Part shown: positions 1 to 64,000 of the stretch, one piece after another
How the letters are laid out: each line of letters starts with the position of its first letter
How positions within the stretch are numbered: the stretch's first letter is position 1
Source: Zopfochytrium polystomum
Lineage: Eukaryota > Chytridiomycota > Chytridiomycetes > Chytridiales > Chytridiaceae
DNA length: 64,000 nucleotides
Reading direction: 5' to 3'
Assembly: GCA_025765615.1 (NCBI GenBank)
Contig: JAIVFJ010000177.1
Coordinates: 1-64,000 of the forward strand
Made by a program: the position numbers and the translations under genes
Notes under the pieces: model-generated
Told to the model about the DNA's origin: nothing
The model's database searches: none
Seen by the model: the letters and a program-made list of their open reading frames with translations, nothing else

Positions 1-2
1 CC

Positions 3-254
3 ATTCCAGGCAGAGTTGTTCCTCCTCCTCCTCCAGTTGAGGTAGAAGGTGAAGAGGAATTTGAGGTTGAACAAATCTTGGATGCCAAGTGGTTTGGAAG
101 GACACTCAAGTTCCTTGTTAAGTGGAAAGGTTACTCAGATGCTGACAACACCTGGGAGCCTGAGTCAAACCTCACTCACTGCCAAGACCTTCTGCTCGAG
201 TTCAAGACCAGGTACCCCACCAAGTTGCAGAAGAGGCCTAAAAGGGGGAGATGA
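3..254 (+). CDS. 3' end of a Ty3/gypsy pol gene, chromodomain (partial)
   Basis: The frame is open from the window edge to a TGA at 252-254 that directly abuts the LTR at 255. It encodes the Pro-rich linker and C-terminal chromodomain of a chromovirus integrase; key residues are the aromatic cage-type positions in FEVEQILDAKW and the KWKGY and NTWEPE motifs. The same segment recurs at the end of elements 1 and 2. In this family the chromodomain steers integration toward modified histones. The 5' part lies outside the window, so this is the tail of a third copy (element 0) joined to element 1 through a shared LTR. The last codons form a purine tract (AAAAGGGGGAGATGA) that probably also serves as the polypurine tract for plus-strand priming. 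Confidence 0.9.
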   Translation: MPGRVVPPPPPVEVEGEEEFEVEQILDAKWFGRTLKFLVKWKGYSDADNTWEPESNLTHCQDLLLEFKTRYPTKLQKRPKRGR

Positions 255-273
255 TGTTATGAATCACCCTCTG

Positions 274-381
274 GAAACCTCTGGAACCTTCTAGAACATT
301 CCTTCATGGAACCTTCTGGAACCTTCTGGAACCTTCTAGAACATTCCTTCATGGAACCTTGTGGAACCTTCTGGAACCTTC
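274..381 (+). promoter_or_regulatory. Phased heat-shock-element array in the LTR (22 modules)
   Basis: The U3 part of the LTR is a run of 22 five-base modules in one unbroken register, starting every 5 bp from 274 to 379. Eighteen are exact GAA or TTC cores; the exceptions are CTC at 279, TCA at 304 and 349, and TTG at 359. Modules 309-346 form eight consecutive alternating perfect units; GAACCTTCTAGAACATTC is part of it. nGAAnnTTCnnGAAn is the established binding site of the heat-shock transcription factor. The array ends 110 bp upstream of the TATA box. Equivalent arrays lie at 2871-2978, 5639-5746, 8369-8476 and, inverted, in 8607-8959. Confidence 0.8.
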
Positions 382-491
382 TTTGCTTTCCTGACTTGTC
401 TTGTTGTCATTGGTATCATTGGTATCATTGTATTACTAATTGCTCTTTCTGGAACTTTCTTGGAGTCTTGACAAGGAACACTCTCAAAAGG

Positions 492-537
492 TATAAAAGG
501 GGGATGGGGGACCTGTCCCATCCCTCAAGTGAATTAT
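492..537 (+). promoter_or_regulatory. LTR TATA box and predicted transcription start
   Basis: TATAAAAG lies at 492-499. The predicted RNA 5' end is near 529, where GTGAATTAT (529-537) is the exact complement of the primer-binding site at 610-618. The 37-bp spacing from TATA suits a fungal promoter. The start site is an inference from that complementarity. Confidence 0.6.
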
Positions 538-607
538 TGTTTCCAATACAATCATCACTCCTCTCAGTTCCTTGTCTGCCTTGTCCTGTCCTGCCCTGTT
601 CCTGACA

Positions 608-618
608 TCATAATTCAC
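608..618 (+). other. Probable self-priming primer-binding site
   Basis: Directly after the LTR come two bases (TC, as expected for bases trimmed by integrase) and then ATAATTCAC at 610-618. This is the reverse complement of GTGAATTAT at 529-537 in the same LTR, close to the likely RNA 5' end. No tRNA 3' end with TGG is apparent. The same arrangement is at 3205-3215 in element 2. It matches the Tf1/sushi mode in which the RNA 5' end folds back as primer. Confidence 0.55.
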
Positions 619-647
619 TTCACCCTCTCCCACTACTCTCTGCCATC

Positions 648-1565
648 ATGTCTGACCCAAACAACACCTTCCCTGATGCAACTGCCTTCCAAGCCTTGAT
701 GGACCAATTACAAGCCCTCTCAAGACAGACACACCAACTTCAAGAACAAGTCCTTCACCAGCAGCACCAGCTTCAACAACCAACTTCACCAACAAGAACA
801 TCAAGCTCTTCCCCTGCCTCAAGCCCAACCCAAGCAAGAGAGCCCAAGGTTCCCAGCCCTGACAAGTTCACTGGGCTGGCCAAAGACCTTAGGAACTTCA
901 TGGCCACTTGTGGAGAATTGTCATCCTTCTCCAACCTTCAAGATTTTCCCAGTGAGCAAGTCAAGGTTCTTTTCACAAGCACCCTCCTGTCTGGTCAAGC
1001 TCACATCATGGTACAGATCTCTCCAAGCACACCCACCACCCTGCAAGAGCTCTGGGAGGGGCTGGAAGCTACCTTTGGTGACCCCTACGCATCTTGGACA
1101 GCAAGATCCAAGCTCAAGCATATCAAGCAAGGAAAGCAATCTTGTGTGGCCTACACCTAACCAATTCAAGCAACTAGCCAGAGACTCTGGATACAATGAT
1201 GCAGCCTCTGATGGAGCTGTACCATGATGGTCTCCATGAGTCTATCCAAGACATGCTCTCCCAGTCTCTGCACATCCCTGAGACCTTGGAAGAGTACATT
1301 CTCCTTGCCATCAAGATTGACAGCAGACTCTACTCCAAGAGGCTGAAGCAAAGACAAGTAGGAACTACATCAAGACCTACCCCAGTTCCTCAAGCTCTTA
1401 CAGTTCCTGAACCCATGCAAGTGGATGCAGTTGAGACACTTCCTAAGGGTCCTCTGAGCCAAGAGGAGAAAACAAGGAGGGCCCAGCAGGGACTGTGTTT
1501 TTACTTGTGGCTCCAAGGAGCATGCTGTCAAGGACTTGCCCAAGGAAGAAGCACCCAAACTCCCA
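648..1565 (+). pseudogene. Broken gag of element 1
   Basis: The ATG at 648 starts MSDPNNTFPDATAF, almost identical to the intact gag at 3245. Compared with that copy it has several one-base insertions and losses (for example an extra C near 780 and an extra T in the zinc-knuckle region near 1505), and the first frame stops at 1158-1160. The CCHC knuckle is therefore split over frames. Element 1 cannot make a full Gag from this copy. Confidence 0.85.
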
Positions 1566-2851
1566 GGTCCAGGCTCACTGAGGGGCATTCCCTGGACCCC
1601 TCCTCCAAGCTTCCCTTTTTCATCAACCACCACCAGCACCCAAAACACCTCTCATATTCCAAGCCCACCAACTCACCATGGATGTCAAGATTCAACTCTC
1701 ACCCAAGTCAACCATCACAAACCAAGGCCCTTAGAGACTCTGGATCAGTCCTGCAACATCATTGATGCCACCCTTGCCAAGTCCTTGTGCCATTCCTACA
1801 ATCAAGAATCCACACCCCTCAAGGTCCACTTTGCCAATCTATGCTCTGTTCAAGGAAATCAGCCATGAAACCAAGCTAAACCTTCCACATCCAAGACTTT
1901 CCACCATCCATGGTCAATCTGGAAGTATTGGATCTTGGCTCACCCACATTCTCTGTCATCCCTGGGATTACCATGGCTGCAAGCCCAGAACCCTGCCATT
2001 GATGGGTCACTGGTCAAGTCCAAACCTCCACCAATCGGAACAGTCACCCAAAACTCAAGTCAAGCCCCCAAGTCTCATGCTCTCAAGCCCTTGATTCAAG
2101 ATTCACAGCCAGCCAAGACTCAAGTTCCACAGTTCACAGTTCACAGTCAAGATTCAAGTAGAGCTCATAGAGCTCACAGTCATGGCCATGACTCTTGTTC
2201 ACAGAACCCACAGTCAAAGATTCAAGTACCACAGTTCACAGTCCACATTCAAGATTCAAGTTCCACAGCTCACAGTCTTTGCCAAGAACAGAACTCTCAG
2301 TCAAAGATTCAAGAATCACAGTTCCCAGTCAAGAATTCAAGCCCCACTGCTGAGGAGCACGACAACCTGGACCCATCAGAACTTTTGCTGGCATCCAAGC
2401 TACCAAAAGAATATCTCCCTTATGCTGATGTGTTTTCCAAGACCAAGGCAGACCTGCTACCAGCTCAGAGGCCTTATGACTGTGAAATCCCACTCAAGGA
2501 TGAAACTTGCAGCCCACCTTTCAAGCCACTGTACCACCTCTCTCCACCAGAAGCCAAGGCCCTCCAAGAATACATTGAAGAAATGCTGAACAAGGGATTC
2601 ATCCAACCTTCCAAGTCACCAGCTGGAGCTCCCATCTTTTTTGTCAAGAAGAAGGATGGGGGACTGAGACCCTGTGTGGACTACAGAGATCTCAATGAGA
2701 TGACAGTCAAGAACCGCTATCCACTGCCTCTCATCTCTGAATTACTGGACAAACTGAGCCATGCAAGGATATTTTCCAAGATTGACCTCAGAGGTGCCTA
2801 CAATTTGGTCAGAATTAAGCCCCAGGATCAATGGAAGACTGCCTTCAGATG
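1566..2851 (+). pseudogene. Element 1 pol, N-terminal part (protease and start of RT)
   Basis: The protease region is frameshifted (the DSG motif of the aspartic protease appears near 1738 as RDSGSV). From about 1935 a single frame is open to the insertion point. It contains a Ser/Gln-rich linker of repeated 'QDSQ'-like units and then the beginning of the reverse transcriptase ([36 protein letters not shown]), ending at KTAFRC where element 2 is inserted. The remainder of RT resumes at 5973. Confidence 0.85.
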
Positions 2852-3204
2852 TGTTATGAATCACCCTCTGGAAACCTCCGGAACCTTCTAGAACATTCCT
2901 TCATGGAACCTTCTGGAACCTTCTGGAACCTTCTAGAACATTCCTTCATGGAACCTTGTGGAACCTTCTGGAACCTTCTTTGCTTTCCTGACTTGTCTTG
3001 TTGTCATTGGTATCATTGGTATCATTGCATTACTAATTGCTCTTTCTGGAACTTTCTTGGAGTCTTGACAAGGAACACTCTCAAAAGGTATAAAAGGGGG
3101 ATGGGGGACCTGTCCCATCCCTCAAGTGAATTATTGTTTCCAATACAATCATCACTCCTCTCAGTTCCTTGTCTGCCATGTCCTGTCCTGCCATGTTCCT
3201 GACA
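2852..3204 (+). repeat. Family-A LTR (copy 2), 5' LTR of element 2
   Basis: It starts TGTTATG and ends CTGACA, with the same heat-shock modules (2871-2978) and TATAAAAG near 3089 as copy 1. It is followed by the same TC plus ATAATTCAC primer-binding site. Confidence 0.93.
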
Positions 3205-3244
3205 TCATAATTCACTTCACCCTCTCCTACTACTCTCTGCCATC

Positions 3245-4168
3245 ATGTCTGACCCAAACAACACCTTCCCTGATGCAACTGCCTTCCAAGCCTTGATGGA
3301 CCAATTACAAGCCCTTTCAAGACAGACACACCAACTTCAAGAACAAGTCCTTCACCAGCAGCACCAGCTTCAACAACAACTTCACCAACAAGAACATCAA
3401 GCTCTTCCCCTGCCCCAAACCAACCAAGCAAGAGAGCCCAAGGTTCCCAGCCCTGACAAGTTCACTGGGCTGGCCAAAGACCTCAGGAACTTTATGGCCA
3501 CTGTGGAGAATGTCATCCTTCTCCAACCTTCAAGATTTCCCAGTGAGCAAGTCAAGGTTCTTTTCACAAGCACCCTCCTGTCTGGTCAAGCTCAATCATG
3601 GTACAGATCTCTCCCAAGCACACCCACCACCCTGCAAGAGCTCTGGGAGGGGCTGGAAGCTACCTTTGGTGACCCCTACGCATCTTGGACAGCAAGATCC
3701 AAGCTCAAGCATATCAAGCAAGGAAAGCAATCTTGTGTGGCCGACACCAACCAATTCAAGCAACTAGCCAGAGACTCTGGATACAATGATGCAGCTCTGA
3801 TGGAGCTGTACCATGATGGTCTCCATGAGTCCATCCAAGACATGCTCTCCCAGTCTCTGCACATCCCTGAGACCTTGGAAGAGTACATTCTCCTTGCCAT
3901 CAAGATTGACAACAGACTCTACTCCAAGAGGCTGAAGCAAAGACAAGTAGGAACTACATCAAGACCTACCCCAGTTCCTCAAGCTCTTACAGTTCCTGAA
4001 CCCATGCAAGTGGATGCAGTTGAGACACTTCCTAAGGGTCCTCTGAGCCAAGAGGAGAAAACAAGGAGGGCCCAGCAGGGACTGTGTTTTTACTGTGGCT
4101 CCAAGGAGCATGCTGTCAAGGACTGCCCAAGGAAGAAGCACCCAAACTCCCAGGTCCAGGCTCACTGA
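3245..4168 (+). CDS. Gag polyprotein of element 2
   Basis: The 307-residue frame starts at an ATG 40 bp after the 5' LTR. The N-terminus is Gln-rich with a probable coiled coil (residues about 15-60, LQALSRQTHQLQEQV). The middle is the retrotransposon Gag capsid-type domain (FTGLAKDLRNFMATVEN, SWYRSL, SRLYSKR-like basic region). A CCHC zinc knuckle, CFYCGSKEHAVKDC, is near residue 283, followed by a basic tail. It forms the virus-like particle and binds element RNA. It overlaps the downstream pol frame, which is -1 relative to it, by 84 bp. It is the only intact gag here and could package RNA in trans. Confidence 0.9.
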   Translation: MSDPNNTFPDATAFQALMDQLQALSRQTHQLQEQVLHQQHQLQQQLHQQEHQALPLPQTNQAREPKVPSPDKFTGLAKDLRNFMATVENVILLQPSRFPSEQVKVLFTSTLLSGQAQSWYRSLPSTPTTLQELWEGLEATFGDPYASWTARSKLKHIKQGKQSCVADTNQFKQLARDSGYNDAALMELYHDGLHESIQDMLSQSLHIPETLEEYILLAIKIDNRLYSKRLKQRQVGTTSRPTPVPQALTVPEPMQVDAVETLPKGPLSQEEKTRRAQQGLCFYCGSKEHAVKDCPRKKHPNSQVQAH

Positions 4169-5619
4169 GGGGCAATTCCCTGGACCCTCCTCCAAGCTGC
4201 CCCTGTTTCATCACCACCACCAGCACCACAAACACCTCAGATTCCAAGCCCCACCAACTCACCATGGATGTCAAGATTCAACTCTCACCCAAGTCAACCA
4301 TCACAACCAAGGCCCTTATAGACTCTGGATCATCCTGCAACATCATTGATGCCACCCTTGCCAAGTCTTGTGCCATTCCTACAATCAAGAAATCCACACC
4401 CCTCAAGGTCCACTTTGCCAATCATTCTCTGTTCAAGGAAATCAGCCATGAAACCAAGCTAAACCTCCACATCCAAGACTTTCCACCATCCATGGTCAAT
4501 CTGGAAGTATTGGATCTTGGCTCACCCACATTCTCTGTCATCCTGGGATTACCATGGCTGCAAGCCCAGAACCCTGCCATTGATTGGGTCACTGGTCAAG
4601 TCCAACCTCCACCAATCGGAACAGTCACCCAAAACTCAAGTCAAGCCCCCAAGTCTCATGCTCTCAAGCCCTTGATTCAAGATTCACAGCCAGCCAAGAC
4701 TCAAGTTCCACAGTTCACAGTTCACAGTCAAGATTCAAGTAGAGCTCATAGAGCTCACAGTCATGGCCAAGACTCTAGTTCACAGAACCCACAGTCAAAG
4801 ATTCAAGTACCACAGTTCACAGTCCACATTCAAGATTCAAGTTCCACAGCTCACAGTCTTTGCCAAGAACAGAACTCTCAGTCAAAGATTCAAGAATCAC
4901 AGTTCCCAGTCAAGAATTCATGCCCCACTGCTGATGAGCACAGAAGGACAGACCTTGCACCTGAAGGGGGAGATGGTTTCACCCCACCATCCAAGACACA
5001 CCTTTCACTGCTTCCTGACAGTGTGTGGGCCTATGCTATTTCCAAGGACCCCAAGCCTCACAAGATTCAAATCAGCCAAGAAGAGGAAAAACTTGAGATA
5101 CTCAAGACAAGGCATGATGCAGCAACAGCTGGACACCCAGGAGAGCACAAGACATATGAGCTTGTTTCCAGAGACTTTTACTGGCCAGGCATGAGGAAGA
5201 ACTTGCAGACCAAAAGACCAAGTCCCAAGCTAGACAACCACAAGTTGGGACCTTTCAAGATCTTGGAGCAAATCAATCCAGTCACCTTCAAGCTGGATCT
5301 CCCTGCATCCATGAAGATCCACCCAGTTTTCCATGTCATCCTTTTGGAGAAGTTTGTGGCCAATTCCATTCCAGGCAGAGTTGTTCCTCCTCCTCCTCCA
5401 GTTGAGGTAGAAGGCGAAGAGAAATTTGAGGTTGAACAAATCTTGGATGCCAAGTGGTTTGGAAGGACACTCAAGTTTCTTGTTAAGTGGAAAGGTTACT
5501 CAGATGCTGACAACACCTGGGAACCTGAGTCAAACCTCACTCACTGCCAAGACCTTCTGCTCGAGTTCAAGACCAGGTACCCCACCAAGTTGCAGAAGAG
5601 GCCTAAAAGGGGGAGATGA
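4084..5619 (+). CDS. Deleted pol of element 2 (protease - integrase ends - chromodomain)
   Basis: The frame is open for 511 codons and has no ATG start of its own; it overlaps gag in the -1 frame, so it is probably made by -1 frameshifting in 4084-4168 (no canonical slippery heptamer is obvious). In order: aspartic protease with ALIDSGSSCNIID (from about 4309), a Ser/Gln-rich linker, a fusion to the RNase H/integrase junction (RRTDLAPEGGD), the integrase zinc-binding segment cut after FYWPGMRK, then the integrase C-terminal region and the chromodomain (KWKGYSDADNTWEPE). RT, RNase H and the DDE core are absent. Both junctions keep frame. Ends at TGA 5617-5619, abutting the LTR. Confidence 0.85.
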   Translation: MFLLWLQGACCQGLPKEEAPKLPGPGSLRGNSLDPPPSCPCFITTTSTTNTSDSKPHQLTMDVKIQLSPKSTITTKALIDSGSSCNIIDATLAKSCAIPTIKKSTPLKVHFANHSLFKEISHETKLNLHIQDFPPSMVNLEVLDLGSPTFSVILGLPWLQAQNPAIDWVTGQVQPPPIGTVTQNSSQAPKSHALKPLIQDSQPAKTQVPQFTVHSQDSSRAHRAHSHGQDSSSQNPQSKIQVPQFTVHIQDSSSTAHSLCQEQNSQSKIQESQFPVKNSCPTADEHRRTDLAPEGGDGFTPPSKTHLSLLPDSVWAYAISKDPKPHKIQISQEEEKLEILKTRHDAATAGHPGEHKTYELVSRDFYWPGMRKNLQTKRPSPKLDNHKLGPFKILEQINPVTFKLDLPASMKIHPVFHVILLEKFVANSIPGRVVPPPPPVEVEGEEKFEVEQILDAKWFGRTLKFLVKWKGYSDADNTWEPESNLTHCQDLLLEFKTRYPTKLQKRPKRGR

Positions 5620-5972
5620 TGTTATGAATCACCCTCTGGAAACCTCTGGAACCTTCTAGAACATTCCTTCATGGAACCTTCTGGAACCTTCTGGAACCTT
5701 CTAGAACATTCCTTCATGGAACCTTGTGGAACCTTCTGGAACCTTCTTTGCTTTCCTGACTTGTCTTGTTGTCATTGGTATCATTGGTATCATTGCATTA
5801 CTAATTGCTCTTTCTGGAACTTTCTTGGAGTCTTGACAAGGAACACTCTCAAAAGGTATAAAAGGGGGATGGGGGACCTGTCCCATCCCTCAAGTGAATT
5901 ATTGTTTCCAATACAATCATCACTCCTCTCAGTTCCTTGTCTGCCATGTCCTGTCCTGCCATGTTCCTGACA
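5620..5972 (+). repeat. Family-A LTR (copy 3), 3' LTR of element 2
   Basis: It follows the purine tract AAAAGGGGGAGATGA, starts TGTTATG and ends CTGACA; the target duplication AGATG follows. It carries the heat-shock array (5639-5746) and TATA box. Confidence 0.93.
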
Positions 5973-8357
5973 AGATGCAAATACGGTCACTTTGAGTACT
6001 TGGTCATGCCCTTTGGACTTACCAATGCTCCAGCTATTTTCCAAGGCATGATGAATGACATCTTCAGGGATATTCTGGACCTTTTTGTCATTGTCTACCT
6101 GGATGATATCCTGGTATTTTCATCTGACACTGCAAGCCATATGGGACATGTCAAGACTGTCTTGGAGAGTCTCAGACAGCATCACCTCTATGCAAAGCTG
6201 GAGAAGTGTGAATTCCACAAGACCTCCATTGAGTTTTTGGGGTTCATTGTGTCTGACAAAGGGATCTCCATGGCACCAGACAAGATCCAAACTATTCTTG
6301 AATGGAAGGCTCCAAATTCCATCAAGGATGTTCAAAGCTTCCTTGGATTTTGCAACTTCTACAGAACCTTCATTGCCAACTATTCTGCCATAGCCAAGCC
6401 TCTCACTGATCTCACCAAGAAGACCACCAAGTTTGAATGGACCCCAGCAGCAGAGCAAGCCTGGCTAGCTCTTAAGACAGCAACCACAAGTGCACCACTC
6501 CTTAAGCATGTGGATCCCTTGCTTCCCTTCACCTTGGAAACTGATGCCTCAGACTATGCCCTTGGCGCTGTTCTGTCCCAGCCAAGCTCTCAGGACCCCT
6601 CTGCTCCTCTGCATCCAGTGGCATATTACTCCAGGAAGCTGAACAGTGCTGAGTGTAACTACACAGTCCATGACAAGGAGTTGCTTGCAATTGTGGAAGC
6701 ATTCAAATTCTGGAGACACTACTTGGCTGGTTCTAAAAACATCTCTGTCTATTCGGATCACAAGAACCTCACCTTCTTCAGGGCAAGGAGGTTGCTCAAG
6801 CAGAGGCATGCCAGGTGGGCTGAACTGCTCTCTGAGTATGACTTTAAGCTGTGCTATTCTCCTGGCCACCTTAACACTGTGGCTGATGCCCTGTCAAGAA
6901 GAACAGACCTTGCACCTGAAGGGGGAGATGGTTTCACCCCACCATCCAAGACACACCTTTCATTGCTTCCTGACAGTGTGTGGGCCCATGCTATTTCCAA
7001 GGACCCCAAGCCTCACAAGATTCAAATCAGCCAAGAAGAGGAAAAACTTGAGATACTCAAGACAAGGCATGATGCAGCAACAGCTGGACACCCAGGAGAG
7101 CACAAGACATATGAGCTTGTTTCCAGAGACTTCTACTGGCCAGGCATGAGGAAGTACATCAAGAACTATGTCAGCAGCTGTGAAACCTGTCAAAGAAACA
7201 AATCCAGCAGACACAAGCCCTATGGACTTCTGGAGCCCCTCCCAATTGCCATCAGCCCTTGGTCATCAATATCCATGGACTTCATTGTGAAACTGCCCCC
7301 ATCCCATGGATTTGACTCTATCCTTGTTGTCATCTGCAGAAGGACAAAGTTGGCCCATTTCATCCCCTGCACTGAGAATATAGATGCACAAGGAACAGCA
7401 GACCTGTTTTTGCAGCACATATTCAGGCTCCATGGGCTGCCTCAGTCAATCGTCAGTGACAGAGGACCACAGTTCAGATCTCAATTTTGGAAAGCACTCA
7501 CAGCAGCCCTTGGAATCAAGTCTCAACTGTCAACTGCTTATCACCCTCAGACTGATGGACAAACAGAAAGAACAAACCAGACTCTGGAGCAGTATTTGAG
7601 GTGCTATGTCAGCTATCAACAGGATGATTGGCCCACCCTCCTTCCACTGGCAGAATTTGCTCTCAACAATTCTCTCCACTCAAGCACCCAGCTATCTCCT
7701 TTCTTTGCAACCTATGGCTTCAATCCAAGAGGAGATCTTCTGGGACAAGAGACCCTATCCAATGTCCAAGCTCCTGCTGCGGCTTCACACTTACATAAGC
7801 TCAAGATCATCAGCACCTTCCTGGACTCCACCCTGAAGCAAGCCCAAGAAGATGCCTCAAGATTTGCCAACACTCACAGAATGGACCATGACCTTGCTGT
7901 GGGTCAGCAAGTTTGGCTTCTGAGGAAGAACTTGCAGACCAAAAGACCAAGTCCCAAGCTAGACAACCTCAAGTTGGGACCTTTCAAGATCTTGGAGCAA
8001 ATCAATCCAGTCACCTTCAAGCTGGATCTCCCTGCATCCATGAAGATCCACCCAGTTTTCCATGTCAGCCTTTTAGAGAAGTTTGTGGCCAATTCCATTC
8101 CAGGCAGAGTTGTTCCTCCTCCTCCTCCAGTTGAGGTAGAAGGTGAAGAGGAATTTGAGGTTGAACAAATCTTGGATGCCAAGTGGTTTGGAAGAACACT
8201 CAAGTTCCTTGTTAAGTGGAAAGGTTACTCAGATGCTGACAACACCTGGGAGCCTGAGTCAAACCTCACTCACTGCCAAGACCTTCTGCTCGAGTTCAAG
8301 ACCAGGTACCCCACCAAGTTGCAGAAGAGGCCTAAAAGGGGGGAGATGATGTTATGA
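5973..8357 (+). CDS. Element 1 pol, C-terminal part: RT, RNase H, integrase, chromodomain
   Basis: About 794 codons continue element 1 from the insertion point (the open frame extends back into the LTR). Visible parts: RT palm with FGLTNAPAIFQ and the YLDD catalytic box (VIVYLDDILVF); RNase H with TDASDYALGAVLSQ and KELLAIVEAFKFW; integrase zinc finger with the HHCC residues ending SSCETCQR; integrase core with SMDFIVKLP, VSDRGPQF and TDGQTERTNQTLEQ giving the D,D,E triad; a GPF-type C-terminal module (KLGPFKI) and the chromodomain. An extra G before the end (8341 region) shifts the last residues, so the stop is at 8355-8357 inside the 3' LTR. Separated from its start by element 2, it is not expressed as one protein. 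Confidence 0.9.
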   Translation, partial: RCKYGHFEYLVMPFGLTNAPAIFQGMMNDIFRDILDLFVIVYLDDILVFSSDTASHMGHVKTVLESLRQHHLYAKLEKCEFHKTSIEFLGFIVSDKGISMAPDKIQTILEWKAPNSIKDVQSFLGFCNFYRTFIANYSAIAKPLTDLTKKTTKFEWTPAAEQAWLALKTATTSAPLLKHVDPLLPFTLETDASDYALGAVLSQPSSQDPSAPLHPVAYYSRKLNSAECNYTVHDKELLAIVEAFKFWRHYLAGSKNISVYSDHKNLTFFRARRLLKQRHARWAELLSEYDFKLCYSPGHLNTVADALSRRTDLAPEGGDGFTPPSKTHLSLLPDSVWAHAISKDPKPHKIQISQEEEKLEILKTRHDAATAGHPGEHKTYELVSRDFYWPGMRKYIKNYVSSCETCQRNKSSRHKPYGLLEPLPIAISPWSSISMDFIVKLPPSHGFDSILVVICRRTKLAHFIPCTENIDAQGTADLFLQHIFRLHGLPQSIVSDRGPQFRSQFWKALTAALGIKSQLSTAYHPQTDGQTERTNQTLEQYLRCYVSYQQDDWPTLLPLAEFALNNSLHSSTQLSPFFATYGFNPRGDLLGQETLSNVQAPAAASHLHKLKIISTFLDSTLKQAQEDASRFANTHRMDHDLAVGQQVWLLRKNLQTKRPSPKLDNLKLGPFKILEQINPVTFKLDLPASMKIHPVFHVSLLEKFVANSIPGRVVPPPPPVEVEGEEEFEVEQILDAKWFGRTLKFLVKWKGYSDADNTWEPESNLTHCQDLLLEFKTRYPTKLQKRPKRGEMML

Positions 8358-9064
8358 ATCACCCTCTGGAAACCTCTGGAACCTTCTAGAACATTCCTTC
8401 ATGGAACCTTCTGGAACCTTCTGGAACCTTCTAGAACATTCCTTCATGGAACCTTGTGGAACCTTCTGGAACCTTCTTTGCTTCCTGACTTGTCTTGTTG
8501 TCATTGGTATCATTGGTATCATTGTATTACTAATTTCTCTTTCTGGAACTTTCTTTGAGTCTTGACAAGGAAGACTCTCAAAAGGTATGAAAGGGGGATG
8601 GGGGACTGTCAGGAACAGGGCAGGACAGGACAAGGCAGGCAAGGAACTGAGAGGAGTGATGATTGTATTGGAAACAATAATTCACTTGAGGGATGGGACA
8701 GGTCCCCCATCCCCCTTTTATACCTTTTGAGAGTGTTCCTTGTCAAGACTCCAAGAAAGTTCCAGAAAGAGCAATTAGTAATGCAATGATACCAATGATA
8801 CCAATGACAACAAGACAAGTCAGGAAAGCAAAGAAGGTCCCAGAAGGTTCCACAAGGTTCCATGAAGGAATGTTCTAGAAGGTTCCAGAAGGTTCCAGAA
8901 GGTTCCATGAAGGAATGTTCTAGAAGGTTCCAGAGGTTTCCAGATTGTGATTCATAACAGCGACCTGTCCCATCCCTCAAGTGAATTATTGTTTCCAATA
9001 CAATCATCACTCCTCTCAGTTCCTTCTCTGCCTTGCCTTGCCTTGTCCTGCCATGTTCCTGACA
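8350..9064 (+). repeat. Family-A LTR (copy 4), 3' LTR of element 1, split
   Basis: The two halves are 8350-8606 and 8960-9064, separated by an inverted LTR. It keeps the heat-shock modules (8369-8476), but TATAAAAG has become TATGAAAG, and it has several small losses. It is the most decayed of the LTRs in this block. Confidence 0.88.
8607..8959 (-). repeat. Inverted family-A solo LTR inside the 3' LTR of element 1
   Basis: It reads TGTCAGGAACAGGG to GATTCATAACA on the + strand, a full 353-bp LTR on the minus strand. The flanking 5 bp are GGGAC (8602-8606) and GCGAC (8960-8964), a target duplication with one change. With the surrounding LTR it forms a near-perfect inverted repeat. Confidence 0.88.
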
Positions 9065-9072
9065 CTGACACC

Positions 9073-9170
9073 TATGGCATTGGTGGTGGCTTGCTCCCCC
9101 CATGGGCATTGTGTAGAATGATAACTGACAGTCACAATAGGTATTAGGTTCAGGTCCGTTGTGTGCGTGT
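9073..9170 (-). repeat. Fragment of family-B LTR
   Basis: About 98 bp match the middle-to-end part of the family-B LTR, including TGACAGTCACAATAGG and GGTTCAGGTCCG. It begins just after the family-A LTR, so the A insertion may have landed in an older B copy. Confidence 0.7.
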
Positions 9171-9245
9171 ACTTTCCTCCCTGTTTTTCGATCCGGAGTT
9201 GGAAAAGTTTGACACTGTTGAGGTCCTTTGCAAAGGTTGAAGAGC

Positions 9246-9550
9246 GTCGACTTTTTTTTTTTTTTTTGTTTGGCGATCAGACCAATGTGGGCAAAAGGAT
9301 GAAAGCTTGGACAGGTGGATGGATTATGGGGATGCAGTTGGGCATAGACAGACAGACAGACAGACAAGACAGACAGACAGATGGGTTTTCATTTCATCCA
9401 AAAAGGGGGAAAATCATCCAATTAAGTTATTAATTAATTTTTTTCATTGCCCTCCAAGGCCTGCCGCTTTGGGCTTGCTTTCTTGTGCTTGGCGTCCAGG
9501 GTCGTCGCGTCGCGCGCGACGTACTTTCATCGTTTCATCATTACATCACG

Positions 9551-9583
<33 letters not shown>

Positions 9584-9700
9584 TCTCTCTCTCTCTCTCT
9601 CTCTCTCTCGTATAGTAGTAGTAGTAGTGGGTTGGTACTAGCAGATCCCACGGTATTCGACTGCAGTAGTAGTTAGTAGTAGGAAGGAATAGGCAGGCAG
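9246..9700. repeat. Microsatellite cluster upstream of the 1300-residue gene
   Basis: In order: a T-run (9251-9267), a GACA repeat (about 9347-9380), (AC)n (about 9551-9580), (TC)n (9581-9609) and GTA repeats. No gene is seen between 9171 and 9793. The region probably holds the promoter of the next gene. Confidence 0.8.
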
Positions 9701-9793
9701 GCAGTCAGTTGCAGACTGCAGTATTAGTGGCAGGCACACGGTAGCGGCGTGCGTACCTTTCCCACCAACACCCCCCCGAGAACAACGCGTATT

Positions 9794-12700
9794 ATGCTTC
9801 CCAGCACCAGCACCAACAGCAGCAGCCGCTCTGCTGCTGCTGCTGCTGCTGTCAACGACGGCGACCATGGCGACGTCGGCCGCGACGATCTAGATCGCGG
9901 CGGCGGCGTGGACGGCGACGACCTTCGCGACCACGACCGCGACCGCGACCACGGCCTCGCCACAACCGCCACCACAGCCACGACGACCACCGCCGCAATC
10001 ACAAGCTTATCATCACCATCATCAACATCGTCATCGTCATCATCATTGTCACTATCATCATCGTCGCTATTGCCAACTTCACCATCGCCAATCGCGCGAC
10101 GTGAGAGCCGAGCCGACCCCTCGTTCGCCCCCTCGCACTCGCCGCCGTCGTCCCTGATGACCTCCGCGTTTGCCGGGCCGCTGCCGCCTTCGCCTCCTCC
10201 GCCACTGCTGCCGCTGCTTCAGCAGCAGCAGCAGTCCCCATCACATCCGCGGCCCCCTCCGACTCCACCGCGCTCGCCCCTCGCCCTAAACTTCAGCACT
10301 ACCACTATCGCTAGCACCAGCAGCACCAGCAGCAGAGGCAGCACCACCACGAGATCTCCGCCTCGCCGGCTGCATGAGCCGCTCCGCGCGGACCACTCCT
10401 TTGCTGTGGCGCCCCCCTCGGTGTACCACCACTACAACCTCCGTCGATCGTGGGACTACGAGTCGTTCCCGTGGTTCCGCATCTTTCGCTTCTTTGCCGA
10501 CGAGCCCGCAACGTTTGAAACCCTGCGCCAGGTGTGCGTCCACTTTCGGTCCATCTGCCTGTCCGACAACTCGCTTCGCGCTGCGTACTTTGTGCAGAGG
10601 TGAGGCGATAATATGGAGAGAGAGAGGTTGGTTGGACGGGAGAGCGAAGAAGAAAGAGCAGCCGGAAAGCGAAAAAAAAACGAGAAGAGAACGAGGAAGG
10701 TGGAGGTACCGCCAGTCTCGTCCTCGAACGTAAAGATAGAGAACGAGAAAGTGGACGGACCCCACAATCACTTCGACCTAGAGCGTAAGATGACTCACGC
10801 TCGCTACAACCTCACCCACAAACAAAATAGAACCTGCAAGCACCTCGCGTTCCATTACGTCTACATGCACTACCCCAGCGCGCTCACCCTCGACTTGATG
10901 GACGCGCTCCTGCGGGAGCAGAACGCCGTGGTCTCCAAGCGGCTGGTGGAGGCCATTTTCAAGGAACAGCAGCTGGTCGACGAGCAGGTAACAGACCCGG
11001 CAGCGCACCAGCTGCTCGACAGCCACCGGCGCCGCGCGAGCTCGTCGCGCGTCATCTTTTCCGAAGACGGCGACCAGCCCGGGCCGTTCGTGCCGCCGGC
11101 ATGGAGTCGCGCGCGCGCCGCCACCATTGGCGGCACGGCAGGCCCCGTCAAGCCGGTGCACCGCGCCCTGCCGCCCGGGTCTCTCGAGTACATTGTTGCC
11201 TACGGCTTCCAGTGCTACGGCGACGGCCTGCTGCTCGGCCTGCCGTCGTCACTGGCCGTCGCGGCGACCGTCGCCGTCAGCGACCAGATCCCGCAGTCGG
11301 CGTCGCCTCCACCGTCGCCGTCGTCTATCACGGACATAAGGCAGCACCAGCTGCTGCACTCTGAGGACGACGCGACGCTGTTCCACCGCGCGCTGCACGG
11401 CGCGCAGCCGGACCTGCGCACCCTGCACCGCGTGCTGTTCCAACACCACTACGTGCCGGCGCAGGACCGCCCGCGGACGGCTGACGAGTGGGACGACTTT
11501 TGGTTCAAGTGCCTCAAGCTGCTGCGCGCGCAGCCCGAGATGGGGCGGTACGTGTACCGGCACGCCGGATGGCCGGGCCCGCCGCGGGCGGCCAGCGACG
11601 CGCTGGTGGCGCGCGCGCTGCGAGACCCGGCGACGAACGCCGGGTTCTTGCGGTTCCTGGGGACGCGGGCGGGCGGCGGGCACCGGGTGACGCGCGAGGC
11701 GTGTGTGCGGGTGCTGGCGTCGCCGGCGCGACTGACGCTGGACTCGATCGCGGGCATGTCAGCCCTGGACCTGATGCGGACGTGCGTGGCGGGCGGGGAG
11801 GAAGCGCTGCGCGGGCACGCGCGGGCCGCCCTGGCGGTGCTGTTCCGCGACGGCCGCAGGGACGCCGTCAGGGCCGTCGACGGCTTGCTGATGGAGTTTG
11901 AACTGTCGGAGCAGGACGTGGCCATGGCGTTCCTCGCCGACGGCATGGCCAACGACGTGGACCCGGACCTTGCCGGCGGAGGAGGCAGCGGCGGCGGTGC
12001 TCCTGGCGCCGGCATCGACAACTCGGGCGGCGACACGGACGACTACTCGAGCGCCATCAGCCCGGACGAATGCGTGCCTTACACGTGGACCCACTGGCGG
12101 CGTCGGCCGCCGCCCGCTCCCGCAGCTGCCCACCAACCGACGTCAACATCGTCGTCCTCCTCCTCATTCTTCTCCGTTTCCTCGAACGCCCACTCCACCA
12201 ACGTCATTTCTTCCTCCGCGTCCGCCGTGCCCTCTCTCTTTGCGCCGACCACAACGTCCTCCCTAAAGTCCCCGCTCCCCTTCATGACGGCGCTGGGGCA
12301 AGTGCAGGGCGGCATGACGGACATGCTGTGGCAGCTGGTGCTGGCGCGGTACGGCCTGCAGCACCCTTTCGCCGCCGCCTGCGTCGTCGACATTGTGATT
12401 GGCGGGACCCTCAAGAACCCGATCGCGGTCACAGGCGGAGTCGGCGGCGGTGGGTCGTCTGCGGGCGAGGCGACGACCGCCGCGGCGGCGTCGGCGGCGT
12501 CGTCCGGGGGGCCTACCGGTGGCGGTGGCGGTGGAGGCGGGATGCGGCGGGCGCCGCGGTCGCGGTACTCGATCATGATGGACGACCCGTCCGCGGCTGC
12601 GGCGGCGGTCGGACGCGGCGGAATAGGCGGTGGCGGCGGCGGCGCGGGCGGACCGGGCGTGGCGGTGTGGATCGACGACGAGCACGACGACCGCGACCGC

Positions 12701-12842
12701 GACACGGCGGCGCGCGACTCTCTCGAGGCGATCCTGGAGGGCGCCGGGGTGCCTGTGGACCCCGGCATGCTCGGGCCGGTCGCCAAGACGGTGCTGGTGC
12801 TGCGAATGTGCCGGCCGCGAGTACTGGACTTTATGGCGAGGT

Positions 12843-12884
<42 letters not shown>

Positions 12885-14049
12885 CTTAACCAAAAAGGGT
12901 TTTCCACAAAGAATCGAACGCGGGCTCCTCACGTCCCCCGCGCTCCCGATCGAGCCTGGCAGCGACGCGACGACGACTTCTTTGGACGGCGGCGGCCGGC
13001 GGTGGTCGCGGGTGCGTTGGATCGCGGCGTTCCGCCGCCATGTTCTGGACCACCGCGGGTACCTCGAGCACGTGCTGTCTGCGTCGGAGCTTGCGGCGCT
13101 GGACGCGGCGCGACGGCGCAACCGGCGGGCGCCGGAGCGCACGTCGGGCATCTTTGGCGGCGCGCTGTTTGCGGGAATCGGCGGGAGCGGCGACCGAGAC
13201 GGCGGGGCGGTCGCGGAGAGTGGAGGCGGAGGGCCGAGCGGCGGCGGCGGCGGGGATGGATCGTCGGCGTCGGCGGCAGGCGTCGTCGGGGCGCTGCCGG
13301 GCCTTGCGGCGTCGGCGGCGGCCGGGTTTGCGCGAACGCTGGTGGGCGGGCTCGTGCGGACCGCGCGGTCGTCGTCGTCGTCGTCGTCGTCATCGTTGTC
13401 GTTCACTCCACCGCCGCCACCGCCCAAACAGCAACCGTCGCCGGTCACTGGTTTTTCTTCCGCATCATCTTACACCGCGCCCTCTGCGGCCGCGCCGCCG
13501 CCCGGCAGCAGCAACAGCAGCAACAACCCGCTCAGCCTGCAGCGGCTGCTGACGAGCGTGGTGGACCTCGTGTCACCGGAGCACGCCGAGGTGCGGCGGT
13601 TCTACGCGAGCGTCGAGACGCTTGTGGGGATGCTTGAGGCTGCCGCTGCTTCCAGTGGTGGTGCTGCTGCGGGTGCGGCGGTGCAGCACGGGGGGGACGG
13701 TCCGTTTGTGCAGTGGCTGCGCGAGGTGGACGCCAAGGCGGCGCAAAAGGCGGCGAGGGAGCAGGCGGCCATCGCCGCCGCGGCCTCGGCAAGCGCGGCG
13801 GCCGCTGGTTCGGCGGACGGGTATGGGTTCGGGTTTGGTTACGACGCCGCGTCGTCGTCGCGGTCATCGACTTCGCCGTCGTCTTCGTCGGGCGCGAACG
13901 GGCTGGGCGGGCTGGGCGGCGGGTTTGGGATCGGGGCCAAGGGGTGGGAGGAGGAGCTGCGCGTTGCAGCGGCGGACGTGCGCAGCGTGTGGAACGGGCT
14001 GGTGCGCAGTGCAACCGCTGGGTGGGGCGGCGGCGGCGGCGGGGAGTGA
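9794..14049 (+). CDS. Large unknown protein with an F-box-like segment
   Basis: A three-exon model fits: 9794-10599, 10831-12840, 12963-14049 (3903 nt, 1300 residues); GT/AG sites agree in phase. The first ATG after the open frame starts MLPSTSTN. Residues 1-210 are Ser/Ala/Pro-rich low complexity. Residues about 220-270 (FPWFRIFRFFADEP, LRQVCVHFRSICLSD) resemble an F-box: a Pro-Trp-Ile/Phe opening and an LRxVCxxF core. The centre (about 270-630) is helical and conserved-looking, with Gly/Ser-rich inserts after it. Exon 3 opens with a basic Trp-rich stretch and continues as Gly/Ser/Ala-rich sequence. If the F-box is real it would be an SCF adaptor for CUL1. Intron 2 contains a T-run of about 40. 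Confidence 0.65.
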
Positions 14050-14531
14050 GTTGAGCGAGCGAACTTTTTTTTTTTGTTTTTTTTTTTTTGGGTCTCCTGT
14101 TGCGGCTCTCTGTTCTCTTGTTCTTGATCGTCTTTCTTTTCTTTTCCCTCTTCGTCGTCGTTTATCAGCGCGCTTCTTTACTGTCTCTTTTTGCACGCGC
14201 GCGCGTCGGGCTTTTTGCTTTGCTTGATTTGCTGTTTTTGAGTTTCGTTTGCGGCCCTCGTTGTCGCTTCTCGTACTTGTTTGTCGATGTTTTTTTTCTT
14301 CTTTTTCCCTGCTCTGCTCTATCCTCCCAACGGTTCTCCCCCATCACACATATAAGCTCCCTGAAACGAATCAACCGTATATCCCTGTCTTCCTTCTCCC
14401 TCCATCTATACACTCCTTCTGCAGCCCCACAAAGCGCTCCATCTACTTTTACAACTTCTGCGACTACTTCGTTTTCGCCTCCCCTTCCAATCCTTTCTAC
14501 CGCTTCGACTCCATCATACATAGATTTCCTC

Positions 14532-14586
<55 letters not shown>

Positions 14587-14826
14587 CCCTTATTTCTTTT
14601 TTCTCTTCTCTCTATTTCCTTTCTTTTTTGCGCCCTTGTCTCTCTCTCTCCGTTGGTCGCGAAGACCCACTTTGGCCCGCCCAAAAAAAAAAAAAAAAGA
14701 AAGAAAGAAAAGAGAAATTCCAAAAGCAATGGGAAAATTGTCTCAGTCGAAGAAATCGCACACACGCACGCACGCACGCACAACCTCAACCCAACAACAA
14801 CAAACGGGATAGATCAGCCCCCACAT
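14050..14826. other. Intergenic, pyrimidine-rich
   Basis: No convincing gene. The stretch is strongly T/C-rich, with T-runs after the stop codon (14066-14090), a (TC)n tract at about 14537-14583, an A-run near 14685 and ACGC repeats near 14760. It probably contains the 3' end of the upstream gene and the promoter of the downstream one. Confidence 0.6.
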
Positions 14827-15459
14827 ATGAACGCGCCGCCGCCGCCCCCGCAGCCGCTACCGTCGTCGTCGTCGTCGTCGGCGTCGGCATCAACCACCAC
14901 CAATAGCAGCTCGTCGCATTCTTCCTCCTTATTCTCCTCGAAGCCGCACTCGCAACAGCCGGCGCAGCACCAGCATCACTCGCTGTCGACGGTCGTGGCC
15001 GCCGACTGGCGGCACCGGCGCGCGCTGGCGGGCCTCTGCGGCGGCGCGGCGCGCGCGGCGGCGGCCGTCTCGGAGATGTACGGTACTGCGTGTGTGCTTG
15101 TTTGAGGCCCCACCCACCCACCCCACCCTTAACACCATACATAAAAAAAATTAAAAAAAAAAAGACGGCGTCGACAGCCGGCACGCGCTGATCGCGGTGC
15201 AGCGGGCGGTGGCGGCGCTCGAGGTGCGCGTGGACGCCATCGAGGCGCAGGTTAGTTTCTTTTTTTTTTCTTTTTTTGGTTCGATCCTTCTTTCGTGGAG
15301 GTCTTGTGGGCCCTTTGAAACAACAAACTAAATACAGCAACAACCAACCCCCCTAACCTTTGAAAAAAAAAATTACACTCACACACACACACACAATTTT
15401 GGCATCAGATTCTGAGGGACGTGCGCTTGGCAGCGCTGGCGGCCGAGGGGCAGCGGTAG
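14827..15459 (+). CDS. Small unknown protein with C-terminal helix
   Basis: Three exons fit in phase: 14827-15082, 15165-15250, 15409-15459 (393 nt, 130 residues). The N-terminal half is Pro/Ser/His-rich. The C-terminal half (from DWRHRRALAGL) is a predicted amphipathic helix or coiled coil, with HALIAVQRAVAALEVRVDA in exon 2 and ILRDVRLAALAAEGQR at the end. That shape fits a small helical subunit of a larger complex, but I do not recognise the family. Both introns have A-runs or AC repeats directly before the acceptor AG. Confidence 0.55.
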
Positions 15460-15522
15460 AGAGCGGAAAGGGAGGAGGGGAATAAAAGGCGGGAAAAGGA
15501 GGTGAAGACGCTTTTCATTCAG

Positions 15523-15560
<38 letters not shown>

Positions 15561-17095
15561 TCTCCACATCGTTGCAAAGAATGTTGTGCTCACACACCCA
15601 AATAAACAGGCCTACCAGAAAAACCAGATTGACAGCTCCTCCAAGTCCTGCTGATTCTGTCGAGCCATCCCCTGCAAACAATACCAGTGAGAAACATTTT
15701 TGAATCTACTTCACACTACCATGCATTGGGCAATTGGACAGTGGAAGCAGGATTTGTTGCTTTGGACCTTGAATGACAATCACTGGACTCAAAAGGCTCT
15801 GTCTCTTTCTGTTTGAGAAGGAACTGGGCGATTGGAAAGGTTGTCCTTTCTTGGTATGAGCAGTCTGTCGCTGACGATTTAAAAAGGCTCTCCAAATAGA
15901 AAAGATGAGCAAAAGTTTATAAAAAGGCGGTATGTGTGGAGGAAAAAACAGACAAACGGCCTGAAACAGGCAAAAACTCTCTCTCTCTCTCAACATATTT
16001 CTCTGCACGCTGGCTATTTGATTATGACACAGAGAGTTTGTTTGTTGCCAAATTGTTTTGCGTTCCCCCCAGAGTTAGAGTTGGTTGAATATCATATACC
16101 ATGTCACACTAATTGACCCACTCCCCTCCAAAAAACCAAAATTCGGCGCTGCTCCAAATTATTGAGCAAATTGATACTATTACACACCATTTGGAAACCT
16201 CTCCATCAGAATCTCGGGAGAGAAGCTAATTACAAAAACCTAGAGTCTGTGGCACAAGATCAAAACGAAAACGTTCAAGATTCGAAAAAGTATCAGGAAT
16301 ATCCAATTGTTCGCGTCTTTTAAAAAAACCGAAACGCCTCCAATACACTCAAAAAATGAAATATCTGGTAAGGTTGCTGTCAAGCAGGACAGTTGCAAGA
16401 ATCAAAATAATGACTTACTGATCACCAGTCAACCACTGAGCAAAGATATCACCTTTTTTAAACAAACAACAGCGCATTGTTCTTGTCCTCTTGGATTCAT
16501 CTGTGTTCACCTGGATTTTATATGTTGAAAATGCAAAATATACCAAAAGATAAAAAAATCCAGCTTTTTGTGGAGATTTAAGTTGCCCCTTTCAGCCTCA
16601 GCGGAAGGGGAAGCCAACAACCCTGTTGACGCTGCGCTCGGACTCTGCGCTCAGCTGTGTGCCCGCCAACAAAAGCAACACTGAAAACAAGCACAGCAGC
16701 CAGAGGCTGTCTTGGAGCCACCAATGGAGGATTTGTCACTATTCGCTTGAGGCTGATGAAATGCGAGTTTAAAACACACACAAGGTAGATCTAGTGGTCG
16801 CAAATGTGCAGCTAGTAGCTTTGTTAGTTGCTACTCTTTTGCTACAGAGTGCACACATAAGCCTGGGGTGGCGATGCTGGACTCATCGAAATTTCCTCCC
16901 TTGGGGCATTGGAGGTTTCCGAAGCAACCAACGCTGTCCCCCATCTTCGTAACTTCAGGGTAAGGAAACAACTAATTTCTTGAGCGCAAGGGGCTCATTT
17001 CGGCTTCAGGAACTACATGTTGAAGGCATCCTCACCATTAAGGACGGTCTGATTGCCTTTGATCCATCTTCTGGAACAAACGCGTCAGTCCTGTC
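15460..17095. other. AT-rich intergenic region
   Basis: It starts with an A-run of about 32 (15524-15556). No reading frame with recognisable protein features was found. Base composition drops well below that of the flanking genes, consistent with old repeat-derived DNA. Confidence 0.5.
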
Positions 17096-17109
17096 CTATT
17101 GACTGTAAC

Positions 17110-17330
17110 TATACAATGGCTCACAAAATTGGGCCAATGTTTTCAAGGTTGGGCTGGCGAATGCAAGTACAGCTGCAATAATAATGCCCGTGAGATTTGC
17201 AGGGCCAACAATTCTGTATATGAAGAAGATGCATACAAAGTTCCATTTGTTTATCATTGCAATTGCACGATTGGCGCATTTGCAATGATCAGTGATCCAT
17301 TGGTCCAATTTTGTGGTGCATCATGGGAAA
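17110..17330. repeat. Imperfect palindrome, possible MITE
   Basis: CACAAAATTGGGCCAATG (about 17124) is matched inverted by the segment around 17296-17316 (CATTGGTCCAATTTTGTGG). A second inner pair (GCAATAATAATGC near 17172; TTGCAATTGCACGATT near 17256) is weaker. The length of about 220 bp and inverted ends suit a miniature inverted-repeat element near the Tc1/mariner remnant. Confidence 0.4.
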
Positions 17331-17499
17331 ATTCAATTCAGGTGATTTCACTGTCCCATGACCATTTTCCCACGCAATTTTTCCACCAAACAAGAGAATA
17401 TATAAAGAAAGGAAGATGGGCATTGTTGAAAGCGCTCCCACTTGCTCCTGTGTCATCTCCCAATCAATGAAAGCTCTGCCACTCACAAAAAAAAAATGA

Positions 17500-17900
17500 T
17501 GTGCTCAATCCCATCAACCAAAGTCTTTCGGTCACAAAGTTGCATCCAGACTGGACATAGGATGCTGCACTGTCGATTGGATCTGAAACAGCAAGCACCC
17601 AGAGCTACCTATCAAACCAGCAGGCCGCCCAAGCAAGCTCTCATCCCCTAAAAAGCAGCTGTATGTGAGAAAAATCAACTCTGGCGAGGCGAAAAACGCA
17701 ACCCATCTTGCCCAAATTCACCACACAACTACTGGAGTTACTGTTTCACCTGAAACAGTGCGCTGCGCGTTTTGGGAGGCAGGTCTAAGAGGACTTTGGA
17801 AGAAAAAACTGTCAGCCTTATCTCCCAGACTTGGACGAAATCAAAAGTGCTTCATGGACGTCATGTCATATACAGCCATGCACCACCACCTATAGAATCA
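17500..17900 (+). pseudogene. Tc1/mariner transposase remnant
   Basis: The frame at 17665-17895 contains TTTGVTVSPETVRCAFWEAG followed by LWKKKLSALSPRL, the second helix-turn-helix of Tc1-type transposases with its basic linker. Upstream, in another frame (17442-17651), is SRPPKQALIP, which fits the GRP-type linker between the two HTH motifs. Stops and frame changes break it, and no DDE catalytic part is recognisable. Confidence 0.6.
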
Positions 17901-18309
17901 TGAAAAAGCTATCAGTCTGCCAATCCGTACCATGTCTGGACCATGTGTATGCTGAGCAATGTGTGCGATGTATATGATGATGGAAGTCGTTCTGGAGTCT
18001 GTAAAACTTCATTCAGGGAGCATTGCCACATGCTGCAGGACTGCTTCTAACATGTGTCTGGGAAAGGGTCTCGACGATTGTTCCCTGGCAAGAGCAGTCT
18101 GGAGTTAGGGATCCCTTCCTCAATGTTTTCTGACACATCCACAGAAGAATATGAGACTCTCAAGAATCTCACATAAGGTGTTGGCCCTAGTTTAGGTCCT
18201 AACAAGCTCTTACTGTACCATGCGACATTTGACACATCATACATTTTGTGTATAACAATGACCCTATCTGAAAGAGGGATCGATTCCAGTTGTTCCCATA
18301 ATTTTTCTA

Positions 18310-18460
18310 AATTTTCTACTGTGTAGACTAATTATTCAGACTAATCGCCAAGTTTCCCGCTCTAATTGCGCAGTATTTCACTATCTTTGATAGTGAGGAA
18401 GAGCTCACTTTGGCTCTTGAGTTACAATTAGGGTTCGAGTAACTTGAGAGCCCTTTTTTA
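18310..18460 (+). repeat. Dispersed repeat (inverted relative to 45975-46110)
   Basis: The segment with GGCTCTTGAGTTACAATTAG and AGTAACTTGAGAGC is the reverse complement, with changes, of the segment at 45975-46110. Other shared parts are GATAGTGAGG and the CTAATT-rich left end. No coding potential. Confidence 0.6.
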
Positions 18461-19469
18461 TATGTTTACCTAATCTTGTAATGCTTCTTATCTCGTATCT
18501 TTCCTTCCTTGTCATTTCATGTGTGACCCCCACTAATGATCCTTCACCTACCTGTAGGATGGCTTTTTTTCAAACTTTAATCACAGGAACTGTGAATGTG
18601 AAAAAAAAGAAAAAATTGTAGCACTGATAAAATTATATGGATTTGAGATAATTTGAATCACAATTCCGCGAGCACTGTGGCCGGACACGCAACAAAGAGG
18701 ACAAAAATCCAATATGTAGGATGGTGGGGTTAAAAGGTTTCATTACTACGTTTGTGATTGCGAAGAGCAATTTGGCTCCTTGGTCACAAATGGGTCTATG
18801 CTGCCTAACCTTGGCCCCCTATATGTGTACTGTACATAATCTTGTAAACGCCTCTTATCTCTCACTTACTTCTCTTGTCACTGTTCCCATGTCATTAGTT
18901 TCTTATTATTCCTTCCTTCCGTTTTTCTGCAAACATTTTCCCTCTTTCTTCCTTCTTCCTGTTTTCTTTCTTTCCAAATGCCACTCTCCCTATAAATAGC
19001 TGCCCTGGGAGGAGCAGTCTCATCAATAACTTTAAGATCCCCATACCTTGAATAACTCTAAGGAATTAGATTCCTTTTTGACAATACCACTGTCTTCTGC
19101 GGTTGCCAGCCTCGGGTCTGCCAAGCCAGCAATTCTCAGTTACAGGAGAGGGATTTTACCCGTGCCTAGCAAGCTCCCATAGCGGTTCTAATGTGGTGTA
19201 TAACATCATTTTGTATGCCTTTCTGTTTCTAGGGAGGGATTTTGGTCACCCTGAAATTCTCAGAATCTCAACAAACTCTCTCAACCCATTTTTAAGAGGT
19301 TCTCAGCGCTGTGGAAGGGCCAGGCTTTTCTTTGTTTGTTGTTCCAGCCTTGCATTTGCCAAACTCTATTCTTTTGTTTGGTCTGGGGGCTTACAGGGAA
19401 ACTTGTGAGTTGGTGATATCATTTCAAAACAGACTGAACCAGACTGCCATTATGTGTATTGTTGCGTGA

Positions 19470-19541
19470 GGTTACATGGTGCAGTTGGTTATCACGTCCT
19501 GTCTAACACAGACGGTCTCCAGGTCGAGTATAGATGTGACC
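19470..19541 (+). tRNA. tRNA-Val(AAC)-like locus, probably a pseudogene
   Basis: Box A and the D arm (CATGGTGCAGTTGGTTATCA) and the CTAACAC anticodon loop match fungal tRNA-Val(AAC). The 7-bp acceptor stem GGTTACA/TGTGACC is intact. The anticodon stem is shifted by an insertion and a loss, and the T stem has two mismatches, so function is doubtful. Confidence 0.5.
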
Positions 19542-19695
19542 AGCTGCTTCCTCTTTGCGTTCCCAGCTTTATATCGCTTGCGTTGTTGGCAAAAAAAACA
19601 GCTTCTGCCCTGCAATGGTTTCCATTTCAATCAAGGAAGGCAAACTTGACCGACACGCGAAAATTGGTGGATTTCTCCAGAGACAGGAGAGTTCA

Positions 19696-19767
19696 TGGAG
19701 GCACAGGGGATCGAACCCTGGGCATCTCGCATGCGAAGCGAGCTATCTACCACTGATATATACCCCC
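19696..19767 (-). tRNA. tRNA-Ala (CGC anticodon)
   Basis: On the minus strand all four stems form: acceptor GGGGGTA/TGCCTCC, D stem TATC/GATA, anticodon stem CTCGC/GCGAG around loop TTCGCAT, and T stem CAGGG/CCCTG around TTCGATC. The anticodon is CGC. The D stem differs from the usual GCTC/GAGC by compensating changes, which supports a working gene. No intron. Confidence 0.88.
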
Positions 19768-19894
19768 TATACCCCCTATACCACAGACTGCGCACTCAAT
19801 ATTTTTAAAAGTGAGCAATTACAAAATGGCCTTGTTTGCAAGACTTTGGTGTGTCGTATATTTTGGAACATCACGCAATTAAAGAGGCTTGGTG

Positions 19895-20235
19895 CAGATC
19901 TGCGCCTATAGCTCCATGGACCAGCACCTTTCCAGCGTTCCAGTTCGTTCCGCCTTCTCGGAACGGCACCATAACAACGCATTTTGTCGCGGACTGGCGA
20001 AAACCCCTATCTTTGTATGCCAAAACAGCACAGTACAGGAAGTTTCTGTCCCATTCCGCGCCACCTCCCAGTTTGAATTAAAAAGGGGCCTTCCCACTTT
20101 CGGAAAAGTAAAGCAACAGTGGTGTGATGGCAGCATTCCGTTCCATTCCGCCTGAAACGGAATGGACCGGTACCGGCAAGAAAATGTTGTGCCGTTCCGT
20201 TCCGTGCATAGCCTTATCTGCGCCTATCACTCCAA
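19895..20235. repeat. Short repeat-bounded, palindrome-containing segment
   Basis: ATCTGCGCCTAT occurs at both ends (about 19898 and 20217). Inside are several GGAACGG/CCGTTCC units, including an inverted pair around the CCTGAAACGG centre near 20155. It looks like a small non-autonomous repeat; nothing coding is seen. Confidence 0.35.
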
Positions 20236-20761
20236 ATGAAAAACGAAAAAAGTGCCTTCCCAGTAAAGTCCAAGCGGTATGACTTTTACACAGTCAACAG
20301 CAAAATAAGCAAGATGGGAGCGCTGCCGTCGGCATTGCGTGTACAGGGTTTCTTTTTTTATTTTTTTTTTGGGGGGGGTTTCATTGGTACGGGTTTGTTG
20401 CAATCAGTCAGAAAAAGAAATGCCAGTATTCTCCCTAACAGCGCAAAATTTTTATCAACAATGAGCACAGACTGCCCCTGAGAGAGATGCAGACAAAAAC
20501 AGGATGGTGTTTGTAAGTTGCAACTTGCCATAAATTTTTGAACAAAATGGAATTTGATTTGGCTTTAATAAGCCCAATCCAAAAATGTACTTGATTGTTG
20601 CTGTGCGGGTGTTGGAAACACAAAACAAATCTCAGAAGACTGCATAATGTTTTTCCATGAGAGGTGCCTGGTTTCTACTTTTTACAAAAACAAGCTTCAC
20701 ACGCTACGCACAAAACAACCGCAAAAACCTATGCAACTGCAAAAACTTCTCCACTCCCAGC

Positions 20762-21706
20762 CTACGCTGCAGTAGTCACTGTGCTGTCAGTTGTAGAGAT
20801 TGCCCCTTTGGTAACAACCTTAAGCCTAGGGACCCTCTTTTTTTTGCGGCTGCTCGCCCCAGCTGCTTCCTCTTGCTGCTGCTTCTTGGACCATTTCTTC
20901 ACCTCTTGCCGTGCTGCAGTCAGCTCTTTTTTCTTGTCTTTGTACCCACAATCCCTCTTGATCTGTGCTGAGTATTCTCGAACAGCGGTGAAGCAGAGAT
21001 CCTGCACATATTCCAGATTGAATCCACTTTGCTGCATTAAGCACTTCTCATATTCTTCAACTCCAATGTACTCAACAACTTCAGCAATTGTCTGGCGTTG
21101 GGCTTGCATTGCTGCAGAGTCACGACCTTGCGTGCCATTTGCTCCTTTACTCTGCTTATCAATGTCCATCCAGGGAGTCTTATCCACTGCAGAGTCATCC
21201 CCCTTATACCGGCAGCAGTGGATAGCAGTGTTGACTGGCTCCCCTTTTCGCCTCCAACTGTCTTTTGTTCCTTTCTCTCCACTGTTAAAATGTCGAGGAT
21301 GCAGTATTCGAGGCTTATCAATTGTGGTGTTCATCTGGTGTGTTAAACCGTGGGAAGGCAAATCGAGGGAAGTCGCAGGCATGCCTTCCAAATAGAAATT
21401 ACTGTCTTCAATGGCAAACGGAGTGGTACAATTGGTGGCACTGTTTGTTGGAATGGTGCAAGCCTCTGTGCCAGCATTTGACTGAAGCCATAGTGACATT
21501 TTGGATACAACAGTACTGGCAATAGAATTGAATGTTGTGTTGATTGTGTCGAGCCGTTTTGAAAGGAAATCAAGGATTTCACGGACTCCACTGGAGGATG
21601 AAAGGAAATCACAGACTTCGTTGGCATCATGACCATCAGCAGCACTCACAGTCCTATCCGCTTCATCACTGATACCTGAACAGCATGCACGCTGTTCTGA
21701 AACCAT
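20762..21706 (-). CDS. Unknown 314-residue ORF
   Basis: The frame starts with ATG at 21706 (MVSEQRACC) and is uninterrupted. Features: a hydrophilic N-terminal half, a segment EVVEYIGVEEYEKCLMQQSG that may be helical, then a strongly basic/Gln/Glu coiled-coil-like C-terminus (KKKELTAARQEVKKWSKKQQ) with a nuclear-localisation-type KKKRVPR. Its composition resembles the transposon-derived regions around it more than the GC-rich host genes. It could be an accessory ORF of a DNA transposon or a host gene in a repeat island. I do not recognise it. Confidence 0.45.
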   Translation of the reverse strand: MVSEQRACCSGISDEADRTVSAADGHDANEVCDFLSSSSGVREILDFLSKRLDTINTTFNSIASTVVSKMSLWLQSNAGTEACTIPTNSATNCTTPFAIEDSNFYLEGMPATSLDLPSHGLTHQMNTTIDKPRILHPRHFNSGEKGTKDSWRRKGEPVNTAIHCCRYKGDDSAVDKTPWMDIDKQSKGANGTQGRDSAAMQAQRQTIAEVVEYIGVEEYEKCLMQQSGFNLEYVQDLCFTAVREYSAQIKRDCGYKDKKKELTAARQEVKKWSKKQQQEEAAGASSRKKKRVPRLKVVTKGAISTTDSTVTTAA

Positions 21707-21724
21707 ATAGCCGTAGCTGCCCAC

Positions 21725-24700
21725 AATCTCATCCTAAAGGGGTCTTTTAACCTGCCGTATGTTGAGCAAGTGTTTATTTGCGTACGTCAAGCTCAAAGAC
21801 ATAACAAATAACAACATCCACAGTTTCTCAATCACCCCACCATCGTAATGCTGTCAAATTCCATCAGGGAACGCTGTAAATGAATTGAAACTGCGCACCA
21901 CCTAACAGAAGCAGTGGCCTGTGCAATGTTCGATAATAACATCAACTTCCGCTAACTTTAGCGTGTCGTTAAATATATGAACAAATGTGTCTGAGTCCAA
22001 TTCCAGTTCAACTTGCACAATGGGGCAAGCCCTCACTGATTGTTTTTCAAGTATTAACTGTGGGGAAGATGAGGGAGTTGGGATCATTTTCAGCTTCCTC
22101 ACTTGGGAAGAATTTGGAAGAAGATTTGTGTGCCCAGCAAGTGCAGGATATTGTGGGTCATCAGTCACCTCATAACATCTTCCAACACTGTCTGTTGGAG
22201 TTGACTTTTGAAATTTGATGCATGTGAAAAATACTTCAGAGACCCCTAGGCATTTAAGCTGTTCTCGCTGTTCAGAATCCTCTGGTCTGGTGGTTGAAAA
22301 TTAGGGTTTCCAAAGTAATTTCGATCTCACCATAATATCCTTCAACTGCAGATGGAAAACTTGTGAGGACGACAGGCTGTCGAGCCTGTGACCTCAAATA
22401 AATTAAGTGTATACCCACTTTTTAACTGGTAATTGTGAGGATTACCACCCCGTCTCGACCCGCGTTTTGCTGGCAAAACGTGACTAGGCTTGGATTCCTA
22501 CTCTCTTATTATTTATTGGGTTTCCATACGGCCTTTGACTGGCTCTGTATGTCTGCCTCTGAGCTCTACTATTATTACTTATTATTGGCGATGTTGCAGA
22601 CAGAAAGACTCAGTCTTGCTTCTAATTGCTGATCAAGGTTCCCTTGCTCAGTGGTTAGAGCGCTCCCTTCAATTGGGAAGGTGCCAAGTTCAAGACATGC
22701 TAGTTGACAGACTGGGCAGAAATGAAAAGTCCTACTATGCCTGGCCAACGGCCCCTTACTTTTGGAAATGACTTAGGACTGAAACACTTCTGTGGGAGAA
22801 GTGCTAAGCCCAGATGGACAGAGTTAACAAGATGATGGCAGAGCTAACAAGCCCTACCACCTGCTACCATGATGTAATACCTCATAAAAAGGGTATGAGA
22901 TCACAGGGTTTTTCTTTATCTTTTCATTGATGATTTTTACTTATTTTTCCAATTAGTAATTTATCCTGTTTTTCCTGTTTTTCCTGTTTTCTCTTTTATT
23001 TATTCCTTGTTTGTCTCTGTCTGTGTCTTTTCTTTCTTGTGTGGCTGAGAGTGACTGTCTTCTTATCTGCACCAATCATTTCTTGCCAGCCCTCTCCCTA
23101 CTGTTTGCCAAGAAATGCCCCATGATTCTCTGAGCTGTCTTCCTTGTTTGATGGCTCAGCCCCATTGTTTGGTGACTCACTCCTCCTCTCTCTTCTTTGC
23201 TGTTTTATTTATTGTTTTGTTCTTTTGTATATGTTTTCCCCTCTTTTCCCTTCCTTCTTCCTTCACCCTGCTGATTCCAACCCTTTCCTATTTAAGCAGC
23301 TGCCCCCCATCTTGTTGACTGTGAGAACCTGTGCCTGAAGTCCCTTGCCTGCCCCTTTCTTCCTGACTGTATGTAGAGCTGGGGGTGGCAGTCCCCTGGT
23401 GTGTGACAGGAGGTTGAAGTCCTCTTGGCCATGATGGCAGTGTGCTGGGTTCAAGCCCCAGTGCACCTCACCAATTCTGCATGCTGCTTAGGTTGGACTG
23501 GGTAGGAGCCACTTGGTGATGGAAGGATGGAGGGTAAATCTGTGGTGGTGCCTCTAGGTTCCTGTCAATACATCTAGTCAAATCCAGGTCTCTCAAGGGG
23601 ATATGAATGAGCTGTCTGGTCAGGTACTGCTGCAGGAATGGTCTCTCAGGTATGCCCCCTCCTCCCTGGTTGTTGGCTCCTGTGGCCTCTGGTGGGCCTG
23701 GTCTTCACTGGGTTCAGACCCTCTTTCTCTCAGATTAATGCCTGTGATGTCATGGTGCCACATTTGGGTGAGGGAGTGGGTGTTAACCTTCCTTGCTTCT
23801 AAGATAGGGAATTCCTCTGGCTTGGTGAAGCAGATGTCTGTGTCCTAGTAGGATGAAGTAAGAAGAGTCCCACTGTCTCCCACCCCTGTGTGCCCCCTCC
23901 TTGGATTGAGTTGGAACTTCTCCTTGGAGTGAGACAAGTTGTGTCTGGTTCTGTTAAGTGGAAAACAGTTCTGATTTAATTCAACAGACACCTCTGCACA
24001 CTAACTGTTCCTTGTGTTTGCCCTTTGTGTCCAACCCCCTCCAACTTAGGGCTTGTCTTTGACAGAGAGGGAGCCTTGCTCCATGGTGGTGGCTCCAACA
24101 GACCGGGGTCTGGCCACTTTCCTCCCCACTCTCTTGTCTTCTTCAGTTGGATTGGAGTGCTGCACTTAGTGCCGCTCCCTGGAGCTTGCTGCATCTTGCA
24201 CCTCCAGCATTGTTACTGGATTTCCCGGTCCCCTTTGGCTTTGGCTTTTGCCTCCCATTGGGCCCACTCTGTGTCATGGACCAGAGAACCCTGCACATTC
24301 TTTGCTGGTGTGCCACCTTTTCACAGTTGCCTTTGGTCTGAGTGTGAGAGTCTTCTCTTTGTGTGTAATAAGAGAGTTTCTTTGTGTTTCTTGGGCTTCT
24401 TAAGACTCCAAATACATTGTCCTGTCTAGTGACCCCTAGACATCTCCTTTTTGCCCTTTTTCAGGATTGGTATTTAGGCCATTGCTCTATTTGCCACCCA
24501 TAGCCCAGGGTGAGGATTTAGAGAGCACAGTCTCACAAACTTCATTAATTCTTAACATCAGAAAGAAGAGAATGGTGCAAGCACCAAGGGCTGCAACAAC
24601 GAATGGGTCACTACAAGCCAGGGTTACAAGGTAAGCAACTTCTTTTCATCAACTTCTTTTGAAGCGTGTAAATTCCTTTCAATTCTCTGTGCCAACGTTT

Positions 24701-25222
24701 GAACACAATACTGCAAAGCAGGGAAACCCAAGCCATTCGACCATGGTCAAACAAAAACTTGCTGCTCTTAAGGCCTATGACAAGAAGGTGGGTCGAGCTG
24801 ATAATCGCGCATGTACATTCACATACCGAAACCTTCAGCAATTGACTGACCTTTTCAAAAACTCAAAAGAGATTGACGAAGACATAAAGGTTGGTGGGGA
24901 CTTATGAATGACCCCATTAAGAATGCTTCCAACATTAACAGGCTAATGTTCTTTGTCAAAAACCAATGGTTTGCGGCGGAATAAAAACCCTCAGCTGTTT
25001 TGTATATTTTCCTTAACTTATTTTTGCAAGTTATTTTCCTTAACTTGCAAAAATATAGGTGACGGAATGCAGAGGAAAAAAAACATATTCCTGCAAGCTA
25101 AGAATTTTTTTTTAACTGCTTTGATTAAATCGCCGTAGTATGGTTTGATGTGGTTCAGCCACCGGAAATTTTTTGTTCTTAACTAGCAGACATATCTAAA
25201 TATAAGATGGAGAAATTTGCAG
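21725..25222. other. Gene-poor region
   Basis: Only short frames without recognisable domains. The part from about 22900 to 24500 is T/C/G-rich with many CCCTTG and CTCTG words and may be decayed repeat. A short frame at 24659-24907 (KLAALKAYDKKVGRADN) is basic but unplaced. Confidence 0.4.
22636..22700 (+). repeat. tRNA-like sequence (pseudogene or SINE head)
   Basis: TTGCTCAGTGGTTAGAGCG is a good internal box A, followed by an anticodon-like hairpin TCCCTTCAATTGGGA and a weak box B (AGTTCAAGAC). The T stem does not form and there is no acceptor stem, so it is a remnant or the head of a tRNA-derived SINE. Confidence 0.45.
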
Positions 25223-25294
25223 TCCCAGTTAGTATAGTGGCTAGTATCACCCCCTGTCACGGGGTAGACCCGGGTTCAATTCCCGGACTGGGAG
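25223..25294 (+). tRNA. tRNA-Asp (GTC anticodon)
   Basis: Acceptor TCCCAGT pairs with ACTGGGA, with G as discriminator. The D arm GTATAGTGGCTAGTATC is typical of eukaryotic tRNA-Asp. The anticodon loop TGTCACG gives GTC, and the T arm CCGGGTTCAATTCCCGG is perfect. No intron. Confidence 0.93.
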
Positions 25295-26522
25295 CATTCA
25301 GTGCATTTTAGTTAAGTGTATCTCTTTGGCTTGCTGGTCAACCCTCGTAGTTTCTAGATGAGCCACCGATACGAATCAAATGCGGATTTGGGCAAGGTTC
25401 ATTTTGATTTGACATTTTATGTAAACTCATGATCCCAATGAGCTTCAGATTTTTAAATTTGACAAGCTCATGACTTTTAGTCAAATGTGATCAAATTTGA
25501 ACAGACATGTACTAATTCAGATCGAGTATCTTCACAAAAAGGCTGACACAGGTCCCATTCGAGCATTCGACTTGGTCCAAATATTTGTGACTTCCGACTA
25601 TGGCTCTGTTGGAGTTTGCACACATTACCCATACCTTTCTCTGACCTGCCTTCAAGAGTAAAGATGAGTTAAGATGGCATCCGGGCTGGTCCAATGTTAT
25701 CTACACTGTACAAGTGCTTAGCGGTGGTTTCGATCCCCAGTCTGGGTAGACCACTCAGTGTGCTTCACTCTACCAATTTGACAGGAATGATTACAGGAGC
25801 TTGATAGGGAGCCTGACTTACTTCTTTTCACACATAACTCCATGGAAGTTCTGGCCAAATCAGTGTGATGCAACAATGATGTCATGCCTGCCTCCTGACT
25901 CCTCAAAGTCTAAACTCTATCTCTCAGAGCTAAAAGGCTATCACCAAAAGTCTGATTCCTGAGACCACCTGCAGTATAAAATGGGGAGCCCCAGCAGCTC
26001 CAGAGAAGCATCATCCCAGATCCTGATCACATCTGCCTGCTCTCTCTCTACCCTCAAATACAACAAACAAAAACCATTATTCTTATCTGAGTCAACATAC
26101 CCTCTACCTTGACCTGCGAAGCTCTTCAAGTTCTACCTTGGGTCGATACCTCGTTCGTATAGGGCGCTTTGCTCTTACAAGAAAAGGGTGTGCTCTGCAC
26201 CCTAAACAAGAATATCTGTCTGAGAGCACCCGCTCTCCATCTGCTATTGGTAACAAAGGGCACTTCGCTCTTAACACGAAAAGGGCTCACGCTCTAAACA
26301 AGCTTTCTTGCTCCACGCCAACTCAGTCTGGTGGTGCCCTTTCGACACACCAAGCGCAATCACCAACAGGCTCGATTTGTGGCGGGCCTGAGGCAGAGGC
26401 TCAGGTTAGCGAGGGAGGCATCTCTGAGGCACAATTCAGGAGCCCACTTACCAGGCACTATGAGGTCTTTGGTGGATATGGCCACGATGTTGGTGCCAGA
26501 GGTTGAGTGCAGTTGCTGGTGA

Positions 26523-26933
26523 TGCATAGAGGCAGAACTGACTGGTTAGCAGCCAGAGGCGCAAGACGGACCCGAACCTATTGTGACTGTCAGTTATCAT
26601 TCTCACAATGGCCATGGGAGAGAGCCACCGCCAACGCAGACCTGGGTGCTGGCTTGTGCTGTTGACAAATACTCCAAGTATGACGTGGAACAGAAGCCTG
26701 GTGTTAACAGTTTTCCTCCTCCTCTGCTCAAGCAGATAATATAGGAGAGGTTTTTACCCTGTGCTGGTCACGCTTGCCTAGCAACTATTACAGCGTGTAT
26801 ATCACCATCATGTATCAATTAATTATAACAGAGTTTCTCTTTCTCTCCAAGTTGGGGAGAAGGACCACCCACAAACACACATCTCCACTTCATTCACTCC
26901 TTCCACTCACTCTCTCAGAGTAGACTGTTTTCA
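26523..26933 (+). repeat. Family-B LTR (about 411 bp)
   Basis: It runs from the degenerate TGCATAGAGGCAGAACTG (TGTTAGGCGGAACTG in better copies) to AGACTGTTTTCA. It aligns over its whole length to 49579-49994 and 36902-37313 in the opposite orientation. No target duplication is visible (GGTGA versus CCTTC). TGGCGTCAGAGG at 26947 could be a displaced tRNA-primer site of a truncated element, but it is 13 bp from the LTR end, so this is weak. Confidence 0.8.
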
Positions 26934-27359
26934 CCTTCTTCGTAATTGGCGTCAGAGGAACCACACAGAACCGCCACTTATCCATGCAGGAATCGGAGCA
27001 AGTTTTGGGCCAAGTCTTGGTATGTTCTTGATAGTCTGACTCGTTACACAGGACTGAAATGGACTCTGGGGTTCTGTTGAGTTTTACCAAGTCTACGAGT
27101 GGTTGAGCCCAAGCTCGAGGCATCAAGTGACTGTTTTGCGAGGTTCAAAGCAGAGGAGTTTGCAGCAGATGTGAGGAACGCTTCCAGCTGCTACATTGTT
27201 TGCACTTTGCACATGTGTAGTTTCCTCGTCGTCTTCTTTTTCTTTGTATTCTTGTGATTTGCCAGCGTGAGGAGGACAATGAACCCTGGAGGGAGGCAGG
27301 AGAAAGGGGGGGCGATGGGCTCATCACATTTCGCTTGAGTTGCGAGCCTGCAAGTGCGA

Positions 27360-27390
<31 letters not shown>

Positions 27391-28216
27391 ACTGCGCGGT
27401 GGGATGTAGGAGGCGCAAGAAACTTTGCCGGATTGAAGAGAGAGACCGACAGACAGGATAGGTAGCCAGATGGAGAGAGAGAGGGAGGAACAGAGACAGA
27501 GAGACAGAGAGAGCGAGAGAGCGAGAGAGAGAGAGCGAGAGAGAGAGAGAGCGAGAGAGAGAGAGCGAGAGAGAGAGAGCGAGAGAGAGGGCCCTCAGAG
27601 AGACAGCTAGCGAGGGAGAGAGAGAACCCCGAGAAAAAAGAGAAAAAGTGTGTACATAGCAATATCTTTCTCTCTGTCCCCACCCTCTTCCTCTCACATA
27701 TTCCAACAAAACACACTCAAGGTCAGTTTCTCGTCCTGCTTGCTCCTCAACCCTCCTCTTCCTCCTCTTGTTCTCGCGTGTCGCCGCCGCCGCCGCTTGC
27801 TTGCTTGCTTTCTTGTTATCCCAGCAGCCCCCCGCCACCTCCGCCGCTGCCGCCGCCGCCGCCGCCTCCCCTTGGCCCCCCTCCCCTTCCCCACCTAACA
27901 CTCCCTTCTCATCACCACCACCCACCACGCTCAACTTCGTAAGATCCATCCCCCCACCCTTTCAAATCCAGAACTGTTACCGATCTCCTCCCATCCTGGT
28001 CATGCACAGTCCTTGCTTCGTCTAACGGCTCTCTTCACCAACCCCACACACACACGCTTCAGACAGCGAATCGTGCGAATCAGCAAAGCGAGATTCCAAC
28101 TACGACTCGCGCCAGACGCTTGCACGACCAGCTTCTTCTCCTCGATCGAACCCTTCTTGACAGCCGCAGCCTTCAGGGCCAGCTCGCCCTCCGCCGCAAC
28201 ACCACCAACCGCAACA
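26934..28216 (+). promoter_or_regulatory. Upstream region of CUL1
   Basis: No gene is supported. It contains (TG)n at about 27361-27390, a long GA-rich tract 27470-27600 and GCC-rich repeats near 27780-27870, then a C-rich leader with many short pyrimidine tracts. The CUL1 promoter and 5' UTR should lie in the last 500 bp; no TATA box stands out. Confidence 0.5.
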
Positions 28217-31457
<3,241 letters not shown>

Positions 31458-32125
31458 AGGATGCGCGTGGTGCGAAGGTGCGTTTGGCGCTGTTGGAGCA
31501 GGGGGTGAGTGATGGAAACGTAAGTGGGCCGCGACGTCGAGGCCAGCGAGAGTCGCCAGGGGAATGCGGGAATGCGGGGGATGTTTCTTCTCTGCGCCCC
31601 CTCTTGTTTTTTTTTTTGTTTTTTTTTCTTTTTTCCTTCTTCTTCCCCCTTCTTTTTTCTTCCGTTGCGTTGGGCGGCGGCTCGTTGATTTGGGTTGGTT
31701 GGTTGGTTGGTTGGTTGGTTTTGCTCTGTCTGCAAGGCTGACATGTGTTTGGTGTGTGCTGTGCGGGTGTGTGTGTGTGAGAGGGAGAGCGAGAACAGGG
31801 CAAACGCACTCTCGGTGTATTTTTTTTTTTTTTTTTTTTTTTTTTGTTCTTTGTTGCTGTCGTTTCGCCTCTTTGAAAAGTACAATAGGTTTTTTTTTCT
31901 TCTTTTTTCCCTTTTTTTTTTTGTTCATTTTTGAAATTTCACCCTTCCATCCAGGTGGTCGCTGTGGCAGGCATCGTCGGGTCGAGTCCACCCGAGGAAA
32001 CACCAAACTACAGTTTTTTTCTTTCATGCGCACGCGGCACGTCAACGTATATACGCAATACGCAATACACAATACGCCTTGAACGAACGAGCGAACGAAA
32101 CGAACCAAACGAACGATCAAACGAA
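31458..32125. other. Intergenic region between CUL1 and NTA1
   Basis: T-runs (31608-31630, 31820-31845, 31890-31921), TTGG repeats near 31690-31720 and (GT)n near 31770. It holds the CUL1 3' UTR and the NTA1 promoter; no extra gene is seen. Confidence 0.6.
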
Positions 32126-33031
32126 ATGAAGGTGGCGCTCGTGCAGTTCCAGCCGGTGTTTGGCGACGTGGCGGCCAACATTGCGACGGCCGACCAACTG
32201 CTGCTGCAGCTCGAGGCCGCCGCCGGAGGTGCGGAAATGCGGGCGGCGAAGAAGCGGGCGAAGAACCGGGCGAAGGAGGAGGAGAGTGCGGCGCAGCAGA
32301 AGCAGGCGCAGCACCAGCAGCACCAGCAGCACCAGCAGCATCGGCAGGGGGAGGAGGCGGGTAGCGCGGGTCGTGCGGAAGCAGCTGCTGCTGCAGCCGC
32401 AGCCGGCGCCGATGTCGGAAGGTGAGCTGTTCTCTCTCTCTCTCTCTCGCTCTCTCTCCCGCTCTTTTAAAATCTGGTTATTTATTTTTTCTTTTCGCCG
32501 CACCCCGACCCCTCCTTCCCCTTTTCAGCAACGACGACGACGACGACAACGACGACGGCGGACGCATCGGCCACGGCGTCGACCTCGTCATTCTCCCGGA
32601 GATGGCTTTTGCGGGTGCGTGCGTGGGTTGGAGGGAGAGCTTTGGCGATGGGTGGCGCAACTGTGGTGGTGGTGGTGGTGGCACCCGTCTCCACGCTTGT
32701 TTCTTTTCTCATGGAGGGTTAGTCCCCGCTTCTGACCCACCTGATCGTCTCTCCACACACAACAACAACAACAACAACAACACACACACACAACACACAA
32801 CAACAACAACAAAAACAGGATACGTCTTCCGCAACCGCCAAGAGATCGCGCCCTTCATCGAGCACCCCTACACTGGCCCGACCGCGTCGTGGGCAAAGGC
32901 CACCGCCAAACGGCTCGGCTGCTACGTACAGGTCGGGTACGCCCGCCACGACGACGACTCGGCGGCGGCGGCGGCAGTCGGTGCGACCACGACGACGACG
33001 GCGACGACGGACGAAAACAGCAACAAGCGTG

Positions 33032-33065
<34 letters not shown>

Positions 33066-34353
33066 CGACAACGGGCCGTCGTCCACGTCGACGTGGCTCA
33101 ACTCGGTCTGCCTCGCAGCGCCGACGGGCGACGTTGTGCACGTGTACGACAAGCACTTTTTGTACGAGGTCGACGAGCGGTGGGCGGCCGAGGGCGCCGC
33201 GTTCCGGTGCGTCGACGTTGCGCTTGGAGCTGGTGGTGGGACTGGTGGGGGTGGTGGTGGCCGTAATGGTGATAATAGTGAGGTGAGGTTAGAGCAAAGA
33301 GGGAGGAAGGGAGAGAGAGGGAGAGGGAGGGAGAGGGAGAGAGAGAGAGAGAGAGTGAGTGTTTGTTTGTGTGGGTGGGTGGCGATGAGCTCGTTTTTTT
33401 CTCTCAGTGGTTCCTTTCTTTCTTTCTTTCTTTCTTGTTTTCCTGACGCAAACAAAGTCCCAACAGAAACAGCAGCCGCCGCCGCCGCCAAAGACAACAA
33501 TCAAGCTCGGTTTTGGCATCTGCATGGACGTGAATCCGTACAGGTAATTTATATATTTCTGCAAACGCTGTGACAAACGAAGAAAGAAAGGAAGGGTCGA
33601 GGGGAGAAAAAAAAAAAGAAAAAAAAAAAAAAAAGGAAAAAGCTATAGCGACCACGCTGACACCTCCCCCACTCTTTTTCGTCTGAAAAAAAAAAAAAAA
33701 ACAAACAAAAAACAAGATTCCAAGCGCCCTTCACCGCCTTCGAGTTTGCGCGCTTCCACGCCCGCGCGCGCACCCAGTTCATCGCCGGCTCCATGGCCTG
33801 GACCCTCAACGACGACGACCCGGACCTGCCGGGCCTGGCGCCCCACCAGCCGCTGCTGAGCACCGTCAGCTACTGGGCCGTGCGCATGAGTCCGCTGTGG
33901 GACTCTCGCGTCGCGGAGGAGGAGGGGGACGATGAGGATTACGATGATGGGTGGGAGGACGTTGGTGACGGAGGCGGCGGCGCGGAGGAGGAGGACGAGA
34001 AGGACAAGAAGGAAGACGAGAAGGAAGACGCGGGGACGGCGGCGACGATGGCGACGACGACGACGACGAGCGGCGGAAAGCCGCCGCCGCGGCCGGAGCG
34101 CGTAATTATGGCCATTGCGAACAGGACGGGCGGGGAGAACGGTTAGTTTGTTTTTGTTTTTTTTTACTTTCCAGGCTGATCTCACACACACACACACACA
34201 CACGCACACACATCACACACACAAAAAAAAGGCACCAACTTTTGCGGCACCAGCGTCGTGTTCGAGTTCCGCCGCGGCCGTCGGCCCGCAGTGCTCGGCA
34301 TGCTCGGTTACAAGGAAGAGGGCGTGCTGGTCGTCGACGTCGGCGACCTGTAG
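32126..34353 (+). CDS. NTA1: Protein N-terminal asparagine/glutamine amidase
   Basis: Six exons: 32126-32421, 32529-32614, 32819-33282, 33458-33543, 33717-34141, 34232-34353 (1479 nt, 492 residues), phases consistent. It is a carbon-nitrogen hydrolase: MKVALVQFQPVFGDV starts the first beta strand; catalytic residues are Glu 123 in LVILPEMAFAGY, Lys 239 in VYDKHFLYEVDE and Cys 304 in GICMDVNPYRF. The sequence after Cys (FQAPFTAFEFARF, SMAWTL) is characteristic of NTA1, which deamidates N-terminal Asn/Gln and feeds the Arg/N-degron pathway. It is longer than yeast NTA1 because of Lys/Gln-rich, Asp/Asn-rich and acidic inserts. It lies 668 bp downstream of CUL1, same strand. Confidence 0.93.
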
Positions 34354-34495
34354 TCAGGGCAGTCGTTCGTCGTCCGTCGTCGCCGTTCGTACCCGCCTAC
34401 CCAAATGAAAATGGGAAAAATACATAGAAACAAGAGAGCGGGGGAGGAACATTTATCAATCGCCCTTTTTTGTTTTCTTTTGCAAAATGCCAGAT

Positions 34496-34945
34496 TCACT
34501 TTGCCACCTCCTTGTCGAGGTCGTACTCTTCGTCGTCCTCGTCGTCGTCGTCGTCCTCCTCCTCGTCGTCCTCGTCGCCGTCCTTGACACCACCACCCGC
34601 ACCACCACCACCACCACCACCACCCGCCGTCGCAGCCGCCGCCGCGTTCGAATCCACGCGCGCGCCGGCCTTTGCCAGCTCTGGTCTCAGGCAATAGTGC
34701 CCGTGGTACGGCCCGCTCTTGACCAGCACCAGCACGTCCGCAATCACCTCCTTCAGCCACGCCTGCGGCTGCGCCGTGCGCTCCTGCAGGCCCTTGAACG
34801 TCCAGTACGGGTACTCGGCGAACGCGTCCAGCAGCTGCGTGAGGAGCTCGCCCTTGGGGAGGCGCTCGCGCTTGTCGAGGGCTGAGGAGGACGAGGAGGA
34901 GCCGCCGGGCCCGCCGGAGGAGGAGCCGGGTTTTTTGGCGCCCTA

Positions 34946-34977
<32 letters not shown>

Positions 34978-35064
34978 TTGAGTCAGTATATGCACGCGGT
35001 CGCACAGATACACACACACACACACGCACGCACACACACACATACACACACACACGCACACACA

Positions 35065-35120
<56 letters not shown>

Positions 35121-35896
35121 CCTCACCAACGCAATCCCTTCCTCGACGGCATGATTCGCCGCGCCGATCCGCCAGCTCTTCTTGGTCTCCTTCTCGTCGA
35201 TCGTCACAATGTTCTTGCGCTTCAGCGACGCGCTCGCCGCGCGCGCCCGCATGATCGACCGGTACCGCTCGTCCACGATCGGCGTCAGCGCCGTCTCGTG
35301 GTGCACACGCCCCACCACCGCCCGCGCGCGCCCGGAGCCGTCCTCAGAGAGAACGTACGTCCGCTGCGGACGGTAGTTGACCATCCGCAGCGTGTAGTCC
35401 AGCGGGATGTCGTTGGCCCACGGCGCGGCCGCGGGGAGGCGGAGCGTGAATTTGGCCTTTTCGGCGGGCCTGTTGTTGGTCGGAGTGCGATCCGGGACGA
35501 GTTAAACACGTTGCAAACAAGCAAGAAAAGAAAAGGGGAAAAAGGCGCAAAAGGCAAATCAAACCCACTACTCAACTCGCCCGGGACCCGCTCGACCCTT
35601 AGCGTGCCCAGCTCCTCCGGCTCCCCCGCCGCCTCGCCGCGCTGCTGCGCGTGCCGCGCGTTCGCCGCCGTCCACCGCTCCGCAACGAACGACGGCACCT
35701 TGACCAGCCACACCTGCGTCGCCGCCGCCCGCGTGTCCAGCTCGCTGCGCGTCGCCAGGGCCTCGGCGCGGAGACGCAGCGCCTCCTCGCGCGACATGCC
35801 GCCGTACGAGCCGCCGCCGATGCCGCCCGCGCCGCCGCCGCCGCCGATCGCATCGTGGCGATCGCCGCCAACGCCGCCGTCCTCGGCGTCTGACAT
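34496..35896 (-). CDS. TFG2: Transcription factor IIF subunit beta (RAP30/Tfg2)
   Basis: Three exons read from the right: 35577-35896, 35127-35469, 34496-34942 (1110 nt, 369 residues). After a Gly/Asp-rich start, the N-terminal TFIIF-beta domain has ATQVWLVKVPSFVAERW and GTLRV. The middle has YVLSEDGSGRARAVVGRVHH and the basic linker SLKRKNIV. The C-terminal winged helix (about 245-310) reads AEYPYWTFKGLQERTAQPQA followed by WLKEVI. The tail is Ala/Gly then Asp/Glu-rich. TFIIF binds RNA polymerase II and helps promoter binding and start selection. The gene converges on NTA1 with 142 bp between stop codons. Intron 2 has unusual GU/AC repeats (separate entry). Confidence 0.95.
34943..35126 (-). 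other. TFG2 intron 2: complementary (GU)n and (CA)n ends
   Basis: In the sense direction the intron starts GTGAGGTTTC, continues as about 110 nt of GT-rich repeat, has a short unique loop (about 34978-35010), and ends with about 28 nt of (CA)n then CTCACATAG. The two repeat blocks can pair over more than 20 bp and bring the splice sites together. There is no pyrimidine tract before the acceptor. Confidence 0.75.
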
Positions 35897-36373
35897 GGCC
35901 GCTTTTTGGTGTGGTTTTGGGTCTTTTTTTCTTTTTTTTATTTTTATTTTATTTTATTTGCTTTTGACTTTGGGCTTGAACAACCTTTGGTTCAAGGTTT
36001 GTTTTTTTTTGGGGAACACATGGTTCAACGTCAGGCCTTGGATGTTTCAAAGACTGGAACCAAACAGATAATTTGATAAAGATAGAACGTGTAAAATGTT
36101 TAATGGTTTCATTGGATTTGTCCCGACTGAAAAGGGACTCCCAGTTCGCTGTGAAGGTGGTGAGGCATCAAAGTGACCAGGCTGCTCGAAGATGGCAGGT
36201 GTTCTCTTTATCGTCTGGAAAGAGAGTGAAATCCGCAGCTTTAGCCTTCACCTTGCTGAAGCTCTGAGGAGTTGGGATTGGCATTTCGCATGGGTCTGTG
36301 CAAATAGACTTTGTTTGTTTTTTCTCCTGCCAATGGCTTCAATCTTTTTGGCAGGCAGGATTGTTCCATGACC
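35897..36373. other. Upstream region of TFG2
   Basis: T/A-rich DNA just upstream of the TFG2 start (35897-36010), then unique-looking sequence with no supported gene. Confidence 0.5.
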
Positions 36374-36901
36374 TCAAATCTTCCTCTGCAGTCTTATCAA
36401 TTTTGGTTTTTCCTGAAGATGCTCTTCCAATAGAAAATCCACGCTTTCATTGGGTAGGTTGACATACTTTTCTGCAACCAGAACAGCATTGACTGAGGAC
36501 TTGAGTTCTTCTGCATTTGATTTATCATTCTTTCCACATCTGCCAGACCTATCCATTTCCTGCACATGATTGAAGGTTTGTTCAACTGGGTTTGTTCCAA
36601 GGCTGTGAGTATTCAAGACTGGGAAAGGAGCTTCATCCTTTTTCTTTGCATCTTTTGCATCCTGAATATTCTCAGGTAGGCTCAGCAAATTCTTGAGAAG
36701 AGCTTTCAAAGCCGCTGCATTCATTAAGTTGCCCCACACATCACTGTTCAGAGCAGAGAAAAGTGACTTTGTTGCAGTAGAGGGGATTGTAATTTACTTC
36801 CAAGCTTTGCTTGGAAGTATTCCATGACTTCATCACATACTGCCATTCTTTCGCTTTCAGGAAGTCCTCAAGTGTCAAATGCATCATAAATGCGGGCAAT
36901 C

Positions 36902-37313
36902 TGTAAATAGTCTACTCTGAGTGAGTTGGTGGAAGGAGTGAATGAAGTGGAGATGTGTGTTTGTGGGTGGTCCTTTTCCCCAACTTGGAGAGAAAGGAGA
37001 AAAACTCTGTTATGAATTATTGATACATGATGATGACATACACGCTGTAATAGTTGCTAGGCAAGCGTGACCGGCACAGGGTAAAAACCTCTCCTATATT
37101 ATCTGCTTGAGCAGAGGAGGAGGAAAACTGTTGACACTTGGTTTCTGTTCCACTTAATACTCAGAGTATTTGTCATCAGCGCAAGCAGTGCCCAGGTCTG
37201 CATTGGTAGTGGCTCACTCTCCCATGGGCATCATGAGAACGATAACTGACAGTCACAATAGGTTCAGGTCTGTCTTGTGCCTCTTGCTGCTAACCAGTCA
37301 GTTCCGCCTAACA
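36902..37313 (-). repeat. Family-B solo LTR with target duplication CAATC
   Basis: It runs TGTAAATAG to CCTAACA on the + strand and is flanked by CAATC at 36897-36901 and 37314-37318. No internal element is left, so it is a solo LTR from LTR-LTR recombination. It interrupts the minus-strand element gene. The orientation is set by TGTTAGG being the LTR 5' end. Confidence 0.92.
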
Positions 37314-38903
37314 CAATCATGCCTGCACCTTGTGATAGCCGAGATCAGTAATCTGTTTGATGACTGGTTTGCTAAAGGCCAGCCGTCCTTGCTCAACATC
37401 CATTGCATCAGGATCCCACCACTTTCTTGGAAGAATTTTTGAGTCTGAATCTGATTCTGTCACTTGTTTCCACGCTTCACTGGGGCTGAGATCTGCAAAT
37501 TCTTTGAGCTTGAGAAAGTTTTGGACCAGTTGTTTGCACTTTAGGTGAGCTGGGTCCTCAAAAAAGGTCAGCAAGTGCTTCCCAGATGGATCATGCTGGT
37601 TCTTTGGTGGAATGTGAAGGGCTTTCCAAATGTCCTGTCCAGGAAAGTATTTCACTTCAAGGCTCGTCGCCTCCACATCAAGAAAGTCATTCTTCATGTC
37701 TTTGAGCAGAAAAAGCTCCTTTGATAGGTTTGCCCTACGTCCTGACTGCAGAAGTTGCTGTTTAAGCATTTTATAGTCTGAGAGGTGCCATAGACGCTCT
37801 TGCAGTGTGCAATCATTGGCAAGCTTGTCACAAACGTCTTCAAGGGTGCAGGCAGTAGGAGTGTTGGCTCCATATCAGCAGTTGTTAGGTTTGAGCAACC
37901 TGGATGAATGCTTGCACAGACGCTGAGAAGTGGTCTAATTTCAGCAGTGGGATTTGAGTTGTCACCAGACCAAGCACTGGTGCTCAATCTTTTGAAAGTA
38001 AGACAGTTGCTGGCACAATCCATAAAGATCTGGTAGTAAAGAGCAGAAAACATGACCTTCTTCCATACTTTTTGCAGGTGATCATCATCAATATTGCAGG
38101 AAGGCCCATCCAGTTGCCACTGCAAAGAGCTGCATTTTTCGAACAAAGTTGTTCTCTGCAATCTCCACATGCAGCTGGTGGGTTGGGAAACTTGAGATAT
38201 TGTTGCATCCTTTAGACTGCTCCTGTATCAGCTCCATTTCCGTATCATCATCCACTTCCCTTAAGTCTGCTTGAGTAGAAGGACCCCTTTCGTCGAGGGG
38301 GGGGGGGGCCAGCAGCCCAAACTGCCAACCGCCACCAGGCCTCCCACATATGGCAGGACCCAAAAACTGGGCGTATTGGACTTGAGGTTGGGCCACATGC
38401 AGTAGGGCTTACCCCAAAACGGCTTTTTCCTAATTGGACTTAGTTTTTTCGACCCCCCAGCTCTCCTAAATCTGACACAATGTCTTCAGTCGCTGCCCTT
38501 GCTCAAAGCCTCCAGCTTTTTTGCATGAAGCAGTTTGCAACGTTGAGAAGATTGCGTTTGCATATCATTGCAGTCTGATTCTCGTTTTCGCTTTAGTGAA
38601 AGGTGTTTTAGTATCAAGTCCTTCTCCGGAAATACAGAAAGTGACGGATGGGCTTCAGGGCATCTACCTCAGGAGCCTTTATGTAATCAGATGCCTTCTC
38701 AATGACATGGTCTGCAGCAGCAACAATCCGTGAAGTTTTGTTTTCCCCTGAATGAAGCTTGTATGTTTGGCATACGCTGCATGTGCGAGTTGGGAGACTC
38801 CAAGAAATGAGCTTGTGGTTGAATTGTTGTAAGGAAAGTGAGCAACCTGTGCAGTTGCTCCATCTGTTGTCCAGCTAGTTATTGGAATCCCAAGTTCTGC
38901 CAT

Positions 38904-39211
38904 TGTTATGAATCACCCTCTGAAAACCTCTGGAACCTTCCAGAACATTCCTTCATGGAACCTTGTGGAACCTTCTGGAACCTTCTTTGCTTTCCTGACT
39001 TGTCTTGTTGTCATTGGTATCATTGGTATCATTGTATTACTAATTGCTCTTTCTGGAACTTTCTTTGAGTCTTGACAAGGAACACTCTCAAGAGGTATAA
39101 AAGGGGGATGGGGGACCTGTCCCATCCCTCAAGTGAATTATTGTTTCCAATACAATCATCACTCCTCTCAGTTACTTGTCTACCTTGTCCTGTCCTGCCC
39201 TGTTCCTGACA
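38904..39211 (+). repeat. Family-A solo LTR, short form, target duplication GCCAT
   Basis: It starts TGTTATG, ends CTGACA, and is flanked by GCCAT at 38899-38903 and 39212-39216. At 308 bp it is 45 bp shorter than the other copies because one nine-module block of the heat-shock array is absent. The TATA box (TATAAAAG) is intact. It disrupts the minus-strand element gene. Confidence 0.93.
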
Positions 39212-39844
39212 GCCATGGGTTGACAGGCATCAAGAAGGTGCTTTCGAGTTTGATCAATGCTGGAGCTTGAAGTCATATATGTTTGTAGACAGAAGTCTGA
39301 GAATTCTGTGTGTCTGTCACAGTCAAGGCTGTCACGTAATGAGCCTGATCACAAGGGCTGCCTCAACTGCACACTAGATTTCGCCATGCCTGAAATTAAC
39401 TGTCTCAACAGCAATTTGAATCCTTGAGGAAGGAAATCTGTTGAGTCATATTGAGTGTTGGCATAACAATGGTCTTCTGGGCCAGTCACACCAAGTCGAG
39501 CTTCCCAGTTTCGGCATTTATCATAAAGCCAGTGGTATACGCAAAGACCAAGCACTGCTGGGCATTTTTTTTTGCACTAGACCGCGCAATTTGCTCAAGG
39601 GGCTGCGAACATTAAGTGGTGTTGGCTCTGGGTGCTGATTTTGTTGATGACAACGAGAAACACATCTTTCAATGTTCTGCTTCGTCTTTTCAAAAGCTTG
39701 CAACTCCTGTTTGTATGCAAGCTGCAATCTTATGTGAGCTCTCAGGAGTTCCTTAGACAAATCCAGTCTATACTCAAGAATATCGCTCCAGCCACATGCA
39801 AGAAATCCGTCGTCTGGCTTATTGAGGCAATTTATTCTTATCAA

Positions 39845-40779
39845 AGAAGCTCAAAGTGTTCTTTGGAGCAACTGGGAAACAATTAGCACCATTCTTGTCA
39901 AAGGCTTTCCAAACAAACAAACTTACCATCTCACATTTCTTTGTTTCCTTGAATTTCCTCGATTTATTGGCGTTTCTTGAGACATCTGCAGCATGAAGAA
40001 ACTGTCCTCGGCAAAGACTAAAGGAAACTGGGGCTGGGACGTCGATTTAGTCTCACGTGTCCACATATAAACAAGGGACAGCCCTCTGGCTACCTAGTGT
40101 TACGTAATTTATGTTTTTGATTTGGAGTGTGAGAAGTGACAGCCTGTAACTTAGTCTTTTAGGAGAGTGCACAAGGTCGCGGCCGTTTGCAACAGTGCTA
40201 GCTGGTGTTCAAGCCTGACTATTAATTTCTGACCACTTTTTCCAATATGCCGCAGACGATGGCTGGACAGAGACAGAGCTGCCGCCAGGGTAGTCCCACG
40301 AAGGGGTCTTGGCACGGCGGAAGTGCCTGTCTCTTGCCCATTCGTTGTGCCGCTGGCCTTATGGCGGACTGGAGGGTTTGAAGTCAGAGGGTATTTCCTC
40401 CCGCGATGTTTCCTCCCGCCTGCTCCTATGGGCAATCTATTTGACTATATTATCTGTTCCCTCAAAGGTTTCTCTGTTGGGATGGCATTGGGGAAGTTGG
40501 CTGAGGACTGGGACTACACGACCTAGTTCGTCCGGACTCACCGAGCCTAGATTGGCCAGTGAATCTTCTGGGTATAGTTCAAAAGGAAGGCCCTGGACAG
40601 TGCAGCGACGAAAGGGTTGATGATCCTTTTTTTTGTCCTTGCGTCGTTAATGATTATGTACTTTGTTTGATACGGCGTTGGTGTATTATTAAATAACGCC
40701 TGCAATCGCGTCATCATTAACCCTCCCTCCTTATGGTTTGCGTGTGGAGTTGTATGTGTGAGTGTGCGTGCTTGTGTGC
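39845..40779. other. Intergenic region
   Basis: No supported gene. The short frames on both strands have no recognisable domain. It separates the broken element from the Asp-rich ORF. Confidence 0.4.
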
Positions 40780-41044
40780 TCATTTCCGCGCGAAGGACGA
40801 CGACGAAGACCCGCCGCCGTGCAAGCGCTTGCGCCGCCGCGTGCCGTCGTCGTCGTCATCTTCAACATCATCGTCATCGTCTCGCCGCCGCCGCATGCGC
40901 ACGCTCCCGCTCCGGAGCACGCCGACCTCCGCCGACGTCCCGCCGTTGCCCGACCCCGCCGACGCAGCCGCGGCTTCGACGAGGTCGGTTAGGAGCCCGT
41001 CCAGCTCGGACGCGGCTGCGGCGGAGGAGTTGTCGCTGTTGTCG

Positions 41045-41095
<51 letters not shown>

Positions 41096-41331
41096 GAAGA
41101 TGACGAAGCCGACGCTTCCGAGTCGCCGTCGCCGTCATCGTCGGGGTCAAAGTCCGCATCGTCGGCGTCGTCCTCGTCGACTTCCTCGCCGTCGTCGTTG
41201 CGGCCTTTGGCGAGTGCAGCGACGGCGGGCGCCTTGCCCTTCCCCTTGACGTCGACCTCGTGGCCTGCGGCGGCGGGGGCGGCCTCGTCCGAGATTGAGG
41301 AGGTGGGGTGGTCGTTATCGTGGTCGCCCAT
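40780..41331 (-). CDS. Small Asp-rich protein
   Basis: The 183-residue frame starts MGDHDNDHPTSSISDEAA. It has a run of 18 Asp (about residues 78-96), a preceding acidic segment DEDDADDADFDPDDDG, a short possible helix (SELDGLLTDLVEAAAAS), and a basic end with RMRRRR, RRRKR and GGGSSSSSF. Such mixed acidic/basic low-complexity proteins are often histone chaperones or chromatin-remodeller subunits (Chz1- or Swc5-like N-termini), but no diagnostic domain is visible, so function is not assigned. The ATG is preceded directly by an 18-bp T-run on the coding strand and the transposase remnant, so its promoter may be displaced or the gene may be broken. Confidence 0.5.
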
Positions 41332-41339
41332 TAAAAAAA

Positions 41340-41875
41340 AAAAAAAAAAAAATTATTGGTGACTTTCTTTCGAGCACGACAACGGAGCATACCTCCTAAT
41401 CTCTGTAACTGTGATCTCAGCAAGCTTTGCATTGACCAACTCCTTAAAGCTCTCAGCGCTACAGTTGCAGTTAAACCGACACCGATGAAGCAACTACTTC
41501 AGCTTTGACCACGCGATCTCAATTGGATTCAACTTGCAATGAAACTTTGGGAGGAAAATGGCAATATGACTGCGCTTCGGCATTTGTACCTTCCACCTTC
41601 GTTGTCATGGCTTGGAAGTAAGACTCCATTTCCAAAATACGTATGCCACAACATCCAGTGCGCTCTTTGTCATTGGCGGGTTGATTCTTTGTGTGGCAGC
41701 TGTGCAGTCGAATCCATTTAAGTGCATTGAAGATGGACAAACAAAGACGACACTGACCTTGACACTTATGCCTCAGTCCCTCCTCAAAAACCCCGCGCTC
41801 TTCCAGGTGTTTTATCCCCTTCCCCGTAGGGTTTAACACGAATCGGGCCATTTTTCCCAGGAGAGCACAAGACAT
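41340..41875 (-). pseudogene. DDE transposase remnant, C-terminal part
   Basis: Minus-strand frames show FVLNPTGKGIKHLEERGVFE, then CCGIRILEMESYFQ, then after a frameshift near 41565 IAIFLPKFHCKLNPIEIAW (about 41567-41510) and a stop. The order NPTGKGIKH, CC..R.L...P.F, FLPKxHCxLNPIE is typical of a Tc1-like DDE superfamily common in fungi; the final Glu is the catalytic E. The N-terminal part with the two Asp residues is missing or lies beyond the gypsy fragment that adjoins it on the left of its start. Confidence 0.7.
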
Positions 41876-42144
41876 ATGTGCTTGTCTCCAGAGACTTCTA
41901 CTGACCAGGCATGAGGAAGTACATCAAGAACTATGTCAGCAGCTCTGAAACCTGTCAAAGAAAACAAATCCAGCAGACACAAGCCCTATGGACCTCTGGA
42001 ACCCCTCCCAATTGCCGTCAGCCCTTGGTCATCAATATCCACGGACTTGTGAAACTGCCTCCATCCCATGGATTTGACTCTGTTCTTGTTGTTATCTGCA
42101 GAAGGAAAAAGATGGTCCATTTATTCCCTGCACTGAGACTATAG
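41859..42144 (+). pseudogene. Integrase fragment of a family-A-like chromovirus
   Basis: It begins at GGAGAGCACAAGACATATG, equivalent to 7093 of element 1, and follows the integrase zinc finger and the start of the core (MRKYIKNYVSSSETCQRK, then KLPPSHGFDSVLVVICRRKK). A zinc-ligand Cys has changed to Ser, and small losses shift the frame. It ends near CACTGAGACTATAG and is joined within a few bases to a family-B LTR start. Confidence 0.8.
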
Positions 42145-42154
42145 TTGAGAAGGG

Positions 42155-42240
42155 TGTTAGGCGGAATTGACTGGTTAGCAGCACAGAGGCACAAGACAGA
42201 CAGACCTGAGCCTATTGTGATTGTCAGTTATCGTTCTCAT
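42155..42240 (+). repeat. Family-B LTR 5' end, fragment
   Basis: TGTTAGGCGGAATTGACTGG is the best preserved family-B LTR 5' end. The match stops after GTTATCGTTCTCA. It follows the integrase fragment in the same orientation, as a 3' LTR would, but the integrase is family-A-like. Confidence 0.75.
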
Positions 42241-44036
42241 ATGTGTGCGAGATCAAGCGACTTTAGCAACTGCTTGTCCAAGGTCATGGCCAGGACCAAC
42301 TTGATGAGTTTGTGCGCAAACTGCAGAGCAAACTGCGCACAGACCTCACACGTGGCTCGGCTCATAGTCCTTTTGGACCATCTGTGGCATCACTTCAAAA
42401 ACAATGATGCCTGCTTCGACAATCTACAGAACATCATGGATGAGCTTACTGTTGTCTTGACTGCCCTTGAGGAAGATGAAGAGGAAGACCACAGGAACCG
42501 CTGCAGCAACTGCAACTGGCGTCAAGGGGGCAGCAACCACTGTGACAACAATGACAACTGCGATAATAGATGCCACCAAAGTGACCACAACTAAGGAGGT
42601 TGAAATGACCTTGAGCAAGCAGAACGAAGCAATTGCCAAGGAAGCCACATCAGGAACCATGACAACACAAACGCGAATTTGACCGTTTGTCCATTTAAAT
42701 TCATTCGTGTTAAACCCAACTTTCCTGTAATGGTTTGCGGCTGTCGCACAAGTTCCTGTTGCTCCAAAGGCAATGGCAGAACTGCTTGCGAATAAAGCTT
42801 GTCGCTCTCATCTCCACATTCACAGGTATTTTCCCAAGTCAGACTGGAGACTTGCAATGCATCGCTGGCCATTGCGTCATGAACCTGACTGTTGTCAAAA
42901 ACGAAACAGAATTGCGATGCATCAGAACCAAAACCAAAGGGGGCCTAGAGCGTGTCAATAGTACAGCTTGTTTGCTCGACCGCAATTGGTTTGTCATGTA
43001 TCCCTCCTTGGACTCTATGTGATCCAAGAAAATTGTTGGGTCTGTCACAACTTCTCGCACAGTCTTAGAAGAGTGCGCGGATGCCTCCTTGTCTGAGCAT
43101 TTGACAAGCCCATCAGGAGCTATGAATGACGATACCAGTATGGAAATTGAATCATTCTTTGGTGCCAAAGGAGCGAAACAAAACCGGACAAATGTTTTGG
43201 TTTGGTTCGGTGTTGTTTTTTCAAATCCCGCATCCATGCGATTCAAATCATCGATATAATGTGCTGAGAGAGGGGGCGCCGCTCTTTCGGAATGAGACCG
43301 TCGACGAGACCCCAGCTCTGGCTTTCAATGTTAGCCCGCCACGCGTTTCCTCCTCCACCCTAAACTGAGGGACTGACTGAATAAGGGACTGACGATGCGC
43401 TTTGGCCCCGCCGGGCCGCGACCAAGGGAAATACAGGAATCAGAGGTGTTTTTTTTTTTTTTTTTTTTTTGGAGGGGGGAGCTTGAGGAAGAAGGCGGTT
43501 ACGTCATTGGTGCTGTCCGTTCCCTTTGTGCCGGTGGTGAAGAGCTGGCTGCTTTTCCGTCGTCAGAGGCTGTTGGAATTCGTTGAAGCCCCCGCTGCGG
43601 GAATACGAGCGGCGTTTAGGTATCGGGCAGATCGCGAGATATCAAGTTTGCGTGGTGTTCGCCGTGGGTCTTTCTTGAAACTTTGCGCACCGGATGCGAG
43701 GTCGCGAGCGTTGAACTTGCCATGAAGCGACACTTCCAAAATTCAAATGGGGGGAGTATATGTTGATCTGCAAACAAACGGTCGGGTTGCGGGGGGCAAG
43801 CACCCAGAAATAACTTTGAACGGCGCGTCCGTTTTCAGAAACCTGGGCGTTTTCGAACCACCTGCAGTGGGCTGGTAGTTCGGGGTCTTCTCTCGATGCA
43901 TTCATTGAGCCGAGTTTTGATTTCATTTTTCTCGTGGTGCTTGCTTTCAAATTTCACCGCGGAAGAACGCTATTACATTTCTACTTTATTTTCCTTGCGG
44001 TTTCTCTATTTGGCACGACACCAAACCACTTGTAAA

Positions 44037-44067
<31 letters not shown>
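42241..44067. other. Decayed region, no supported gene
   Basis: Minus-strand frames at 42591-42872 and 42839-43246 may be old transposase sequence but are not recognisable. GTTTAACACGAAT near 41833 and ATTCGTGTTAAAC near 42704 are inverted copies and could mark the ends of one unit. Also a T-run at 43448-43470 and (AT)n at about 44045-44069. Confidence 0.4.
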
Positions 44068-45345
44068 TCAAGGCCCGCATCCTGTCCGATACCATGAAAA
44101 GAAGCCCATGAGCCGTCCAGTTTTTAGACCAACCGTTATGCCGTACACGTGGTGAGGAAAGTCGTCCAGTTCCGACTGCTCCGAAATTCCGTACAGGATG
44201 GGCGTGTTGCCAGCGGCTTTGGACGAGAGAAACCCAGCACAGTGCCTCGACAGTGTTCGCATGAGCCACTTGCCGTCATAAGCTTTTGCGATGCGCTGCG
44301 AGCCTAAGTGGGAGCTAGTTTTACCCATATTGCGAATGGTGACGGCGGTTTGGCCTCTCCAATCAAAGTAGCTGTCTGCGAAAGCGTCCGAGCAGAACGA
44401 ACAATCGCCTGGGCAGAGTTTGGACGCCGGGACGTAGCAATCTGCCAGTTCGGGTTGCAAATGACTGTGCGAATCGGCGTAACGAGAAAAGAAGTGGCTG
44501 TGCAGCCCGTTCAGCTCTTCCAGCCTGAAGGGGTACTTTGGGTCGTACGCGCCCCCTGTTGCAAGGTCAAACACTTGGCGATCCACCACCTTTGAATGGG
44601 CCTCCCGCAGCCGATCGAGGACGGTCTCGCACTGATTCGAAAACATGAAGGGCATAGTCGCTTTAGAGTAGTACCCGCCGAACCCGTCGTCCAGCAGGCT
44701 TCTGCTCATCTTGGCGCGACACCACGCCACGACGGTCGCATCCACGAGCAGGGCGAACCAACCGCCGGCGGGCACGCAGTCGCCGTCATGCTGCAGCAGC
44801 ACCGTGGCCCGCCCGTCTTGGACGACCCTGACCGTCACCTCGTCGCCGCCGCCGCCGCCGCCGACCCCACTGCCGGCCGTGACCCGTCCACAGCGCCAGT
44901 GCCGCACGGCGGGGTCCCGGTAAATGTTCTTCCCGACCAGCGGCATCATCGGGTCGTCGTCATCGTCAATCTCTTCTTCGATAAACTCCCAGACGTAGCC
45001 GACCGCCTCCGGGTCGACCAAGCTGTGCCAAGCGGCGACCGGATCGGCGTCGTCGGTGACGTCGGACACATATTTGCGCTGGGCTTTGCCGCCTCGGAGG
45101 GCCGACGTAGGGTGACGCTCGCCGAGGACCTCGCAGCGGCCGAAAGCGTGGCGGGCGACGGCGTCTGACTGCACGGCGTCGCGCCAGCGCCTGCAGACGA
45201 GGCGGAGGCGGAGGAGGGCGCGCACGGCTTCGATGCGGCAGAGGGGGGAGCTGGGAGTGCCAACGAACGCCTTGAGGATTGCGTCGAGGATCTCGGGCGG
45301 CATCGCCGACTCTGACGCAGAAGCCCGGACGATAGGCGATGAAGA

Positions 45346-45377
<32 letters not shown>

Positions 45378-45378
45378 T
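44068..45378 (-). CDS. F-box protein
   Basis: A single exon of 436 residues from the ATG at 45378 (MAPPPPPPPPPSS); the open frame extends 44 codons further but this ATG is the best start before the domain. After a Pro/Ser stretch, MPPEILDAILKAFVG and LLRLRLVCRRWRDAVQSDAV form an F-box (about residues 25-75), the Skp1-binding module of SCF ligases. The rest is a compact, conserved-looking domain with TVRVVQDGRATVLLQHDGDC, GWFALLVDATVVAW and LYGISEQSELDDFPHHVYGI, of unknown type, possibly a substrate receptor. It would join CUL1 complexes. The gene ends close to an (AT)n tract. Confidence 0.8.
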
Positions 45379-45974
45379 TTGTGGGTGAAGCGAGCTGAAG
45401 GCGGATTTTCTGGACTTTGCAATGATTGATGGTCTTTTCTTCTGCTTCGAGACGGACGGGACAGACACCCAGGAAGGAAGGAAGCAGACACCGCGGAGGA
45501 GGTTGCCCAAAAAATTGGGGTTTCAAAACAACCGACTGAACCACTTCAGTTATTGAAAAAAGGGATAAAATAAAGGATTGAACCTTGCGCGCCAAACAAA
45601 AGGCTTCCTCGTGGGCCTGGGAAGGAAGCAGGCCCCAACCCGGCGCCCCCCCCACCCACACACATGTCTGTGTTTTTTGCGTTCTTTCCATGTCCCCCCC
45701 CTAATATGCATTGCACGGGGACAATAACTGTTGTATCTTCAACTTCCAACACGATTTCCCCTTCCTTATCGGTCGACTCTCACCAGGATCGACATTGCTG
45801 GTGATGCAGACCGCCGTACGCGCCGCCCCCGATCCAACCAAACCATTTCAATCCTTGCGCAGGGCCTCGTTTTGGGTCTGCGGTCAAGCCACACCTGCAC
45901 TCAGAGGGAAAACTCTTTCCAAGGAAGATTAGATAAGAGATAAAATCATTCACAACCATGCACCACAGGAAAAG
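45379..45974. other. Upstream region of the F-box gene
   Basis: No gene supported. It has a C-run near 45640-45652 and short frames only. Confidence 0.45.
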
Positions 45975-46110
45975 AAGGAGCTCTCAAGTTACTTGGACCC
46001 TAATTGTAACTCAAGAGCCAAGGGGAGCTCATCTCAATGATAGTGAGGTGCATTGCAATTACAGCAGGAAACTTGACAATTAGTCAAAAAATTAGGTCTA
46101 CATACGTCTC
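45975..46110 (-). repeat. Dispersed repeat, second copy
   Basis: GAGCTCTCAAGTTACTTGG, CTAATTGTAACTCAAGAGCC and GATAGTGAGG align inverted to 18310-18460. The AATTAGTC-rich right end corresponds to the left end of the other copy. Confidence 0.6.
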
Positions 46111-46375
46111 ATAGTAAAGTAATAGCATATGGAGAACCTAAACTATGCCAACACCGTACATAAGATACTTGTGAATCTCATACTCCCCTCCCGTGAGCCA
46201 CACCTTCTCTCCGAGTACTGCACCGCCGAAAAAAGGGGAAAAAAAATCAACCAAGTCTCCAATGTCGACGGTTTCGCGGGTGAGGGTTGTGGAGGGAGGA
46301 GCGACCAAAGCACGCACACAGATTTGTGTATCCTTCAATTCAAAAAAACCCCGCAACTATTTTCAGATCCTCACG

Positions 46376-47629
46376 TTATACTCCCTGCAGCGATTGCGCC
46401 ACCAGGTTTGTGCGGGGGTAGTGCCGCCTGGAGAACTCAGCGTCGCTCACGACGCGACGGATGGCATCCTGCGGACCATCAGGATGGTGTTCCAGCCACT
46501 GCGCAAACAGCCCCGACGCCCTCCACCACTGCAAGACCTTCAACTGGTTGGCCGTCCAAAACGGCACGGCCACCCAGTCCATCTCGAGCCCGCTGTCGAA
46601 CCACCATTGTAGGCACTCGACCCGACATTTGTGAAAGCCAAGGTTGAGGCCAAAGCCAAAGGCGCCCGCCTTTGTGTACTTTCGCGTGCACCCGCTGTCC
46701 TTCCACCACTGGAGCGACGCCGTTTGATTGCGGCGCGTGGCGTTGTCCATGGCCGTTTCGTCGTACTTGAACTCCAGCCCGCTGTCCAGCCACCACTGCA
46801 GCACGTTTGTGCGTCCCATCTCTGACGCGTAACAGGCCGCGCTCTCGGTGTACTTGAGGAGCAACCCGCTGTCCTTCCACCACTGCAGAACTCGAACGTG
46901 TCCTGTCCTGCACGCAAAGTGCACGGCTCGTTCATCGTACTGAAGCTCGAGCCCGCTCTCCTTCCACCACCACTGCAGGACGTCGACTTGGCCGTGCGAC
47001 GACGCCGCCAGCGGGATTTCGCTGAAGCTGGTTGCGAGCCCGCACTCTTTCCACCACCGCAGCACCGCGACCCGTCCGTTGACGGCCGCCCACCGGACCG
47101 CCGTTTTGCTGTACCGCAGCGGCAGCCCGCTGTCCTTCCAGCACTGGAGGACCTCCGGGGACTCGGCGTCGTCCATCGCGCTCGAGCTGTACAGCGCGTC
47201 GAGCGCTTCCCGCGGCAGGTTGCGCAGCAGAAAGTCGAGGGCCGACGCGGAACGGACGTGGTCGAGGGACCCGCCGTGTAACTGCAGCAGCGCGAGCGCC
47301 TGCCGGCGCGGCAGCCGGAGCAAGGTCGCGATCGCAAAGACCTCGGCGGTCGGAGACTGGGTGTAGTCGCAGATGGAGATCGCAACGACGTGGGGGAGCC
47401 GCCTCCGCCGCCGCCGCGGCCGAGCGGCGAGGGATTCGGGCGTCGGCGGCGGCGGCTGAGCAGAAGTTCCGGCGGCGTGGGCGGCGGTGCGATCGCCGTT
47501 GTCGTCGCGGTGGGCGGCGGGCGCGGCGGGCGGTGCGATGCTGCTAGCGTTGTCGTCGGAAGTGGAAGCAGCGCGGTCATCATCATCACGATGATGGGCT
47601 GAGGGCGGCGGCGGCGGGCGGTCGTTCAT
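46376..47629 (-). CDS. Ankyrin-like WW-SG repeat protein
   Basis: One exon, 417 residues, from the ATG at 47629 (MNDRPPPPP). Residues 1-80 are Pro/Asp/Ala-rich; 80-160 form a globular start (LPHVVAISICDYTQSPTAEV) in the position where an F-box often lies. From about 165 there are eight to nine repeats of 33-36 residues with the pattern VLQWWKDSGLxxxYxxxAxxxA, for example VLRWWKECGL, VLQWWWKESGLELQY and VLQWWLDSGLEFKY. The spacing and helix pattern resemble ankyrin repeats with a fixed WW..SGL loop. Related repeat proteins form large families in zoosporic fungi; a protein-binding role is likely but the partner is unknown. Confidence 0.75.
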   Translation of the reverse strand: MNDRPPPPPSAHHRDDDDRAASTSDDNASSIAPPAAPAAHRDDNGDRTAAHAAGTSAQPPPPTPESLAARPRRRRRRLPHVVAISICDYTQSPTAEVFAIATLLRLPRRQALALLQLHGGSLDHVRSASALDFLLRNLPREALDALYSSSAMDDAESPEVLQCWKDSGLPLRYSKTAVRWAAVNGRVAVLRWWKECGLATSFSEIPLAASSHGQVDVLQWWWKESGLELQYDERAVHFACRTGHVRVLQWWKDSGLLLKYTESAACYASEMGRTNVLQWWLDSGLEFKYDETAMDNATRRNQTASLQWWKDSGCTRKYTKAGAFGFGLNLGFHKCRVECLQWWFDSGLEMDWVAVPFWTANQLKVLQWWRASGLFAQWLEHHPDGPQDAIRRVVSDAEFSRRHYPRTNLVAQSLQGV

Positions 47630-47850
47630 GTTGTTCGGGGGTTTGCGCACGGCACCAACGATCTACCCGCACAAGGGCGCCGCGCGATGCTTCGAGACGA
47701 GTAATAAAAGTTTCAGTTACTCAGCCACCCACATTGGTGTGTGCAGAATGGTCCAGTGCAGGACACTCTGTTGTTGGACCCAGCTGGCGCTGCACAGTGC
47801 ACACCGCACGGCCACGCAAACTAGAAAATAAATGTGCCACTTGCCGTTAC

Positions 47851-47912
47851 AGTAGGGAAGCGAAGGCGCCTCTGCAGACTTACTAGAAAGGCACTCGCTC
47901 CAGCTCAACGCC
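47851..47912 (+). repeat. Dispersed repeat shared with 58566-58626
   Basis: AGTAGGGAAGCGAAGGCGCC and the CTGCAGAC/TACTA/AGGCAC words recur in order at 58566. The downstream GGGACTCGAACCCC (about 47936) is an inverted tRNA box-B-like motif, so the family may be tRNA-related. Confidence 0.5.
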
Positions 47913-47939
47913 AGGCAATAGCAAATCAACGCCAGGGAC

Positions 47940-49573
47940 TCGAACCCCGGCACTTTGTGGGATATTACGTCTGTTCCTCACATAGTCCAGACCTTTGCAG
48001 CAGTTGCCATTTAACTTTCATTGCCAGCAGGGCGTGCAATTATTAAGTCTGTAATTCCTCGTTCTTGGGTTTGGTAATATCCAGAAACTCAGACAAAATT
48101 AAAAAATGGCGTCAGTTCAAACCCTTATATTCACATTCCAAAAAAAAAATAAAAATAAAAATAGGGAACGGTGAAATGTGTATAAGGGGTGTTACCTCAA
48201 TATTTGGTGGAACCACCTTTGTTTTTGATAACTGCCTTGATTATCCTTACTTTCAACCAAATGTTGAAGGAACAAATGTGAAAGCTTGCTCCATCCACTT
48301 GCAACAGAATTTTTCAACACAGGAATTGCAGGGCGATTCTTTTGCATTGTTAGCTTCAGATATCCCCAGAGACGTTAAATTAGGCATAAGTCTGGGCTTT
48401 GTTTGTCTTTCAAGTCTGTTCCCAAAGCCAAATAAGTCAACTTTGTCCGTATAGTTCTTGTTCTGTTTCTGGCCAGCTGTCCATTCAGTCCAAGCAGAGT
48501 AGGCAGCCCTTGTTCAAGAGGGTTGAACCACCCACCACAGGACACACAAGGCCTCCCCTTGCACTGATTCCAGGTGTGGCAAAGCTTCTCCCCTGTGGCT
48601 GTTCAGCAGCAAGTAGTGTATTGGCCCTCAGCAGCAATCAGGTCCCACTTACACATGAAGAAAAGGGAGGGTAGGACGGGTACAAAAAAGGAAGGAGGGT
48701 AAATGAAAGGGCTGAGTGAAAGATCAGATCCCGATATAGAGAGAGACTGTTGAGCAAGGTTTACACTACTCTGCCCCGAGTTGGACATCTGTGAGACTAC
48801 ACTGAGGTCTCAGTGATAAAGTCTAGGGAGTTTATTTGCAAAAGCAAGCATACCTTCATAAAACTGCAAGGATCGGAACACCTCTTATTATTCCTGGTTC
48901 TTTAGTTTCCAAGGTGTTATCAAAGTGTATTTGCAGCTAACCTGTCTTGATTATTGGGCCTGCTTCTACTACTTTTGTCTTAATAGTTTCCATTGTGCCA
49001 GGTTTTCTCAACAAATATTCTTTTTTGGTGACAAGCAGAGACTGCCCAACTGCCTACGGATGGGGTGACTGACAGGCCATACCCCACACCTGCCTAATTT
49101 ATTATTTATTTTTGGCACTTGTACATACATGCATACGGTTGCGGGACTTAGAGCATTTGTGGTGGATGCTCCAAGTCAGGGGGTTGACTTGTCAATTTTC
49201 TCTCTCTCTGTTTTTGGGCCATTTCTCTTTTTCCTTTTTCCTTCACTCTGATTTCTGTCCTTGGGCACCAATACAGAGTCCCTTCAAATCCATCTGGCTC
49301 ACAAGGTGAGGGTAGTGAGTGCATGGTCCCTTAGTGGGGCTCCTCTTACAGGGCCATGGGTGGGGAAGGCAGCTGGCCCTGCCAGTGACTGTGTGACATT
49401 GCCAGCTCTGTGTTGGAGTGAGGATCCCTATTCTGATCCTACATAGTCAACTCCTTTCTCTCTCTCCCCCTTGTTGCTGGAGACGACAAGGGCTCCTGCA
49501 TGCAGCACACTGTCGACGAGGGGTGCTAGGTCGTGTCCTGTCCGTCCCATTGCTGTAAACCGCTCCTGCTGTG
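47940..49573. other. Gene-poor region
   Basis: No recognisable gene. A frame at 48065-48454 lacks family features. Composition is mixed, and T/C-rich parts (49080-49480) resemble the decayed region near 23-24 kb. Confidence 0.4.
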
Positions 49574-49578
49574 TATGA

Positions 49579-49994
49579 TGTAAACAGTTTACTCTGAGTG
49601 AGTGAGTGGAAGGAGTGAATGAAGTGGAGATGTGTGTTTGTGGGTGGTCCTTCTCCCCAACTTGGAGAGAAAGAGAAAAAAAAACTCTATTATGAATTAT
49701 TGATACATGATGATGATATACACGCTGTAATAGTTGCTAGGCAAGTGTGACCAGCACAGGGTAAAAACCTCTCCTATATTATCTGCTTGAGCAGAGGAGG
49801 AGGAAAACTGTTGACACTGGGTTTCTGTTCCACTCAATACTCGGAGTATTTGTCATCAGCGCAAGCCAGCACCCAGGTCTGCATTGGCAGTGGCTTGCTC
49901 TCCCATGGGCATTGTGAGAACAATAACTGACAGTCACAATAGGTTCAGGTCCGTCTTGTGCCTCTTGCTGCTAACCATTCAGTTCTGCCTAACA
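49579..49994 (-). repeat. Family-B solo LTR with target duplication TATGA
   Basis: It is 416 bp, TGTAAACAG to CCTAACA on the + strand, flanked by TATGA at 49574-49578 and 49995-49999. It is the best full-length reference for this LTR. No internal domain follows. Confidence 0.93.
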
Positions 49995-49999
49995 TATGA

Positions 50000-51217
50000 G
50001 ATTAGGTTTCTTGCAAGATAAAACCCTGTTGCCCTCTTCTCTCTTTTATTCTGCAGTTGTGTTGCGCCCTCAGCAGTGCCCTTCCATTTCCCCTTGCACC
50101 AGCCTTCAGCCACGCGAGTAATTGGTGCTCCCGCATAGATCCTTCAGAGGATTGTTCCTCTGAATGTTCATTCTTTGTGTTTGGGACCCCTGTTAGACAG
50201 ATCAGTAGGGATACTTCATGGACTAGGCAAGTAGTAGGGTTGAAACACCGCCAAGACAACGGCCCAATAAAGTTAGTTTTAGCCTATTATTTGCTTTCCC
50301 TCACTCTAGGGCCCAGATCCCAAGGTCAAAAGAGTGAGTATAGTCTCACAGGGGGGGCCTTCTGTCAATTGTGTCAACCGTACGGCTTGCACAATTGAAT
50401 TATGAATGTATTTTTCACAATCGCAACGCTCGCAACCGGGTTCAAAGGAGTGAGTATAGTCTCACACAGCGCAAACCACAGGAATGAACTGAAGGACACC
50501 GACTCACACAGGCAAATGCCCAGAACCTGAGTAACCGCCACAGTAAATGTCAGGCGATTGAAGAACAAAAATTCCCTGACACGCAAGCAACCTTATACAC
50601 CTCAACCTCCCTAACATGGGCCCAACACAGGAAAACTTTCTCAATTCTCAAAATTTAGTTGCCAAACTTTGGACACAGCAAGACTAAGGACAAAGTCGGA
50701 CTTGCGTGTTGTTGTCAGTTTATGAAGTTCCAGCGGCTGGTTAAGCCTAAAAACGGCAAACCTAACATGCAAAGAGAGAAAAAAAGGAAAAAAAAAAACA
50801 GAAATGGACTGAATCTTTGAGTAACCCTCTTTTTGCAAGACTTCTTGCAGTGGTCCTAAAGCAGAAGTTGATTAATAGGTTCGCATATTCGCAAGTTCAA
50901 AGTGTGGATCTACATATCGCGTGTTGGTGTGATTTTTCTGCAGTTCCCAAGAAGTCAGAGCGGTTCAACAAGTTGCAAATGATTTCCCAAACATAAAAAT
51001 GACTCCTAACAGCCGCCCCATCCAGTCTGTTCCCCTCGTCGGCATGCCGCCCCCCGCCCCAAGACTCCCTCCTCCCAACGTTGCGTAAGAATTGCAGTTG
51101 TCTGTTTGCAAGTCCGTCCGCTACCCCCTAGTAAGTCCTTGAACATATGTTTCTTTTTTCGTATGTTTCTTGTGTTTGATGTTTCAAGGGAGCAGAGAGA
51201 GAGGGAGAGAGAGAAAG

Positions 51218-51249
<32 letters not shown>

Positions 51250-51385
51250 CGAGGAGGCAGCCGAGAGGAAACGGACAGACAGAGAGGTTACATGATGGGA
51301 AATGACTATAGGTAAAAAGGGGGAGCAGGTGGAAGAAGGACAAGCTGCAAGACAAACGACGAATGACGAAGAGAAAGGACAAAGA

Positions 51386-51463
<78 letters not shown>

Positions 51464-51558
51464 AGAGTGAGCAGAGGGCAGAGGGCAAAGGGCAGAGGGC
51501 ATCGGTGGTGTCTGAAACAGCACAACAGAAAAAAAAAAGAAAAAGAAAAAAGCACGGT
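50000..51558. other. Intergenic region with simple repeats
   Basis: AGTGAGTATAGTCTCACA occurs twice in direct order (about 50333 and 50448), about 115 bp apart. From 51196 to 51470 the DNA is almost pure (GA)n. No gene supported; the 3' UTR of the HP1-like gene lies at the right end. Confidence 0.5.
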
Positions 51559-51869
51559 CAGCGGTTGCGCAGCCTAACATTGCGCCAAAAGTAGTCGAGC
51601 AGCTGTGTGTGTGTGTGTGTGTGTGTTTTGTGTTTTTTTTTTTTTGGTTTGTTGTTGTTGTTGTTGTTTTTTGGTTCGGTGTGAGTGGTTGGTTGGTTCG
51701 TAGGTTTGGATGAGTTTTTTTGGCAGAGGAAGAAACAAGTTGCTCGCACACTCTCTCACTCGCTCGCTGCCACTCGCTGTCACTCGGTCCCTCCCCCTCG
51801 CGTTCAGTTCACTCTCACTCACCGTCTCTTTTGCCATTTCCCTGACGCGCTGCATCGTGTGCTGGACAG

Positions 51870-51927
<58 letters not shown>

Positions 51928-52821
51928 AGGGTGTGAGCACAAACACAAACACAAACAAAAAACAAAAAACAAAAAAAAAATAAAAAAATAAATAAAAATA
52001 AAAAAGGTCACCTCGCTATCCCCTTGAACACCCGCCGCAGCCCGCCACCTCAGCACAATCAAATACTGGCCCGGGTCCGCCGCGCCGTTCCTGTTGCTCG
52101 CGCTCACCACTTCCTGCAAGAACGGGTCCCAGTTCAACGCGGAACGCACCCGCGCGGGAAGGTCCGCTTCGGAGAGGTACTGGGACTTGACGGAGCCGGG
52201 CGCCGGCGCCGGCGGGGACGAGGAGGATGAGGATGAGGATGCGGGTACGGGTAAGGGTAAGGGCGGGTTGCTGCCAGCCGGTGCGGCTGAGGGCGACATG
52301 GAGGAGAGCGAGGAGAGGGAGGAGGAGGAGGAGGACGAGGAAAGGGAGGATGCAGATGAAGTCGACGCCGACGTCGTCGACGTCGATGCGACGATCGAGT
52401 TGAACGTGGCCCGTCCCGCCCCCGCCGCGGTTGCTGCAGCTACAGAAGAAGACTCTCGCTCGCGCTTCGCCCCGCCGCCGCCAGACCCCACCGCCGCCGC
52501 CGCCGCCGCCGCCCCCTCTCCCTCTCCGTTCGGCGGCTCCTCCATCTCCGCCTCCACCTTGCGCTTCTTCTTCCGCTCCGTCTTGACACCAGCTGCACCA
52601 CCCTCGTCTTCGGCCGCCGCAGCCGACGACCGCCGCTGCCGCACCGGTCGCGTCGGCGTCGGCGTCGGCGACGACGGCGACGGGCACTTGTCCGACCGGA
52701 CCCGCTTGGCGCGGTACGCTGGTATTGTTTGTTTGGTTGTTTGTTTGGTTTTTTTTTTTTTTTTTGGTGTGTTAATGTTCGTATGTGAGACCCCAACGAA
52801 GCAAGGAAAGGAAGAACGCAC

Positions 52822-52866
<45 letters not shown>

Positions 52867-55473
52867 TAACACATCATCACACACACTCACCCTCCTGCAC
52901 GTCGCCAAGGTACGCCTCATGCGGATCGTACGTCGGGTCCGTCCGCTTCCGCTTCTTGCCGCTCCCGTTCCGTCCACCGCCGCTCCGCCGCGGCCGCCGC
53001 CGTCCGCCCGCGCCACCACCACCACCGTCGTCGTCATAGTCGTCATAGTCCGCACCACCCCCGCCGTCATCATTGTCGTCGTCGTCGTCGTCGTCCTCGC
53101 CGTCCTCGCGCTTGTAAGCGACGTCGTCGCCGTCGTCCGTCGGACTATATGTCGACTTCGTAGCCGCCGTCCCCGCCGCCGTCGCGTCTTCGTACACGCC
53201 AACGTCGTACCCTCCGTCGTCGTCGTCGTCAAACTCGTCATAGTAGTTGTGCTCGCCCGAATCCCCCCTTCCCCCTCCTCTTCCGCCCCTGCCGCGTCCA
53301 CGGCCGCCCTTCGGCTCCGACAAGCTCGCAATGACCGCCAGCGCGTTGAGGCTCGTCGCCGCCGCCGCCGCCGCCGCCCGTTTCGACTTGAGCGGCGGCC
53401 GACGCCGCCGCGCTGCAGCTGCTGCCCCGCCCGTCTCGTCTGCCGCCGCGTCCTGCCGCCCAAGAAGCTGCGCGAGCACGTGCGCGGGGAGTTCCGGCTT
53501 GCCGCCGATCTTGCGGTAGTACTTCTCGAGCACCGTCGGATCCTATATTTTTTTTTTTTTTTTTTGAGTTTTGCGATACGTGAGACGTGTGTGTGATTTG
53601 CAGAGGTTTACATACGCAAGCCCCCCACGCACCGATCTCTTCTCCCTCTCACCTGAAAGTTCTCCTCCGGCTCCCACGTGTCGTCGCCGGCGCCCCACCC
53701 TTTCCACCGCACCCGGTACTTTACGATGAACTCGCCGTCCTCGCGCTCGTCCACCCAGTCGTGCGACACTATCTTTTCCACAACGTACACGTCGTTGGCG
53801 ACCGCACCGCCGTTGGCGTCCTTTGCCGCCGCCGACTCCGCCGAGTCGCCGCCGTCGAGCGGCTCGCCGTCAGGTCCGACCCCGAGTTCCGAAAGGAGAC
53901 GCGGCACGGCCGGAGGACCAGGAGGTAGTAACCCTTTCTCCTTCAGCTCGCGCATCATCTTGTACTTTGCGAGCCGCGCCGCCGTCGCCGCCGCCGTGCG
54001 CTCACGCCCGGTTTGCCTGGCGCCGGACTTCGCTCGGGGCTTTCTGGCCGAAGACGACGACGACGAGGAAGAGGAGGAAGACTTTTTCGGCCGGCGCGCC
54101 GGTGTTGTTGTCGTCGTCGAAGTGGTCGCCGGCGGCGGCGGCGGCGCCTCGACGGCGGTGGTGGTGGTGGAGTCACCGGCGCCCGCATCCGCGCCGCAGA
54201 GTGGCGCGTCGTCGTCGTCGTCGTCGTCGTCTGCGCGCGCTTCCGCCCCGTCCCCCGTCGTCGTCTCAGTCGCGTCGTCCTCCCGCCGCCGCATCAGCAC
54301 ATCGCCGCCGGCCCCGTCGTCGTCGTCACCAATGCCGTTGCCACCGCCGCCGCCGCCGCCCAGCGCAGCGCCCATGACGGCGTCTACAAACGCGGGCGCC
54401 CCCGGATCGACCGGATCCGCCCAGTCGGCGTTTGGGGCGTCTGCAGCGTCCGCGTCCGCGGGTCCTGCTTCGGAAACGTCTCCCCCGTCGCCGCCGCCGG
54501 TGGCCGTGCTGCGCGGGATCGCAAACGACGGCAGCGGCGGCGGCGCCTTACCCCTTCCGTCGCCAACGGCAACCCCACCCCAGCCACCGCCACCACCACC
54601 ACCCCTGCCACTAGCGCTGCCGACCGCGTTCATGTCCAGAACGTCCTCTAGCTGCAGCGTCGCGGGGTTCCCAGCGTCCACCAAAGCTGCCGACGACGAA
54701 GGCGACAACAATGGTGGCGGCGGCGGCGTCGGCGAGGACGGGAAGGGCACCGTGTACGACGCGGAGCTGTCGTCTGGCTGCGGTGCCAAAGAGCTGCTGC
54801 TGCTGCTGCTGCCGCCGTTAGGCATCTGCGGAGATGGTGGCGTGAAAGAAGAGGAAGAAGAAAAAGAAGAAGAGGAGGTGGTGGAGGACGAAGATGCAAA
54901 GGATTCGGCAAACGACGGAAGCGATTGGAGCGAGGGTGCCGGCGCGTCCTCGTCGTCGTGGTCGCCGTCGTCGTGGTCGCCGTTGGAGCCGGAGTAGTTG
55001 GCGTTGTTGTCGTCGCGCGGCGGTGGTGCTCCCGACGGCGACGACGGCCACGACGACGACAACGAGAGGTCCTTCGTTTCGCCATCGTTGGCGTCCGATT
55101 CCGCGGGACGTTGCTCCGCTCCGTTCGAGTCGCCGGCTGCACGCGCACTTGTCGATCGCTCTGGCCACGACGTCGTTGTCAACGTCTTCAAGGGCCCTGC
55201 TTCTTCGGATTCGGATTCGGAGGAGGGGGAGGAGGAGGAGGAGGAGGAAGTTGTGCGATCCAGTTTGCGGGGCGGCGGCGGCGGCTGCGGCTTTGCCGTG
55301 CTCCTGCTGGTCGCCGTCGGCTTTGGCGGCGTCGTAGTGGTGGTGGTGGTGGTGGTGGTGGTGGTCGTCGCGAGCAGCGACTTTGGGTTGAGCGGCAGCT
55401 TGAAGGCAGAGCCGGAGGCACGGGAGGCCAAAGATGAGGAGGAGGAAAGAGTAGACGACGACGACGACGATGA

Positions 55474-55509
<36 letters not shown>

Positions 55510-55794
55510 TAAAGAAGAAGGGGGCTTCCAGCCGGTAAAGTGGCGGCCCATGCCGAGCCGCTTCTTTGGCACCGGCGGCGTTGGTGGGGGGGGAGTAGGG
55601 CGCGTGGTGGTGGTGTTGTTGTTGTTGTTGTTGTCAGAAGCAGAAGGGGAAGCAGGCCGGCTCTTGTTGCTGTTGCTGGTTGCTGCGTCCACCGCCGCCG
55701 CTGCTCCTGACGAGGACGACGAGGACGAGGACGAGGAGCGGGTCGACCACGACGCCGCCGCAGCCCTCGACGCCCTCGACGCCGAGGACACCAT
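51559..55794 (-). CDS. HP1-like protein with chromodomain and chromoshadow-like domain
   Basis: Five exons read from the right: 53653-55794, 52891-53542, 52012-52718, 51823-51861, 51559-51603 (3585 nt, 1194 residues), all GT/AG and in phase. Start ATG 55794 (MVSSASRASR). Residues 1-660 are Ser/Thr/Pro/Asp low complexity with poly-Ser, poly-Asp and Gly runs. The chromodomain (about 670-714) has DVYVVEKIVSHDW, KYRVRWKGWG and DDTWEPEENF, with aromatic-cage residues Tyr, Trp and Trp in place. The middle has KKKRKVEAE and other basic nuclear signals. The last about 75 residues (NWDPFLQEVV, YLIVLRW, ETLLDYFWRNVRLRN) fit the chromoshadow fold used for dimerisation. It probably reads H3K9 methylation. 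Canonical HP1 is about 200-500 residues, so this one is several-fold larger. Confidence 0.82.
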
Positions 55795-55916
55795 TATTGT
55801 TTGGGCCTTTTTAACCCTTTTTTTTCTTTTCTTTTTCGGTTTCTTTATTGTGCGTCTGTGTGTGTGTTGGTGGTCCTTCTCGCGAAAGCCTGTCTCTCTG
55901 TCTCGGTCTCTGTCTC

Positions 55917-56268
55917 TGTGTTTGTGGGTGGTCCTTCTCCCCAACTTTGAAAGAGAAAAAACTCTGTTATGAATAATTGATACATAATGATGATATGCAC
56001 ATTGTAATAGTTACTAGGCAAGCGTGACGGGAACAGGGTAAAAACCTCTCCTATATTATCTGCTTGAGCAGAGGAGGAAATCTGTTGACACTGGGTTTCT
56101 GCTCCACTTAATACTCAGAGTATTTGTCATCAGCACAAGCCAGTGCCCAGGTCTTCATTGGCAGTGGCTTGCTCTCGCATGGGCATCGTGAGAACGATAA
56201 CTGACAGTCACAATAGGTTCGGGTCCGTCTTGTGCCTCTTGCTGCTAACCAGTCAGTTCCACCTAACA
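55917..56268 (-). repeat. Truncated family-B LTR upstream of the HP1-like gene
   Basis: It matches the family-B LTR from TGTTTGTGGGTGGTCCTTCT to CCTAACA; about 60 bp of its 3' end (left side on the + strand) are missing. A segment like its edge (TGGTGGTCCTTCTCG) is repeated at 55867-55881. It points in the same direction as the HP1-like gene and ends 123 bp before its ATG. Confidence 0.85.
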
Positions 56269-56499
56269 CCCCCCCGTATGATGGCCATGGGTGTAGCACC
56301 CATTATGCACACAGCATGCGAAAGCGTCTGAGGCTTCTACTGCAAGGGTGTTCGAAAGGTCGGAGCGGGAGGTTGGAAGCCAAGTGAATAGGTCCTCAAT
56401 TTTCTTGCAAGCCTCAACATAGGGGGCAAGGCGCTGGTCGGTCTGAGTTGGAGCTGTGGAGGAGCTGGAACATGGGAGGCAGCGTCGGGCAGTACTGAC

Positions 56500-57150
56500 A
56501 AGGAGCTCATGGAGGGAGGAGGAGATAATGTCGAGGGCCTTGGTGTATTGGAAAACGCGGCCAATGGAGGGATAGACAAAGGGAAGGGTGGGCTGGGTCA
56601 GAAATGTCCGTTCTGTCGGACTGAGAGTGGATCAAGGGTATCGAGTTTGGCCTGCAGGGCTGGGAGGGCTGTGGCAATCTTCTGGGCAAAATTGCGTTTC
56701 TGGTCCTCTGAAGTCTGTGCTGGTTGAATAATGCGTCAACGGATGGGGTTGAAGGAAAAGGTTGTGTATGGACAAATGGCATGAATGATGTAGCAGGGTA
56801 GATGGTCGGAGATATCAGAAAGGTGGGGGAAGTCGTCTAGGGAAGGGATGTGGGCGGAGGCGATGTGGTGGAGAAAGGTGTCAGAGATCCAGATGCTGTC
56901 ATGGCACGAAAGGTAGGGTGAGATGGTGGCCGAGTGGGAGTAGGCAGAGAGATTGGGGTTGGTGGCACGAAACGTATCCAAGTGGAAAGAGTAGGAAGAA
57001 AACCACGTGGTGAGGGTGGTACAGGTTCAGCAGTGTTATGATCAAGTGGGTGACAAGTGATTCCAGTCGCCAAACCAGTAAGCCAGGTGGTGTTGAGCAG
57101 AGTCGTGGTTGAGAAGATTGGTGCACCACTCCTGGAGGAGTGCAGTTTCA
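56500..57150 (-). pseudogene. Non-LTR retrotransposon endonuclease remnant
   Basis: Minus-strand frame 56981-56736 reads DTFRATNPNLSAYSHSATIS, then HDSIWISDTFLHH and SDISDHLPCYIIHAI. The order DxFR, H.ATIS...(R)IDxIWIS, SDHxPV is that of the AP-type endonuclease of LINE elements, here with changes (HDSIWIS, SDHLPC). Neighbouring frames on the same strand are broken. No reverse transcriptase is found before the LTR at 56268. Confidence 0.5.
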
Positions 57151-58440
57151 GGGGAATGTCCCGAAGCAGGCCAGTAAATGGAATGTAGAAAAAGGCGGCG
57201 ATGGTGAAAGGAGAGAGTTATGGCAAGTCCTCTTGTGTTGTGTTGGCTGGTGTCAGTGATGTGTCAGTAAAAGGAAGATGTAAGAATAAAGCCAACGCCA
57301 GCATGTTTGGTTGTTGATGCGTCAGTGGAGATGCCAATGAATTTTTTTGTGGAGTGGTGGTGGATGGCATTGGTGGAACGCATCCTCGTTGGACCAGCGG
57401 GCCGCGCACGATTGCGTCCAGCGACTGCAGAGATAGCACCGTCACCGTCACGCTACAGACCTGTGGCTTCCACCAGCCCTTGGGGTCCGTGAGCTTGACC
57501 GCATCATGTCAAGCTATAATGACCAATTCTCGGATTCAGTGGATCAGATGGATCCCATGGGAGGGCGTTCATCGCCAGGGAGCTGCTACTGCGTCGTATT
57601 GAAAGTGCTGTGTCAGTTGCCTTTGCGTGGACACAGGGCCAGGTGCGTAGTGCGCGCTGAACGGACCGTGGGAACAGTGATGCGTATTGAAGGTGCAGTG
57701 CAGCATGGGCAGTGATGGTGGCGATGGAGGCAATGCAAACGATACGATGACAATCCTCGCTCTTGCTGAAGACGAGTGCTTTCAAGGAAAAAGGCAAGCT
57801 TGCACATGATTGTGAGAGTGGGGAGAAATGAAAACCTGCTGCAGCTCTTGGCTGGTCGCTGCCGCCATCTCTGAGGCTGCGTCTCACTGCTCGTTTTGTG
57901 GTGTACCACGTATTTCTCCGACCTTCCGCGTTCAGTGATTCCACCTATAAGTACGCTCGCCTGTTTCCCTCATGAATCATACGCTGCATACGTTACCAAC
58001 GAACCCTTCATTACCAATAAGCTTGGTGTCATTCCCTCACTCTGTTTGGGTCTGGTGTTTTCCGCTTTTCCCTTTTCCGGGGGTGTGGCGCATGATTCCT
58101 TAACGCTTTTTCCTCATTACGTTCTGGCGGACACGCCTTTTCTCTTCTTTCTTCTCTCGTTGTTTTTCACGAACGTATGTACGAAACCAATACATCCCTC
58201 TTATCACACTCGTCGTCCCTTGCCTTCGCTCCTTCCGTCGCAGTCGCACACGCCATCCCGTGCGATCCCACCTCGTACGGCGCTACTTTTGCCCTGGGGT
58301 TACACGCCATCTTCCGCCAGGAGTTAGTGAGCAACGCAGCAGGCTTCCACATCCGTCAATAAGCAATCACAACACGCTCCTTATTCCTTTCATTCTGAGC
58401 CAAGCCAAGTCTGTCATAGTAAGCATTAATTGGTGCTTAC
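57151..58440. other. Region without supported gene
   Basis: Short frames on both strands (for example 57504-57944 minus) have no recognisable domains. It could include the 5' part of the LINE remnant. Confidence 0.4.
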
Positions 58441-58477
58441 GACAGAGCCGGGTCGTCGAACGCCAACACGCCATCAA

Positions 58478-58551
58478 CGTTGAAGGTCGCGGGTTCGATC
58501 CCCGCCAGGGACTCCCTGTATCTCAGCGGTAGAGCGTCGGACTTGTAAATC
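58478..58551 (+). repeat. tRNA-Thr(TGT)-like halves in reversed order
   Basis: A perfect T arm GCGGGTTCGATCCCCGC and acceptor 3' strand CAGGGA (58506-58511) come first; after one base (C) comes the 5' strand TCCCTG (58513-58518), a D arm TCTCAGCGGTAGAGC and the anticodon region TCGGACTTGTAA. Each half fits the other as one tRNA but the order is permuted. See findings. Confidence 0.5.
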
Positions 58552-58565
58552 AATGAAAAATGATC

Positions 58566-58626
58566 AGTAGGGAAGCTGAGGCACCTCCGCAGACGTACTA
58601 AAAGGCACATGCGCTCGGCTCAAACC
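58566..58626 (+). repeat. Dispersed repeat shared with 47851-47912
   Basis: AGTAGGGAAGCTGAGGCACC and following words match 47851-47912 with scattered changes. It directly follows the tRNA-like halves. Confidence 0.5.
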
Positions 58627-58904
58627 CAAAGAGCATCACACCTGGAGGGATTTCATTACTTAACGCATGCACGCATGCGCACACTAACCGGTGCATTATA
58701 ATTTCTGGACGTACAATGTCCAGACCTTCAACAAATAGTTCATTTACTCCGCTTGTGTGCCTACTTAATTGGATTTTGTCCTTTGTTGTCTGTCTTTGAA
58801 CCTGTCCGCCGCAGTCATCCCCAATTGGCTATGTCTCCTATTCTGACTCCACTGTGCAAAGTTGCTTCCACCAGCAAAGTTGTTTTGCCAACGCGGACCA
58901 AGAG

Positions 58905-59190
58905 GGTTCTGACAGGCGTAGCACCCCTGTCTCCACCATAGACAGACTTCATCCCCTTCATGGGTCCACATGGGCTGCACTGGGTGCCGGACCAGCGCTT
59001 CTTGCCTGTTTGCCTCCTCTGTAAGCAAACCCTCTGATAGGTGAAGAGACAGACATACTTTGTCTGTCGCCGGCAGTCTCACTTCCTCTGTCGCCCACAG
59101 GGTATCCCTTCATGAGGCCAGCAGTACAGCAGATGGGCACAGCAGATGGGTGAGAGACAGGCGCACTGCGCCTGTCCCCCACAGTCATCT
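58905..59190 (+). repeat. Imperfect tandem units each with a hairpin
   Basis: Three units spaced about 110-140 bp apart each contain an inverted repeat: GACAGG...CCCTGTC (58911-58931), GACAGACA...TGTCTGTC (59048-59068) and GACAGGCGCA...TGCGCCTGTC (59156-59176). CCCTTCATG recurs next to them (58965, 59107, 59209). The stems differ in sequence but keep pairing. Confidence 0.5.
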
Positions 59191-59802
59191 CTGCCACCCC
59201 AAGGCCCCTTCATGGGACAACCCTGACAACCACTTTGTCTACAACACAGTCACCAACATCAGCCCTTCATGGAGACATAAGACAAATTGCTGGATAGGAC
59301 AGGAAAAGGGCTCTCTCTTTGTTTTCCCTGCACGGTTGCTTTAAGCTTCATCTGTGTTTTGTTGCAAATTTCTCGCCAACTTAGTGACGGTTGGAGCGTA
59401 CAAAGCTTTTGTAAAGATAGGCATAGGTCAAGGTTCAGGGTGTCTCAAACCAGACAATCGAGGTTAACTTGGAGGCCTATTCCTATTGATTCGACGTTGC
59501 ACCGCTCTTTTGTTCCAGTTGAACTACTGCACGTTACTCTATCAATCAAAGCTGCCATAACCAAGGACGACTCGTGCCAGTTGAGAGAAAAGCCAGCAGC
59601 ACACAGAGATTCACACCGTGCACTACGTCCTATCTACATACTTTATTTTCGCCGCCTTCCAACGGACATAGCAAATAATATTGTTCCAGTGTCTGCCTAT
59701 GTGTAAGTGGGTGAGGCGCCGCCACAGCTTGCTGAGGTAGGCAGGCAATGCGATACCAAAGATGCGATAACCCAGCACTTCTTCCGGCCGCAAAATCACT
59801 CT
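59191..59802. other. 3' flank of the kinase gene
   Basis: No gene supported. Short frames only. It probably contains the 3' UTR of the kinase gene at its right end. Confidence 0.45.
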
Positions 59803-62800
59803 CTAGTCGCCACCACCTGGTGCACCTCCAGTCATGTCGGCTGAAATCCTTCCGCACAGTCGCTTAAAGTCCCACATGTCGCCCTCGATCCTCCGCACGC
59901 GCACGCCAAACTTTGGCATTTTGGCCACTTTGCACACTTCCGCCTCAAACGTTACGTCCCCCCACTCGCACTCGAGGCAAAAGCTGCCGCCTCCTGACCC
60001 AGGCTTGCACGTAATGTCGGCCTTTTCCAAGTGCCTTTTAAGACGGTCCAGCAGCACATCCGGAAGCGTTCCCGTCGGTGGGTACAGCAGGTTGAACGCG
60101 TACTTTAGAACGCGTAGCGTGGGATACGCGCGCAGCATGGTCACTGGGTCGGGAACACCCTCCGGGTGAGTGTCTTGGCTCGCGTCAATGTAGAGGCTCG
60201 CGTCGGGCAGGTTACCGCCTCCGCCGCCAGCCGCACCAGCAGTGCCCGCCGCTGCAGAGCCGACGGCGCCGATGGGGCTGACCGCGGACGGTCGCTTCGA
60301 CCGCGGAGCCGCGGCGGGTTGGTGCGTCTGCAGCGTGTCGTGCCCGTCTTGCGGGGGCCTGCCGCGCTGCACGTGGATCGACTGCGCCCGGCTCGCCAGC
60401 CCGCCCGCGTTAGTCCTTCCGGCTCCCTTTTGCGCCCCGCCGCCGCCGCCGCCGCCGATTCCGCCGCCGGCTCCGACAACGCCAACATGGAGGTGATGGC
60501 TATCGGCGGCTGCCGCCCCCGACGGGCTCGACCCTGCATCCAGGAAGCCGGTCATCCCGCCTTTTGACTTTCCCGACGATCCGCCCCGCGGCGTGGTCGA
60601 TAGGAGCATGTCGGTAAGCGCGCCGTCCTCGAGCGGCGAGCGCCCGGGCGCTAACGCGAAAGTACCGCCTATTCCTCCTGCGCCGTGTTGGCCTGGGCTG
60701 CTGCTGCTCGTTTCCTGTGTGCGACGCCTTCCGACCGCGCCGTGGATAATGTTGCTGTTGTTGGCAACGGCGTTGGGGACGCCGTGAGGGATCTGCGAGT
60801 AGCTGCCGTGGACCGTGCCGCCGCCATCCGCTGCGTGCTCGACTTCCACGCCGTCCAAGTCGGCGCTCTCTGTTTCGATGGCGGGCACCAGAACCGCCGC
60901 CTGCTGTCGCGCTAGCGCCTTTTGCACGTCGCCAAAGCCACCACCCGAAACCCCCGCTACGACGCGCGAGCCCTGCTGCAAAGCCAGCTGCTGCCGGTGC
61001 GCCGCCCCGATCGCTGCCGCCCCGCCTGGCCCGACTCCCGCGGCTCGTACGACGCCGTTCCCGTCGTGGCCGTCGTCGCCGGCACCCAGCCCGACCACCC
61101 CGCTGCCGCCGCCCACGCCGTTCCCGCTCTTGTCGAGCCCACCAAGCGGGCTCGCCGCACCGTCCGCCTTGGTCCGAAGCCGCCGCAATCCCTGCGCACC
61201 GACGACTCCGCCCGCAGCCCCTCCTCCTCCTCCTCCCCCTCCTACTGCTCCCAAACCTCCACCACCGTTTCCCTTCCCCGTCCCCGCCCCACCTTCGTTC
61301 CCGCCTTTTGCGTGGCGCCGCGCCCCGGCTTGCCCTTGACTGTAATAAATAGCGTCTGCGTCTACGACCCCCCCGGCACCGGCCCCACCTGCGCCCCCGA
61401 TCCCCGCCCGCTCCATCTCCAACAGCGCCCGCACCACATCCCCCGGGATTCCCGCGGCCCCTCCAAACTCCTCCCCGCCCGCCGCCGCCGCGCCCTCTGC
61501 CGCCGCCGCCTGCGCCGCTGCCGCTGCCGCTGCCCGCTCCTCCGACTCCCGCGCAAACCGCCCCGGATCCTCCCGCCGCACGTGCGCTAGGATGTGGTAC
61601 GTCGCCGCCGCCGCGTTGAACCGGTGGCCCGCCACCGCCGCTGCCGCCGCCCCGCGGTCGAACCCGAGCAGCCCTAGCTGCGCCAGCAGCGCCCCGTCCA
61701 GCTCTGACGGGTCCAGCGGCGCCGGCGCGTTCGGGAGCACCGTCGACGCCGAGCCCGGCAGCGGGTATGACGACGACGACGGCGACGACTGTGGTACCGA
61801 CGCGCCCGCCGCTGCCGCTGCACTCGCGTCCGTCGCGGCGGCGGATGGCTGTGCGGAGGGGGTGCCCGGCCCTCCGCCGGAGCCGGCAACGCCCGGGTTG
61901 TTGCCCGTGCTGGAGGCCTGAGGTTGCAGAGCGGGGCTCTCCACACCGCCGCCGCCGCCGCCGCCGTTGTAGGATGGGCTACGCGATGGTGTCGGCGCGA
62001 GGAATGTCGTTTCCTGCGGTTGCCCCGCTGTGATCCACGGGTGCGCTCTGACCTGGGTGATGGTGAGGCGCTTTTTCGGGTTTATGGTGAGGAGCTTGGA
62101 AATGAGGTCTCGGCAGTCTGTTTGCGGGAGTCCGCATGGATGGTGTTGTTTTATTAGTGTTAAAGCGTCGCTGCCCACTCGCTAATACAATGCACACACA
62201 CTCTTTCGCGAAACCATCAACCGTGAATCTACATCCTTGATCACCTCTCACTCACCCGGCGACACAAAGTCTGGCACATCGTACACGCCCTTCATGATCG
62301 AGTCGTACAGCGCCGTAATATTGCTGTCCGCAAAGGGCAGGTCCCCGACGACCATCGCGTAAATGTTAATACCAAGAGACCACATATCCACTTCCGGCCC
62401 GATGTAGCGCTTGCCCTCGATCAGCTCGGGCGCTGAGTACACCGGCGACCCGCAGCACGTCTTTAGCGTCCTATTCTTGTCAAAGACGTTGGATAGGCCA
62501 AAGTCTGCCCGAACGAAGAGTGTTTTTACAATAATACGATAAGTAGTTAAATGAACGTTTGAGATTCTTAAAGCCCTCTCAGCCCTCCAATCTTCCCAAA
62601 CGCCAGCTTCTACTTGGCCGTCAGAGCACGAAAAAAATGTGAGGGAAAAGCGGCTTCATTTCTCTTACCTGACAGCTTTGCGCGGCCTCTCGCATCCAGC
62701 AGGATATTCTCAGCCTTGAGGTCCCTGTGCACGACCCCTCGGCCGTGGCAAAACGCGAGCGCGTCGACGACCTGCCGCGTCAGCACCCTCGCCTCCTCTT

Positions 62801-63412
62801 CATCCAGCCGCCCCTTGCTCACAATGTAGTCCAGCAGCTCCCCGCCCGGAGCGTGCTCCACCACCAAGCATAGCTCCCGCCGCGTCTCCATCACCTCGTA
62901 CAGCCGAATAATGTGTGGGTGGTCCAGCATCGCCATGATCTGCGCTTCCCGATGGATGTTGCGCAGAGAGTACTCGTCGGGGAGGCGCACCTTCTCGATC
63001 GACTTGATCGCGACCTGTATTCGCGTTAATCGTGAGGAGGGACGGGGTGAGCGGAGTCACCAACAAAGTGCACCAAGCCCTAACACCGATGAAGAGAGAG
63101 AATCAAGAGAACCTGGTAGTTCGTCAGCCGGTGCACCGCCAGCTTGACCCGCGCAAACGACCCCTCGCCAATCGTCCGCACGATCTCGTAGTTGCCGACA
63201 AACCTGTGCTTCTCCTGCCCCGCAGCCGCCACCGCCACCGAGGTCGCTGTCGCCCCGTTCGCTGCCGCCACGCCGCCAGCCGCCCCTGATCCGCCCGTCC
63301 CACCCGCTTGCACCGCGCTGGATGACGACGGCGTTCGACTGCTGCTGGGGATGACCGACGGACGCCGCGAGACGGTTGGGCCTGGGATTGCCCTCGACGG
63401 CTCCAGCTGCAT
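59803..63412 (-). CDS. MARK/Kin1-type CAMKL serine/threonine kinase with KA1 domain
   Basis: Four exons read from the right: 63113-63412, 62669-63014, 62256-62504, 59803-62117 (3210 nt, 1069 residues), phases consistent. The kinase domain starts at about residue 73: IVRTIGEGSFARVKLA (P-loop), VAIK (Lys 104), VVHRDLKAENILL (catalytic loop), DFGLSN, the activation loop KTCCGSPVYSAPELI with the LKB1-type Thr, and VDMWSLGINIYAMV. A UBA-like segment follows (LLAQLGLLGFDRGAAAAAVA). A long Gly/Ala-rich linker leads to a C-terminal KA1 domain (PTLRVLKYAFNLLYPPTGTL, WGDVTFEAEVCKVAKMP), which binds acidic lipids and restrains the kinase. The layout kinase-UBA-KA1 is that of MARK/PAR-1 relatives acting in polarity and the cytoskeleton. 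Confidence 0.93.
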
Positions 63413-64000
63413 CGTCTCCTGGCCCAGAGTAGGTTTCCTATCTTCTAACCTCGAGCTCGTCCGATTTTACCGCTGCTAGTCCTCGTTTGGGGGCAGCTGG
63501 TGTTGTTCGCGCCCCCCACCAGCCTGCTGCGGTTTCCTGGCTCGGTACACACCGCACACGTTATGGGCTCTCGGCTTGGGGTTTTTTTTTTGTGACCCTG
63601 CTCCCAGGCCTCTTCTTCGGGGGCTTATACCAAAAAAGCGATGAGATCGAAGCTCCGCCCGCAGTGTTTTGCCGGCTGTGCTGGGCTCACGCTGAAGAAG
63701 CGGCGCTGGGGTAGACCTCGCTGGATAATGTGGTGCGCGTGAGCAGGCCCCTTGGTGTGGCTTTGTGGGTCAGTTGACGGGTTGCTGGGTGTACTCGCGC
63801 TGGGAAAACGCGTAGTCGCGTTTCGCGCCTGAGTTTTTGCGTGATTTTTCGCTGAAAAGAAAAAGTTTCTTTTCCGTCCGCATTCGCTTCCTCGCGTACA
63901 GCTCCGTTTTATTAATGAACCTTTCAGTGTCATATGCGAGAGAAAAGAGTAGAGGGAGTGGCTACGCGGTACAAGACGTTGAACAACCACGATGCGTCGG
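63413..64000. other. Upstream region of the kinase gene
   Basis: No gene supported to the window edge. A minus-strand frame at 63625-63990 has no domain features. It probably holds the kinase promoter and 5' UTR. Confidence 0.5.

Follow-up and report, generated by a model that had tools for sequence, protein, structure and literature searches.

The window, that is, the whole 64,000-nt stretch of Zopfochytrium polystomum DNA analyzed here, comprises positions 1–64000 of contig 177 in a host genome of 80.16 Mb and 761 contigs. From position 1 to about 8960 it is occupied by a single LTR element, whose copies, tandem and broken, form a chain with shared LTRs; at the end of this chain an LTR and an inverted one face each other (8350–8610 and 8959–8607). 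The LTRs have TG...CA ends, and a short target-site duplication, checked at one locus, flanks a solo LTR located further downstream (Table 1). In the genome as a whole, a 49-base piece of R gave 2127 matches with up to 3 mismatches.

The element ORFs in the window encode an aspartyl protease besides Gag, reverse transcriptase (RT), RNase H, integrase and a chromodomain. In the pol ORF, the domains PF00078, PF17917, PF17921, PF00665, and PF00385 follow one another in the order of a chromovirus, and PF00385 was also present in the ORF ending at 5619, within the 5366–5972 repeat of segment 1–607. The three nearest proteins were 68–71% identical to the pol product, and nearly all of the protein matches listed were annotated as unnamed, hypothetical protein or transposase. 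As judged by its domain content, the element is a Ty3/gypsy chromovirus, which agrees with the original prediction of a chromovirus LTR at this place.

Beyond the chain, the window contains a cullin gene at 29507, the nearest proteins of which are of chytrids (Nowakowskiella, 64%; Podochytrium, 66%), and, on the minus strand at 53608–55944, a large GC-rich ORF with PF00385 near its C-terminus that apparently lies outside any retroelement. ARAGORN predicted tRNA-Ala (19696–19767), tRNA-Phe (23381–23469) and tRNA-Asp (25223–25295), the first and third of which were supported by Rfam.

Table 1. Features of the chromovirus copies in the window
Feature	Position	Strand	Basis
Upstream element copy: 3′ end of pol with chromodomain	1–254	+	1–607 vs. 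5366–5972, 98.8%
LTR copy with the studied array, TG...CA ends, 353 bp	255–607	+	window self-comparison
Heat-shock element (HSE) array of U3 with 22 modules in phase, 18 of them exact	273–382	+	module count; tandem periods 10 and 45
Eight consecutive perfect alternating nGAAn/nTTCn modules (cores 309–346)	308–347	+	pattern scan and module count
TATA box TATAAAA	492–498	+	sequence
Putative transcript 5′ end/self-primer, start of R	527–537	+	exact 11-nt reverse complement of 610–620
Putative primer-binding site, Tf1-like self-priming type	610–620	+	complementarity to 527–537
Second LTR copy, 22-module array	2852–3204	+	self-comparison and module count
gag ORF, 307 aa	3245–4168	+	PF03732
Third LTR copy, 22-module array	5620–5972	+	self-comparison and module count
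pol ORF, 806 aa: RT (part), RNase H, integrase, chromodomain	5937–8357	+	Pfam domains
3′-truncated LTR copy with array	8350–8610	+	self-comparison
Inverted LTR copy, array with 17 exact cores	8607–8959	-	self-comparison and module count
Solo LTR, array of the short form (13 modules) with 9 exact in-register cores	38904–39211	+	flanked by 5-bp duplication GCCAT

The module array and promoter of the LTR

Modules of nGAAn in alternating 5-bp phase constitute the binding site of heat-shock factor (HSF), and a canonical HSE, at least three such modules, is present in the LTR, with a run of eight in the window copy. The module count reproduced the original prediction of 22 modules in one unbroken register with 18 exact cores, as well as the eight consecutive perfect units, while the four inexact modules read CCTCT, TTCAT (twice) and CTTGT. 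The proposed comparison with shuffled LTRs also turned out in favor of the array. In detail, among 5000 dinucleotide-shuffled versions of the LTR, the best 22-module register contained at most 8 cores and the longest alternating run was 4, against the observed 18 and 8, respectively, and shuffling the array alone (5000 times) gave identical maxima of 8 cores and a run of 4. Tandem Repeats Finder reported periods of 10, 35, and 45 in the array, in which a 45-bp unit of nine modules is repeated about 2.6 times, so the 22 modules are not independent of each other. The unduplicated 13-module form by itself usually has 10 exact cores, above the shuffle maximum of 8, and its alternating run of 4 was reached by 1 of 5000 LTR shuffles.

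Pattern scans placed the array in this family. With up to 2 mismatches allowed, a six-module pattern had 22 matches in the window vs. 0.02 expected, and a four-module pattern, for which up to 1 mismatch was allowed, had 38 vs. 0.27 expected; all of the window matches listed were inside copies of the chromovirus LTR. Genome-wide, the exact six-module pattern gave 2188 matches per strand vs. 0 for the pattern read backwards. When the usual spacers were barred, the six-module variant was found at 13 sites in 13 loci, all LTR-like at the site, and the four-module variant at 71 genomic sites vs. 2 in the control; among the 50 sites listed, about 4 looked unlike the LTR by eye. An exact match of a 29-base array piece was not found in viral_contigs.

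The last array base (382) and the TATA box (492) are separated by about 110 bp, the distance that had been predicted. Of the 74 LTRs sampled as described below, 70 have TATAAA among the final 60 bases of the U3 stretch, with the HSE above it in U3. Downstream of the TATA box, the start of R is complementary to a stretch following the LTR end at 607; when the 25 bases next to the LTR were shuffled 5000 times, a match of at least 11 nt came up 9 times. As described for Tf1 and Tj1, the self-primer match of these elements derives from the RNA 5′-end (PMC4600332). Read in the same way, the match between 527–537 and 610–620 would place the transcription start about 35 nt below the TATA box. Pol II is expected to start at about such a distance, and a transcript start near 527 appears probable. 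A likeness to Tf1 and Tj1 would lie in an RNA 5′-end complementary to the primer-binding site, here over 11 nt and with a putative transcript end; an HSE array is not mentioned for the two elements in the consulted passages of that source (PMC4600332).

Length forms and sequence variation of the array

To describe the array across the family, 80 LTR loci were fetched in contig order from the first 100 listed places of the 49-base R match, a sample in which younger copies are favored since all its members carry the exact 49-mer outside the array; the U3 start was recognizable in 74 of them and not in 6. The 13-module length was found in 37 of the 74 LTRs (40 when those one base longer are included), the 22-module length in 16 and the 31-module length in 4, while the remaining 14 had other lengths, and the main length classes were spaced 45 bp apart. 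Perfect alternating runs of at least 3, at least 4, at least 6, and 8 modules were present in 74, 73, 25, and 21 of the 74 LTRs, respectively. The predicted recurrence of the array in every full LTR therefore stood as to a run of at least 4 modules in 73 of 74 copies, but not as to the 22-module form, and the array of the solo LTR at 38904–39211 is a short one.

Fifteen LTR pairs were picked by spacing, and the 14 comparable ones differed at 1–9 positions over 293–345 aligned bases; by this measure, the elements are young. In three of these 14 pairs, each presumed to belong to a single element, the two LTRs were of unequal length, the differences being 90 bp (L052/L053), 45 bp (L091/L092) and 10 bp (L047/L048). 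Probably, duplications of 45 bp have lengthened the array over time, with the window copy as a middle form. Searches with the non-array parts of two LTRs, L040 and L031, recovered the same family at 87–94% identity apart from the query itself, and no separate clade among the matches listed. Among 18 short array pieces from these listings, 11 had at least 9 cores in the best register and 7 had 2–4. Four LTRs (L031, L034, L038, and L040) have a short array with an exact second module, but they were found via the pattern of six exact modules and so provide no independent evidence for an ancestral form.

Sequence changes were then compared between cores and spacers. Of 79 LTRs (74 sampled plus 5 from the window), 3 with a differing start word were dropped and 15 belonged to length classes with fewer than 4 members; the pooled test used the 13- and 22-module classes with 38 and 19 LTRs, respectively, and the four 31-module LTRs, with one spacer change among them, stood outside it. 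Distinct changes numbered 5 at 84 core sites vs. 15 at 70 spacer sites (Fisher p = 0.007), and all 3 distinct changes at inexact modules turn the core exact. When compared with the LTR outside the array (26 distinct changes at 304 sites), however, the cores with 5 of 84 were not significantly less variable (p = 0.50), while the spacers with 15 of 70 were elevated (p = 0.005). Exchange between repeat units that share cores and differ in spacers would be expected to produce the same pattern. Since the outside-array control took most of the force from the contrast of cores and spacers, purifying selection is not claimed, and selection on the cores is unproven.

HSFs and heat-shock promoters of the host

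A search for the HSF DNA-binding domain gave 14 matches in the genome, four of them whole or nearly so. One of these domains matched solved chains of HSF1, HSF2, and other HSFs with E-values of about 1e-24 to 1e-26, and the matching stretch includes NNFSSFVRQLNMYGFHKV. The HSF-type genes seen at L009–L015 are several and fall into at least two sorts; three are of the first sort, and one of these three is present in two near-identical copies.

Among heat-shock genes, the HSP20 search returned 33 matches in 20 loci, and the first 13 (L127–L139) were read upstream of the start codon. The upstream regions of 11 of these small-HSP genes contained the HSE GAA-NN-RTC-CA-GAA-N-CTTC with 11 of 12 core bases, located 31–75 bp above the TATA, and for every one of these regions, 0–3 of 200 shuffles attained its four-module score; an HSE was not found upstream of L127 and L129. 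Several of the 11 HSE-bearing regions are near-identical copies. Between groups, the 300-bp upstream regions are 45–55% identical, with the HSE and the TATA as the main shared blocks. The other 7 HSP20 loci (L140–L146) are partial or split matches, 4 of which had three-module sites. L140–L143 among them form a second HSP20 group, in which a three-module HSE, ATTCCAGAAATTTCT or the complementary sequence, is found at several hundred bases as counted from the HSP20 match.

No convincing HSE was found upstream of the two HSP90 genes, the best three-module sites of which had 2 and 1 mismatches and were more than 500 bp above the exon taken as anchor. Three-module sites at the HSP90 loci were also considered as promoter HSEs, and were rejected as they are inside or downstream of the genes once these are oriented. 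The host thus has HSF genes, and by motif comparison its small-HSP genes share the grammar of the array (11 of 13 regions), the two HSP90 genes being unconvincing in this respect. The array-to-TATA gap of the LTR (110 bp) is longer than that of the small-HSP genes.

A candidate HSF-driven promoter and its place among known elements

The best explanation of these observations is that the LTR has an HSF-driven, stress-inducible promoter, the array of which was lengthened by 45-bp duplication, and we give this reading, with HSF binding and induction as predictions from the sequence, a probability of roughly 0.72. When heat or another stress damages proteins, HSF trimers of the host would bind several sites of the array side by side, and the bound array, about 110–220 bp above the TATA, would drive Pol II transcription from about 527. 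The 5′-end of the element RNA would then act as primer for the reverse transcription of this RNA, from which new insertions would arise. Each tandem duplication would add nine modules with the register kept, and a longer array may be beneficial to the element.

HSF or a divergent HSF-family protein could also bind the array as a constitutive or life-cycle activator, in the zoospore, at encystment or under oxidative stress, with no heat switch. Occupancy in the absence of stress is possible at long arrays of high affinity, and the presence of several HSF-type genes, of two sorts or more, would suit such an activator. The same motif at the small-HSP genes, however, points to the ordinary stress pathway, and such a constitutive or life-cycle role is considered unlikely.

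The tandem structure might instead be that of a neutral minisatellite, in which a GAA/TTC-containing unit was spread by unequal exchange with no binding role. A clear 45-bp unit, length classes differing by the same 45 bp, unequal lengths of the two LTRs in three presumed elements (by 10, 45, and 90 bp), and a core conservation no higher than that of the rest of the LTR are all consistent with it. But the commonest sampled form (37–40 of 74) is unduplicated and already a canonical HSE with a four-module run, and the array stands at a promoter distance from the TATA with a grammar identical to that of the host, so that neutrality is held to be still less probable than constitutive or life-cycle activation.

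An action in RNA is very improbable. U3 is transcribed at the 3′-end, where a long hairpin of alternating GAA/TTC could affect 3′-end formation or stability, and the fold z-scores were −4.1 for 266–382, −2.7 for 308–347, and −3.4 for the short form at 38915–38990, compared with +0.3 for the adjoining U3 stretch 383–482. Such folding is nevertheless expected of any array of alternating inverted modules, and pairing alone needs neither the GAA/TTC letters nor a likeness to host heat-shock promoters. Binding by a DNA-binding protein other than HSF is least credible of all, as the alternating nGAAn phase is the HSF site and the footprint at the host small-HSP genes agrees with it.

An HSF-driven LTR can be compared with several known systems. 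MAGGY of Magnaporthe is a chromovirus, and we know of no comparable array in it. Like the element studied here, it belongs to the fungal LTR elements, and heat shock, copper, and oxidative stress are reported as conditions that activate it (Ikeda et al., 2001, cited in PMC3978060), although the terms "HSE" and "heat shock element" are absent from the main text of the citing paper (PMC3978060). In Cryptococcus, TCN3 (Ty3/gypsy) and TCN12 mobilize at 37°C and are likewise fungal LTR elements with putative HSEs in the LTRs, but the putative HSEs number two in TCN3, of which the studied isolates have two full-length copies, and one in TCN12 (PMC12810828), whereas here a long phased array occurs in a family with more than 2000 LTR matches. 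As far as these sources go, the novelty in fungi that the original prediction had assumed was overstated, in view of the heat-activated MAGGY and the putative HSEs of TCN3 and TCN12.

Outside the fungi, the heat-activated ONSEN, a copia element of Arabidopsis, has HSF (HSFA1/HSFA2) as its driver (PMC3907296), which is what the sequence proposes for the chromovirus LTR. The plant element, however, has a heat-responsive element (HRE) with shown HSFA2 binding and HSF-dependent induction (PMC3907296), while here the candidate is a fungal Ty3/gypsy chromovirus with 13–31 modules. In DIRS-1 of Dictyostelium, also a retroelement, the terminal repeats contain a heat-shock promoter (Zuker, 1984, cited in PMC2685390), but these repeats are inverted and the host is an amoeba. 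The Helitrons of Caenorhabditis are mobile HSE carriers as well, holding the majority of C. elegans HSEs, though they are DNA transposons, for which HSF-1 occupancy and an effect on nearby genes were reported (PMC6927752). The kind of element is therefore already known, while the array size, the length series, the family scale, and the host look new. A fungal element with a demonstrated HSF-driven LTR was not found in a literature search that covered few subscription journals.

By extrapolation (25/74 × 2127), about 700 LTRs carry at least 6 perfect modules in a row, and, compared with the host small-HSP sites of four modules with one defect, most, perhaps nearly all, of the strong HSF sites in the genome would then be in the element. 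It is conceivable, though doubtful, that the family took over the heat-shock wiring of the host, with longer arrays maybe selected for winning HSF first and the LTRs acting both as an amplification engine and as an HSF sink. If so, the sink would dampen or re-time the host response, and solo LTRs would supply ready-made heat-shock promoters to neighboring genes.

As for the HSF-driven, stress-inducible promoter itself, the family offers a natural test case, with one promoter type in about 2000 LTR copies and a series of 13, 22, and 31 modules in one genome, which permits a comparison of HSF-site dose with RNA output. According to a 2026 paper, heat-shock-induced activation of mobile elements via the host machinery is undescribed in fungi (PMC12810828), and proof would fill this gap. 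If confirmed, the promoter would tie the growth of a fungal genome to temperature stress.
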